From assembly GCA_030523425.1 (NCBI GenBank), contig JAUNIP010000012.1, positions 1 to 40,928 on the forward strand: a DNA stretch of 40,928 bases, in the 5' to 3' direction. Each line of letters begins with the position of its first letter. The first letter of the stretch is position 1. Below, piece by piece: positions 1-40,928 of this stretch. The DNA comes from Coriobacteriia bacterium (GTDB lineage Bacteria > Actinomycetota > Coriobacteriia > Coriobacteriales > Eggerthellaceae). The position numbers and the translations under genes are program-made. The notes below the pieces were generated by a model. It was not told the DNA's origin, searched no databases, and saw nothing but the letters and a program-made list of their open reading frames with translations.

Positions 1-1
1 C

Positions 2-211
2 GAAGTGGTGCTGGTGATAGACGCCCCCAACCAGGCCGAACAGGACCAGGCCGCGGCCGATGCCACGCAGGATGCTGCCACGCGCGCCGCGGAATTGCTG
101 GCCGCGGGCGCGCGCCCCAAGGAAGTGGCGAAGACGCTGGTGGCGGAGTTCGCCCTGCCGCGCAATGCCGCCTATGACGTGGCCCTGCAAGCGGCGAAAG
201 GCCTGGCGTAG
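2..211 (+). CDS. rsmI: RsmI C-terminus (16S rRNA 2'-O-methyltransferase), 5' truncated
   Basis: Only the last 69 codons are in the window; the reading frame is open from base 2. RsmI methylates the ribose of C1402 in 16S rRNA using SAM. The visible part starts with the beta-strand EVVLVID that closes the methyltransferase fold. It continues into a small helical C-terminal domain (A-x2-LLAAGARPKEVAKTLVAEF and then RNAAYDVALQAAKGLA), the typical helix-turn-helix tail of this family. The catalytic domain lies upstream of the window, so the call rests on the tail alone. The stop codon abuts the ATG of the next gene, implying one transcript. Confidence 0.72.
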   Translation, partial: EVVLVIDAPNQAEQDQAAADATQDAATRAAELLAAGARPKEVAKTLVAEFALPRNAAYDVALQAAKGLA

Positions 212-844
212 ATGGCGTTTTCCGACTGGACCACCCCCGCACAGCTGGCCAGCACCTCCAAGCGCAAGCGCAGCGGCACCCGCCCGCGCAAGGTCGCGCC
301 CGCGCAGCTTACGTTCTTCGACGACCTGGAAATATGGGTCACGCGCAAAAGCGTGAAGAACATCAACCTGCGGGTCAGCCCGCCGGATGGCCGCGTGGAA
401 ATAAGCGTGCCTTGGGGCCTGTCCGAACGCCAGCTGCAGGATTTCGTGCGCGAACACCACGACTGGATAGTGGCCAAGCAGCAAGACATCCTGAATTCCA
501 CCATGTCAGCGGCGTCGGGTGCTTCCAAAGCGGAAGTGGAAACGTGGCGCACGGTGGTGAAGGCCTTCGTGCCGCCGTTGGTGGCCAAGTGGGAACAGGT
601 GCTGGGCGTTCGCGTGAACAAGCTGGCGTATCGCAACATGACCAGCCGATGGGGAAGCTGCCAACCTGGCACGGGGCGCGTGTGCATAAACGTGCGGCTG
701 GCGCTGTACCCGCCGGAATGCTTAGAATACGTGGTGGTACACGAATTGTGCCACCTGCGGGTGCACGGTCACGGGCCCGAATTTTGGGCCTTGGTGGAAA
801 GCTGCCTGCCGGATTACCGCGCGGCGCGCAAGAAGCTGCAGTAG
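212..844 (+). CDS. YgjP/WLM-type zinc metallopeptidase (M48-like)
   Basis: This is a 210-residue soluble protein of the YgjP (DUF45) family. Residues 177-181 form HELCH, a HExxH zinc site, and H187 in the HGHGPEFW segment is the expected third ligand. The preceding RWGSC motif (about 146-150) is also a family signature. The N-terminal half (about 40-95) is the beta-rich domain beginning with the IWVTRKSVKNINLRV region. No signal peptide is seen, so it should act in the cytoplasm. The natural substrate of this family is not established. The ATG follows the rsmI stop with no gap and only a weak purine-rich site upstream, so translation is probably coupled to rsmI. Confidence 0.88.
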   Translation: MAFSDWTTPAQLASTSKRKRSGTRPRKVAPAQLTFFDDLEIWVTRKSVKNINLRVSPPDGRVEISVPWGLSERQLQDFVREHHDWIVAKQQDILNSTMSAASGASKAEVETWRTVVKAFVPPLVAKWEQVLGVRVNKLAYRNMTSRWGSCQPGTGRVCINVRLALYPPECLEYVVVHELCHLRVHGHGPEFWALVESCLPDYRAARKKLQ

Positions 845-858
845 GGAAAGGAACGCGC

Positions 859-1389
859 ATGCTGAAGGAGTTCTACCCGTACGAATATGTTCTCAGCGTG
901 TTCGACATTGACTTCCAAGCGCTGTTTGACCAGGGCTTTCGCGCGCTCATCTTCGACATTGACAACACGCTGGTGCACCATGGCGACCCGTGCACGCCTG
1001 AAGTGGACGCGCTGATGCACAAGGTGCAGGACATGGGTTTTAAGGTGCTGCTGCTGTCCGACAACACGGCCGAGCGCATAGAAGCGTTCATGGAAAACTT
1101 CACGGCGCCCTACATTGACGACGCCGGCAAGCCCAACCCGGAAGCGTACTTGCGGGCTGTGGACATGCTAGGCATTCCGAAGGAGCGCGCGGTCTACATT
1201 GGCGACCAGGTGTTTACTGACATCCGCGGCGCTAACGCGGCCGGCCTCCCCAGCATTTTGGTGCATTTTATCCAGGTGCCGGGCGAAACGAAGATTGGCA
1301 AGAAGCGCTATATCGAGAAAATGATTGTTAAAATGTGGCGAAAGAACCCTACCTACGCCCATCGCTTGGGTAGTATTACCTTGGTTTAA
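859..1389 (+). CDS. YqeG-family HAD phosphatase
   Basis: The product is a 176-residue class III HAD-superfamily phosphatase. Motif I is DIDNTL (nucleophile D33, acid/base D35), motif II is LLLSDN (S67), a lysine at 91 precedes P-N-P, and motif IV is IGDQVFTD (D116). These cover the full catalytic set. The size matches YqeG proteins, which are about 170 residues long. The frame is open far upstream, but ATG 859 is preceded by GGGAAAGGAA and starts directly at conserved sequence (LKEFYPYEY). It lies 14 bases after the metallopeptidase gene in the same operon. The physiological substrate is unknown. Confidence 0.88.
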   Translation: MLKEFYPYEYVLSVFDIDFQALFDQGFRALIFDIDNTLVHHGDPCTPEVDALMHKVQDMGFKVLLLSDNTAERIEAFMENFTAPYIDDAGKPNPEAYLRAVDMLGIPKERAVYIGDQVFTDIRGANAAGLPSILVHFIQVPGETKIGKKRYIEKMIVKMWRKNPTYAHRLGSITLV

Positions 1390-1461
1390 TGCGGGGAAAC
1401 CGCTAACGTTCGAAAAATAGCACTACCAGCTTGTTTTGTTGTAGCTTGTTGAAGGGGACAC

Positions 1462-2295
1462 ATGAGCGAAAACGAAAAGAAACTGTTCTGCGAGATGAAC
1501 CCAGTGTTTTACGCCATTTCCGAACGCAAGGGCATTATCACGCGCTGCTTGAAGAACATCTTCGGCGGCACGAAGTTCGCCCACGAAATTGACGCCAAGC
1601 GGCTGCCGAACGTGGTTTCCAGCCACCATTCGCACCTTATCAAGAAGGGCCCTGGCATCGATCCTGAGCTGCAGTACAACAAGGCCACCAACATCGACTT
1701 GGCCTGCCGGACGTTCAACGGCCTGATTGTTCACCCTGGTCAGGTGTTTTCCTTCTGGGTGTGCGTGGGCAACCCGTGCAAACGCCGCGGCTACAAGGAA
1801 GGCCGCGTGATTGAAGGCGAAAACCTGATCCACGGCGTGGGCGGCGGCCTGTGCAACCTGGGCAACACGGTGCACCTGGTGGTGCTGCACAGCCCCCTGG
1901 AAGTTATCGAGCTGCATCACCATTCGGATGCCTTGGCGGCAGACCCAGGCGGCGTGCGCGTGCCCTACAGTGCCGGCACTTCTGTGAGCTACAACTACAT
2001 AGACTTCCGCTTCCGCAACAACACCGACCAAGACGTGCAGCTGTGCGCCTGGGTGGAAGGCGAAGAACTGTACGCCGAGCTGCGCAGCGAACGCGAATTC
2101 CCCTACACCTACGAGCTTCAGGAAGAAGGCCATCACTTCCACAAGGAAGGCGACGACTACTACCGCATAGGCAAAATCTACAAGGTAACGAAAGACCGCG
2201 CTACTGGCGAAGTGATAAACCGCGAACTGAACTGGGACAACCACTCCAAAGTAATGTTCACCCACGACCAGATCCCCCCCGAGCAAATCCGATAG
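1462..2295 (+). CDS. VanW-family protein
   Basis: This 277-residue protein carries a VanW domain. The key landmarks are N-K-x2-N-I around residue 73, the PGQVFSFW block (about 92-99) and the glycine-rich GGGLCNLGN block (about 132-140). VanW proteins occur in some glycopeptide-resistance clusters, but most homologues, like this one, have no such neighbours and no proven activity. A peptidoglycan-related role is commonly assumed. No signal peptide or membrane segment is evident. GAAGGGG ends about 4 bases before the ATG. The 72-base gap from the preceding gene holds a short GCGG/CCGC hairpin and two copies of AGCTTGTT, so it may be transcribed separately. Confidence 0.85.
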   Translation: MSENEKKLFCEMNPVFYAISERKGIITRCLKNIFGGTKFAHEIDAKRLPNVVSSHHSHLIKKGPGIDPELQYNKATNIDLACRTFNGLIVHPGQVFSFWVCVGNPCKRRGYKEGRVIEGENLIHGVGGGLCNLGNTVHLVVLHSPLEVIELHHHSDALAADPGGVRVPYSAGTSVSYNYIDFRFRNNTDQDVQLCAWVEGEELYAELRSEREFPYTYELQEEGHHFHKEGDDYYRIGKIYKVTKDRATGEVINRELNWDNHSKVMFTHDQIPPEQIR

Positions 2296-2311
2296 GGGAT
2301 CCGCTGAGGCG

Positions 2312-2422
2312 TGGGTTCGTGCCGCGAATGTGCGAGGCGCGATGGGGGCGCTACGCTGGGGGTTTAGGGCAAGGAAAAGAACAGCAGGCGGGCTAGGGGC
2401 ATGGACTCTCGGCTTCGGCGAC
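2312..2422 (+). repeat. Isolated copy of the 122-bp intergenic repeat
   Basis: The stretch from about 2312 to 2422 matches the unit repeated in tandem from 40422 onward. Shared pieces in the same order and spacing include GCGCTACGCTGGGGG (GCGCTGCGCTGGGGC in the array), TTAGGGCAAGGAAAAGAA, CAGGCGG and the CTTCGGCGAC hairpin arm. It has diverged by many substitutions and ends where the sequence becomes ATTCGTCATACC. It fills the gap between two convergent genes (VanW, + strand; barrel protein, - strand). Open frames here are chance products. Confidence 0.75.
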
Positions 2423-2467
2423 ATTCGTCATACCGAGCGGAGCTGCCGCAGGCGCCGTTCTCGCTGC

Positions 2468-3136
2468 CTATTCGGCCATGTAGTCGCACACTTTGTCTAT
2501 TTGCTCGGCGAAGGTGCCGTCGAATTTGTTGTCGAAGAAGGCCGAACCGATGGTGAAGGTCCAGGGGTTGGCGTCTTTTACTTCGTCTAGGCGCTGGAAG
2601 CTGTCTATGCTGCCGGCCAGGCACACCGGCGCGTCCACGCCGGCCACGAATTCCTTGTTCAACTGCGCGGCGTCGCCCGTGTAGCGATACCCCAGCAGGT
2701 CAATGCCGTACACGCCCTTGGCCAGGTATTCCTTGGCTTCGGCGATCATGCCTTCGATGGTGCCGTCCAAGATGGAAGGCCGTTCGGTGATGTGGCCCAC
2801 GAAGGGCATGTACTTCAGGTTATTGGCCTTGCAGTAGTCGTTGATGGCGTCGGAATAGATGGTGCCCATCAGAATGTCCACGCCGCATTCCACGCCCAGC
2901 TTCGCGCCGGCCATGCATTCTTCTTCGGTGTAGGCCACCACTTCCAAAAACGTGGTCTTGCCGCACAACCTCATGTAGGCGTACAGTTCCTTCATCTGGG
3001 CGGGCGGCAGGTCTTCTTCCTTGAAGCCCCACAGCTGGGCCTTCGTGTTCTTGCACTGGTCAAACACCTCGTAGGCGTTCGGCACGGTGCGGTCGTTGTG
3101 CGTGAGCATGACAATCAGTTGGGGTGTGGCGCTCAT
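2468..3136 (-). CDS. Unrecognised barrel-like enzyme, 222 aa
   Basis: I do not recognise the family with certainty. The protein looks like a small TIM barrel: alternating strands and helices, short strand signatures such as LIVMLTH, KTTFLEVVAY, VDILMGTI, GIDLLGYRY, PVCLAGSI and WTFTIGSAFF, and glycines at the strand ends typical of phosphate-binding barrels. It could be an epimerase or aldolase acting on a sugar phosphate, but no catalytic motif supports a specific reaction. The frame extends upstream, but ATG at 3136 is preceded by AAAGGA and begins the conserved-looking sequence (MSATPQLIVML). It is cytoplasmic by the absence of a signal peptide. It has its own likely promoter and no obvious operon partner. 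Confidence 0.7.
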   Translation of the reverse strand: MSATPQLIVMLTHNDRTVPNAYEVFDQCKNTKAQLWGFKEEDLPPAQMKELYAYMRLCGKTTFLEVVAYTEEECMAGAKLGVECGVDILMGTIYSDAINDYCKANNLKYMPFVGHITERPSILDGTIEGMIAEAKEYLAKGVYGIDLLGYRYTGDAAQLNKEFVAGVDAPVCLAGSIDSFQRLDEVKDANPWTFTIGSAFFDNKFDGTFAEQIDKVCDYMAE

Positions 3137-3194
3137 GGGTGTCCTTTCGTCTGTGAATCGGAAGGGAAAACGCGGGGGTAGGAAGTACTCCATT

Positions 3195-3200
3195 ATTGTA
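3195..3200 (-). promoter_or_regulatory. Possible -10 box for the barrel-protein gene
   Basis: On the minus strand the sequence reads TACAAT, 58 bases upstream of the ATG at 3136, within the 110-base gap after the AmrS gene. No good -35 box is visible, so this is a weak call. Confidence 0.3.
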
Positions 3201-3246
3201 GCGATTTCGTTTGGCGAAGTGCGCGGTAGGGCATTTTTCGTTCCTG

Positions 3247-4062
3247 TTAGATATTCCCCGTGAACACGCGGTTCAGGTGGCGGCGGGCCACTTGTGCCAG
3301 CTTGCGAACGGTGTTGGGGCTGGTGGCGGGGCGGTCTTGCATGCGATGACAGGGGTGGAAGGCGGTCACGTGGTAGGGGATTTCGGGGTTCAGGCGCGCC
3401 AGCCATGCGCTGGCGGCGTCGATTTCTTCTTCGGAATCGTTCAGACCGGGGATTATCAGCGTGGTTACTTCCAGGTGAAAGCCGGGGGTGGCGGCCATGC
3501 GTTGGATGGTTTCCTGCACGCATGCCAAGCTGCCGCCGGCCAAGCGGTAGGTTTCGGGGTTGAAGGCCTTCAGGTCTATGTTGGCGGCGTCTAGGTGGGG
3601 CAGCACTTCGTCTAGCACCGCGGCGGTGGCCATGCCGTTGCTGACCACGCAGGTGGCAAGGCCGGCAACGTGTGCCAGGCGGCTGGCGTCGCGCACGTAT
3701 TCCCAGGCAATCAGGGGTTCGTTGTAGGTGAAGGCCAGCCCCGTGCAGCCGTGCGCGCGCAGGTCAAGCGCGCGGTCTACCAGGGCTTTCGGGGAAACGA
3801 ACTGCCAGGCAACGTCGTGTTCCCCCGCGCAGGAAATGCTGGCATTTTGGCACCAGGGGCAGCTCATGTTGCAGCCGTAGCTGCCGCAGCTTAGCACCCA
3901 TTCGCCTTGGCGCCAGCAGGCGAAAGGCTTCTTTTCGTAGGGGTCTAGGGCCAAGCTGGTCATGCGGCCGTAGGCGCCGCCGGCAAGGGTGCGCGCGCGG
4001 CAAGCGCCGGGGCCGGGGGCTAACTGGCAGCCGTGGGGGCAGGTGGCGCAGCGGGCGCTCAT
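3247..4062 (-). CDS. amrS: AmmeMemoRadiSam system radical SAM enzyme
   Basis: This 271-residue radical SAM protein matches the AmrS family. The 4Fe-4S site is C64-x3-C68-x2-C71 in CGSYGCNMSCPWCQN, with the CQN following the last cysteine that is typical of AmrS. A cysteine-rich N-terminus (CATCPHGCQLAPGPGAC) is also typical. FTYNEPLIAWEY and NIDLKAFNPE are conserved radical-SAM barrel strands. The ATG at 4062 overlaps the stop of the upstream gene as ATGA, so the two are translationally coupled. AmrS, an AMMECR1 protein and a Memo-like protein co-occur widely, but their joint reaction is not settled. At 271 residues it is shorter than many family members (about 330). Confidence 0.88.
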   Translation of the reverse strand: MSARCATCPHGCQLAPGPGACRARTLAGGAYGRMTSLALDPYEKKPFACWRQGEWVLSCGSYGCNMSCPWCQNASISCAGEHDVAWQFVSPKALVDRALDLRAHGCTGLAFTYNEPLIAWEYVRDASRLAHVAGLATCVVSNGMATAAVLDEVLPHLDAANIDLKAFNPETYRLAGGSLACVQETIQRMAATPGFHLEVTTLIIPGLNDSEEEIDAASAWLARLNPEIPYHVTAFHPCHRMQDRPATSPNTVRKLAQVARRHLNRVFTGNI

Positions 4063-5474
4063 GGGCGGCCTTCGGGCGCTTCGCCGCCGCGGTCGTGGCG
4101 GACCACTTCGAAGCGCTGCAGTTGCACGCGCTCGCCGGGCGCTATGCCGGCCTTTTGGCGGGCTATTGCCACCTGCTGTTCCACGGTGTCTACGCCTTCC
4201 AGCGCCGGCAGCAGCAGGCCGCGACGCCATCCCTTGGTCACGATGACGCCGAAGCGCTGCGGGTCAAGCTGGCTTTCGTCGGCTATGTCTTCCGCTTCGC
4301 CTAGCACGTCCACGCTCAGGCTGATGGCGCGCAGCTCTTCGGGGCGCACAGGCGAAAAGCGCGGGTCTTCGTTTGCGGCGCAGCGCGCGTTGCGAATGAT
4401 TTCGGCAGCCAGGCAAGGCTGCGTGGCGGAAATGGTGCCTATGCAGCCGCGCAACTGGCCGTGCTTATGTAAGGAAACGAAGGCGCCGGCGCGCCGCGTA
4501 GTCATGTCTTCCGGCAGGTTGGCAGGCTGCGGCAGGTCTTCGCCCGTGGTTACGAAGTGGTCCAGGGCCGCGCGGGCCAAGGCCACGTAGGGGTCCACGA
4601 CGGGTTCGGCGGCGGGCGCGGGCTGGGCGTCGGCTTCGGCAGCAGGCGTATCCGCAGCTTCGGGCGGCGACAGCACGGCCACGGCATATCCCACGCCGTA
4701 GGTGTCTTCGTGGCTGAGCAACTGGCTGGTCCAGCCAATGCCCAGCGCACCCGCCATAATCTGGAAGCTGCGCAGACCGCATTCGCCGGCGGCTTCCACA
4801 AGCTGGCGTTCGAACTGGAACAGGCCCTCCAGGCTGCCTTCTTCGAAAATACGGCAGATTTCGCTATCGAACGCGGGGCCTTCCGGCACAAACCCGTAGG
4901 GCTCTTCCGGCTTCAGGCGGTGCGACAAATCCCCGCTGGCAATAAACACCACGCGTCGCCCGGTTTCCCCAATGGCCTGAGCAAGCGCTTGTCCCAGCGC
5001 GCGGTGCGTGGCGAAATCCAGCCCCGAAAGGCCTACGCGCACCACTTGATAGTCGGGCGAAAGGCCCGCCGCGGCGTAGGCGTTGTTCACAAACCACAGC
5101 GGGATGAATGTGGCGTGGTCAAGCTGGTTGTCGTCATAGCCGGCGCGCGTGGTGGGAATGCTTGCGTTGTTCGCCAAGCTGCGCAGGCGTTCCGAAAGTT
5201 CCTGGTCATAGGTAACTTCCATCTGTTCGCGGGGCGCGCGAAAGTCCGCCATGGACCCGTGCACCCGCGCTGCGCCGCTGATGTAGAACCCGTCGCGGAA
5301 CAGCGGTGCGTGGGGCGACGTGACCACGATGGTTTCCGGCCGCAGCTGCGCCACTTGGGCCGCCACGGCTTCGTAAGAGCGCACCGTGGCCGGGATTCCC
5401 CGTTCCATGCCGCGCCCGACCGCGGGAATGATCAACGGCGGATGCGGAACCGCATATGCTGCAAGAATGCCCAT
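4059..5474 (-). CDS. LigB-like (Memo-type) dioxygenase fold fused to AMMECR1 domain
   Basis: The 471-residue product joins two parts of the AmmeMemoRadiSam system. Residues 1-270 form a class III extradiol-dioxygenase/Memo-like domain with candidate metal-ligand histidines in PHPPLI (H11), SPHAPL (H55), LDHATF and GDLSHRL. After an Ala/Pro linker (about 272-295), residues 300-471 form an AMMECR1 domain with the diagnostic LRGCIG motif and the EDPRFSPVRPEEL block. AAAGGGG precedes the ATG at 5474, and a TACAAT -10 box lies upstream on the same strand. The stop overlaps the AmrS start by four bases (ATGA). The fusion puts all three system parts in two coupled genes. Confidence 0.88.
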   Translation of the reverse strand: MGILAAYAVPHPPLIIPAVGRGMERGIPATVRSYEAVAAQVAQLRPETIVVTSPHAPLFRDGFYISGAARVHGSMADFRAPREQMEVTYDQELSERLRSLANNASIPTTRAGYDDNQLDHATFIPLWFVNNAYAAAGLSPDYQVVRVGLSGLDFATHRALGQALAQAIGETGRRVVFIASGDLSHRLKPEEPYGFVPEGPAFDSEICRIFEEGSLEGLFQFERQLVEAAGECGLRSFQIMAGALGIGWTSQLLSHEDTYGVGYAVAVLSPPEAADTPAAEADAQPAPAAEPVVDPYVALARAALDHFVTTGEDLPQPANLPEDMTTRRAGAFVSLHKHGQLRGCIGTISATQPCLAAEIIRNARCAANEDPRFSPVRPEELRAISLSVDVLGEAEDIADESQLDPQRFGVIVTKGWRRGLLLPALEGVDTVEQQVAIARQKAGIAPGERVQLQRFEVVRHDRGGEAPEGRP

Positions 5475-5506
5475 GAGCGCCCCTTTCGCGTGGTTGCTTT
5501 ACGGCA

Positions 5507-5512
5507 ATTGTA
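5507..5512 (-). promoter_or_regulatory. -10 box for the AmmeMemoRadiSam operon
   Basis: TACAAT on the minus strand lies 33 bases upstream of the ATG at 5474. A poor -35 match (TGTTTT) is near 5529-5534. It shares the 177-base divergent gap with the promoter of the secreted coiled-coil protein gene. Confidence 0.4.
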
Positions 5513-5588
5513 GTGCTTTCTGCGGCCGAAAACACGAACGCCCTGTGCGCTTTTCGTGGGCAAATTAGGTCTTTCGGGCGCAATCATC

Positions 5589-5594
5589 TATACT
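5589..5594 (+). promoter_or_regulatory. -10 box for the coiled-coil/lysozyme-like gene
   Basis: TATACT lies 57 bases before the GTG start at 5652. The best -35 candidate (TTAGGT at 5565-5570, spacing 18) is weak. The position between divergent genes supports a promoter here. Confidence 0.4.
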
Positions 5595-5651
5595 TTTGGC
5601 ACTCTGTCGAAAAACGGATGCGCCTAGTACGGTGCGAAAGAAAGGCTACGC

Positions 5652-6830
5652 GTGCGGAAAACCGCAGTTCAGAACACCGCTTTTAAGTCGGCTGCCAGCG
5701 TTGTGCTGGCGGTTCTTTTCGCGTTGTTGTGCGCGCCTGCCGCCTTCGCCGACCGACAATCAGACTTGGCCGCTGCTGAAAGCAACGTGGCCGCTGCGGA
5801 AGGTAACGTGGCCGCTGCGGGGGACGCCACGGCCGCCGCAGAAAGCAACGCCGCTGCCGCGGAAGGCGCTGTGGAGGCTTCCGCTTGGGAATACGACCAG
5901 GCCATAGCCGCCGTGGATGAACTGGAAAGCCAGATTGCGCAGCTGCAGGAACGCATTGACACGCTGCAGGCGCAAGTGCCTGGTCAGCGCGATGCCGCCA
6001 ACAAGGCGCTGGTGGCCATCTACAAGATGCAGCAAGAAGGCTGCAGTTTGCTGGACATGCTGCTCAGCTCGGAAAACATCATGGATTTCTTCAACCGGCT
6101 GCAGGCGCTGAACCGCATTCAAAGCGCCAACACCGCCAAGCTGAACGAAATGCTGACCTTGCAAAACGAACTGAACGCCGACCAAGAAGAACTTGACCGC
6201 CAACGCGCCGCCGCCGAAGAGCAGCGCGCGCTTGCCGAAGAAGCCTTGGCCGCCGCCCAGGCAGAACGCGAACGGGCCCAAGCCGCCGCCGAGGATCAGC
6301 GTCAAGCCGAATTCACTGCCATTGCCGACCTTGAGGCCGCCAAAGAAGCCCTGGAGCTGGCAAGCATTCCGCCGGATGCCAACACCGGTTCAAGCCTGGC
6401 AAGCGAAGAGCCCATGCCCGAAACCATCGAAAACGTGGTCAGCAAGGACGGCGCCGACTGGGGCACCGACAAAGCCACGTTCGTGAGTTCCTGGGGTGCC
6501 CGCATCAATGCTTACCTGGCAGGTTCGCCGCTGGGCGGCTACGGCGAAGTGTTCGCCGCCGCTGCGTGGGACTACGGCGTAGACCCGCGCTGGTCGCCGG
6601 CCATTTCGCTGGTGGAAAGCTCCAAGGGCATGTATTGCTTCTTGCCGCACAACGCCTGGGGCTGGGGTTCTTCTAGCTGGGACAGCTGGGAAGAAGCCAT
6701 CGATGCCCACGTGCGCGGCCTGTCCCGCGGCTACGGCTACACCGTAAGCATTCCCAACGCGCAGAAGTACTGCCCGCCTAACTGGCAACACTGGTACAAC
6801 ACCTGCGTATCCGAAATGGAAAAAATCTAA
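5652..6830 (+). CDS. Secreted coiled-coil protein with lysozyme/glucosaminidase-like C-terminus
   Basis: This 392-residue exported protein starts at GTG 5652, with GAAAGAAAGG upstream. Residues 1-34 are a classical signal peptide ending AFADR. Residues 36-75 are Ala/Glu-rich with repeated AAAES/AAAEG units, which are also repeated at DNA level (GTGGCCGCTGCGG). Residues about 75-235 form a long coiled coil of the CwlO/PcsB type. The C-terminal third (about 270-392) is a lysozyme-like fold: PRWSPAISLVESSKG contains a candidate catalytic Glu, followed by the NAWGWGSSSWDSWEEAI motif common in glucosaminidase-like domains. It is likely a peptidoglycan hydrolase acting at the cell wall, with the coiled coil controlling access. 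It is transcribed away from the AmmeMemoRadiSam genes. Confidence 0.82.
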   Translation: MRKTAVQNTAFKSAASVVLAVLFALLCAPAAFADRQSDLAAAESNVAAAEGNVAAAGDATAAAESNAAAAEGAVEASAWEYDQAIAAVDELESQIAQLQERIDTLQAQVPGQRDAANKALVAIYKMQQEGCSLLDMLLSSENIMDFFNRLQALNRIQSANTAKLNEMLTLQNELNADQEELDRQRAAAEEQRALAEEALAAAQAERERAQAAAEDQRQAEFTAIADLEAAKEALELASIPPDANTGSSLASEEPMPETIENVVSKDGADWGTDKATFVSSWGARINAYLAGSPLGGYGEVFAAAAWDYGVDPRWSPAISLVESSKGMYCFLPHNAWGWGSSSWDSWEEAIDAHVRGLSRGYGYTVSIPNAQKYCPPNWQHWYNTCVSEMEKI

Positions 6831-6914
6831 CCCGCCTCTGCGTCGCTTGTTTGGAATGGCGCGTGGCTTTGCCTGTGACTTATGCTGCCTTCACGCGCGT
6901 TTCTGCCGTTGATT

Positions 6915-6923
6915 TGCTAGAAT
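6915..6923 (+). promoter_or_regulatory. Extended -10 promoter of metG
   Basis: TGCTAGAAT is an extended -10 box (TGn plus TAGAAT) 65 bases upstream of the metG ATG. No convincing -35 is seen at 17 bp, as is usual for extended -10 promoters. The 158-base gap holds nothing else obvious. Confidence 0.5.
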
Positions 6924-6988
6924 AGCCAAACGTATGCGCGAAACAAGGCTGGCGGTGTCATTGGCCGCGCGGCCGGAAAGAAGGAACT

Positions 6989-8578
6989 ATGCCTAAGGGA
7001 ACGTATTCGTTCACCACTCCCATTTATTACGTTAACGCTGCGCCGCATTTGGGCACGGCTTATACCACCATCGCGGCGGACGCTGTGGCGCGTTATCAGC
7101 GCATGAACGGCTACGACGTGGCCTTTGTGACCGGCTTGGACGAACACGGCCAGAAAGTGGCCGAAACCGCCGAAGCCCATGGCATGACCCCGCAGGAATG
7201 GTGCGATTCCATGGTGCCCGCCTTCGAGCAGGCTTGGGACATGTTGGGTATCACGCACACCGACTTCGTGCGCACATCGAGTGAGCGCCAAACGAAGACC
7301 GTCCAGAAGTTCTGGGGCGACTTGTACGACAAGGGCTACCTGTACAAAAGCGCCTACGAAGGCTGGTACTGCGTGCATGAAGAAACCTACTATGCGGAAT
7401 CGGACCTGGAAAAGAACGACGACGGCGAATTTGTGTGCCCAGACTGCAAGCGCCCCGTGCGTCGCGCGTCGGGCGAAGAAAACTGGTTTTTCAAGCTGAG
7501 CGACTTCCAAGAACCGCTGCTGAAGTTCTACGAAGAAAACCCGCAGTTCATTCGCCCGGAAACCCGCAGAAACGAAATCGTCACGTTTGTGCAGGGCGGC
7601 CTGCAGGATCTGTCCATCAGCCGTTCCACCTTCGACTGGGGCATTCCGCTGCCCTTTGACGAAGGACACGTGTGCTACGTGTGGGCCGACGCGCTGCTGG
7701 CCTACCTGACCGGCATCGGCTACGGCAACGAAACCGACCGCGCGGGCGAATTCGACGCGCGCTGGCCCATGCAGTACCACTTTGTGGGCAAGGACATCAC
7801 GCGCTTCCACTGCGTTATTTGGCCGGCCATGCTGATGGCCGCGGGCCTGCCCATAACCCACACCGTGTTCGGCCACGGCTTTCTGATGGTGGGCGGCGAA
7901 AAGATGTCGAAGTCGAAGGGCAACGGCATCAAGCCGGCCGACTTGGTGGGCATCTACGGCGTGGACGCGTACCGTTACTACTTCCTAAGCGACGTGCGCT
8001 TCGGCGCCGACGGCAACATCTCCATAGAGCGCATGACGCAGGTGTACAACGCCGATTTGGCTAACACCTGGGGAAACCTGTGCAGCCGCGTGTTCAACAT
8101 GACCAAGAAGTACTTCGCTTCTGCCGTGCCGGCGGTGCCGGAAAGCGCGGCGAACACGGTGGCGGCCAATCCGCTGCAAGAAATTGCGGCAGGCATGTAT
8201 GCCGAATACGACGCCTGCATGAGCAACGTGAACTTTACGGACGCGGTGGCCGCCGTGCAGAAGCTGGCGGGGCGTGCGAACCTGTACGTGGAGGAAATGG
8301 CCCCCTGGAACCTGGCGAAAAGCGAAGAAACCGCTGATCAGCTGGCGGCGGTTATGTATAACCTGCTGGAAGCCATCCGCATTATCGCGCTGTACATGGC
8401 GCCGTTTATGCCCACCACGTCCGCAGAAGTGTTCAAGCGCCTAAGCCTGGGCGACATCACGGCCGTGACCGACATTGAAGCCGCTTCCGCGTGGGGCACG
8501 CTGCCCGCCGGCAACGCGGTGGCTATAGGCGACCCGCTGTTCCCGCGTTTGGACGTTGACGCCATCAGCCTGGATTAG
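6989..8578 (+). CDS. metG: Methionyl-tRNA synthetase
   Basis: The 529-residue class I aminoacyl-tRNA synthetase charges tRNA-Met in the cytoplasm. The N-terminal TPIYYVNAAPHLGTAYT holds the HIGH-equivalent HLGT (20-23), VTGLDEHG follows, and KMSKSKGN (about 304-311) is the KMSKS loop. A zinc-knuckle insertion in the connective domain contains CPDCKRPV. The anticodon-binding helical domain follows, and the protein ends without the C-terminal tRNA-binding/dimerisation domain found in longer MetRS, giving the short bacterial form. GAAAGAAGGAA precedes the ATG. It heads a metG-tatD-flavoprotein-rsmA run that resembles the conserved metG-tatD-rsmA neighbourhood of Gram-positive bacteria. Confidence 0.97.
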   Translation: MPKGTYSFTTPIYYVNAAPHLGTAYTTIAADAVARYQRMNGYDVAFVTGLDEHGQKVAETAEAHGMTPQEWCDSMVPAFEQAWDMLGITHTDFVRTSSERQTKTVQKFWGDLYDKGYLYKSAYEGWYCVHEETYYAESDLEKNDDGEFVCPDCKRPVRRASGEENWFFKLSDFQEPLLKFYEENPQFIRPETRRNEIVTFVQGGLQDLSISRSTFDWGIPLPFDEGHVCYVWADALLAYLTGIGYGNETDRAGEFDARWPMQYHFVGKDITRFHCVIWPAMLMAAGLPITHTVFGHGFLMVGGEKMSKSKGNGIKPADLVGIYGVDAYRYYFLSDVRFGADGNISIERMTQVYNADLANTWGNLCSRVFNMTKKYFASAVPAVPESAANTVAANPLQEIAAGMYAEYDACMSNVNFTDAVAAVQKLAGRANLYVEEMAPWNLAKSEETADQLAAVMYNLLEAIRIIALYMAPFMPTTSAEVFKRLSLGDITAVTDIEAASAWGTLPAGNAVAIGDPLFPRLDVDAISLD

Positions 8579-8613
8579 GGCTGCGCGGTTGGCGTGAGCG
8601 AAGGGAAGCGGGC

Positions 8614-9594
8614 ATGACCGGCGAAAACGCCACGATTGCGGCGGACGTGCCGAGCGCTGCGGACGCTCCGCGTGCGCCAGGCGTGCCCTTCTACGACACG
8701 CTGTTTCGCCAGAAGCGCAAGGGCGACAAATGGAAGGTTGTAGACGCGCCGGATCCCGCATTGGAAGGCCCGGTGGCGGACACCCATTGCCACCTGCATA
8801 TGACGCCCGACCCCGCCTTCGCCTTGGCGCGCTGCGCCTGCAACGGGGTGCCTTTTGTAGGCGTGGTCACCGACCCGCCTGAAGACGGCACGGTGGTGTT
8901 TGACCAGTTGGAAGCTTGGAAGCGCCGGGCCGCGGAGCATCTTGCGGCGCTGGGGAGCACGGCGGCGGTGCCTGCGTGTCGCATCACGGTGGGCTGCCAT
9001 CCGCACAACGCCAAGCTGTTCGACACGGCGGCGGAGCGCCAGCTGGAAGCGCTGCTGGAAGACCCGCGCGTCAGTGCGTTGGGCGAAATAGGCTTGGACT
9101 ATCATTACGATTTTTCCCCGCGCGAACAGCAGCGTGCGGTGTTTCGCCGGCAGATTCAGATGGCAAAACAAGCGGGCCTGCCGGTTTCGCTGCACATCCG
9201 CGAAGCGCACGACGAAGCGTTGGCCATTTTGGAAGACGAAGGGTGGCCGCAAGCGGGCACGCTGCTGCATTGCTGCACGCTGGGGCCGCACGACATTTTG
9301 CCGTGGATCCAGGCGGGCTGCTACATTGCCTTCGGCGGCGCGCTCACGTTCAACAATGGCGAAGCGGTGCGCGAAGCGGCAGCGCTGGTGCCGCAGATAA
9401 GGCTGCTCACGGAAACAGACACGCCGTACATGGCGCCGGTGCCCCTGCGCGGCAGCAAGTGTTTGCCCGATTTCGTGGTGTTCACGGCGCAGCGGCTGGC
9501 GGAAGTGCGCTGCTGCGAACCGGGGCCGGCGCGCGCGGCGCTGCTGGAAGCGTGCATAGACAATGCGCGGCGGCTGCTGGATGCGCCGCGCTAG
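8614..9594 (+). CDS. tatD: TatD-family metal-dependent deoxyribonuclease
   Basis: The 326-residue protein is a TIM-barrel hydrolase of the TatD family. Metal-binding residues are visible in order: DTHCHLH (HxH after strand 1), the GEIGLDYHYD block with its Glu, SLHIREAHDEAL, LLHCCTLG, and TETDTPYMAPVPLRG with the last Asp. Family members are magnesium-dependent 3'-5' nucleases linked to DNA repair. An N-terminal extension of about 45 residues precedes the barrel and is rich in Ala and charged residues; a later start is possible, but no better ribosome site is visible. GAAGGGAAG precedes ATG 8614. It sits 35 bases after metG. Confidence 0.93.
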   Translation: MTGENATIAADVPSAADAPRAPGVPFYDTLFRQKRKGDKWKVVDAPDPALEGPVADTHCHLHMTPDPAFALARCACNGVPFVGVVTDPPEDGTVVFDQLEAWKRRAAEHLAALGSTAAVPACRITVGCHPHNAKLFDTAAERQLEALLEDPRVSALGEIGLDYHYDFSPREQQRAVFRRQIQMAKQAGLPVSLHIREAHDEALAILEDEGWPQAGTLLHCCTLGPHDILPWIQAGCYIAFGGALTFNNGEAVREAAALVPQIRLLTETDTPYMAPVPLRGSKCLPDFVVFTAQRLAEVRCCEPGPARAALLEACIDNARRLLDAPR

Positions 9595-9613
9595 GCGAAA
9601 GCTGGGGGATGCT

Positions 9614-10591
9614 ATGAACCGACTGATTATTGCAGGGTCGCCGCGGGTGGTGGGGCGCACGGGCGCGCTGGCCAACCTGCTGTTTGAGACCAATATCGAA
9701 GAATGCCCCGAAGACGAGCTGGCGCTGGTGCCGGTTTCGGAAGTGAACGTGGGCGGCTGTACGGGCTGCGGCTACTGCGAACAATGGGCGGCTGCCGTGC
9801 TGGCAGGTGAAGCGTTGACCCCGGCGCAGGAAGCGCCCGAAGCCGCGGACGCCGCGGACCAGGAAGCTGCCGGCCCCCAGGAATTCGCCCGCTGCGCGCA
9901 GCAGGACGACATGCCCGACGTGTACGAGCTGCTAGATGCCGCCGAAGAGCTGACCATTGTGTCGCCCGTGTATTTCGCGGGCCCGCCGGCGCAGCTGAAG
10001 GCGCTGTTGGATCGCCTGCAACCGTACTACTGCCTGAATGTGGCGGGCGGCGCGGGTGCGGGCATGCCCAAGCGCCCTGCCGTGCTGCACGTGGTGGGCG
10101 AAGGGGGAGACCCGTACGGGTTTGACGCCTTGGTCACCTGCGTGGCGTCGGCCATCGCGTGCGCGGGCTTTCGCCTGGAAACGGTGTATGACTGGGTGGG
10201 AAAGATTGACGCCGAAGGCGAAATCTTAGAAGAGGCCGCCGTGTTCGAGGTGGAAAACGGCGCGGAAGAACCCGCCCAGCCCGCTGAAGTCCAGGACTTC
10301 TCCCAGCCCGAAGCGCCCGCCGCGCGCCCGCAGCTGCGCTTCGACGACCCGCAGGTGCAGCAGCGCGGCAAGGCATCGGCGGAAGCGGGCAAGCGCCCCA
10401 CCAGCAGCGGGAAAACCCAAAAGCGCCAAACCAAGGGCGGCGCGCAGACCAACAATCGCAACAAGCGCAAGGAAAACGCCAACCGCCGCACGGGCACCAA
10501 CAAGGGCCCGCAGGGCGGAGGGGCTGCCGGCAAAGGCGGCAAGGGCGCGGGGCCCAAGAATGCCAAAGCAGGGAAGAACCGTGGCAACTAG
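9614..10591 (+). CDS. NADPH-dependent FMN reductase-like flavoprotein with basic disordered tail
   Basis: Residues 1-210 form a flavodoxin-like fold of the iron-sulfur flavoprotein/FMN-reductase family. The N-terminal GSPRVVGRTGALANLL is the FMN phosphate loop, GGCTGCGYCEQ is a cysteine cluster, DDMPDVYELL and SPVYFAGPPAQLKALLDR are family blocks. An Ala/Glu-rich insert (about 67-95) splits the usual cysteine-rich segment. Residues about 255-325 are low-complexity and strongly basic (K, R, G, N, T), a tail not normal for this family and possibly nucleic-acid binding. ATG 9614 is chosen because GGGGGAT lies just upstream; an earlier in-frame start would overlap tatD. Its 3' end overlaps rsmA. 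Confidence 0.82.
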   Translation: MNRLIIAGSPRVVGRTGALANLLFETNIEECPEDELALVPVSEVNVGGCTGCGYCEQWAAAVLAGEALTPAQEAPEAADAADQEAAGPQEFARCAQQDDMPDVYELLDAAEELTIVSPVYFAGPPAQLKALLDRLQPYYCLNVAGGAGAGMPKRPAVLHVVGEGGDPYGFDALVTCVASAIACAGFRLETVYDWVGKIDAEGEILEEAAVFEVENGAEEPAQPAEVQDFSQPEAPAARPQLRFDDPQVQQRGKASAEAGKRPTSSGKTQKRQTKGGAQTNNRNKRKENANRRTGTNKGPQGGGAAGKGGKGAGPKNAKAGKNRGN

Positions 10592-11486
10592 CGGGCTTCC
10601 CTTCGACGACGGCACCAAGCTTTCGCCGCTTTCCGCCCCCAGCGTAACGCGGGCGGTGCTGGAAGCGCACGGGCTTGCCACCAAGCATTCCTTGGGGCAA
10701 AACTTCCTGGTCAACGATGCCATCCTGCAAAAGATTGTGGACTTGGCGCAGCTAGACGCCGCTGACAGCGTGTTGGAAGTAGGCCCCGGCATCGGCACGC
10801 TCACCATCGCGCTGCTGAAAACGGCCGGGCGCGTGGCCAGCGTGGAACGCGACCCCGACCTGCCCCCAGTGTTGGCGCAAACGTGCGCCCCGTGGGCCAA
10901 CACGTTCACGCTGTTGGAAAAGGATGCCCTTGACCTGCAGCTTTCCGACCTGGACGCTACTGCGTTGCCCACGAAGCTGGTGGCGAACCTGCCGTATGCC
11001 GTGGCCGCCACGGTGGTGTTGGACTACTTCGAGCGCTTCGCCAACCTGCAAAGCGCCACAGTTATGGTGCAAAAGGAAGTGGCGGACCGCATGTGTGCGC
11101 AGGTGGGCACGAAGAATTACGGCGCCTACACCGTGAAGCTGCGCCTGTATGCCCAGCCTGCGGGGCGCTTCCCGGTAAGCCCCAACAACTTCTTCCCCCC
11201 GCCGCGCGTGGATTCCGCGGTGCTGCGCTTGGACCGTTACCACCCCTGCGACGCAAACGGCCAGCCGTTAACCTTACAGGAAGTGAAAGCGGCCGCCACC
11301 ATGGCAGAAGCCGCCTTCGCCAGCCGCCGCAAAACCATTGCTAATTCCTGCAAAACCTACTTTGCCACCAGGCAAGACGTTGATGTTGCAGCCCTTTTGA
11401 ACGCTGCGGGTATTGACCCCAAGCGCCGCGGCGAAACCCTAAGCCTGCAGGAATTCATTGCCTTGGGCAAAGCATTTTTGCGCTAG
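10581..11486 (+). CDS. rsmA: 16S rRNA dimethyladenosine transferase RsmA/KsgA
   Basis: RsmA dimethylates two adjacent adenosines near the 3' end of 16S rRNA with SAM. Family motifs are present: HSLGQNFLVND, the SAM loop VLEVGPGIGTLT, and the catalytic NLPYAVAA (NLPY). The C-terminal small domain has FPPPRVDSAVLRL and FASRRKTIANS. From GTG 10581, preceded by AGGGA, the protein has 301 residues. An in-frame ATG at 10560 would add seven residues but lacks a good ribosome site. The start lies inside the end of the flavoprotein gene (11-base overlap), so coupling is likely. The gene ends 32 bases before the SRP RNA promoter's -10 box. Confidence 0.95.
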   Translation: MATSGLPFDDGTKLSPLSAPSVTRAVLEAHGLATKHSLGQNFLVNDAILQKIVDLAQLDAADSVLEVGPGIGTLTIALLKTAGRVASVERDPDLPPVLAQTCAPWANTFTLLEKDALDLQLSDLDATALPTKLVANLPYAVAATVVLDYFERFANLQSATVMVQKEVADRMCAQVGTKNYGAYTVKLRLYAQPAGRFPVSPNNFFPPPRVDSAVLRLDRYHPCDANGQPLTLQEVKAAATMAEAAFASRRKTIANSCKTYFATRQDVDVAALLNAAGIDPKRRGETLSLQEFIALGKAFLR

Positions 11487-11494
11487 CTTGGGCT

Positions 11495-11523
11495 TTGCCT
11501 TGCGCGGCCCTTTGCCCTATACT
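11495..11523 (+). promoter_or_regulatory. Promoter of the SRP RNA gene
   Basis: TTGCCT (11495-11500) and TATACT (11518-11523) are separated by 17 bp and lie just upstream of the RNA. The predicted transcription start falls near 11530. Confidence 0.65.
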
Positions 11524-11538
11524 GTGGGGGTTCATGTG

Positions 11539-11649
11539 CCAGTATCGCAGATGGGCTGGGGCGGTGACATGGTTCGAACCTGGTCAGGTCCGGGAGGAAG
11601 CAGCCATAAGGACCCTCTGACGCGCGCCCCCGCCTTTCTGCGATACTGT
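11539..11649 (+). ncRNA. ffs: Signal recognition particle RNA, small bacterial type
   Basis: The core contains the near-invariant domain IV of SRP RNA: GGTCAGGTCCGGGAGGAA followed by GCAGCC, which with flanking bases forms the Ffh-binding hairpin and its GGAA tetraloop-like apex. The ends close in a perfect 12-bp helix: CAGTATCGCAGA at 11540 pairs with TCTGCGATACTG ending 11648. The size (about 110 nt) fits the 4.5S-like form without an Alu domain. Position just ahead of dnaX-ybaB-recR is the classic Gram-positive arrangement. Exact ends are inferred from the helix. Confidence 0.93.
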
Positions 11650-11733
11650 TGCGTTTGGGCCCTTTTCACGCGGCGCTTGCAGTATCATGGTTCAACACGT
11701 GCAAAATCAGTCAACGGAAGCAGGCGGCCCTTT

Positions 11734-13773
11734 ATGGCAGAAGCCCTTTACAGGAAATACCGACCGCAAGTGTTTGCCGACGTGGTGGGTCAAGACCACA
11801 TCGAACAAACGCTGAAAAACGCTATTGAGCAGGACAAAGTAAGCCACGCGTATCTGTTTTGCGGACCGCGTGGCACGGGTAAGACCACCACGGCGCGCCT
11901 GTTGGCCAAAGCGCTGCTGTGCGAACACGGCCCCACTTCGGCCCCCGACGGAACCTGCGAAGACTGCCGGATGATAGCCCGCGGCGAACACCCCGACGTG
12001 TATGAATTAGACGCCGCCAGCCGCACCGGCGTGGACAATGTGCGCGAAGAGATCATCAACCGCGTGATGTTTGCGCCCACCCGTGGGTCGTACAAGATCT
12101 ACATCATCGACGAAGTGCACATGCTGTCTACGGCGGCATTCAACGCGCTGCTTAAAACCTTGGAGGAACCCCCCAGCCACGTGGTGTTCATGCTGTGCAC
12201 CACCGACCCGCAAAAGGTGCCGGAAACCATCCATTCGCGCTGCCAGCGTTTCGATTTCCGCCGCATTTCTTCGGAGTTCATGGTGGCCCGTTTGGGCGCC
12301 ATCTGCGAAGCGGAAGGCGTGGCCTTCGACGGCGCGGCGCTAGAGCTGATAGCGCACAGGGCCGAAGGCGGCATGCGCAATGCGTTGACCGCCCTTGAAC
12401 AGGTGATATCGTTTGGCAACGGTGTGGTTAGCATGGCCGCCGCCGAAGACGTGCTGGGGTCGCTGGATTCCAGCGACTTGTCTGAAATTGTGGCACTTAT
12501 TGGCACGCGGGATGTGGCGGGCTGTTTTGCCTGGGTGGCAAACTATGTGGAAACGGGTTCTGACCTGGCGCAATTCACGCGCGATTTGGCAGAGCACACG
12601 CGCAACCTGTATGTGATGAGCCTGACGGGTTCCGATGCGCCGTTGGATGTGAACGATGCCTTGCGTGCTCAGATGGCTGAACAGCTGCAGTGGTTTGGTC
12701 CCGACCGCCTTGCGCGCATGATGGGCGTGCTGGGGGATTTGACGGTGGAGCTGAAGACGTCCACCAACCCGCGGCTTTCGTTCGAAATTGCCTGCACCCG
12801 CCTGGTGCGCCCCGATTCCGACTTGACGCTAGAAGGTTTGGCGGAGCGCATAGAAGCGCTGGAAAGCGGCTATTCCGCCGTGGCGCACGTGAGCGCCGGC
12901 GCGGCTGCGGCGCGGCCTCAGCCCGCCGCGCAGCCTGCGGTTGCGGCCCAGCCCCAGCGCGAAGCGCAGCCCGCGGTTGCGGTCCAGCCGCAGCCTTCGC
13001 AGCAGGCAGAACCTGTTCGCACCACGGGCGTGATTGCCACCACGGCCGAACCTGAACCCGAGCCTGTTGCCCACCTGGGTAATGCGCAAAGCTTGTTGGA
13101 AAATCCCGCTTCGCTGCAGCGTGCGTGGGCCTCGGCCATGAGCCTGCTGAAGCGCGACAAGCCGGCATACGCCGTGCTGCTGATGAACGCGAAGGCGGAA
13201 TACGATCCGGCGAAGAAAACCCTGTTGGTGCAGTTTGCCAAGGACAGCGCCTTCGCCTACAAAGCCGTGCAGAAGCCTGAAGTCAGCGAAGACCTTGACC
13301 AGGTGCTTCAGCGAACCTTCGGCGAACACGTGCCGTTTTCTTACGTGCAGGTTTCCGATGCGCAGCAAGACGTTGCTGCCCAGCCTGTTGCCGCTGCGCC
13401 CCGTGAAACCCAGTCGCAAAGCCAGCCGCAGCAGGCAGCAACGCCCCAGCGCACGCCCCAGCCCGCGGCTGCCCAGCCCCAGCCTGCTGCTGCTCAACCT
13501 GTGCCCGCCGAACTCCAGCGTAGTAGCGCGGCGCCGGCGCCATCCCAGCCTGAACCTTTCTACGAAGAGGTGCCGCTAGACGCCTACGATTCCTATGCGC
13601 CTGCGCCTGCGCCTGCGGCTGCAGCGGAGTCCCGGCCCGCACCCGCATCTGCGGCGGAGCCCCAGCCCCAGCCCGCTGCCGCGCCCGCCCCGGCGCCTGC
13701 CAATGAAAGCCCCGAAAAGATGGCAGACATGCTGTCCGAAGTGTTCGGCGCCCCCGTACGATTCAACGAATAG
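11734..13773 (+). CDS. dnaX: DNA polymerase III gamma/tau subunit
   Basis: The 679-residue clamp-loader ATPase has an AAA+ module with Walker A GPRGTGKTTTA (44-54), Walker B IIDEVHML (124-131) and TLEEPPSHVVF. A zinc module follows Walker A, but only C63, C75 and C78 of the usual four cysteines are present; the position of the fourth holds Asp (D72). Residues about 390-480 continue the collar/domain III. The C-terminal third is Ala/Pro/Gln-rich with embedded conserved blocks (NPASLQRAWASAMSLLKRDK, tau-like) and ends at a short conserved MADMLSEVFGAPVRF. ATG 11734 starts the conserved MAEALYRKYRP; the frame extends upstream through the SRP RNA, which is not coding. No slippery A-run of the E. 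coli frameshift type was noticed. Confidence 0.96.
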   Translation: MAEALYRKYRPQVFADVVGQDHIEQTLKNAIEQDKVSHAYLFCGPRGTGKTTTARLLAKALLCEHGPTSAPDGTCEDCRMIARGEHPDVYELDAASRTGVDNVREEIINRVMFAPTRGSYKIYIIDEVHMLSTAAFNALLKTLEEPPSHVVFMLCTTDPQKVPETIHSRCQRFDFRRISSEFMVARLGAICEAEGVAFDGAALELIAHRAEGGMRNALTALEQVISFGNGVVSMAAAEDVLGSLDSSDLSEIVALIGTRDVAGCFAWVANYVETGSDLAQFTRDLAEHTRNLYVMSLTGSDAPLDVNDALRAQMAEQLQWFGPDRLARMMGVLGDLTVELKTSTNPRLSFEIACTRLVRPDSDLTLEGLAERIEALESGYSAVAHVSAGAAAARPQPAAQPAVAAQPQREAQPAVAVQPQPSQQAEPVRTTGVIATTAEPEPEPVAHLGNAQSLLENPASLQRAWASAMSLLKRDKPAYAVLLMNAKAEYDPAKKTLLVQFAKDSAFAYKAVQKPEVSEDLDQVLQRTFGEHVPFSYVQVSDAQQDVAAQPVAAAPRETQSQSQPQQAATPQRTPQPAAAQPQPAAAQPVPAELQRSSAAPAPSQPEPFYEEVPLDAYDSYAPAPAPAAAAESRPAPASAAEPQPQPAAAPAPAPANESPEKMADMLSEVFGAPVRFNE

Positions 13774-13799
13774 CCCCGGCATTCAGTAAGGAGAAACCC

Positions 13800-14105
13800 A
13801 TGGACATGAAAAAAATGATGAAGCAGGCCCAGCGCATGCAGCGCGACCTGCAGGCCGCCCAAGACGAAGTGAAGAACATGGAGTTCGAAGCCACGTCGGG
13901 CGGCGGCATGGTGACGGCGAAGGTCACCGGTGACAACGAAGTGAAGGAAATCATCATCAACCCTGAAGCGGTTGACCCCGAAGACGTGGAAATGCTGCAG
14001 GACATGATCGTGGCAGCCGTCAACGAAGCGCTGCGCACGGCTGGCGAAACCGCCGCTGCCCGCATGAACGCCGTGACCGGCGGCATGGGCATCCCGGGCT
14101 TCTAG
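13800..14105 (+). CDS. YbaB/EbfC nucleoid-associated protein
   Basis: This 101-residue DNA-binding protein of the YbaB/EbfC family dimerises and coats DNA. The N-terminal helix (MDMKKMMKQAQRMQRDLQAAQDEV), the GGGMVTAKVTGDNEV strand pair and the INPEAVDPEDVEMLQDMI helix match the family throughout, as does the length. TAAGGAGAAACCC gives a strong ribosome site. It is 26 bases after dnaX and 1 base before recR, the standard gene order. Confidence 0.95.
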   Translation: MDMKKMMKQAQRMQRDLQAAQDEVKNMEFEATSGGGMVTAKVTGDNEVKEIIINPEAVDPEDVEMLQDMIVAAVNEALRTAGETAAARMNAVTGGMGIPGF

Positions 14106-14106
14106 G

Positions 14107-14703
14107 ATGATTGCCGCCCCGGCCATACAAAACCTGTTAGAGCAGCTGGAACGCCTGCCCGGCGTGGGTCCGAAGTCGGCCCAGCGCATGGCGTATTGGC
14201 TGCTGAACACCGACCGAGACACCGCCCTGAACTTGGCTTCCGCTATAGTGGAAGTGAAGGAGACGGTGCATTTCTGCAGCCGGTGTTTCAATTACGCGCA
14301 GGAAGACGTGTGCGAAATTTGCGGCAATACCGCCCGTGACCAGGGCATACTCTGCGTAGTCAGCGAACCGCGCGACATTCCTCCCATAGAGCGCACCGCC
14401 GTGTTCGACGGCGTTTACCACGTACTAGGCGGCGCCCTTTCGCCCATGGAAGGCATTGGCCCCGACGACTTGCATGTGGCAGAACTGCTGCGCCGCCTTT
14501 CCAGTGAAACCGTGCGTGAAGTGGTGTTGGCCACCAATCCCAACGTGGAAGGCGAAACCACGGCGGCTTACCTGGCGCGTCTGATAAAGCCCTTGGGCAT
14601 TACCGTTACGCGCTTGGCCAGCGGCCTGCCCGTGGGGGGCGACTTGGAATTCGCCGACGAGGTGACCTTAGGCCGCGCGCTGGAGGCTCGCTTGCAGCTG
14701 TAG
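14107..14703 (+). CDS. recR: Recombination mediator RecR
   Basis: The 198-residue protein works with RecO/RecF in loading RecA at gaps. Domains in order: an N-terminal helix-hairpin-helix (LERLPGVGPKSAQRMAY, 15-30), a zinc finger with C57, C60, C69 and C72, and a Toprim domain (CVVSEPRDIPPIERT to GIGPDDL, about 83-150). The final part has the conserved NPNVEGETTAAYLARL and ASGLPVGGDLEFADEVTLGRAL blocks. The ATG follows the ybaB stop by one base, so reinitiation is likely. No terminator is evident directly after it; the next element is a separate small RNA promoter. Confidence 0.96.
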   Translation: MIAAPAIQNLLEQLERLPGVGPKSAQRMAYWLLNTDRDTALNLASAIVEVKETVHFCSRCFNYAQEDVCEICGNTARDQGILCVVSEPRDIPPIERTAVFDGVYHVLGGALSPMEGIGPDDLHVAELLRRLSSETVREVVLATNPNVEGETTAAYLARLIKPLGITVTRLASGLPVGGDLEFADEVTLGRALEARLQL

Positions 14704-14757
14704 CGCGCGGCGGGAATTCCTGCGCATGACCTGCAATTATTTTCAAGAAAGAATGGA

Positions 14758-14786
14758 TTGTCAGCTGTTTTGGCAACCAGTATAGT
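14758..14786 (+). promoter_or_regulatory. Strong promoter of an unidentified small RNA
   Basis: TTGTCA (14758-14763) and TATAGT (14781-14786) are separated by exactly 17 bp, one of the best promoter matches in the window. The predicted transcription start is near 14793. No coding gene follows on this strand. Confidence 0.7.
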
Positions 14787-14792
14787 AAGCGC

Positions 14793-14904
14793 GGCATGTA
14801 ACGCTCCTTGGGAAAACCCGGAGTCCGTTTGGAGGGAGCGGACTTCGCCGGCCCCCAAGGCGGCACCATCGGCTCGCAGGCTAACAAAGCTGCGAGCCTT
14901 TTTT
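14793..14904 (+). ncRNA. Candidate structured small RNA, about 112 nt, unknown family
   Basis: The transcript runs from a strong promoter to a strong terminator in a gap between convergent genes. Four hairpins are visible. The first pairs CTCC (14804-14807) with GGAG (14820-14823) around GGG-AAAA-CCC. The second is GTCCG/CGGAC (14823-14843), with loop TTTGGAGGGAG. The third is CGCC/GGCG (14846-14862), with loop GGCCCCCAA. The fourth is the terminator. TTGGAGGG of loop 2 can pair with CCCCCAA of loop 3 (seven pairs with one bulged A), suggesting a kissing interaction, or an SD-like loop masked by a C-rich one. It does not look like 6S, tmRNA, RNase P or a riboswitch class I know, and no gene follows it in sense. 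Confidence 0.6.
14871..14904 (+). terminator. Rho-independent terminator of the small RNA
   Basis: GGCTCGCAG (14871-14879) pairs with CTGCGAGCC (14890-14898), followed by six T. It lacks a T-run in the other direction, so it serves only the plus strand. Confidence 0.85.
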
Positions 14905-14922
14905 GCGTGTGCACCCTCCCGC

Positions 14923-16104
14923 TTAGTTGCCCTCCCGCAGTTTGCGGGCGGCTTCTTCGCGTTGTTTGCACAGGTCGGCCCAGTGGGGCACGCCTTCCAT
15001 GGCAGTTACGGTTTGGGCCAGCACTTCGGGGATGTTGATGCTTTGCGGGCAGGCGGCGGCGCAGGCCCCGCAGGCCAAGCAATCCTGCGGGCGCTTGCCT
15101 TCTCCCAGCGCGTCTATGGTCATGCCGGCGTTAAACGACGGCGCCACGCGCACTTCGTTGGCAATGTTCATGAGCAGGGGAATGTCTAGCCCTAAGGGGC
15201 AGCTGTCGCAGCAGTAGCGGCAGGCTGTGCACGGCACGCCGTTTTTCATGCTTTCAGCCACCTGGTACAGCAGCGCATCTTCGGCGGCGGAAAGTGGCGC
15301 CTCTGCTTCGAACGTGGCGCAATTTTCCTCTACCTGCGCCATGTTCGACATGCCGGAAAGCACCACGGTCACGGGTTTGTCAATCTGCCAGCGCAAGGCC
15401 CAGTCGGCGGCGGTGCGCCCGGGGGCTGCGGCTTCTAACAGCGTGGTGGCTTCTTCGCTTAGCGCGGCAAGCTTCCCGCCGCGCACGGGCTCCATCACCC
15501 ACACGGGAATGTTGTAGTCCTGCAAAAGGGCAATCTTTTCCTGCGCCTGCTGCACCGACCAATCCAGGTAGTTCATCTGAATCTGGCAGAATTCCATGTG
15601 CTGGCCCGCTTCCTGCAAAAACTGCTGCAGGCAGTCCATATGCGCATGCGTGGAAAAGCCCAAATGCTTGATGCGCCCGGCCTTTTTTTGCTCCAAGAAG
15701 TAGGGGATGATGCCCCACCGCGGGTCAAGGTAGGTGTCCAAGCTGTTTTCGTACACGTTGTGCAGCAGGTAGAAGTCGAAATAGTCCACTTCGCACTTGC
15801 GCAGCTGCTCTTCGAACACGTCGGCCGGGTCGTATGTTGTGGCAATCTGGTGCCCCGGGTATTTCGTAGCCAAGTAGTAGCTTTCGCGGGGAAGCTGCTT
15901 CAACGCGCGCCCTAGCACTATTTCGCTTAGGCCCCCGTGGTAGGGATAAGCCGTGTCGAAGTAGTTCACGCCGTGTTCGGCGGCGTATGCCACCATGCGA
16001 AACACCTGCTGCTCGTCTATGGCGCCATCTTCCAGCAGGGGCAGGCGCATGGCCCCAAAGCCCAACAGCGAAAGCTGCTTTTCCTGAAACGAACGATAAA
16101 TCAT
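14923..16104 (-). CDS. Aldo/keto reductase with C-terminal ferredoxin domain
   Basis: The 393-residue protein has an AKR TIM barrel (1-285) followed by a dicluster ferredoxin-like tail. In the barrel, GFGAMRLP starts strand 1, YFDTAYPYHGG holds the catalytic Asp/Tyr pair, YLATKYPG the Lys, and YFDFYLLHNV the active-site His. The tail has CTACRYCCDSCPLGLDIP and CLACGACAAACPQSINIP, a partly divergent pair of Fe-S motifs. The family is common in anaerobes; substrates are mostly unknown and electrons may pass through the clusters. ATG 16104 is preceded by GGAGGG; the open frame extends 20 codons further without support. It is divergent from mobBA. Confidence 0.9.
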   Translation of the reverse strand: MIYRSFQEKQLSLLGFGAMRLPLLEDGAIDEQQVFRMVAYAAEHGVNYFDTAYPYHGGLSEIVLGRALKQLPRESYYLATKYPGHQIATTYDPADVFEEQLRKCEVDYFDFYLLHNVYENSLDTYLDPRWGIIPYFLEQKKAGRIKHLGFSTHAHMDCLQQFLQEAGQHMEFCQIQMNYLDWSVQQAQEKIALLQDYNIPVWVMEPVRGGKLAALSEEATTLLEAAAPGRTAADWALRWQIDKPVTVVLSGMSNMAQVEENCATFEAEAPLSAAEDALLYQVAESMKNGVPCTACRYCCDSCPLGLDIPLLMNIANEVRVAPSFNAGMTIDALGEGKRPQDCLACGACAAACPQSINIPEVLAQTVTAMEGVPHWADLCKQREEAARKLREGN

Positions 16105-16167
16105 GGAACCCTCCGTGTTCGTAGCGTATGCGGTTGCCCAAGACAACAATTCGCATTCCACCACACC

Positions 16168-16192
16168 ACTATAGCACCCGCGATGCTATACT
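16168..16192. promoter_or_regulatory. Divergent extended -10 promoters in an inverted repeat
   Basis: On the minus strand TGCTATAGT (16176-16168) and on the plus strand TGCTATACT (16184-16192) are both extended -10 boxes. They form an inverted repeat (TATAGCA/TGCTATA, 7-bp spacer). The first serves the aldo/keto reductase, the second mobBA. Confidence 0.5.
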
Positions 16193-16222
16193 TTTTCGCT
16201 ACGACAGATGGAGAGAAATTTT

Positions 16223-17617
16223 ATGGTCAACATACCCAGCCCTGCCTTGGCTATTGTTGGGCGTCATAACTCAGGAAAGACCACCCTGGTAGTCAAGCTT
16301 ATTGCCCAGCTTGTGGCCAGGGGTTTCGACGTAGGCAGCGTGAAGCACCACCATCGCACGGGCTTTGACATAGACATTCCCGGGAAGGATTCGTACCGCC
16401 AACGCGAAGCGGGTGCTTCCGAAACGGTCATTTCCGCGCCAGGGCAGATTGCCCGCATTGCCAGCATAGAAGGCGAAGCGGAATGCGACGCCATTGTGCG
16501 CAGCATGCCCGGGCACGACATTGTGCTGGTGGAGGGGTATAGGAAAAGCGGCCTGCCCACCATTGAGATTATGCGCGAAGGCAACAACGCCGACAGCATT
16601 GTGGCCGAAGTGCTGCTGGAAGGTGCCAAGCGCGGGTGGCCCTTAGGGGCGGATTTCACCCAGATTGTGCGCGCCTTGCGCGACATAGATTCCGAAGAGG
16701 AGCGCCGCCGGGTGTTGCGCGAAACCGGCGAAGCCATGATTTTCGCAAATGTGAAGGACGTTCTGGATCGCCATCAGGAAGTTTCCGAAGCCCGTCGCCG
16801 CGCGCAGGACCCGCACAGCATTGCTGTGGACGACAAGGGCCTAAAAGACGTGCGGGCAAAGATGCCCCACGCCAATACGGTGGCCATTGTCACCAACATT
16901 CCCGCAGCTCAAGAAGCTGCCAAGCTGTATGGCCTGCCATGCTTTGACATCAACGACGTTGACGGCATCACCGACTTCGTGGTGGAACATTACGTGCGTC
17001 CGCGCGTTTCGGTGGTCATCCAGGCCGGCGGCGAAAGCCGGCGCATGGGGCAAAGCAAGGCCACCGTGCCTTTCGCCGGCAAGCCTTTGATCTGCCGGCT
17101 GGTGCACCGTTTGCATGTGGCGGCCGATGAGCTGATCATCACCACCAACGAGCCCGAAAAGCTGAGCTTTCTGGCAGACGAATTCCCCGAATTGGACATC
17201 AAACTGGTGAAGGACGCCTTCGAACTCCGCGGCGCGCTGCCGGGCTTGTACACGGCTTTGAACGCGGCGTCTTCGCCGTATGTGGCGGTGGTTGCGTGCG
17301 ACATGGTGAACGCATCTGCGGCATTGGTGGTGGCGGAATCCATTGCCATGAACGAAAAGAACTGCGACGTGGTGGTGCCGGTGAACAAGCACGGCTTCGA
17401 GCCGTTCCACGCGCTGTACCGGCGCGAAACCTGCCTGGAGCCCATTCGCGCGTCGGTGCTGCAAGGGGAACGCCGTGTGCAGGCTTTCTATGAACATGCC
17501 GTGGTGTATGAGTTCACCCAGGAAGAGGTGTCTCGTGCGGTACCATATGGGGGATGCTTTGTGAATTGCAACACGCCGGAAGAATTGGCCGCATTGGAGC
17601 GTGCCTTAACGGAATAG
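16223..17617 (+). CDS. MobB-MobA fusion (molybdopterin guanine dinucleotide synthesis)
   Basis: The 464-residue protein fuses two molybdenum cofactor proteins. Residues 1-170 are MobB, a GTP-binding protein with P-loop GRHNSGKT (13-20) and the KHHHRTGFDIDIPGKDSYRQREAGA block. Residues about 260-464 are MobA, the molybdenum cofactor guanylyltransferase, with QAGGESRRMGQSKA as the GTP-binding signature and VVACDMVN as the metal-binding Asp strand. The middle (about 170-255) is a linker domain with VTNIPAAQEAAKLYGLPCFDIND. ATG 16223 is chosen because GGAGAG lies seven bases upstream; ATG 16208 has no ribosome site. The next gene is a polyferredoxin, consistent with supplying molybdoenzymes. Confidence 0.92.
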   Translation: MVNIPSPALAIVGRHNSGKTTLVVKLIAQLVARGFDVGSVKHHHRTGFDIDIPGKDSYRQREAGASETVISAPGQIARIASIEGEAECDAIVRSMPGHDIVLVEGYRKSGLPTIEIMREGNNADSIVAEVLLEGAKRGWPLGADFTQIVRALRDIDSEEERRRVLRETGEAMIFANVKDVLDRHQEVSEARRRAQDPHSIAVDDKGLKDVRAKMPHANTVAIVTNIPAAQEAAKLYGLPCFDINDVDGITDFVVEHYVRPRVSVVIQAGGESRRMGQSKATVPFAGKPLICRLVHRLHVAADELIITTNEPEKLSFLADEFPELDIKLVKDAFELRGALPGLYTALNAASSPYVAVVACDMVNASAALVVAESIAMNEKNCDVVVPVNKHGFEPFHALYRRETCLEPIRASVLQGERRVQAFYEHAVVYEFTQEEVSRAVPYGGCFVNCNTPEELAALERALTE

Positions 17618-17629
17618 CAGGACAAGGGT

Positions 17630-18808
17630 ATGCCTGACCTTTCCAACTTGGTTGACATTGCCGAACTTGCCCAGGCCATGGGCAAGCAATACGTGTTTGT
17701 GGCGTTGGAGCGCTGTTTGCCCGTGCGGCATAGGAAGGCCCGCTGCCGGCAGTGCGTGGATGTGTGCCCCGCCCAAGCGGTAACCGTGAAGGAAAACAAG
17801 GTGCAGGTTGACCACAGCCAATGCGTGGGCTGCGGGGCGTGCACCACGGTGTGCCCTGCAGAAGCCTTGGTGCCTCTTGACCCGCCGGACGCCAAGCTTC
17901 AATCCGATGCAGAGCTGCTGTTGCAGCATGCGGCCGAAAAGGGCCTGCCGGAAGGCACGGTGTGTGTGGCTTGTGCGCGCAAGGCGGCGCGCCATGAAGC
18001 GGATGACCAGGCGTTTGTGGAAGTGCCTTGTTTGTGTCGCGTGCATGAGAGTTTCCTTGTTGGCTTGGTGGCGCGCGGCGCGACGGACCTTGCGCTGGTG
18101 GATGCCGACTGCGCCACCTGCAAGTTAGGCCACTGCGAAGAAACCACCAACCGGGTGGTGGAAAGCGCCACCAAGCTGCTGGAAGCCCAAGGATGTGATG
18201 CGCGCATACGGCGTACCAGCCACTTCCCGCAGGGCATGCCGGGCTATCGGGCCCGTGCGCTGAGCGAAACGCGCCGGGCGTTCTTCACGTCTTCGGCCGA
18301 TTCGGGCAAAAAAGCCGCGGAAAAGACGGCGCGCTTCTTCATTCGCCGTGAAGCGCAGAAAGACACCACGGTTGCCATGGTACTAGACGCCTTCGGCCTG
18401 ACTGCGGAACAGGAAGCAGACCTGGTGGAGCCTCACCGGCGCACGCATCTGATAGATGCGCTTTACGAAGTGGGCCAGCCCGCCCAAGAAACCTTGGACA
18501 GCCGCCTGTTCGGCAGCGTGGAAATAGACAACGGGAAGTGCAATATCTGCAACATTTGCACGGTGGTGTGCCCCACCAAGGCGCTGCACCGGTCCGACAA
18601 GGACGGCAAGGACGCGCCGGGAAGCGCTCTTATAAGCTTTTGGCCTAGCGATTGCATCCAGTGCCACTTGTGCGAAGACGTGTGCTTCCGTAAATGCGTG
18701 ACGGTAGGGTCTGAAGTGCGCCTTGATCAGCTGTTTTCCTTTGAACCTGCAGCCTTGGTGAAAAAGAGGCCCACCAGCGCCGAAAACCGACAGCGAAACC
18801 GCGCGTGA
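17630..18808 (+). CDS. Polyferredoxin with MvhD/FlpD-like core
   Basis: The 392-residue cytoplasmic protein should carry four [4Fe-4S] clusters plus a central redox domain. The N-terminal pair uses C29, C39, C42, C46 (unusual long first spacing) and C65-x2-C68-x2-C71-x3-C75. The middle (about 108-185) resembles the delta subunit of methyl-viologen-type hydrogenase/heterodisulfide systems: CVACARKAARHEADD, then VPCLCRVHESFLVGLVARGATDLALVDADC, then CKLGHCEETTNRVVE. The C-terminal pair is CNICNICTVVCP and CIQCHLCEDVCFRKC. It probably moves electrons between an oxidoreductase and ferredoxin; the partner is not in the window. It lies 12 bases after mobBA, and its stop overlaps the next ATG (TGATG). 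Confidence 0.78.
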   Translation: MPDLSNLVDIAELAQAMGKQYVFVALERCLPVRHRKARCRQCVDVCPAQAVTVKENKVQVDHSQCVGCGACTTVCPAEALVPLDPPDAKLQSDAELLLQHAAEKGLPEGTVCVACARKAARHEADDQAFVEVPCLCRVHESFLVGLVARGATDLALVDADCATCKLGHCEETTNRVVESATKLLEAQGCDARIRRTSHFPQGMPGYRARALSETRRAFFTSSADSGKKAAEKTARFFIRREAQKDTTVAMVLDAFGLTAEQEADLVEPHRRTHLIDALYEVGQPAQETLDSRLFGSVEIDNGKCNICNICTVVCPTKALHRSDKDGKDAPGSALISFWPSDCIQCHLCEDVCFRKCVTVGSEVRLDQLFSFEPAALVKKRPTSAENRQRNRA

Positions 18809-19656
18809 TGGCTGTTCAGGCGAAACATACCGTCTGCTTGCGCGGGGCTGCTGCCGTGGCGCTTGCCTGCGTGTTGGCGTGCGCGCTGCTGGCGTTGGCG
18901 GCCTGCGCGCCTGCGGCCCCCGCCGCCCCCGAAGAAGAAACACCGCAGGAAACCTTCGTGCTGAAGGTGGGCTTCAACCCCGACAACGCTCCGTTCAGCT
19001 TCGCCGCCGAAGACGGTTCGTATGTGGGGCTGGATTTGGACCTGGCGCAGGCGGTCGCCTACAAGGAAGGCTGGGACGTTGAATACGTGCCGCTGGAAAA
19101 CTGGGACGCCCGCGAAGAAGCGCTTGCATCGGGCCAGGTGAACTGCCTGTGGAGTGGCGTGCTGCGCGAATACTACAACGATGCGTGCGTGTATTCCAAG
19201 CCATATATGCTCAACGAGCAGGTGATAGTCATCCGCAAGATGTCGGTGTACACATCGGCCGCCAGCTTGGCGGGCCGCGCGGTGGCGGTGCTGCCGGGAA
19301 CGGCCGCTTACCAGGTGCTTGCGGGTCCCAAGGCCAACTACGCCGCCACGTTTTCGCAGCTGGTGTTGGCCGAAAGCTACGACGATGCCTTCGCCAAGTT
19401 GTTGGCCAGCGAAGTGCACGGCGTGGTGTGCGATTCGGCGGCCGCGCGCATATGGATAACCGGCAACCCCGGCAGCCTGAAGCGGCTGGCTGTGCTGAGC
19501 GAAGACTACTACGCTGTGGCGTTTGCTGCTGGCGAAGATCAGCTGGCGAAAACCGTCAGCGATGACTTGGCCTTCCTGAACCGGGACGGCACCGCCCGCC
19601 AACTATGCGAGAAATACTCCAAATACGGCGTGTTCTACGACAACTGGCTAGCATAA
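18808..19656 (+). CDS. Amino-acid-type ABC substrate-binding lipoprotein
   Basis: The 282-residue lipoprotein has a signal peptide with lipobox LAAC followed by an Ala/Pro/Glu linker. The mature part is a type II periplasmic binding domain (SBP_bac_3): KVGFNPDNAPFSF at the start, GLDLDLAQAVA, and LNRDGTARQLCEKYSKYG at the end are family blocks. Solutes are usually polar amino acids, but the ligand cannot be read here. No permease or ATPase gene is adjacent, so it may serve a transporter elsewhere or act as a sensor. ATG 18808 shares one base with the preceding stop (TGATG), placing it in the mobBA-polyferredoxin unit. Confidence 0.85.
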   Translation: MAVQAKHTVCLRGAAAVALACVLACALLALAACAPAAPAAPEEETPQETFVLKVGFNPDNAPFSFAAEDGSYVGLDLDLAQAVAYKEGWDVEYVPLENWDAREEALASGQVNCLWSGVLREYYNDACVYSKPYMLNEQVIVIRKMSVYTSAASLAGRAVAVLPGTAAYQVLAGPKANYAATFSQLVLAESYDDAFAKLLASEVHGVVCDSAAARIWITGNPGSLKRLAVLSEDYYAVAFAAGEDQLAKTVSDDLAFLNRDGTARQLCEKYSKYGVFYDNWLA

Positions 19657-19735
19657 AGCTGCGCGCCCGCGCATGCCCTAATCCTTGGGAAAGTTTGAGG
19701 AAGCTGCAACTTGCACCGTCAAATCCTGCTTTTCT

Positions 19736-19744
19736 TGTTATGAT
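19736..19744 (+). promoter_or_regulatory. Extended -10 promoter of the 97-aa protein gene
   Basis: TGTTATGAT is an extended -10 box 41 bases upstream of ATG 19786. No convincing -35 at the right distance. Confidence 0.45.
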
Positions 19745-19785
19745 GGTTTTGCTTGGTTTACTTCCAGGAAAGAGAGGTCCCTATT

Positions 19786-20079
19786 ATGGGTAAGAAAGCT
19801 GCGGAAGCTCTGACGCTTACTTTTGATGAGCTGCCCAATTACCTGCATGCAAAGCATTCCGTTTACATGGACGTGGAAGGCCAGACCTTTTACCTGTCCG
19901 ACGTGAACGACATTTATTGGCGCGTACAGCGCACCGACCAGTTGAATGAGAAGGGCCACTACGTTGACTGCTCCGAACTGGTTCCCACCGTCAGTGAATT
20001 CTTGGATCTGCCGTTCTTGGATGGCAAGGCCATTTCCGACTTGTTTGACGACGCCACTTTCTACGCATCTGAAAAATAA
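19786..20079 (+). CDS. Small acidic protein of unknown function, 97 aa
   Basis: I do not recognise a family. The protein is acidic and soluble, with no signal peptide or membrane segment. A mixed alpha/beta pattern is suggested by HSVYMDVEGQTFYLSDVNDIYWRVQRTDQLN, followed by an acidic helical end (SEFLDLPFLDGKAISDLFDDATFYASEK). A monocistronic unit is likely: it has its own extended -10 promoter, the AGAGAGG ribosome site before ATG 19786, and a terminator directly after. The strong signals argue that it is real and well expressed. Confidence 0.75.
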   Translation: MGKKAAEALTLTFDELPNYLHAKHSVYMDVEGQTFYLSDVNDIYWRVQRTDQLNEKGHYVDCSELVPTVSEFLDLPFLDGKAISDLFDDATFYASEK

Positions 20080-20102
20080 GTGCTGCTACATATGAATAAC
20101 GC

Positions 20103-20131
20103 GAAGGGCTGCCCGCGGGTGGCCCTTCTTT
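20103..20131 (+). terminator. Terminator after the 97-aa protein gene
   Basis: GAAGGGC (20103-20109) pairs with GCCCTTC (20122-20128), with an inner CCCGCGGG palindrome, followed by TTT. Confidence 0.7.
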
Positions 20132-20153
20132 GCGCACGTTTCGCGCGGCGGCG

Positions 20154-20182
20154 TTGACAAACGCGCTCCCAAGCTTCACAAT
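20154..20182 (+). promoter_or_regulatory. Promoter of tRNA-Ala
   Basis: Consensus TTGACA (20154-20159), 17-bp spacer, CACAAT (20177-20182), 28 bases before the tRNA. Confidence 0.75.
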
Positions 20183-20209
20183 GCACAGATGCGCTTTATG
20201 CGCACGCGT

Positions 20210-20285
20210 GGGGATATAGCTCAGCTGGGAGAGCATCGCGTTCGCAACGCGGGGGTCACGGGTTCGAATCCCGCTATCTCCACCA
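20210..20285 (+). tRNA. tRNA-Ala (anticodon CGC)
   Basis: A complete 76-nt cloverleaf can be drawn. The acceptor stem GGGGATA/TATCTCC includes the G3:U70 pair that identifies alanine tRNA. The D arm is GCTC...GAGC, the anticodon stem TCGCG/CGCGG has loop TTCGCAA (anticodon CGC, reading GCG), and the T arm is ACGGG TTCGAAT CCCGC with GTTCGAATC. The CCA end (20283-20285) is encoded. It has its own consensus promoter and terminator. Confidence 0.97.
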
Positions 20286-20295
20286 TGAATTCGCA

Positions 20296-20327
20296 GGCCA
20301 GGGCTGCTTTTAGCCCTGGCCTTTCTT
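20296..20327 (+). terminator. Terminator of tRNA-Ala
   Basis: GGCCAGGGCT (20296-20305) pairs with AGCCCTGGCC (20312-20321) around a T-rich loop, followed by TTTCTT. Confidence 0.85.
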
Positions 20328-20424
20328 GCGCAGCAGCGGCGGTGGCACAACCAAGGCGGGTGATGCTTTGCTGGTAAGGTTTTGTAGCTTGTGTAGGGCT
20401 GCGGCGCGCGCGTTCAAAGTACGC

Positions 20425-20430
20425 TAAAAT
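20425..20430 (+). promoter_or_regulatory. -10 box for the 317-aa membrane protein gene
   Basis: TAAAAT lies 36 bases upstream of ATG 20466; no clear -35. The tRNA terminator lies between, so an independent promoter is expected here. Confidence 0.4.
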
Positions 20431-20465
20431 TTGCGCACGGAAACGAAACGAAATCGAGGTTCTGT

Positions 20466-21419
20466 ATGTACGAAAATCCTGCTTCCAAAACGGTGAAGGG
20501 CCTAAGCATCGCCGTTATCGTCCTTTCGGCGCTAGGTATGCTGCTCGGCCTGCTGTTGGCCCTTGTTGCGGTGCCCATAAGCCAAACGATAGATGCCGCC
20601 ATCAGTGAATCTGGCTCCATCACCGTCGAGGCATCCACAACGCTGACCGCCGAAGAGGTGGATGCGCTGCTTTCTTCGGATGGCGCGTTGTCGTCGCTGA
20701 CCGAAGAGCAGGCCACGGCGGTTCGCAACGTGTTGGGGTCGCTGGTTTCGGGCGATTACACTACGTTGGCTTCCATGGTGGACTTTACCGACGCCACAAC
20801 GCTGCAAGGCTTGGTGGATCTGTTTGCCAGCCTGACTGATACTCAGATACAGGACATAGCCACAAAGTTCAACGATCCCACGTTGGTCACGTCGCTGCAA
20901 GACCTGCGCGACCAGCTTGCCGCGATGACTCCTAGCGATGTGCAGTACGCTGCGCACATGTTCGAATACCTGACGCCCGAAAACGTGGGCACCACCACGA
21001 AGTTCCTGACGGCGACCATGTTTGTGGTTCTAGGCGTTATCGGCATCATTGTGTGCGCCATTTCGCTGATTGCGGGCATTTTGGCCCTGCGCAACGCTGG
21101 CAAGAAGGAAAAGCTGATGGGCGCCTTCGTGTGGACCATCATCGCAGCCATTGTGGCGTTCTTCTCGGCGCGCATCGTTTCGATGATCTTGCTGATTATT
21201 TTGGCGGTGTTCATCAACAAGGTGCGCAGCGGCGAAGGCGTCACCCCGCCCACGGCAGGCTACGGCGCCACCCAGGGCTACACGCATGGTCCTGCGGCGA
21301 ACCCGGCCGCGCAGCCCTACCAGCAGCCTGCGCAGCCGGTGGCGAACCAGGCCGCCGGACAGCAGCCTGTGGTCAATCCCGCTGCTCAGCAGCCCACCCA
21401 GCCCTATCAGCAGCAGTAA
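20466..21419 (+). CDS. Membrane protein with Pro/Gln-rich tail (DUF4064-like)
   Basis: The 317-residue protein has one N-terminal membrane helix (about 11-36), a large extracytoplasmic Ser/Thr/Asp-rich domain (about 37-180), and two or three further helices (about 180-210 and 220-250). The tail of about 65 residues repeats QP, AQP and PYQQ. The topology resembles the DUF4064-type membrane proteins of Gram-positive bacteria. No enzymatic motif is visible. GAGG lies shortly before the ATG. It is monocistronic, with a strong terminator 32 bases after the stop. The function is unknown. Confidence 0.78.
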   Translation: MYENPASKTVKGLSIAVIVLSALGMLLGLLLALVAVPISQTIDAAISESGSITVEASTTLTAEEVDALLSSDGALSSLTEEQATAVRNVLGSLVSGDYTTLASMVDFTDATTLQGLVDLFASLTDTQIQDIATKFNDPTLVTSLQDLRDQLAAMTPSDVQYAAHMFEYLTPENVGTTTKFLTATMFVVLGVIGIIVCAISLIAGILALRNAGKKEKLMGAFVWTIIAAIVAFFSARIVSMILLIILAVFINKVRSGEGVTPPTAGYGATQGYTHGPAANPAAQPYQQPAQPVANQAAGQQPVVNPAAQQPTQPYQQQ

Positions 21420-21450
21420 ACGCTGCCGCGCTTCACTTGGCGCAAACAAC

Positions 21451-21489
21451 AACGCCGCGTTCGGTCATTTCGCCGGGCGCGGCGTTTTT
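21451..21489 (+). terminator. Terminator after the membrane protein gene
   Basis: AACGCCGCG (21451-21459) pairs with CGCGGCGTT (21478-21486); the T-run extends to 21489. Confidence 0.8.
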
Positions 21490-21502
21490 AGATGCCGTGG
21501 AG

Positions 21503-21511
21503 TGCTATTAT
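21503..21511 (+). promoter_or_regulatory. Extended -10 promoter of the Mrp/Nbp35 gene
   Basis: TGCTATTAT lies 65 bases upstream of the GTG start and just after the preceding terminator. Confidence 0.5.
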
Positions 21512-21576
21512 TCACGCCATGCATCATTAGGCGGCGCGCAGACATGCGGCCGCGCACTATGCGGAAGGAGCAATCC

Positions 21577-22398
21577 GTGGAACAAGATTGCACGCATGAT
21601 TGCAGCAGCTGCGGCGTGGCCGGCTGCGGCGATCGCGAAGAAGAAGAGCGCCCCGTAGCGCGCAAGAACGTCAAGCATGTGTTCGCCGTGTTCAGCGGCA
21701 AGGGCGGCGTGGGCAAGTCGCTGGTAACGGGCTTGTTGGCAAGCGCTCTGTGCAAGCAAGGCAAGAAGGTGGGCATCTTGGATGCCGACATCACTGGCCC
21801 TAGTGTGCCGCGCATGTTCGGCCTGAAGCCCCCGCTGACCGCCGACGAAGACGGCATCAACCCGGCCATTACCGAAAGCGGCATCAAGGTTATTTCCATC
21901 AACCTGATGCTGCCCCAGGAAGATTTGCCGGTTGCCTGGCGCGGCCCGGTCATCAACAGCGCCATCCAGCAGTTCTGGGACGAAGTGAACTGGGAAGATG
22001 TTGACGTGCTGCTGATCGATATGCCCCCGGGCACGTCGGATGTGGCCTTCACCGTGCTGCGCCAGATTCCCGTGGAAGGCATCATCACCGTTTCCGCCCC
22101 GCAGGAACTGGTCAGCATGATTGTGGGCAAGGCCGTGAACTTCGCGAAGGACTTCGAAGTGCCGGTGGTAGGCCTGGTGGAAAACATGGCGTACTTCCAG
22201 TGCGACGAATGCGGCAAGAAGCACTACATCTACGGTGACCCGCAAGGTGCCTACGTGGCGCAGAAGTACGGCATTGGCGCGTACGCCGACCTGCCGGTAA
22301 GCCCGGCGGTGGCCCATGCCTGCGACAAGGGCCAAGTGGAAAACGTGGACATTGAAGACATGCTGGATTCCATCTTGGCGCTGTTCCCCGAAGACTAG
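21577..22398 (+). CDS. Mrp/Nbp35-family Fe-S carrier ATPase
   Basis: The 273-residue P-loop ATPase belongs to the Mrp/Nbp35 group that assembles and carries [4Fe-4S] clusters. The deviant Walker A GKGGVGKS is at 41-48, LLIDMPPGTSD is the Walker B/switch block, and DADITGPSVPRM is conserved. The N-terminal cysteine cluster (CTHDCSSCGVAGCG, 5-18) is the Nbp35-like site, and CDECG near residue 208 is the C-terminal CxxC that bridges a cluster between subunits. GTG 21577 is preceded by GGAAGGAG six bases upstream; ATG 21559 is less well placed. Given the many Fe-S proteins in this window, a general maturation role is likely. Confidence 0.93.
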   Translation: MEQDCTHDCSSCGVAGCGDREEEERPVARKNVKHVFAVFSGKGGVGKSLVTGLLASALCKQGKKVGILDADITGPSVPRMFGLKPPLTADEDGINPAITESGIKVISINLMLPQEDLPVAWRGPVINSAIQQFWDEVNWEDVDVLLIDMPPGTSDVAFTVLRQIPVEGIITVSAPQELVSMIVGKAVNFAKDFEVPVVGLVENMAYFQCDECGKKHYIYGDPQGAYVAQKYGIGAYADLPVSPAVAHACDKGQVENVDIEDMLDSILALFPED

Positions 22399-22445
22399 GG
22401 CTCCAGACGGCGAGATTCCGTAACGATTTGAAGCAAATTCAGTGG

Positions 22446-22478
22446 AGCGCTTCCTTCAGACACCCGCAGGGAAGCGCT
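22446..22478 (+). other. Inverted repeat, possible hairpin after mrp
   Basis: AGCGCTTCC (22446-22454) pairs with GGAAGCGCT (22470-22478); the second arm overlaps a 12-bp palindrome GGAAGCGCTTCC. There is no T-run, so it may be a weak terminator or a protein site ahead of the protease gene. Confidence 0.45.
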
Positions 22479-22537
22479 TCCTGTTATGTTGGAGCTATCA
22501 AGCGATACGCGGGTTTTCAAGAAGAGAGGCAAGTTTT

Positions 22538-24223
22538 ATGAAGCAGGCAAAACTGAAGGTGTTCGGTTCCGTTGTTGCGGCCTTGGTTTTGTGTTGCGCC
22601 GTGTTGGTGGCAGCGGGCTGCAGCGGTGTTTCCCAGGCGGTCAGCAAGCTGAACGACCGCCTTACCGAAGTGGGCTCGGCTGCGTCGCAGCTTCCCAGCA
22701 ACCTGGTGCGCGACCCCCAGACCACCATTAGTTCCACGGGGGATGCCACCGTGACCGTGCTGGTGTACATGAACGGGTCCAACCTGGAAACCGAAGCCGG
22801 CGAAGCCACCGACGACATTGCGGAAATGATTTCCGCCGGCACCTCCGACAAGGTGAACGTGCTTATCCAGACCATGGGCACCAAGCAGTGGCAAAAATAC
22901 AACATCTCTTCCAGCCACACCCAGCGCTACAAGGTGGAAAACGGCGGCCTGACTTTGGTTGACAACACCTTGGACCAAATGCCGTGCACGGAAGCCAACA
23001 CGCTGAGCAGCTTCATTGAATGGGGCGCTAAAAATTACCCCGCCGACCGCTATGAGCTGATATTTTGGAACCACGGCGGCGGCCCGGTGTATGGCTTTGG
23101 CTATGACGAAACCGGCGACACCGAAGACGCGTTGACCATCGACGAGATGCAGGCGGCCCTGAGCAAGGGCGGCGTGTATTTCGACTTCATCGGCATGGAC
23201 TGCTGCATTATGTCGAGCATCGAAACGTGCATGGCCCTGTATGACTTTTGCGACTACACCATTTTGTCCGAAGACTTCGAATCGGGCCTGGGCTGGCAGT
23301 ACAGTTCGTGGCTCAGAAAGCTGATGGAAGACACCACCATTTCCACGAAAGATTTGGGCACGCTGATTGTTGACGACATGGTGAACGCCAACAAGAACGA
23401 CCGCGTTTCAGGCGATGAAGCCATCCTTGCGCTCATCGATGAAAGCATGATGAAAGTGCTGTTCACCACGTGGACCGAATTCGCGTACGCCAACCAAGAC
23501 ACGCTGTTGGGTACCAACTACTCCACGACGGTTTCCCGCGTTGCCGGCGGCAGGGAATCCATGCTGTTGCACCACAAGGGGCTGTTCTCTGATTGGCTGG
23601 ACGCCAGCTTAAGCCTGTTCGACAGCAACTGGTACAGTGATTCCATGCAGTCTTACGGCACGGGAAACAGCATGGGCTGGGACTATTCTGATTTCTTCGG
23701 CGGCATAGCGGACGCCAGCATGGGCGACTATTACGTGACCGACATCATGGCCACGGCGCAAAACATCAATTCCGCGGAATCGCAGGCGCTTTCCGCTGCG
23801 GTGGCCAACGCCATCGTGTACACCAATTCCACGTCCGGTGACTCCGAGCTGACGGGCCTTTCGGTCACGCTGCCCTATGGCGATTCGGAGTTCTACGCGC
23901 AGCTGAAGACCGTGTTCGGCAACTGCGGGATTGACGCCGACTACATTGCGTGGCTGGGCGGTTTCGTGAACGCTTCCGGCACGTACAACCAATACGACTA
24001 TTCCAGCTGGGCAAATCTGTGGAACGGCTGGGACAGCTACAACAGCTCGTATGACTGGGGCAGCTGGCTTGACTCTTACGGCGATGCGGCAAACTACAAC
24101 AGCTATGGCTGGGATCAGTACAGCTACGAAGACAGCTGGAATTACTGGTACTTGGACAACGCAGAGTCGTTCGCTCCTGACGACAGCTACTACGGCGGAT
24201 ACATTTACGGCTATCGCAACTAA
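22538..24223 (+). CDS. Clostripain-family (C11) cysteine protease lipoprotein
   Basis: The 561-residue protein is a surface lipoprotein: its signal peptide ends in the lipobox VAAGC28. The peptidase C11 domain (about 65-400) has VTVLVYMNGSNLE at strand 1, the catalytic His in FWNHGGG (about 179) and the catalytic Cys in FIGMDCCIMSS (about 222). Clostripain-like enzymes cleave after basic residues, but specificity cannot be read here. The last 65 residues are extremely rich in Tyr, Trp, Ser, Asp and Asn (WDSYNSSYDWGSW and similar), a low-complexity tail that may bind the cell wall or other surfaces. AGAGAGG precedes ATG 22538. Confidence 0.88.
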   Translation: MKQAKLKVFGSVVAALVLCCAVLVAAGCSGVSQAVSKLNDRLTEVGSAASQLPSNLVRDPQTTISSTGDATVTVLVYMNGSNLETEAGEATDDIAEMISAGTSDKVNVLIQTMGTKQWQKYNISSSHTQRYKVENGGLTLVDNTLDQMPCTEANTLSSFIEWGAKNYPADRYELIFWNHGGGPVYGFGYDETGDTEDALTIDEMQAALSKGGVYFDFIGMDCCIMSSIETCMALYDFCDYTILSEDFESGLGWQYSSWLRKLMEDTTISTKDLGTLIVDDMVNANKNDRVSGDEAILALIDESMMKVLFTTWTEFAYANQDTLLGTNYSTTVSRVAGGRESMLLHHKGLFSDWLDASLSLFDSNWYSDSMQSYGTGNSMGWDYSDFFGGIADASMGDYYVTDIMATAQNINSAESQALSAAVANAIVYTNSTSGDSELTGLSVTLPYGDSEFYAQLKTVFGNCGIDADYIAWLGGFVNASGTYNQYDYSSWANLWNGWDSYNSSYDWGSWLDSYGDAANYNSYGWDQYSYEDSWNYWYLDNAESFAPDDSYYGGYIYGYRN

Positions 24224-24272
24224 CGGGCTTCGGGCGGGGGGACTCCCCTGGTCGCCATTCTGCCAACACTGC

Positions 24273-24304
24273 GAAGGGCCACGTCTTGCATGGCGTGGCC
24301 CTTC
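24273..24304 (+). terminator. Terminator-like hairpin after the C11 protease gene
   Basis: GAAGGGCCACG (24273-24283) pairs perfectly with CGTGGCCCTTC (24294-24304). The T-tract is weak because the next promoter begins at once. Confidence 0.6.
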
Positions 24305-24308
24305 TGCT

Positions 24309-24329
24309 ATATTAGACATCATCCTATAT
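24309..24329 (+). promoter_or_regulatory. Operator A on the deaminase promoter
   Basis: Left half ATATTAGAC, 3-bp spacer, right half ATCCTATAT. The left half overlaps an extended -10 box (TGC + TATATT, 24305-24313), so a bound repressor would block the promoter. It is one of four sites in the window with the left half ATANTAGAC. Confidence 0.6.
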
Positions 24330-24351
24330 TCAACAGGGGAAAGGACCCTTT

Positions 24352-25653
24352 ATGCTCTTCAAAGACATCGCCATTCTGGATGAGAACTTCGACTACGCCG
24401 CCGGCATGTGGGTGGGCGTGAAAGATGACACGATTGACTACATTGGCGCTTCAGCCCCCGAAAACGCCGCCGATTACGGCGAGACCTACGACGGCGCCGG
24501 CAAGCTGTTGATGCCCGCCTTCTACAACGCGCACGCCCACGCGCCTATGACGTTGCTGCGCGGATACGCGGAAAACGCCCCGCTGCAGCAGTGGCTCAAC
24601 GAAATGGTGTGGCCCTTCGAGGCTAAGATGAACGGCGAAGACAACTACTGGGCAACCGCCCTTTCCTGTGCCGAAATGATGCGCTTCGGCTGCGTCAGTT
24701 TTTCGGACATGTACTACCACACGCCCCTGCGCGCCAAAGCCGTTGGCGAAGCCGGCATGAAGGCCAACCTGTGCGAAGGCCTGCTGGCGTTTGAGCCTAA
24801 GCCGTATAAGGAATATCCCGTCTGCCAGGCAAACGAAGAATACTTCAGCACGCTGCATGGCGCCTTTGACGGCCGCATCCTTATGGAGTACAACATCCAT
24901 GCGGAATATACGTCTAACCCCGTGGTGTGTGCCGACATTGCCCAGCTTGCCAAGGAAAAGGGCGCGGGCATCCACGTGCACATTTCCGAAACCAAAAACG
25001 AGCACGAAGAGTGCAAGCAGCGCCACGACGGCATGACGCCGGTGCAGTACTTCGACAGCCTGGGCGTGCTAGATGTGCCGGTAACCGCCGCGCACTGCGT
25101 GTGGGTGGAAGAAGACGACATGGACATCATGGCGCAAAAGGGTGTCACCTGCGTGTGCAACCCTGCTTCCAATATGAAGCTGGCCAGCGGTTTCGCGCCC
25201 ATTCCGCGCATGCTGGAAAAGGGCATCAACGTGGCCTTGGGCACCGACGGCATGGCTTCCAACAACAACCATGACATGATGCAGGATATGTATCTGATGG
25301 CGCTTCTGTACAAGGGCAACCAACTTGATCCCACCGTTATCACCCCCAAGCAGGCGCTGTATGCTGCCACCCGCGGCGGCGCGTTGGCCCAGGGGCGTGC
25401 GGACTGCGGCCTGGTGAAGGTTGGCTTCAAGGCCGACCTGTGCGTGCTTGACGTAACGGGCCCTGCATGGGCGCCCATGCACAACCCGCTGTGCAACGTG
25501 GTGTATGCGGGCCACGGGTCTGACGTGGTGCTAACCCTGTGCGACGGCAAGAAGATCTACGAAAACGGCGTGTACTTTGGCGTGGACGTGGAAAAGGCGA
25601 AGGCCGAAGTGACCAGCCGCTTGCAGCGCATCTGCGAAGAGCTGAAGGCATAG
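24352..25653 (+). CDS. MTA/SAH deaminase-type amidohydrolase
   Basis: The 433-residue protein belongs to the MtaD/SsnA branch of the amidohydrolase superfamily. These enzymes deaminate S-adenosylhomocysteine, 5'-methylthioadenosine and often 5'-deoxyadenosine. Metal-binding signatures are present: NAHAHAP (H61, H63), HVHISET, AHCVWV and the catalytic Asp in GTDGMASNNNHDM. YNIHAEYTSNP is also conserved. The length is normal for the group. ACAGGGGAAAGGA provides the ribosome site. The promoter overlaps operator A, the same motif that flanks the ArsM/ArsS operon 2.6 kb downstream. This suggests a job in recycling SAH and 5'-deoxyadenosine made by those SAM enzymes. Substrate choice is inferred from family, not seen. 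Confidence 0.85.
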   Translation: MLFKDIAILDENFDYAAGMWVGVKDDTIDYIGASAPENAADYGETYDGAGKLLMPAFYNAHAHAPMTLLRGYAENAPLQQWLNEMVWPFEAKMNGEDNYWATALSCAEMMRFGCVSFSDMYYHTPLRAKAVGEAGMKANLCEGLLAFEPKPYKEYPVCQANEEYFSTLHGAFDGRILMEYNIHAEYTSNPVVCADIAQLAKEKGAGIHVHISETKNEHEECKQRHDGMTPVQYFDSLGVLDVPVTAAHCVWVEEDDMDIMAQKGVTCVCNPASNMKLASGFAPIPRMLEKGINVALGTDGMASNNNHDMMQDMYLMALLYKGNQLDPTVITPKQALYAATRGGALAQGRADCGLVKVGFKADLCVLDVTGPAWAPMHNPLCNVVYAGHGSDVVLTLCDGKKIYENGVYFGVDVEKAKAEVTSRLQRICEELKA

Positions 25654-25684
25654 CGGCCAAGAGTACGCTATCATGGGTGCAACC

Positions 25685-25719
25685 GCGGGCGGGCCCCTTG
25701 GGGGTTCGCCCGCTTTGTT
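25685..25719 (+). terminator. Terminator after the deaminase gene
   Basis: GCGGGCG (25685-25691) pairs with CGCCCGC (25707-25713), with a further CCCC/GGGG pairing inside, followed by TTTGTT. Confidence 0.75.
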
Positions 25720-25774
25720 GCTACGGGACGTTGCGCGGGCGCATGACCTGCGTTGAACTGCTAAGGAGAAACCC

Positions 25775-26593
25775 ATGAAAGCACTCATTCCCGCTGCTGG
25801 CCTAGGTTCGCGTTTCTTGCCGGCCACGAAGGCCCAACCCAAGGAAATGCTGCTGGTGGTGGACAAGCCGGCCATCCAGTATGTGGTGGAAGAAGGCTTG
25901 GCTTCCGCGGCCGACGAAGTGGTCATCATCAACAGCCGCGAAAAGAAGTCCATAGAAGAGCACTTCAGCCCCGCGCCGGAATTGGTGGCCATGCTGCGCG
26001 AACGCGGTAAAAGCGCGTACGCAGACGCCGTGGAGCACGCGGGCAACCTGAATGTGAGCTACGTGTACCAGGACGAACCGTTGGGCTTGGGACACGCCAT
26101 TTACTGCGCGGCCGAAAAGACCGCGGGCGAGCCTTTTTATGTGCTGTTAGGCGATGTGTTGGTGCCCGACAACAAGATGCTGCCTGCCATGCAGGCCATA
26201 TCTGACGCGCACAACGGCGCCAGCGTGATTGCCGTCATGCCCGTGCCCGAAGAAGAGGTCAGCCGCTTCGGCGTGATTGCGGGTGCCGCGGTGTCTGACG
26301 ATGTGTGGAAGATTTCCAGCTTGGTGGAAAAGCCTGCCGTGGAAGACGCGCCTTCCAACTTGGCGGTGTTCGGGCGCTACCTGCTTTCGCCCCGCGTGAT
26401 GGAGCTTTTGGCCAACGCCAAGCCCACAACCGGCGGCGAAATCCAGCTGACCGACGCCCTTGACGCCGTGCTGCAGGAAGAAGAGATGTACGCCCTGATC
26501 ATAGATCCTGCCGACGGCTTCGACACCGGCACCATAGAAAGCTGGCTGGAAACCAACAACGTGCTGTACCAGCGCCAAAAAGATGGCAAGTAA
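25775..26593 (+). CDS. galU: UTP-glucose-1-phosphate uridylyltransferase
   Basis: The 272-residue nucleotidyltransferase makes UDP-glucose from UTP and glucose-1-phosphate for cell-surface sugars. The N-terminal LIPAAGLGSRFLPATKAQPKE is the nucleotide-binding signature. YVYQDEPLGLGHAIYCA, LLGDVLVPD, GVIAG and VEKPAVEDAPSNLAVFGRYLL follow in family order, and FDTGTIESWLETN is near the end. It is slightly shorter than the usual 290 residues. CTAAGGAGAAACCC gives a strong ribosome site. A terminator lies on each side, so it is probably monocistronic. It carries no operator of the ATANTAGAC type. Confidence 0.94.
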   Translation: MKALIPAAGLGSRFLPATKAQPKEMLLVVDKPAIQYVVEEGLASAADEVVIINSREKKSIEEHFSPAPELVAMLRERGKSAYADAVEHAGNLNVSYVYQDEPLGLGHAIYCAAEKTAGEPFYVLLGDVLVPDNKMLPAMQAISDAHNGASVIAVMPVPEEEVSRFGVIAGAAVSDDVWKISSLVEKPAVEDAPSNLAVFGRYLLSPRVMELLANAKPTTGGEIQLTDALDAVLQEEEMYALIIDPADGFDTGTIESWLETNNVLYQRQKDGK

Positions 26594-26618
26594 TCCGCCA
26601 CTCGTCATTTTTAATAGC

Positions 26619-26651
26619 AGAACGAGCCGCCCAGGCGGCTCGTTCTTCGTT
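26619..26651 (+). terminator. Terminator of galU
   Basis: AGAACGAGCCGCC (26619-26631) is the exact reverse complement of 26634-26646, giving a 13-bp stem with a minimal loop, followed by TCGTT. Confidence 0.8.
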
Positions 26652-26700
26652 AAGGAGGGACCAAAAGGGGGTTTCGAATGTGCTTGTGGTGTTCGAGCCC

Positions 26701-26746
26701 TGTTTCAGACCACTACCTATAATAGACTTAGTCCATTAATTGTCAA
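26701..26746 (-). promoter_or_regulatory. Left outward-facing promoter-operator module (operator B)
   Basis: Operator B occupies 26719-26739: halves ATAATAGAC and GTCCATTAA. On the minus strand TTGACA (26746-26741) and TATTAT (26724-26719) are 16 bp apart, a good promoter that fires leftward, away from the operon. On the plus strand the same bases give a perfect TATAAT (26718-26723) that could serve the operon, though no -35 is visible. The predicted minus-strand RNA would start with GGTAGTGGTCTGAAAC-like sequence. The 46-bp module matches the one at 31435-31480 at 34 of 46 positions without gaps, in mirror orientation. Confidence 0.6.
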
Positions 26747-26902
26747 CGGATTATTTTCCTCTTCTCATAACCGTCACATATCAAAGGCGAACGGCGTTTG
26801 TCTCGCTTGGACAAATCGTGTTCCCTCAGCGCGAAAAAAGCGCGTCTGGCAAGAATGGTGCTTTCTTCATTATGACGTGTCTGGTAGGATGGCCTAAAGC
26901 CT
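26747..26902 (+). other. AT-richer leader between operators B and C
   Basis: This 156-base stretch has no supported gene: the open frame running through it starts at a TTG without a ribosome site. It is clearly richer in A and T than its surroundings. It contains a hairpin TTTGTC/GACAAA (26797-26815) and a second short one, GCGC-GAAAAAA-GCGC (about 26829-26843). It may be an untranslated leader if transcription starts at operator B. Confidence 0.4.
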
Positions 26903-26923
26903 ATAGTAGACAAGGTCAACTAT
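26903..26923 (+). promoter_or_regulatory. Operator C, proximal to the ArsM-like gene
   Basis: Left half ATAGTAGAC, spacer AAG, right half GTCAACTAT, the most symmetric of the four sites. TATAGT (26902-26907) may be the -10 box of the operon; the -35 is poor, which suggests an activator or an alternative start at operator B. The site ends 20 bases before ATG 26944. Confidence 0.6.
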
Positions 26924-26943
26924 CTGAGAAAAGAGGTTTCACT

Positions 26944-28044
26944 ATGCGTCTTGCCGACTATCCTGCTGCTTACCGTATTTCCACCGACTATCAAGACTAT
27001 TACGACAAGTTGGCCGCTGCTCAGGGCACAGACCCCCTGGCAACCGCCCGTACGCGTGACGCCGAAGGCACCATGACTCCGCTGGCGCGCGACGTCATGT
27101 TCAACGTGTCCGCCGAAATCAAGAACACCTTCAACGAATACGCCTGCAACGTGCCGCCGCTGCTGGAAAGCTGCACCGTGGTGAACCTGTGCAGCGGTTC
27201 CGGCCGTGACCTGTATGTGTTGGCCCAGCTGGTGGGCGAAAACGGCAAGGTGATTGGCGTGGAGCCCAATGCTGCCCGCCGCGCCATAGCCGAAAAGTAC
27301 CTGACCAAGGAAATCAAGCAGTTCGGTTACGCTGCCAGCAACGTGGAGCTGGTGGCCGGCTGCCCCGAAGATCTGTCCATGATTGCCAGCGATACGGCCG
27401 ACGTGGTGTACTCCAACTGCACGTTCAACGCTTCGCCTGACAAGTACGCTTACCTGTGCGAAGTGCAGCGCGTGCTGAAGACCGGCGGCGAATTCTACTT
27501 CACCGACGTGTTTTCCGACTGTCGCTTGGACCCCGAAATTGCCAACAACATTGCTTACCGCGCAGAATACCTGGGCGGGGCCATGTATATCAACGACTTC
27601 CGCCGCTTGAGCTACCTGGCTGGCTTCAACGACCCGCGCTACTTGGTGACCAACAAGACCATCCTGACCGAAGAAGAGCAGTCCCACTACCCGCAGGCCG
27701 CCTTCGCCACCATCACGTGCCGCCTGATGAACTCCGAAGTGTCCGATGACGTGTGCGAAAACTTCGGTGAATACATTGCCTATAACGGTCAGCTGCCCGA
27801 CTTCCCGGAATACTTCCTGTTCGACAAGGACATCAAGTTTCCCACGGGCAAGGAATGCCAGGTGTGCAACAATGTGGCCGCTGTGGCTGCGTACGGCAGC
27901 CGCTACGCCAAGGTGTTCACCTACAAGGGCAGCCAAGCGCACCATATTGGCGACACGCACGGCGACCACATCATCAAGGTGGCGCCCGACTTCGATGGCA
28001 TCGCTGACGAAGACGACCAGCCCATTATGGCTTCTTGCTGCTAA
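26944..28044 (+). CDS. Diverged ArsM-like SAM methyltransferase
   Basis: The 366-residue protein is a paralogue of the ArsM half of the third gene in this operon. Shared blocks include the SAM loop VVNLCSGSGRDLYVLAQLVG (about 79-98, versus VLDLGCGTGRD), SNCTFNASPDK (156-167), RVLKTGGEFYFTDVFSD, and the C-terminal CENFGEYIAYNGQLP to SRYAKVF region. The SNC cysteine (C159) is kept. The GEC cysteine that binds arsenic in classical ArsM is Y209, and the N-terminal CC pair is absent. Instead the protein has CQVC (305-308), a His-rich HHIGDTHGDH segment and a terminal CC (365-366). It probably binds a metal or metalloid but may not be an arsenite methyltransferase. AAGAGG precedes ATG 26944. It is first in the operon. 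Confidence 0.78.
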   Translation: MRLADYPAAYRISTDYQDYYDKLAAAQGTDPLATARTRDAEGTMTPLARDVMFNVSAEIKNTFNEYACNVPPLLESCTVVNLCSGSGRDLYVLAQLVGENGKVIGVEPNAARRAIAEKYLTKEIKQFGYAASNVELVAGCPEDLSMIASDTADVVYSNCTFNASPDKYAYLCEVQRVLKTGGEFYFTDVFSDCRLDPEIANNIAYRAEYLGGAMYINDFRRLSYLAGFNDPRYLVTNKTILTEEEQSHYPQAAFATITCRLMNSEVSDDVCENFGEYIAYNGQLPDFPEYFLFDKDIKFPTGKECQVCNNVAAVAAYGSRYAKVFTYKGSQAHHIGDTHGDHIIKVAPDFDGIADEDDQPIMASCC

Positions 28045-28063
28045 GCTAGGGCGCATGATATAC

Positions 28064-28087
28064 GGGGGCCGGTGCGCGCCGGTCCCC
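28064..28087 (+). other. Intercistronic hairpin
   Basis: GGGGGCCGGT (28064-28073) pairs with the segment ending in GCCGGTCCCC (28078-28087), with G:T wobbles. CTTCTT-like bases follow and then the cobW ribosome site. It may attenuate or stabilise the upstream transcript and so set the ratio of the first to later products. Confidence 0.45.
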
Positions 28088-28104
28088 TTCTTGAAGGAGA
28101 GTGC

Positions 28105-29265
28105 ATGGACAACGTAACAAATTCGCTGATGGGCGGCGCGGCCGAAGCCGTGCCCACCAAGCAAAGTGACGTATCTCGCGAAAAGATTCGTTTCATGGTG
28201 GTCAGCGGCTTTCTGGGCGCGGGCAAAACCACCACTATGATTGCCTTAGGCGAGCACATGTGCAAAACCTACGGCGAAACGGCCATTATCGCCAATGACC
28301 TGGGCGCGAATTTGGTGGACACCAACCTGACCCAGACCAGCGGCTGCACGGTGGCCGAAATTGCTTCCGGGTGCATCTGCTACCAGATGGACAACACCGT
28401 CGACCAGATTCGCCGCCTGCGCGACAAGGACGGCGCGGTGTTTGTGATGAGCGACATCCCGGGCTGTGGCGTGGGCGCGCTTGACCATGTGTACCATACG
28501 CTGGCGGACAACAACGCCGACGAGTTCATCCTAAGCCCCTTCACGGTCATCGTGGATCCGGAGCGCCTGCGCATGATCATGCCCGAACGGGCCGACATCA
28601 ACCTGCCGGAAGAGTTGGTGTATTTGCTGCAGCTGCAGCTGGAAGAAGCCGACTTGGTGGTGCTGAACAAGTGCGACACGCTTGCGCCCGAAGACATAGA
28701 GCGCTACGTGGACTTCCTGCACACGGCCTGCCCGGACATCCCGGTGCTCACCATTTCGGCGCTTGAGCGCACCGGCATTGAAGAGTTGGCCGATTTCGTG
28801 ACCACGCACGTCAGCGCGCTGAAGAACTTCTCCGTGCGCGACAACGAACGCTTCGCCGAAGCGGAAACGAAGCTGACCTGGTACAACCGTCGCGTGTACT
28901 TCAAGACATTGGATGGTTCCAAGATTGATTTCAACGCCGCCATCGAAGACCTTATCGAAGAGATTCGCATGGGGCTTATTGAGCGCAAGCGCAACGTGCC
29001 GCACCTGAAGATGTTCGCCACCAGCGGAAACGGCGACTTCAACAAGGCCAGCCTGATAGGCGTGGACTACGACATAGAATACGCGCAGCAGATGCTGCGG
29101 CCGCACAAGAACGCGCGCATGATCATCAACGCGCGTGCCGTGTGCGAAAGCCGGCCCATGGCGCGCATTGTGGACGACGCCATAGACGCGGTGTGCGACA
29201 AGTACAACTTGGACTGCCAGGTGTTTTTCACCGAATGCTTCGGCATGGGCGACGAAGGCCGCTAA
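28105..29265 (+). CDS. CobW/G3E-family GTPase
   Basis: The 386-residue P-loop GTPase belongs to the G3E family (CobW, UreG, HypB, MeaB), which load metals or cofactors into target enzymes. Walker A is GFLGAGKTT (35-43), the switch region includes IIANDLG, the metal-binding loop is SGCICYQ (C90, C92; the common GCxCC with the third Cys replaced by Tyr), and the guanine-specificity motif is NKCD (188-191). The C-terminal part (about 245-386) is not the standard CobW C-domain that I can recognise. GAAGGAGAG precedes ATG 28105. It sits between the two methyltransferase genes, suggesting it serves one of them, for instance in metal or metalloid delivery; that is inference. Confidence 0.85.
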   Translation: MDNVTNSLMGGAAEAVPTKQSDVSREKIRFMVVSGFLGAGKTTTMIALGEHMCKTYGETAIIANDLGANLVDTNLTQTSGCTVAEIASGCICYQMDNTVDQIRRLRDKDGAVFVMSDIPGCGVGALDHVYHTLADNNADEFILSPFTVIVDPERLRMIMPERADINLPEELVYLLQLQLEEADLVVLNKCDTLAPEDIERYVDFLHTACPDIPVLTISALERTGIEELADFVTTHVSALKNFSVRDNERFAEAETKLTWYNRRVYFKTLDGSKIDFNAAIEDLIEEIRMGLIERKRNVPHLKMFATSGNGDFNKASLIGVDYDIEYAQQMLRPHKNARMIINARAVCESRPMARIVDDAIDAVCDKYNLDCQVFFTECFGMGDEGR

Positions 29266-29319
29266 CGGGGGGATTTCGGCCCGCTGCGTGATGCGGCGGC
29301 CAAACGAGGAGGAGTTTGC

Positions 29320-31371
29320 GTGACTGATTCCGACATTCGCGCGAAGGTTCAGGCGTACTACGGGTCGTTTTTGCAAGAGTCGGATGACCTGCGTACCGAT
29401 GCGTGCTGCTGTTCTGAAACACCGCCGCCGAAGTACGTGCTAGACGCGCTGAACGACATAGAAGATGACATCTTGGACCACTTCTACGGCTGCGGCAGCC
29501 CCATCCCGCCGGCGCTGGAAGGCGCCACGGTGCTGGATTTGGGCTGCGGCACGGGGCGCGATGTGTACATTGCGTCCAAGCTGGTGGGGCCTACCGGCCA
29601 TGTCATAGGCGTGGACATGACGCCTTCGCAGCTGGATTTCGCGCGCAAGTACGAAGCTGCCCAGATGGAGCGCTTCGGGTTTGCGGAAAGCAACGTGGAG
29701 TTCGTGGAAAGCTACATAGAAGACATGGCCGCCATTCCCAGCGAAAGCGTGGACGTGGTCATTTCCAATTGCGTGGTGAACCTGTCGCCGTTCAAGAATC
29801 AACTGTTCGCGGAAGTGTTTCGCGTGCTGAAGCCCGGTGGCGAACTGTTCTTTTCCGACATCTTCAGCGACCGGCGCGTGCCCGAAGGCTTTTACGACGA
29901 CCCTGTGCTGCGCGGCGAATGCCTTTCGGGGGCCATGTACATAGAAGACTTCCGGCGCATGCTGGCCGAAAACGGCGTGGCCACGTTCTACGACGTGGAA
30001 TGCGACGAGGTGCACATCGGCGACTTGCGCATTGCCACCAAGCTGGGTTGCATTGGCTTTTACAGCCACACCGTGCGCGCCGTGAAGGGCGTGGATTTAG
30101 AGTCGCGCGAAGAAGACTACGGGCAGGTGGCCACGTATTTGGGCACCATGCCGGAAAACAAGCGCTACTTCGATTTGAGTTCGCAGGTGCGCCTGATCAA
30201 GGGGCGCCCCGTGGCTGTAAGCGGCAATATGGCCGCCCTGCTGCAGGGCAGCCGCTACGCTCCGCACTTCACCATTACGCCCCGCAAGCAGCATAGGGGT
30301 GGGTTTGACTTCGCCGCCGCCAACCAGGCGCTGGCGCTGCAGAAGGAGAAAGAGCGCATCGGTTTGGCCGATTTGCAGGACGCCTGCGCCGCGCTGGGCA
30401 TTGAGCCGTGGGAACAGCGCGTGCATGACAAGGGCTTCTTGGAAACCACCACGCTTACCACCATGCAGGTGAACGTCACCTACAAGTGCAACCTGGCGTG
30501 CAACCACTGCTACCTGCAGTGCAGCCCCAAAAACGACCAGGAAATGAGCCGAGAAACCATGGAAGCGGTGCTGGTGGCGTTTCGCACCGGCGGCTTTAAG
30601 ACCATGGACATCACAGGCGGTTCGCCGGAGATGAATCCCAACTTGGAATGGTTCATTGGTCAGGCCGCTCAGCTTGCCGACGAAGTGATTGTGCGCTCCA
30701 ACCTGACCATCCTGCAGCTGCCCGAGTATCACCATTTCATGCAGGTGTACGCTGCCAACAAGGTGAAACTGGTGTGCAGCCTGCCATATTTCACCCAGCT
30801 GGGTTGCGACAACCAGCGCGGCGGGGGCGTGTTTCGCAAGGTGATGGACAGCTTGCACGAACTGAATGAGCTGGGGTATGGGCGCACGCCTGAACTGCAG
30901 ATTGACCTGGTGTACAACGTGGACGGCCCCTTCCTGCCGCCCGACCAGCGAGAATTGGCCGATCTGTACAAGTACGAGCTGCAGCGCGCCGAAGGGGTGG
31001 ACTTCAACGGCATGTACGCGTTCAACAACTACTGCCTGGGTCGCTTCGCCAACCAAATGAAAGCGCAGCAGAAGTTCGACTACTACCTGAAGCTGCTTTC
31101 CGACAACTACAACGGCGCCGTGGTGGCGCGCATCATGTGTCGCAGCCAGATCAACGTGGACTGGGACGGCGGCCTGTACGACTGCGAAGTGAACCACGTG
31201 TTAGGGCTGCCCATCAACGGGCCTGCCAACGTGCGCGACATTGTGGATGCGCCGCTTGCCAAGCGCACCATTGTTTCCAGCCCCATCTGTTACAGCTGTT
31301 CGGCGGGTTGCGGTTCCAGCTGTGGCGGCAGCTTGCTGGAAAAGCAGATGGCCGAAGAAGCGGCGTTTTAG
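29320..31371 (+). CDS. ArsM-ArsS fusion: methyltransferase plus arsenosugar-type radical SAM enzyme
   Basis: The 683-residue protein joins two enzymes usually encoded separately. Residues 1-330 are a full ArsM: the CCC at 29-31, YGCGSP, SAM loop VLDLGCGTGRD (71-81), GVDMTPSQL, SNCVVNLSP (C151), GECLSGAMY (C201), then EDYGQVATYLGTMP and the end block SRYAPHF. Both arsenic-binding cysteines are kept. Residues about 375-683 are ArsS-like radical SAM: C390-x3-C394-x2-C397, MDITGGSPEMNP, VRSNLTILQLPEY, DLVYNVDGPFLPP, and a C-terminal cysteine set (C607, C622, C657, C660, C664, C668 in CYSCSAGCGSSCGG). In known pathways ArsM makes methylarsenicals and ArsS adds a 5'-deoxyadenosyl group to form arsenosugar precursors. 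GTG 29320 follows AGGAGGAG by five bases. Confidence 0.85.
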   Translation: MTDSDIRAKVQAYYGSFLQESDDLRTDACCCSETPPPKYVLDALNDIEDDILDHFYGCGSPIPPALEGATVLDLGCGTGRDVYIASKLVGPTGHVIGVDMTPSQLDFARKYEAAQMERFGFAESNVEFVESYIEDMAAIPSESVDVVISNCVVNLSPFKNQLFAEVFRVLKPGGELFFSDIFSDRRVPEGFYDDPVLRGECLSGAMYIEDFRRMLAENGVATFYDVECDEVHIGDLRIATKLGCIGFYSHTVRAVKGVDLESREEDYGQVATYLGTMPENKRYFDLSSQVRLIKGRPVAVSGNMAALLQGSRYAPHFTITPRKQHRGGFDFAAANQALALQKEKERIGLADLQDACAALGIEPWEQRVHDKGFLETTTLTTMQVNVTYKCNLACNHCYLQCSPKNDQEMSRETMEAVLVAFRTGGFKTMDITGGSPEMNPNLEWFIGQAAQLADEVIVRSNLTILQLPEYHHFMQVYAANKVKLVCSLPYFTQLGCDNQRGGGVFRKVMDSLHELNELGYGRTPELQIDLVYNVDGPFLPPDQRELADLYKYELQRAEGVDFNGMYAFNNYCLGRFANQMKAQQKFDYYLKLLSDNYNGAVVARIMCRSQINVDWDGGLYDCEVNHVLGLPINGPANVRDIVDAPLAKRTIVSSPICYSCSAGCGSSCGGSLLEKQMAEEAAF

Positions 31372-31434
31372 GCAGGGGAAAGGTAGTGGATTTAATCTAA
31401 TATTTGATTGCCGCAAATTTTTTTGAAATAGCTA

Positions 31435-31480
31435 TTGACTTATAGTAGACATCATCTATTATAGGTATCGGTCTGAAACG
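31435..31480 (+). promoter_or_regulatory. Right outward-facing promoter-operator module (operator D)
   Basis: TTGACT (31435-31440) and TATTAT (31457-31462) are 16 bp apart. Operator D (31442-31462: halves ATAGTAGAC and ATCTATTAT) fills the spacer and -10 box exactly, the classic layout for repression. The promoter faces away from the ArsM-ArsS operon. Bases to 31480 continue the match with the left module, including GGTCTGAAAC in the predicted 5' end of the RNA. Confidence 0.65.
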
Positions 31481-31522
31481 CAGAACCCGGATGAAGTGAA
31501 GCGCATCCGGGTTCATCTTTTT
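31469..31522 (+). ncRNA. Candidate operator-controlled short RNA, about 54 nt
   Basis: Transcription from the right-hand module should start near 31469 and meet a strong terminator ending near 31522. The result is a short RNA with a GGTCTGAAAC-containing 5' end and one hairpin. No coding sequence fits. It may instead be only the terminator region of the ArsS operon with an incidental promoter. Confidence 0.4.
31483..31522 (+). terminator. Terminator after the ArsM-ArsS operon
   Basis: GAACCCGGATG (31483-31493) pairs with CATCCGGGTTC (31504-31514), followed by ATCTTTTT. It ends both read-through from the operon and the outward promoter. Confidence 0.85.
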
Positions 31523-31530
31523 GTGGAAGC

Positions 31531-31539
31531 TGCTACACT
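31531..31539 (+). promoter_or_regulatory. Extended -10 promoter of the LRR gene, probably leaderless
   Basis: TGCTACACT is an extended -10 box whose last base is only six bases before ATG 31546. The expected transcription start coincides with the A of the ATG, and no Shine-Dalgarno sequence is present. Confidence 0.5.
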
Positions 31540-31545
31540 TTCCCT

Positions 31546-32334
31546 ATGAGTGATTTTCGCGTGACATTGGACCGATACTTGGGGCATAGCACCTGCGTGC
31601 AGGTTCCCGAAGGCATGTTCACCATTGGTGCTCGGGCGTTTTCGTGCAACCGCAGTGTGGTACGGGTGGAAGTGCCCGAAGGCGTGGTGCGCATTGCCGA
31701 CAATGCTTTTTCTTCCTGCGTGAACCTGGAGGAAGTGGTTCTTCCTAGCACCCTTGCGGTGATTGAGCGCGAAGCCTTCAAGGGGTGTCGGCGCCTGAAG
31801 CGCATCCGCATTCCCGAAGGGGTCACAGGCATTCCGGAAAACGCGTTTTTGCGCTGCGAAATGCTGGAAGAAGTGGTGCTGCCACCTGCGCTGACCAGCT
31901 TGGGGCCGGCGGCGTTTAGCCACTGCGAGAAGCTGAAGCGCATTCGCATCCCCGAAGGAGTGCGCGATTTGCCCGCCCGCGTGTTCGACAACTGCCTGCA
32001 GCTACAGGACGTGGTACTGCCGGCGGGGTTGGAATCGCTTGACGACGAAGCGTTTGCCGGCTGCGTGAGGCTTGAGCAGCTGCAACTGCCGGAAACGGTG
32101 GGCTGGATAGGCCGCAAGTGCTTCATGGACTGCGTCAGCCTGAAAAGCATGACGGTGCCGCCGCTGGTCATGTCGGTTGAAGCGGAAACGTTTAGGGGCT
32201 GCGACAGCCTTGAACGCGTAGTGCTGCCCGAAGGCTTGCAAGTGATAGACCACAAAGCCTTCGCCGAATGCCCCAGCCTGGTCGACTGTGAAATCCCCGA
32301 AACCACCGAACTGCTAAGCTCCGAGGTCTTCTAG
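31546..32334 (+). CDS. BspA-type leucine-rich repeat protein
   Basis: The 262-residue protein consists almost wholly of LRR_5 (BspA-type) repeats of about 23 residues. The pattern is I-x2-x-AF-x2-C-x2-L-x3-x-L/V-P-x-x-V/L, seen for example in VVRIADNAFSSCVNLEEVVLP and repeated about ten times. Proteins of this type are often surface adhesins, but this one has no signal peptide or anchor and begins with the first repeat. A cytoplasmic role or export by another route is open. Binding partners cannot be read. It has a probable leaderless start and follows the terminator of the ArsM-ArsS operon. Confidence 0.85.
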   Translation: MSDFRVTLDRYLGHSTCVQVPEGMFTIGARAFSCNRSVVRVEVPEGVVRIADNAFSSCVNLEEVVLPSTLAVIEREAFKGCRRLKRIRIPEGVTGIPENAFLRCEMLEEVVLPPALTSLGPAAFSHCEKLKRIRIPEGVRDLPARVFDNCLQLQDVVLPAGLESLDDEAFAGCVRLEQLQLPETVGWIGRKCFMDCVSLKSMTVPPLVMSVEAETFRGCDSLERVVLPEGLQVIDHKAFAECPSLVDCEIPETTELLSSEVF

Positions 32335-32492
32335 CTTGTGCCCGCGTGGTTGGCCCGCCCGGGCCAGACTTCTCCACTCCGGTGCGCTTGGCGCGCGTCT
32401 TCGGCCAAAACGGCATCGGCTGCTTTTCGCCTTACTGTGCCGCTTGCTTGAAATGGAAGCGGGCGCGCGGCTGCAATTTCACCCAGTAGCGC

Positions 32493-32498
32493 TACAAT
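32493..32498 (+). promoter_or_regulatory. -10 box for the shikimate operon
   Basis: TACAAT lies 34 bases before the aroC ATG, inside a short inverted repeat (GCGCT...AGCGC). The -35 is poor. The rest of the 197-base gap shows a small TGGCCCG/CGGGCCA hairpin near 32350, possibly a weak terminator of the LRR gene. Confidence 0.45.
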
Positions 32499-32531
32499 AA
32501 GCGCACTACCCAAAACTACGAGAGAGCGCGT

Positions 32532-33701
32532 ATGGAATATATTACTGCTGGAGAAAGCCACGGGCCGTGCCTGACTGCTATTGTCAGCGGCGTGCCGGCG
32601 GGGCTTTCCATTGACCAAAAGCTTATCAATGCGGACATGGGCCGCCGCCAAAAGGGCTATGGCCGCGGCGGGCGGCAACTGATAGAAACCGACACCGCCG
32701 AAATCACCAGCGGCGTGCGCTTCGGGCGCACGCTGGGCAGCCCCATCACGCTTACGGTGCGCAACCGCGACTGGGAAAACTGGACCGACCGCATGGCTGT
32801 GTTCGGAACGGCACCCGAAGACCTGCAGCGCGAAGTGACGCCGCGCCCGGGCCATGCGGACTTGGTGGGCGTGTGCAAAACCAACTCCGAAGACTGCCGT
32901 GACATTTTGGAGCGCGCCAGTGCCCGCGAAACGGCGGCCCGCGTGGCGGCTTCGGGCATCGCGCGCGAATTCTTGGCGGCGGTTGGCGTGGAAGTGTACA
33001 GCTACGTGGTCAGTATTGGCTCTGCCAGCATGAACGAAGACGACCCCATGATGTCTGCGCCCGACTACAAGCCCCTAGACATCGAAATGTCGGACGTGCG
33101 CTGCCCCGATGCGGCTGCCAGCCAGGCCATGATGGACGAAATTGACGCGGCCCGCGAAGCGGGGGAGTCCTTAGGCGGCACGTTCCGCGTGGTGGCACGC
33201 GGCTTGGTGCCGGGCTTGGGAACGTACGCAACAGGCCCCGACCGTCTGACGGCCCGCCTGGGTGCCGCGCTGTTCAACATTCCTGCCATCAAGGGCGTGG
33301 AATTCGGCCTGGGCTTTGAAGCCGCCCGGCGCTTCGGCAGCTTGGTGCACGACGAAATTTTGCTGAAGAAGAACGCGTTCACGCGCGCCAGCAACAACTG
33401 CGGCGGCCTGGAAGGCGGCATGACCAACGGCATGCCCTTGGTCATCACCGCGGCCATGAAGCCCATTCCCACGCTGATGACGCCGCTGCGCACCGTGAAC
33501 CTGGATACGTTGGAACCTGAAAAGGCCTCCAAGGAACGTTCCGACACGTGCGCTGTGCCTGCCGCGGCTGTGGTGGCGGAAGGCGAAGTGGCCTTCGTGT
33601 TGGCCAACGCGTACCTGGAAGCCTTCGGCAACACCAATATGAGCGACATCAAGGCCAACATCAAAAACTACGAAAAGCGCCTAAGGACCATGTCCAAATG
33701 A
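32532..33701 (+). CDS. aroC: Chorismate synthase
   Basis: The 389-residue enzyme makes chorismate from EPSP using reduced FMN, the last common step of aromatic amino acid synthesis. Signatures are GESHGPCLTAIVSGVPAGL at the start, the RRQKGYGRGGRQ block, RPGHADLVGVCK and, near the C-terminus, RTVNLDTLEPEKASKERSDTCAVPAAAVVAEGEVAFVLA. The length is normal. GAGAGAG lies before ATG 32532. The stop overlaps the next ATG (ATGA). It heads a run of shikimate genes; aroE and the DAHP and EPSP synthase genes are not in the window. Confidence 0.97.
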   Translation: MEYITAGESHGPCLTAIVSGVPAGLSIDQKLINADMGRRQKGYGRGGRQLIETDTAEITSGVRFGRTLGSPITLTVRNRDWENWTDRMAVFGTAPEDLQREVTPRPGHADLVGVCKTNSEDCRDILERASARETAARVAASGIAREFLAAVGVEVYSYVVSIGSASMNEDDPMMSAPDYKPLDIEMSDVRCPDAAASQAMMDEIDAAREAGESLGGTFRVVARGLVPGLGTYATGPDRLTARLGAALFNIPAIKGVEFGLGFEAARRFGSLVHDEILLKKNAFTRASNNCGGLEGGMTNGMPLVITAAMKPIPTLMTPLRTVNLDTLEPEKASKERSDTCAVPAAAVVAEGEVAFVLANAYLEAFGNTNMSDIKANIKNYEKRLRTMSK

Positions 33702-34324
33702 GCGAAGCGGACGCGCAGCACAGCAAGGGCATGTCCGCGGCCGACCTTTCGGCTTCGCTGGGCTTGAAGCCCGCAGGGCCTGCAATGGTGAGCACGTTGA
33801 AAAAGCCGGTGTTCTTCGTGGGCTTCATGGGTGCGGGCAAGACCAGCGTTTCGCGCAAACTGGCGCGCAGCCTGGGGCTTACGGTGCTAGACATGGATTC
33901 CTACATAGAGCGCCAGCAGGACAAGAAGGTGGCGCAGATCTTCGCCGAGGCAGGCGAAGAGGGCTTCCGTGCCATAGAAACCGAAACGCTGCGCGAACTG
34001 GCCGGCCGCGAGCCCATGCTGATCGGCTGCGGCGGCGGCGTGGTGCTGGCCGAAGAAAATCGGCGCATCCTGAAAGAAAGCGGCGTGGTGGTGTTTCTGA
34101 ACGTGACCGCCCAGGAAGCGCGCAAGCGCATTTCGGATTTGTCTACGCGCCCGCTGTTCAACGACGTAGAAGAGGCGCAAAAGCGCAACGAAGACCGCTT
34201 GCCTCTGTACCTTGAAGTGGCCGACATCACCGTGAGCACAGCGGGCAAGGGCGTCAACGTTATTGCCCGGGAAGTGCGAAAGGCCTTAGAGCAAGAAGGC
34301 GTGCTATGTGTGCGACAAAAGTAA
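33698..34324 (+). CDS. aroK: Shikimate kinase
   Basis: Shikimate kinase phosphorylates shikimate with ATP. The core (about 36-205) has Walker A GFMGAGKTSVS, the shikimate-binding DMDSYIE, GCGGGVV, and the lid arginine in STRPLF. An N-terminal extension of about 35 residues precedes the core; the ATG at 33698 overlaps the aroC stop (ATGA) and is preceded by AAGGA, so the extension is probably real, but ATG 33731 or 33785 is possible. The 3' end overlaps aroB by 19 bases. Confidence 0.94.
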   Translation: MSEADAQHSKGMSAADLSASLGLKPAGPAMVSTLKKPVFFVGFMGAGKTSVSRKLARSLGLTVLDMDSYIERQQDKKVAQIFAEAGEEGFRAIETETLRELAGREPMLIGCGGGVVLAEENRRILKESGVVVFLNVTAQEARKRISDLSTRPLFNDVEEAQKRNEDRLPLYLEVADITVSTAGKGVNVIAREVRKALEQEGVLCVRQK

Positions 34325-35442
34325 ACGTGAACATTGTGGGTGAAACCGCCTATGACGTGCGCATCGGCAGCGGCGTGTTGGGCCAGATGGGCACCAGCTT
34401 GCGCAAGGTGCCGGCGTGTGCCCAGGCCACGCGCGTGCTGGTGATCACCGATTCCAACGTGGGCCCGCTGTATTTGCAGCAGGCCAAAGCCAGCTTGGTG
34501 GCGGCCGACTACAAAGTGAACGACATTACCGTGCCTGCGGGCGAAACCAGCAAAAGCGCCGAAGTGTTGGCAGAGCTGTGGGAAGCCATGGCTGCGCTGG
34601 GGCTTGACCGATCCAGCGTGGTGGTGGCCTTAGGCGGCGGCGTGGTGGGCGACCTTGCGGGCTTTGCCGCGGCCACGTTCATGCGCGGCATTGCGGTGGT
34701 GCAGGCACCCACCACGCTGCTTTCCATGGTGGATTCCAGCGTGGGCGGCAAGACCGGCATCAACCTTTCGGCCGGCAAGAACCTGGTGGGCAACTTCTTG
34801 CAGCCGGCGTTTGTGTGCGCCGACACGGCGGTGCTTTCCACGCTGCCCGAACGCGAATGGGCCTGTGGCCTAGGTGAAGTGGCGAAAAGCGCCGTGATAG
34901 ACGGCGACGACTTCTTCTTTTGGATGTGCGACAACGCAGCCGCCTTGGCCGCGCGCGAACAGGACGCGGTGGCGCAGGCTATTGCCAAGTGCGTGGTGTT
35001 CAAGGCCAATGTGGTGGCGCAGGACAAAACCGAAAGCAAGGGCGTGCGCGAATGCCTGAACTATGGTCACACCTTGGGGCACGCGGTGGAACAGCTTGCG
35101 GGCTACGGTACGTATTCGCATGGTGCGGCGGTGGCCGAAGGTATGCGCTTCGCGGCGCGCTTGGCTGCCAATGTGCTGGGAACCCCAGCCGACGTGGTGG
35201 AAGCCCAAGACCAGCTGCTAGACCAGCTGGGCTTGCCCGCCTTGCCGTTTTCAGCCGCGCCCGAAAGCATGCTTGACGCCATGAAGCGCGACAAGAAGAC
35301 CCGCGGCGGCGTGGTGCGCTTCGTGCTGCCCTCTGATGTGGGGAAATGGCAGCTGTGCACGGTTGCCGACGATGTGATTTTGCAGCAGTTGCGCACCTGG
35401 GCGGCGGCTAAGGCCGCCGGGAGCACGGCTGCAGGGGAGTAA
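34306..35442 (+). CDS. aroB: 3-dehydroquinate synthase
   Basis: The 378-residue NAD- and metal-dependent enzyme converts DAHP to 3-dehydroquinate, the second shikimate step. Motifs: VVALGGGVVGDLAGFAAATFMRG (NAD binding), PTTLLSMVDSSVGGKTGINL, GLGEVAKSAVID, and the metal-ligand block NYGHTLGHAVE with SHGAAVAEGM. The length is normal. The ATG lies inside the end of aroK, with AAGAAGG upstream, so translation is coupled. An Ala-rich end follows the last conserved segment. Confidence 0.97.
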   Translation: MCATKVNVNIVGETAYDVRIGSGVLGQMGTSLRKVPACAQATRVLVITDSNVGPLYLQQAKASLVAADYKVNDITVPAGETSKSAEVLAELWEAMAALGLDRSSVVVALGGGVVGDLAGFAAATFMRGIAVVQAPTTLLSMVDSSVGGKTGINLSAGKNLVGNFLQPAFVCADTAVLSTLPEREWACGLGEVAKSAVIDGDDFFFWMCDNAAALAAREQDAVAQAIAKCVVFKANVVAQDKTESKGVRECLNYGHTLGHAVEQLAGYGTYSHGAAVAEGMRFAARLAANVLGTPADVVEAQDQLLDQLGLPALPFSAAPESMLDAMKRDKKTRGGVVRFVLPSDVGKWQLCTVADDVILQQLRTWAAAKAAGSTAAGE

Positions 35443-35446
35443 GGGG

Positions 35447-35950
35447 GTGCAGGTGAAGTTTTTGCTGGTACATGGCCCGAATTTGGATATGCTGGGCATC
35501 CGCGAGCCGGACATTTACGGCACGGACACGCTGGAGGGCATCCAGCAGCGGGTGTGCGCCTACGCGGCCGGTAAGGGCGTGGAAATGGACTGTTTCCAAA
35601 GCAACCACGAAGGCGCGCTGATAGATTGCATACACGCGGCGCATGCCGCCTATGACGGCGTGGTGTACAACCCCGGCGCCCACACCCATTACAGCTACGC
35701 CCTGCGTGACGCGGTAGGCAGCATTTCCACCCCCGTGGTGGAGGTACATCTTTCTGCCGTTGACCAGCGCGAACCCTTCCGCGCCATAAGCGTGGTGGCT
35801 CCGGCGTGCGTGGCCCAGGTGAAAGGCCTGGGGGTGGAAGGCTATGAACGGGCCGTCGACATTCTGCTGGAAGGCCATACCGCGCGGCTGGGCGAAGGCT
35901 TCGAAGCGCGCTACCCTGCAGGCAACGTGATAGTGGCGCGACATGAGTAG
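35447..35950 (+). CDS. aroQ: Type II 3-dehydroquinate dehydratase
   Basis: The 167-residue enzyme dehydrates 3-dehydroquinate. Type II signatures are present: HGPNLDMLGIREPDIYG with the catalytic Tyr, the NPGAHTHYSYALRDAV block with the catalytic His, and EVHLSAVDQREPFRAIS. The length is slightly above the usual 145-150 because of a C-terminal extension. GTG 35447 has AGGGGAG upstream; GTG 35453 is an alternative. The 3' end overlaps the peptidase gene by eight bases. Confidence 0.95.
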   Translation: MQVKFLLVHGPNLDMLGIREPDIYGTDTLEGIQQRVCAYAAGKGVEMDCFQSNHEGALIDCIHAAHAAYDGVVYNPGAHTHYSYALRDAVGSISTPVVEVHLSAVDQREPFRAISVVAPACVAQVKGLGVEGYERAVDILLEGHTARLGEGFEARYPAGNVIVARHE

Positions 35951-37028
35951 CACGCGGCTACAGCGCCTGCGGGACGCTTTCGAATCGTTGGGGGTGGACC
36001 AGTTCTTGCTGCGGGGCACGTCCAACATTCAGTGGCTGACCAGCTTTGACGGCGTGTTTGACAGCGAACGGGCCCACGCGGTGCTGGTGGCGCAGGACGC
36101 CGCCACGCTGCATACCGATTCGCGCTACAGCTTGGCGTGCCGCGAACGTGCGCAGGGCACGCCTTTCGAAGTGGACGATGCCCGCATGACCCATGCCGTT
36201 TGGGCGGCGAAGCATCTGAGCCCGTGCCGGTTGGGGATAGAAGACGACATCACGCTGGCGGAATTCCGGCAGCTGGAAGCGGCGCTGTCCAAGGCGGACG
36301 TTTCGCTGGTGGAAACCAGCAACGTGGCGGTGGGCCTGCGCGCGGTGAAAGATGCCGAAGAGCTGCGCCGCCTGCGGGCAGCCCAGGCCATTACCGACGC
36401 GGCCTTCGCCCATATTGTGGCGTTCATGCGCTCCGGCATGACCGAACGCGAAGTGCAGCTGGAGCTGGAAGGCTTCATGTTGTCCCACGGCGCGCAAGAC
36501 CTGGCTTTCAGCAGCATAGTGGCCACCGGCGCTAACGGCGCCAGCCCGCATGCCATTCCGGGCGAAACCCGCCTGGAAGCAGGTCAGGTGGTGGTGCTGG
36601 ACTTCGGCGCGAAGGCGCTGGGATACTGCAGCGACATGACGCGCTGCGTATTCTTAGGCGAACCTGACACACGCATGGCGCATGCGTACCAGGCTATTCG
36701 TCGCGCTAACGAAGAGGTGGAAGCGCGCATAGCGCCGGGCATCACGGGCAAGGAAATGCACGAACACGCCGAAGCGGTGCTGGAAGAAGAAGGCTTTGGC
36801 GGGAAGATGGGCCATGGGCTGGGCCATGGCGTGGGCTTGGATATCCACGAAGAGCCCTGCCTGAACTCCAAAAACGAAAAACCCCTGGTGGCGGGCAATG
36901 TGGTCACGGTGGAGCCGGGCATATACCTGGCGGGCGAATTCGGCATGCGGCTGGAAGACTTCGGCGTGGTCACCGAAAGCGGCTTTGAAGTGTTCACGCA
37001 AAGCCCGCACCAGATGACCGTCATCTAG
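35943..37028 (+). CDS. M24 family Xaa-Pro aminopeptidase/dipeptidase
   Basis: The 361-residue metallopeptidase has an N-terminal creatinase-like domain (1-125) and a C-terminal pita-bread domain. The five metal ligands are seen in VLDFGAKALGYCSDMTRC (two Asp), GHGLGHGVGLDIHEEP (His), VTVEPGIYL (Glu) and MRLEDFGVVT (Glu). It removes N-terminal residues before proline or cleaves Xaa-Pro dipeptides. It overlaps aroQ by eight bases. In many Gram-positive bacteria this gene sits between aroQ and efp; here efp is not adjacent. Confidence 0.93.
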   Translation: MSSTRLQRLRDAFESLGVDQFLLRGTSNIQWLTSFDGVFDSERAHAVLVAQDAATLHTDSRYSLACRERAQGTPFEVDDARMTHAVWAAKHLSPCRLGIEDDITLAEFRQLEAALSKADVSLVETSNVAVGLRAVKDAEELRRLRAAQAITDAAFAHIVAFMRSGMTEREVQLELEGFMLSHGAQDLAFSSIVATGANGASPHAIPGETRLEAGQVVVLDFGAKALGYCSDMTRCVFLGEPDTRMAHAYQAIRRANEEVEARIAPGITGKEMHEHAEAVLEEEGFGGKMGHGLGHGVGLDIHEEPCLNSKNEKPLVAGNVVTVEPGIYLAGEFGMRLEDFGVVTESGFEVFTQSPHQMTVI

Positions 37029-37042
37029 CGGGGAGGCATCGC

Positions 37043-37528
37043 ATGAAAAAGACTCCAGAACTCATTATCACCATAGTGGCCATAATCCTGTGCGTGGCGG
37101 TAGCGGTGGTGTTTTCCAACGGCATGTTCGGCTGCGCCAGCACGCTGCCTGCGGATACTTCCAACGCGGTAAACGCCAACACCAACGGGAACGCCGCCGC
37201 GGGCAACAGCAACGCCAACAACACCAATAACGCAACGAACCAGCAGCCGGCCGCCACGTCTAACCTGACCTTCCGCAGCTACAGCCTTATGAAAAGCCAC
37301 TATGAAAAGCACGGCATCGACATGGGCTTTTCTTCCATGGAAGATTACTTGGCCGCCGCGAACGCCGTGGTGGCCAATCCCAACAGTTTGCACAAGTTGG
37401 AAGCCGAAGACGGCGATGATGTGTATTATTTGGAAGCAACAAACGACTTCGTGATAGTTTCAACCGACGGATACATTCGCACGTACTTCCGCCCCAACAG
37501 CGGCATTAACTACTTCAACCGGCAGTAG
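37043..37528 (+). CDS. Membrane-anchored protein with BECR-nuclease-like domain
   Basis: The 161-residue protein has an N-terminal membrane helix (about 8-27) and an Asn/Ala-rich linker (about 40-73). Its C-terminal domain (about 77-161) looks like small RNases of the Barnase-EndoU-ColicinE5/D-RelE group found in toxin tips. Typical features are MKSHYEKHGIDMGF (H86, H90), an AxxxVxNP helix end, K118, VYYLEATNDFVIVSTDGYIRTYF with T147, and a final NYFNRQ. This resemblance is by eye and needs a profile search. A cysteine at 31 (MFGC) is not a good lipobox. No immunity gene is adjacent, which argues either for a non-toxic role or for an inhibitor elsewhere. GGGGAGG precedes ATG 37043. It is in the same run as the peptidase genes. 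Confidence 0.65.
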   Translation: MKKTPELIITIVAIILCVAVAVVFSNGMFGCASTLPADTSNAVNANTNGNAAAGNSNANNTNNATNQQPAATSNLTFRSYSLMKSHYEKHGIDMGFSSMEDYLAAANAVVANPNSLHKLEAEDGDDVYYLEATNDFVIVSTDGYIRTYFRPNSGINYFNRQ

Positions 37529-37542
37529 GAAAAGGAGGGCCC

Positions 37543-38487
37543 GTGGCGCAGATGCTAGACGTATTAGGCGCAGGCCTGTGCGCCGGTGTGCTGGTGTTCG
37601 CCTTCGTGATAGGGGCCATCATGGCCAGTTTCATTACGTGCGTGGCGTGGCGCACGGTGGCAGGCGAAAGCCCCTGGAAAGGCAGAAGCCACTGCGATTC
37701 CTGCGGCCATGCGTTGGGCATTCTGGATTTGATCCCCGTGGTAAGCTGGATTGCCAGCGGCGGAAAATGCCGCTACTGCCATGCGAAGATAACCGCGCGC
37801 TGCGTGGTGGCCGAAGTGCTGCTGGGGCTGGTGTTTGCCGCCATTGTATGGTTTTTCGGCATCAGCTTGGCGTCGCTTGCGTATTGCGCGTTAGCCTGCA
37901 TTCTGCTGGGCCTTTCGTTTGTGGACCTGGATACGCTTACCATCCCTAATGGGTTTATTCTGGCGGGCATAGTGGTGTGGGCGCTCAGCGTGGTCTGCGT
38001 GGCGGTGCTTGAGCTTGCCGGGGTGGATGCCACGTTGATGGGACAGCCCTTCGTGGTGCAGGGTTTGGGCCTTATGAGTGGCCCGCTTGGCGGCGGATGG
38101 CTGGCATGCTTGGTGGAAGGCCTGATAGGTGCCGTGGTCATTACGGGCATTATGTTGGCCTTCAGCCTGGTGTTCGCGAAGTTCGCGGGGAAAAGCGGCC
38201 TGGGCGGCGGCGACTTGAAGCTGCTGTTTATGTGCGGGCTGTTCTTGGGCCTGCCGCTAAGCTGCGTGAACCTGTTTATTTCTTGCGTGGTGGGCTTGGT
38301 GTTTGCCGGCATTGGCTTGGCGCGTCCGCGCACGGCCGAAGAAGTGGAGCGCGACTTTTCCGATGACGACGAAGAGCCCGTGACGCCAGGAGCCTTCCCC
38401 TTCGGGCCGGCCATTGCGGCGTCGTGCGTTATCACGCTGTTTGCGGGCCCGGTGTTTCTTACGTGGTACTTGGGGCTTTTGCTGTGA
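37543..38487 (+). CDS. A24-family prepilin peptidase
   Basis: The 314-residue integral membrane aspartic protease cleaves and often N-methylates type IV prepilins. Zinc-binding cysteines are in CDSCGH and CRYCHAKI (about 50-80). The catalytic aspartates are in FVDLDTLTIPN (about 127) and GGGDLKL (about 226). About seven to eight membrane helices are visible. A 30-residue acidic cytoplasmic loop (EEVERDFSDDDEEPVTP) precedes the last helix. GTG 37543 follows AAAGGAGGG by a few bases. Its stop overlaps the next ATG (TGATG). No pilin genes are in the window. Confidence 0.93.
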   Translation: MAQMLDVLGAGLCAGVLVFAFVIGAIMASFITCVAWRTVAGESPWKGRSHCDSCGHALGILDLIPVVSWIASGGKCRYCHAKITARCVVAEVLLGLVFAAIVWFFGISLASLAYCALACILLGLSFVDLDTLTIPNGFILAGIVVWALSVVCVAVLELAGVDATLMGQPFVVQGLGLMSGPLGGGWLACLVEGLIGAVVITGIMLAFSLVFAKFAGKSGLGGGDLKLLFMCGLFLGLPLSCVNLFISCVVGLVFAGIGLARPRTAEEVERDFSDDDEEPVTPGAFPFGPAIAASCVITLFAGPVFLTWYLGLLL

Positions 38488-40247
38488 TGGACGAAGTTTT
38501 GCTTCCCGCTTCGCAGGACGGCAACGCGCCTTTGGCTGACGTGCCGTCTGCCGTGCGCTACCCTGACCCTTCCGTGCTGGCGTTGAAGGCGTCCCAGCCG
38601 GAAGCGCCTGCGCGTGCGCGGCGCGCGCGGAAGCAGCCGGTGGGTCATGGTGTGTTGGTTGCGCTGGTGGCAGCCTTCGCTGTGCTGCTGGTTATCATCC
38701 AAAACGCCGTGAACGCCTACGACAACGACATGTGGTGGCTGCTTGCCACAGGCAAAGACATCGTGGAAAACGGCATTCCGTACACCAACCCCTTTTCCAT
38801 GCACGAAGGCTTGGGCATTGTGGTGCAGCAGTGGCTGGCGGCGGTCATTCTGTATGCGTGCTACAGCGCGTTTGGCCTGGCCGGCGCCCAGATGCTGGTG
38901 TTCGTGCAGCAGGTGGTGCTGGTGGTGTGCCTGTACGCCCTGTGCGCCGAATGCCGTCAGGACAAAAAGACTGGCGGCGAAATAAACCTGCTGTTGATAG
39001 CCCTTAGCTACGGCGCGCTTTCGGCCTACATAACCGTGCGGCCTCACCTGTACACCATGATCATGTTCGCGTTGGTGCTGCTGGTGTTGGAAAAATACCG
39101 GCACACCAACAACCGGCGGTGGCTGGTGCTGCTGCCCGTGTTGGTGTGCGTGCATGCGAACCTGCATTCGTCCATGGCGGTGTATGACCTGTTCATTATT
39201 GCGCTTTACGTTATTCCGGACGTGTTCGCCCTGCTGCGGCGTTATCTGCTGCGTCGGCACAACCAAGCGGTTGCGGCGCGCGTGCGGCGCCAGGCGGCAG
39301 GGGACGAGCTTAGCGCTGGAGTGGGCGCGGGTCGCACCCTTTCCCTGAAGCCGTGGCCTTTCGCCTTGCACGAAGCGGATTACAGCCGCTTGCCGCTGCT
39401 GATTGCCCTGGTGGTGTGCGCCGTGGCGCTGCTGGTAAACCCGTATGGCATCAACGGCGTGCTGTATCTGGTGAACTCCTACGGCGTGGCGGGATATAGC
39501 AACTACATCAACGAAATGGGCAACACCGGCTTTTGGACTGACTACGGCGGCTTTGCCATGGCCTGCATAGTGGTGGGGTCGATAGCTTTGGGCGTGAACG
39601 GACTCAAGCGCATCAACCTGCCGCTCACGCTGCTGTTTGCGGTGGCCATCCCGCTTTCCATGATGCACACGCGCAATGTGTGGCTGGTGGCATTCTTCGC
39701 GGTGCCCTTGGCTGCGCAGGCGTTCAGTCGCGCGCGGTTGTACCTGCAGCGCCCCCGGGACCTGCATTCGCCGCTTTTGCATGGCGTGTGCGCGGTGCTG
39801 TTGGCGGGCATTGCCGTGGCCTACGCGGCTTTTTCCGCGCTGCCGAACGCTTCCACCGACTACGAAAAGGACAGCGGCAATGTGCCCGTTGTCGCGTGCG
39901 ATTACCTGGACACCTACGTGCAGGAAACGGGCACAGACGCGGGCAGCTTAAAGATTTACAACTCGTTCAACAACGGTGGGTATTTGGAATGGCGCGGCTA
40001 CAAGGTGTTCATAGACCCGCGGCCAGAACTGTGGGAGCCGGGCATCACCGGCGTAGACCGCCACTACTACAAGGAATTCGTGGACTTCGCCCAAGGCCGC
40101 ACCCCGTCTAAGACGCTCATCGATGAATACCAGTTCGACTTCTTAGTGGTATACAACAATTCCGACCTGGCCAAGGACATGGAAAAATACCCCGCTTACG
40201 AAATGGTCTGCACCGGCAGCGGCTACAAACTGTGGCAGCGCCGCTAG
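38487..40247 (+). CDS. Large polytopic membrane protein, possible GT-C-type
   Basis: The 586-residue protein has an N-terminal cytoplasmic region rich in Arg/Ala (1-52), then about ten membrane helices, and a soluble C-terminal domain (about 450-586) presumed outside. After the first helix comes DNDMWWLLATGKDIVENGIPYTNPFS, an arrangement of acidic and Trp residues in the first extracytoplasmic loop seen in GT-C-like membrane glycosyltransferases. The C-terminal domain has KIYNSFNNGGYLEWRGYKVFIDPRPELW. The gene starts one base into the prepilin peptidase stop (TGATG), so the two are coupled. Sugar donor and acceptor are unknown, and an enzymatic role is only a suggestion. Confidence 0.75.
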   Translation: MDEVLLPASQDGNAPLADVPSAVRYPDPSVLALKASQPEAPARARRARKQPVGHGVLVALVAAFAVLLVIIQNAVNAYDNDMWWLLATGKDIVENGIPYTNPFSMHEGLGIVVQQWLAAVILYACYSAFGLAGAQMLVFVQQVVLVVCLYALCAECRQDKKTGGEINLLLIALSYGALSAYITVRPHLYTMIMFALVLLVLEKYRHTNNRRWLVLLPVLVCVHANLHSSMAVYDLFIIALYVIPDVFALLRRYLLRRHNQAVAARVRRQAAGDELSAGVGAGRTLSLKPWPFALHEADYSRLPLLIALVVCAVALLVNPYGINGVLYLVNSYGVAGYSNYINEMGNTGFWTDYGGFAMACIVVGSIALGVNGLKRINLPLTLLFAVAIPLSMMHTRNVWLVAFFAVPLAAQAFSRARLYLQRPRDLHSPLLHGVCAVLLAGIAVAYAAFSALPNASTDYEKDSGNVPVVACDYLDTYVQETGTDAGSLKIYNSFNNGGYLEWRGYKVFIDPRPELWEPGITGVDRHYYKEFVDFAQGRTPSKTLIDEYQFDFLVVYNNSDLAKDMEKYPAYEMVCTGSGYKLWQRR

Positions 40248-40421
40248 GGCGATTGGCTCGCATTGAGGGATTTGCTTCGAAGCGCGGCCCGCTTTCAGTG
40301 GGCGCGCGCACGAACCGCGCGTACGTGTTGCCTGGACCGGAGCTGCGAAGCCGCCGGAGTGGAGAGGTCTGCTCCGGGGAGTGGACTGCTTGCGCTGGGC
40401 GGACGCAAGAGCCGCGACGGG

Positions 40422-40928
40422 AGCGCTGCGCTGGGGCTATTAGGGCAAGGAAAAGGAGGCGTGCTGCTTTGGGGCCTGGACCCTCGCCTTCGGCGACGCG
40501 GGGCTGTGGCTGGCCGCAGGGTCGCGCGCACGAGGCGCGATGTGAGCGCTGCGCTGGGGCTATTAGGCAAGGAAAAGAAGGGCAGGCGGCTTGGGGCCTG
40601 GACCCTCGCCTTCGGCGACGCGGGGTTTTCGCAGGCTGCAGGTTCGCGCGCACGAGCCGCGATGTGAGCGCTGCGCTGGGGCTATTAGGCAAGGAAAAGA
40701 AGGGCAGGCGGCTTGGGGCCTGGACCCTCGCCTTCGGCGACGCGGGGTTTTCGCAGGCTGCAGGTTCGCGCGCACGAGCCGCGATGTGAGCGCTGCGCTG
40801 GGGCTATTAGGGCAAGGGAAAGGGGGCGTGCTGCTTTGGGGCATGGACCCTCGCCTTCGGCGACGCGGGGTTTGCGGGCCGCAGGGTCGCGCGCACGAGG
40901 CGAACCCGGAGCGCTGCGCTGGGGCTAT
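40422..40928 (+). repeat. Tandem 121-123 bp repeats, continuing past the window
   Basis: Units begin with AGCGCTGCGCTGGGGCTAT at 40422, 40545, 40667, 40789 and 40910; the last is cut by the window edge. Units at 40545 and 40667 appear identical over their whole length. The units at 40422 and 40789 share a second subtype (GGCGTGCTGCTTTGGGGC). Each contains a TCGCC-TTC-GGCGA hairpin. The unit length is mostly not a multiple of three, so open frames shift from copy to copy and are not genes. The stretch 40248-40421 holds only degenerate flanking pieces and no gene. Confidence 0.88.

What the first reader, a model, noticed from the sequence alone, without database searches (positions are those of the whole stretch)
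26944..31371. Three-gene ArsM-like / CobW GTPase / ArsM-ArsS operon
The sequence shows a diverged ArsM paralogue, a G3E GTPase and an ArsM fused to an ArsS-type radical SAM enzyme on one strand with short gaps. ArsM and ArsS are known from arsenosugar biosynthesis, but a CobW GTPase between two methyltransferases, with no arsR, arsC or arsenite pump beside it, is not an arrangement I know. It may be a gut-type anaerobe's organoarsenical pathway with a dedicated metallochaperone, or a pathway for another thiophilic element built from arsenic enzymes.
Basis: partly seen in the sequence, partly recalled or inferred. Interest (0 to 1): 0.8.

Follow-up and report, generated by a model that had tools for sequence, protein, structure and literature searches.

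The report
Gut-bacterial organoarsenical operon with dedicated GTPase
A gut bacterium carries a conserved operon that probably builds a carbon-arsenic compound, and it includes a GTPase of unassigned function whose relatives sit beside three different kinds of radical enzyme in other bacteria, two of which are known to form carbon-arsenic bonds.

Summary
In detail: ArsM-like gene (26944-28044), G3E GTPase (28105-29265), ArsM:ArsS fusion (29320-31371), one strand, gaps of about 55-60 bp. It is a real unit. Of 67 loci found with the GTPase profile, 25 hold all three genes and 13 more hold GTPase plus fusion. In 248 Coriobacteriia genomes, GTPase and fusion occur in exactly the same 13; stand-alone ArsS never brings the GTPase.

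Arsenic is the likely element. A 19-bp palindrome (TATTAGACTAAGTCTAATA) precedes the cassette in nearly all relatives. In this genome it also precedes the second ArsS (a TGA-containing, probable selenoprotein) with its AhpD partner, an aquaporin/ArsM operon, a deaminase gene, and the space between an ArrA-like reductase and another aquaporin. About 0.6 such sites are expected by chance; 10 were found.

The new point is the GTPase. Homologues sit beside TrsS radical SAM genes in Bacillota (four behind an ArsR/SmtB-type regulator), and all 16 plasmid homologues lie in arsenic clusters, most with the arsinothricin enzyme ArsL.

Best reading: an arsenic-responsive organoarsenical pathway in which ArsM:ArsS methylates and adenosylates arsenic, and the GTPase hands over arsenite or matures the enzyme. 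The GTPase's role, M1's role and the product are inferred.

The parts
26944..28044 (+). M1: diverged ArsM paralogue, 366 aa. SAM motif (LCSGSGRD) and one ArsM cysteine (C159) kept; equivalents of CmArsM C44, C72 and C224 replaced. Own conserved cysteines C77, C84, C271, C308, C365, C366 (C84 is Ser in the window's copy).
   Evidence: AlphaFold model pLDDT 84.7, best PDB matches all ArsM
28105..29265 (+). G3E-type GTPase, 386 aa: GFLGAGKTT, invariant C91-I-C93 (numbered in the 387-residue translation from 28102), SDIPGxGxG, NKxD, and a C-terminal domain ending in ECFGMxDEGR
   Evidence: AlphaFold model pLDDT 89, best PDB matches YjiA, HypB, MeaB, UreG
29320..31371 (+). ArsM:ArsS fusion, 683 aa: canonical ArsM domain (about 1-335) and radical SAM ArsS domain with DUF3641 (about 365-675); Cys where the genome's second ArsS has Sec (SSCGG against SSUGG)
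26720..26738 (.). operator-like palindrome TAATAGACTTAGTCCATTA, motif score 23.7
26904..26922 (.). operator-like palindrome TAGTAGACAAGGTCAACTA, 21 bp before the M1 start, score 19.3
31384..31402 (.). operator-like palindrome TAGTGGATTTAATCTAATA just after the fusion gene, score 19.4
31443..31461 (.). operator-like palindrome TAGTAGACATCATCTATTA inside a sigma-70-like promoter (TTGACT-16-TATTAT, 31435-31462), score 18.4
24310..24328 (.). operator-like palindrome TATTAGACATCATCCTATA, 23 bp before the amidohydrolase gene, score 16.3
24352..25653 (+). amidohydrolase of the 5'-deoxyadenosine / SAH / MTA deaminase type, probable accessory; in L039, L040, L056 and L062 its homologue directly follows the fusion gene

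Best explanation
The operon is the core of an arsenic-responsive organoarsenical pathway of gut Eggerthellaceae. Arsenite enters through an aquaporin; an ArrA-like reductase may supply it from arsenate or from an oxidised methylarsenical. The ArsM half of the fusion methylates As(III), and the fused ArsS half adds a 5'-deoxyadenosyl group to the methylated arsenic, the first committed step of arsenosugar synthesis. The upstream M1 has lost the canonical arsenite site and is expected to act on, or carry, a later or different arsenical through its own cysteines. The G3E GTPase is expected to be a GTP-gated helper that delivers thiol-bound arsenite or matures the radical SAM partner; its homologues accompany ArsS fusions, ArsL and TrsS. 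An adenosine-type deaminase under the same DNA motif would process SAH, 5'-deoxyadenosine or the arsenic nucleoside. Shown here: gene content, conservation, co-occurrence, shared motif, cysteine pattern. Inferred: element, reaction order, GTPase role, M1 role, product, and that the motif is an operator.
For: Strict co-occurrence: GTPase and fusion in the same 13 of 248 genomes (chance about 6e-22, ignoring phylogeny), including one genome with the two on different contigs. 25 of 67 loci with all three genes, 13 more with GTPase plus fusion. Canonical As-binding cysteines in the fusion. Palindrome before the cassette (20 of 20 M1 promoters above the shuffled 99% level; the motif was fitted on these). 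Independent hits of that motif before AhpD-ArsS(TGA), aquaporin-ArsM-DUF5714, aquaporin/ArrA-like and the deaminase; 10 found against 0.6 expected. ArsM-ArrA-like operons with the motif in two further genomes, one of them next to the cassette. GTPase homologues: four Bacillota operons led by an ArsR/SmtB-type regulator with a CxC motif; all 16 plasmid homologues in arsenic clusters, most with ArsL and ArsM, although 1,211 plasmids carry some G3E GTPase.
Against: No experiment. The published arsinothricin cluster (arsQML of B. gladioli) works in E. coli without such a GTPase (PMC8552651). 13 of 17 non-Coriobacteriia genomes with the GTPase had no ArsM or ArsS match, though most have TrsS. No regulator was found for the motif; only one distant ArsR-type protein was found in the genome, with a single Cys at the sensing helix. 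Some motif hits lie before genes with no known arsenic link (LRR protein, nitroreductase, TAT-signal proteins). The ArrA-like protein scores 924 against a cutoff of 1600.
Confidence: 0.7

Rival explanations
1. The GTPase supplies a metal or cofactor (zinc, iron, cobalt or a corrinoid) to the radical SAM partner or to a molybdenum enzyme, as its relatives CobW, Nha3 and MeaB do, and never handles arsenic itself.
For: Fold matches YjiA, HypB, MeaB and UreG. In Lachnospiraceae it lies in clusters with molybdopterin aldehyde oxidoreductase, AMP ligase and C-GCAxxG-C-C proteins. PMC2770081 reports one COG0523 subgroup next to corrinoid methyltransferases.
Against: Its partners differ in nearly everything except being radical SAM enzymes, and the plasmid and ArsR-led loci are arsenic or metalloid loci.
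Confidence: 0.3
2. The operon handles another thiophilic element (selenium, antimony or tellurium) using arsenic-type enzymes.
For: The regulator is unknown; the ArrA-like protein is only distantly ArrA; ArsS, TrsS and MbdU are listed as selenoprotein families (PMC13188914).
Against: The four arsenite-binding cysteines of the fusion are kept, and the same GTPase family sits in arsinothricin clusters with arsR, arsC and arsenite pumps.
Confidence: 0.1
3. Plain detoxification: the fusion only methylates arsenic to volatile or excretable forms and the ArsS half is a side activity; M1 is a decaying paralogue.
For: M1 has lost three of four arsenic cysteines.
Against: M1 is 52-67% identical across genera with its own conserved cysteines including a C-terminal SCC; the ArsS half keeps CX3CX2C and the Cys-rich tail in all 12 aligned fusions.
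Confidence: 0.15

Closest known systems
ArsM + ArsS of arsenosugar biosynthesis (cyanobacteria; TIGR04167)
   Same: Same two enzyme families, same radical SAM and DUF3641 architecture; ArsS domain over the curated cutoff.
   Different: Here ArsM and ArsS are one polypeptide, with a second diverged ArsM and a G3E GTPase; the ArsS half has Cys, while the genome's second ArsS has an in-frame TGA at that site.
Arsinothricin-type clusters (ArsL NF040542, ArsM NF040539) on Pantoea, Priestia, Alicyclobacillus, Klebsiella and Enterobacter plasmids
   Same: Methyltransferase, radical SAM enzyme, aquaporin and a homologous G3E GTPase (26-28% identity over about 90%; profile scores 172-224 bits).
   Different: Radical SAM enzyme is ArsL, not ArsS; GTPase motif is GCFCC there, GCICY here; no ArsL was found in 13 cassette genomes, though that search had no positive control.
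COG0523 / G3E GTPases (CobW, YjiA, Nha3, ZigA)
   Same: Walker A, switch, NKxD and overall fold.
   Different: CxCC reduced to CIC-Y; distinct C-terminal domain; no curated NCBIfam model reaches its cutoff.
TrsS radical SAM (seleno)protein loci (NF045646)
   Same: Same GTPase family (about 34-59% identity) near TrsS in 18 loci of Bacillota and related MAGs.
   Different: TrsS instead of ArsM:ArsS; no function published in the papers that could be read.

Membership tests
ArsS (arsenosugar radical SAM, TIGR04167) | Score over the curated equivalog cutoff | tested here: met
   346.5 bits against 300
ArsS (arsenosugar radical SAM, TIGR04167) | CX3CX2C radical SAM cluster motif and Cys/Sec-rich C terminus | tested here: met
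   C390, C394, C397 and CYSCxAGxGSSCGG invariant in 12 fusions
ArsS (arsenosugar radical SAM, TIGR04167) | Adenosylates dimethylarsenical | not testable with these tools
   needs purified enzyme
ArsM, fusion N-terminal half | Four conserved arsenite/redox cysteines (CmArsM C44, C72, C174, C224) | tested here: met
   aligned to C29, C58, C151, C201
ArsM, first gene (M1) | Same four cysteines | tested here: not met
   only the C174 equivalent (C159) kept; the others are T, Y/F and Y/R. It has the ArsM fold but is not filed as a canonical ArsM
COG0523 (CobW-type) | CxCC metal-binding motif, stated for all members in PMC2770081 | tested here: not met
   GCICY; C91 and C93 invariant in 37 sequences, third Cys absent
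G3E GTPase superfamily | Walker A, NKxD and G3E fold | tested here: met
Arsinothricin cluster | ArsL radical SAM present | tested here: inconclusive
   no ArsL at E 1e-40 in 13 cassette genomes, but the control genomes rang nowhere either; the model does work on plasmid proteins
Respiratory arsenate reductase ArrA (C26 neighbour of a motif site) | Score over the ArrA equivalog cutoff | tested here: not met
   924 against 1600 bits, though best NCBIfam model and best PDB match are ArrA; called ArrA-like only

The most novel reading that the evidence does not exclude
The GTPase defines an unrecognised family of GTP-dependent arsenic chaperones, or radical SAM activators, shared by three enzyme systems: ArsS (arsenosugars), ArsL (arsinothricin) and TrsS. 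If so, TrsS, a radical SAM (seleno)protein with no published function that could be read here, would be a third carbon-arsenic bond-forming enzyme, and the gut Eggerthellaceae cassette would make an arsenic nucleoside or sugar in the intestine.
Probability: 0.35. Interest if true: 0.88.

Novelty: new variant of a known kind. Interest (0 to 1): 0.75.

Why it matters
Gut bacteria of people and animals (Gordonibacter, Adlercreutzia, Ellagibacter) carry this cassette, so dietary arsenic may be turned into complex organoarsenicals in the gut. The GTPase gives a single sequence handle on otherwise unrelated carbon-arsenic pathways, makes the function of TrsS testable, and asks whether arsenic, like nickel or cobalt, has a GTP-gated delivery protein. 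The motif predicts a whole regulon in one genome, which one RNA-seq experiment can test.

Tried and rejected
Chance neighbourhood: rejected by exact co-occurrence in 248 genomes. GTPase as a partner of any ArsS: rejected, 26 genomes have other matches to the query (mostly stand-alone ArsS) and no GTPase. GTPase as a general cobalamin CobW: curated CobW model 41 bits against a 332 cutoff. A TrsS of the usual kind in Eggerthellaceae: only 288-339-bit hits against a 490 cutoff in all 13 cassette genomes. Classical Acr3 pump in the genome: one 38-bit hit against a 283 cutoff. Looking for the regulator through its own operator: no HTH gene was seen behind the sites of this genome; the one ArsR-type protein found was not tied to the motif. 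The motif is not visible upstream of most Bacillota GTPase genes; C. ragsdalei has one strong site (18.7 after correction for GC). The Clostridia-wide search found the GTPase in 5 of 196 genomes, but TrsS was not tested in that set. The key selenoprotein papers (PMC12013261, PMC9879109) are not held.

Full report
What is there. The fusion's C-terminal half passes the curated ArsS model (346 bits, cutoff 300) and its N-terminal half matches solved ArsM structures at E 1e-84 to 1e-89. The genome is a 1.97-Mb draft assembly; the GTPase tree places it in Eggerthellaceae.

Is it a unit? Yes. Searching 248 Coriobacteriia genomes, the GTPase occurs in 13 and the fusion in 13, and they are the same 13, including one genome with the two on different contigs. 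The other 26 genomes with a match to the query, mostly stand-alone ArsS (many with in-frame TGA), lack the GTPase. A profile scan of 84,980 genomes gave 67 loci: 22 with M1-GTPase-fusion in this order and strand, 3 with all three genes rearranged, 13 more with GTPase and fusion. The genomes are drawn from different genera but are related, so the probability of about 6e-22 overstates independence.

Cysteines. In the fusion the four arsenite/redox cysteines of CmArsM (C44, C72, C174, C224) are kept (C29, C58, C151, C201). In M1 only the C174 equivalent remains; yet M1 is 52-67% identical across genera, keeps the SAM motif, and has its own conserved cysteines, among them C271, C308 and a C-terminal SCC. 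Its AlphaFold model matches ArsM structures best (TM about 0.7). It is therefore under selection but not a canonical arsenite methyltransferase.

Other arsenic genes in the same genome. A second ArsS with an in-frame TGA (SSUGG) lies behind an AhpD-like gene that passes the 'arsenosugar biosynthesis-associated peroxidase-like' model. A second ArsM-like gene lies between an aquaporin and a DUF5714 protein. No convincing Acr3 pump was found.

A shared DNA motif. Fitting a 19-bp motif to the 250 bp before 20 M1 genes gave the palindrome TATTAGACTAAGTCTAATA; all 20 score above the 99% level of shuffled sequence, as expected for a fitted motif. The test is where else it occurs. In the same genome, independent hits lie 60 bp before AhpD-ArsS(TGA), 73 bp before the aquaporin-ArsM operon, 23 bp before the deaminase at 24352, and between an aquaporin (68 bp) and an ArrA-like operon (240 bp). 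The ArrA-like protein's best NCBIfam model and best solved structure are both ArrA, although below the curated cutoff. Simulated genomes give 0.6 sites at this score; 10 were found. Other hits lie before a nitroreductase, an LRR gene and a small zinc-ribbon gene. In two other genomes the ArrA-like gene forms an operon with ArsM behind the same motif; in Adlercreutzia sp. ZJ473 this operon is next to the cassette. Across 10-17 kb Eggerthellaceae loci the motif occurs almost only at such genes. No regulator was identified and no binding was shown, so 'operator' is inference.

The GTPase family. In Bacillota and related MAGs the GTPase (about 34-59% identity) lies near the radical SAM (seleno)protein TrsS in 18 loci, and TrsS or a near-cutoff hit is present in 16 of 17 such genomes. 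In four loci an ArsR/SmtB-type regulator with a CxC motif directly precedes GTPase-TrsS, in one with a BioB-like radical SAM gene between; BioB-like homologues also lie near the cassette in L040, L060 and L065 and behind the motif in two other genomes. A search of 72,556 plasmids with the window's GTPase found 16 records, all in arsenic clusters: 12 were read and four more list arsM under the match. Most carry ArsL, which passes its curated model at 640-705 bits where tested. As a control, a plasmid GTPase of the same family used as query finds 1,211 plasmids with some G3E GTPase, mostly ZigA-like and half-length. The profile built from chromosomal members scores the plasmid proteins at 172-224 bits full length, against about 32 bits for E. 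coli YjiA with the earlier 13-sequence profile. In the GTPase tree the ArsM:ArsS-linked members lie among TrsS-linked Bacillota members, which fits a change of partner.

Mechanism. Established knowledge: ArsM methylates As(III); ArsS adenosylates the dimethylarsenical; ArsL transfers 3-amino-3-carboxypropyl to As(III) (PMC8552651; PMC12159101). The common element of the three radical SAM systems is this GTPase, so the simplest inference is that it serves the arsenic substrate or the radical SAM enzyme. The invariant C91-I-C93 sits where CobW-type proteins have CxCC in switch I (PMC2770081), so a thiol site gated by GTP is plausible. Against a strict need: arsQML of B. gladioli works in E. coli without it. 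The deaminase with its own motif site, and directly behind the fusion in L039, L040, L056 and L062, would suit SAH, 5'-deoxyadenosine or the arsenic nucleoside.

Verdict. The organoarsenical reading is favoured; the GTPase as arsenic chaperone is plausible but unproven; the product is unknown.

Noticed in passing
window 31434-31525: A sigma-70-like promoter (TTGACT-16-TATTAT) with the operator-like motif in its spacer, then a hairpin AACCCGGATG...CATCCGGGTT with a T-run before the LRR gene at 31546: a possible short RNA or attenuator. L052 also has two motif sites 58 bp apart after its fusion gene (11408, 11466).
   Followed up: partly
L127:1-6300 (own genome, contig C26): ArrA-like, ArrB-like and further minus-strand genes divergent from an aquaporin with the motif between; below the ArrA cutoff, so possibly a reductase for another arsenical.
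   Followed up: partly
L071:6962-8005, L040:982-2088, L065, L060: A BioB-like radical SAM gene recurs near the GTPase in two phyla and behind the motif in G214 and G074; function unknown.
   Followed up: partly
L064:7812-7830 (Clostridium ragsdalei): A near-perfect copy of the palindrome, TATTAGATATAGTCTAATA, lies 171 bp before the GTPase-TrsS genes, outside the phylum in which the motif was found.
   Followed up: partly
L103:1501-1519 (own genome, contig C5): A perfect palindrome TATTAGACATAGTCTAATA about 200 bp before a small zinc-ribbon-like gene cut off by the contig end.
   Followed up: no
L143 and L146 (Enterobacter cloacae and Klebsiella pneumoniae plasmids): Arsinothricin-type gene clusters, one lacking the radical SAM gene beside an IS1 element, lie on conjugative IncF plasmids.
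   Followed up: no
L005-L008 (own genome): Further class I methyltransferases found by the ArsM query lack any strong motif site, a useful negative control for the motif.
   Followed up: yes
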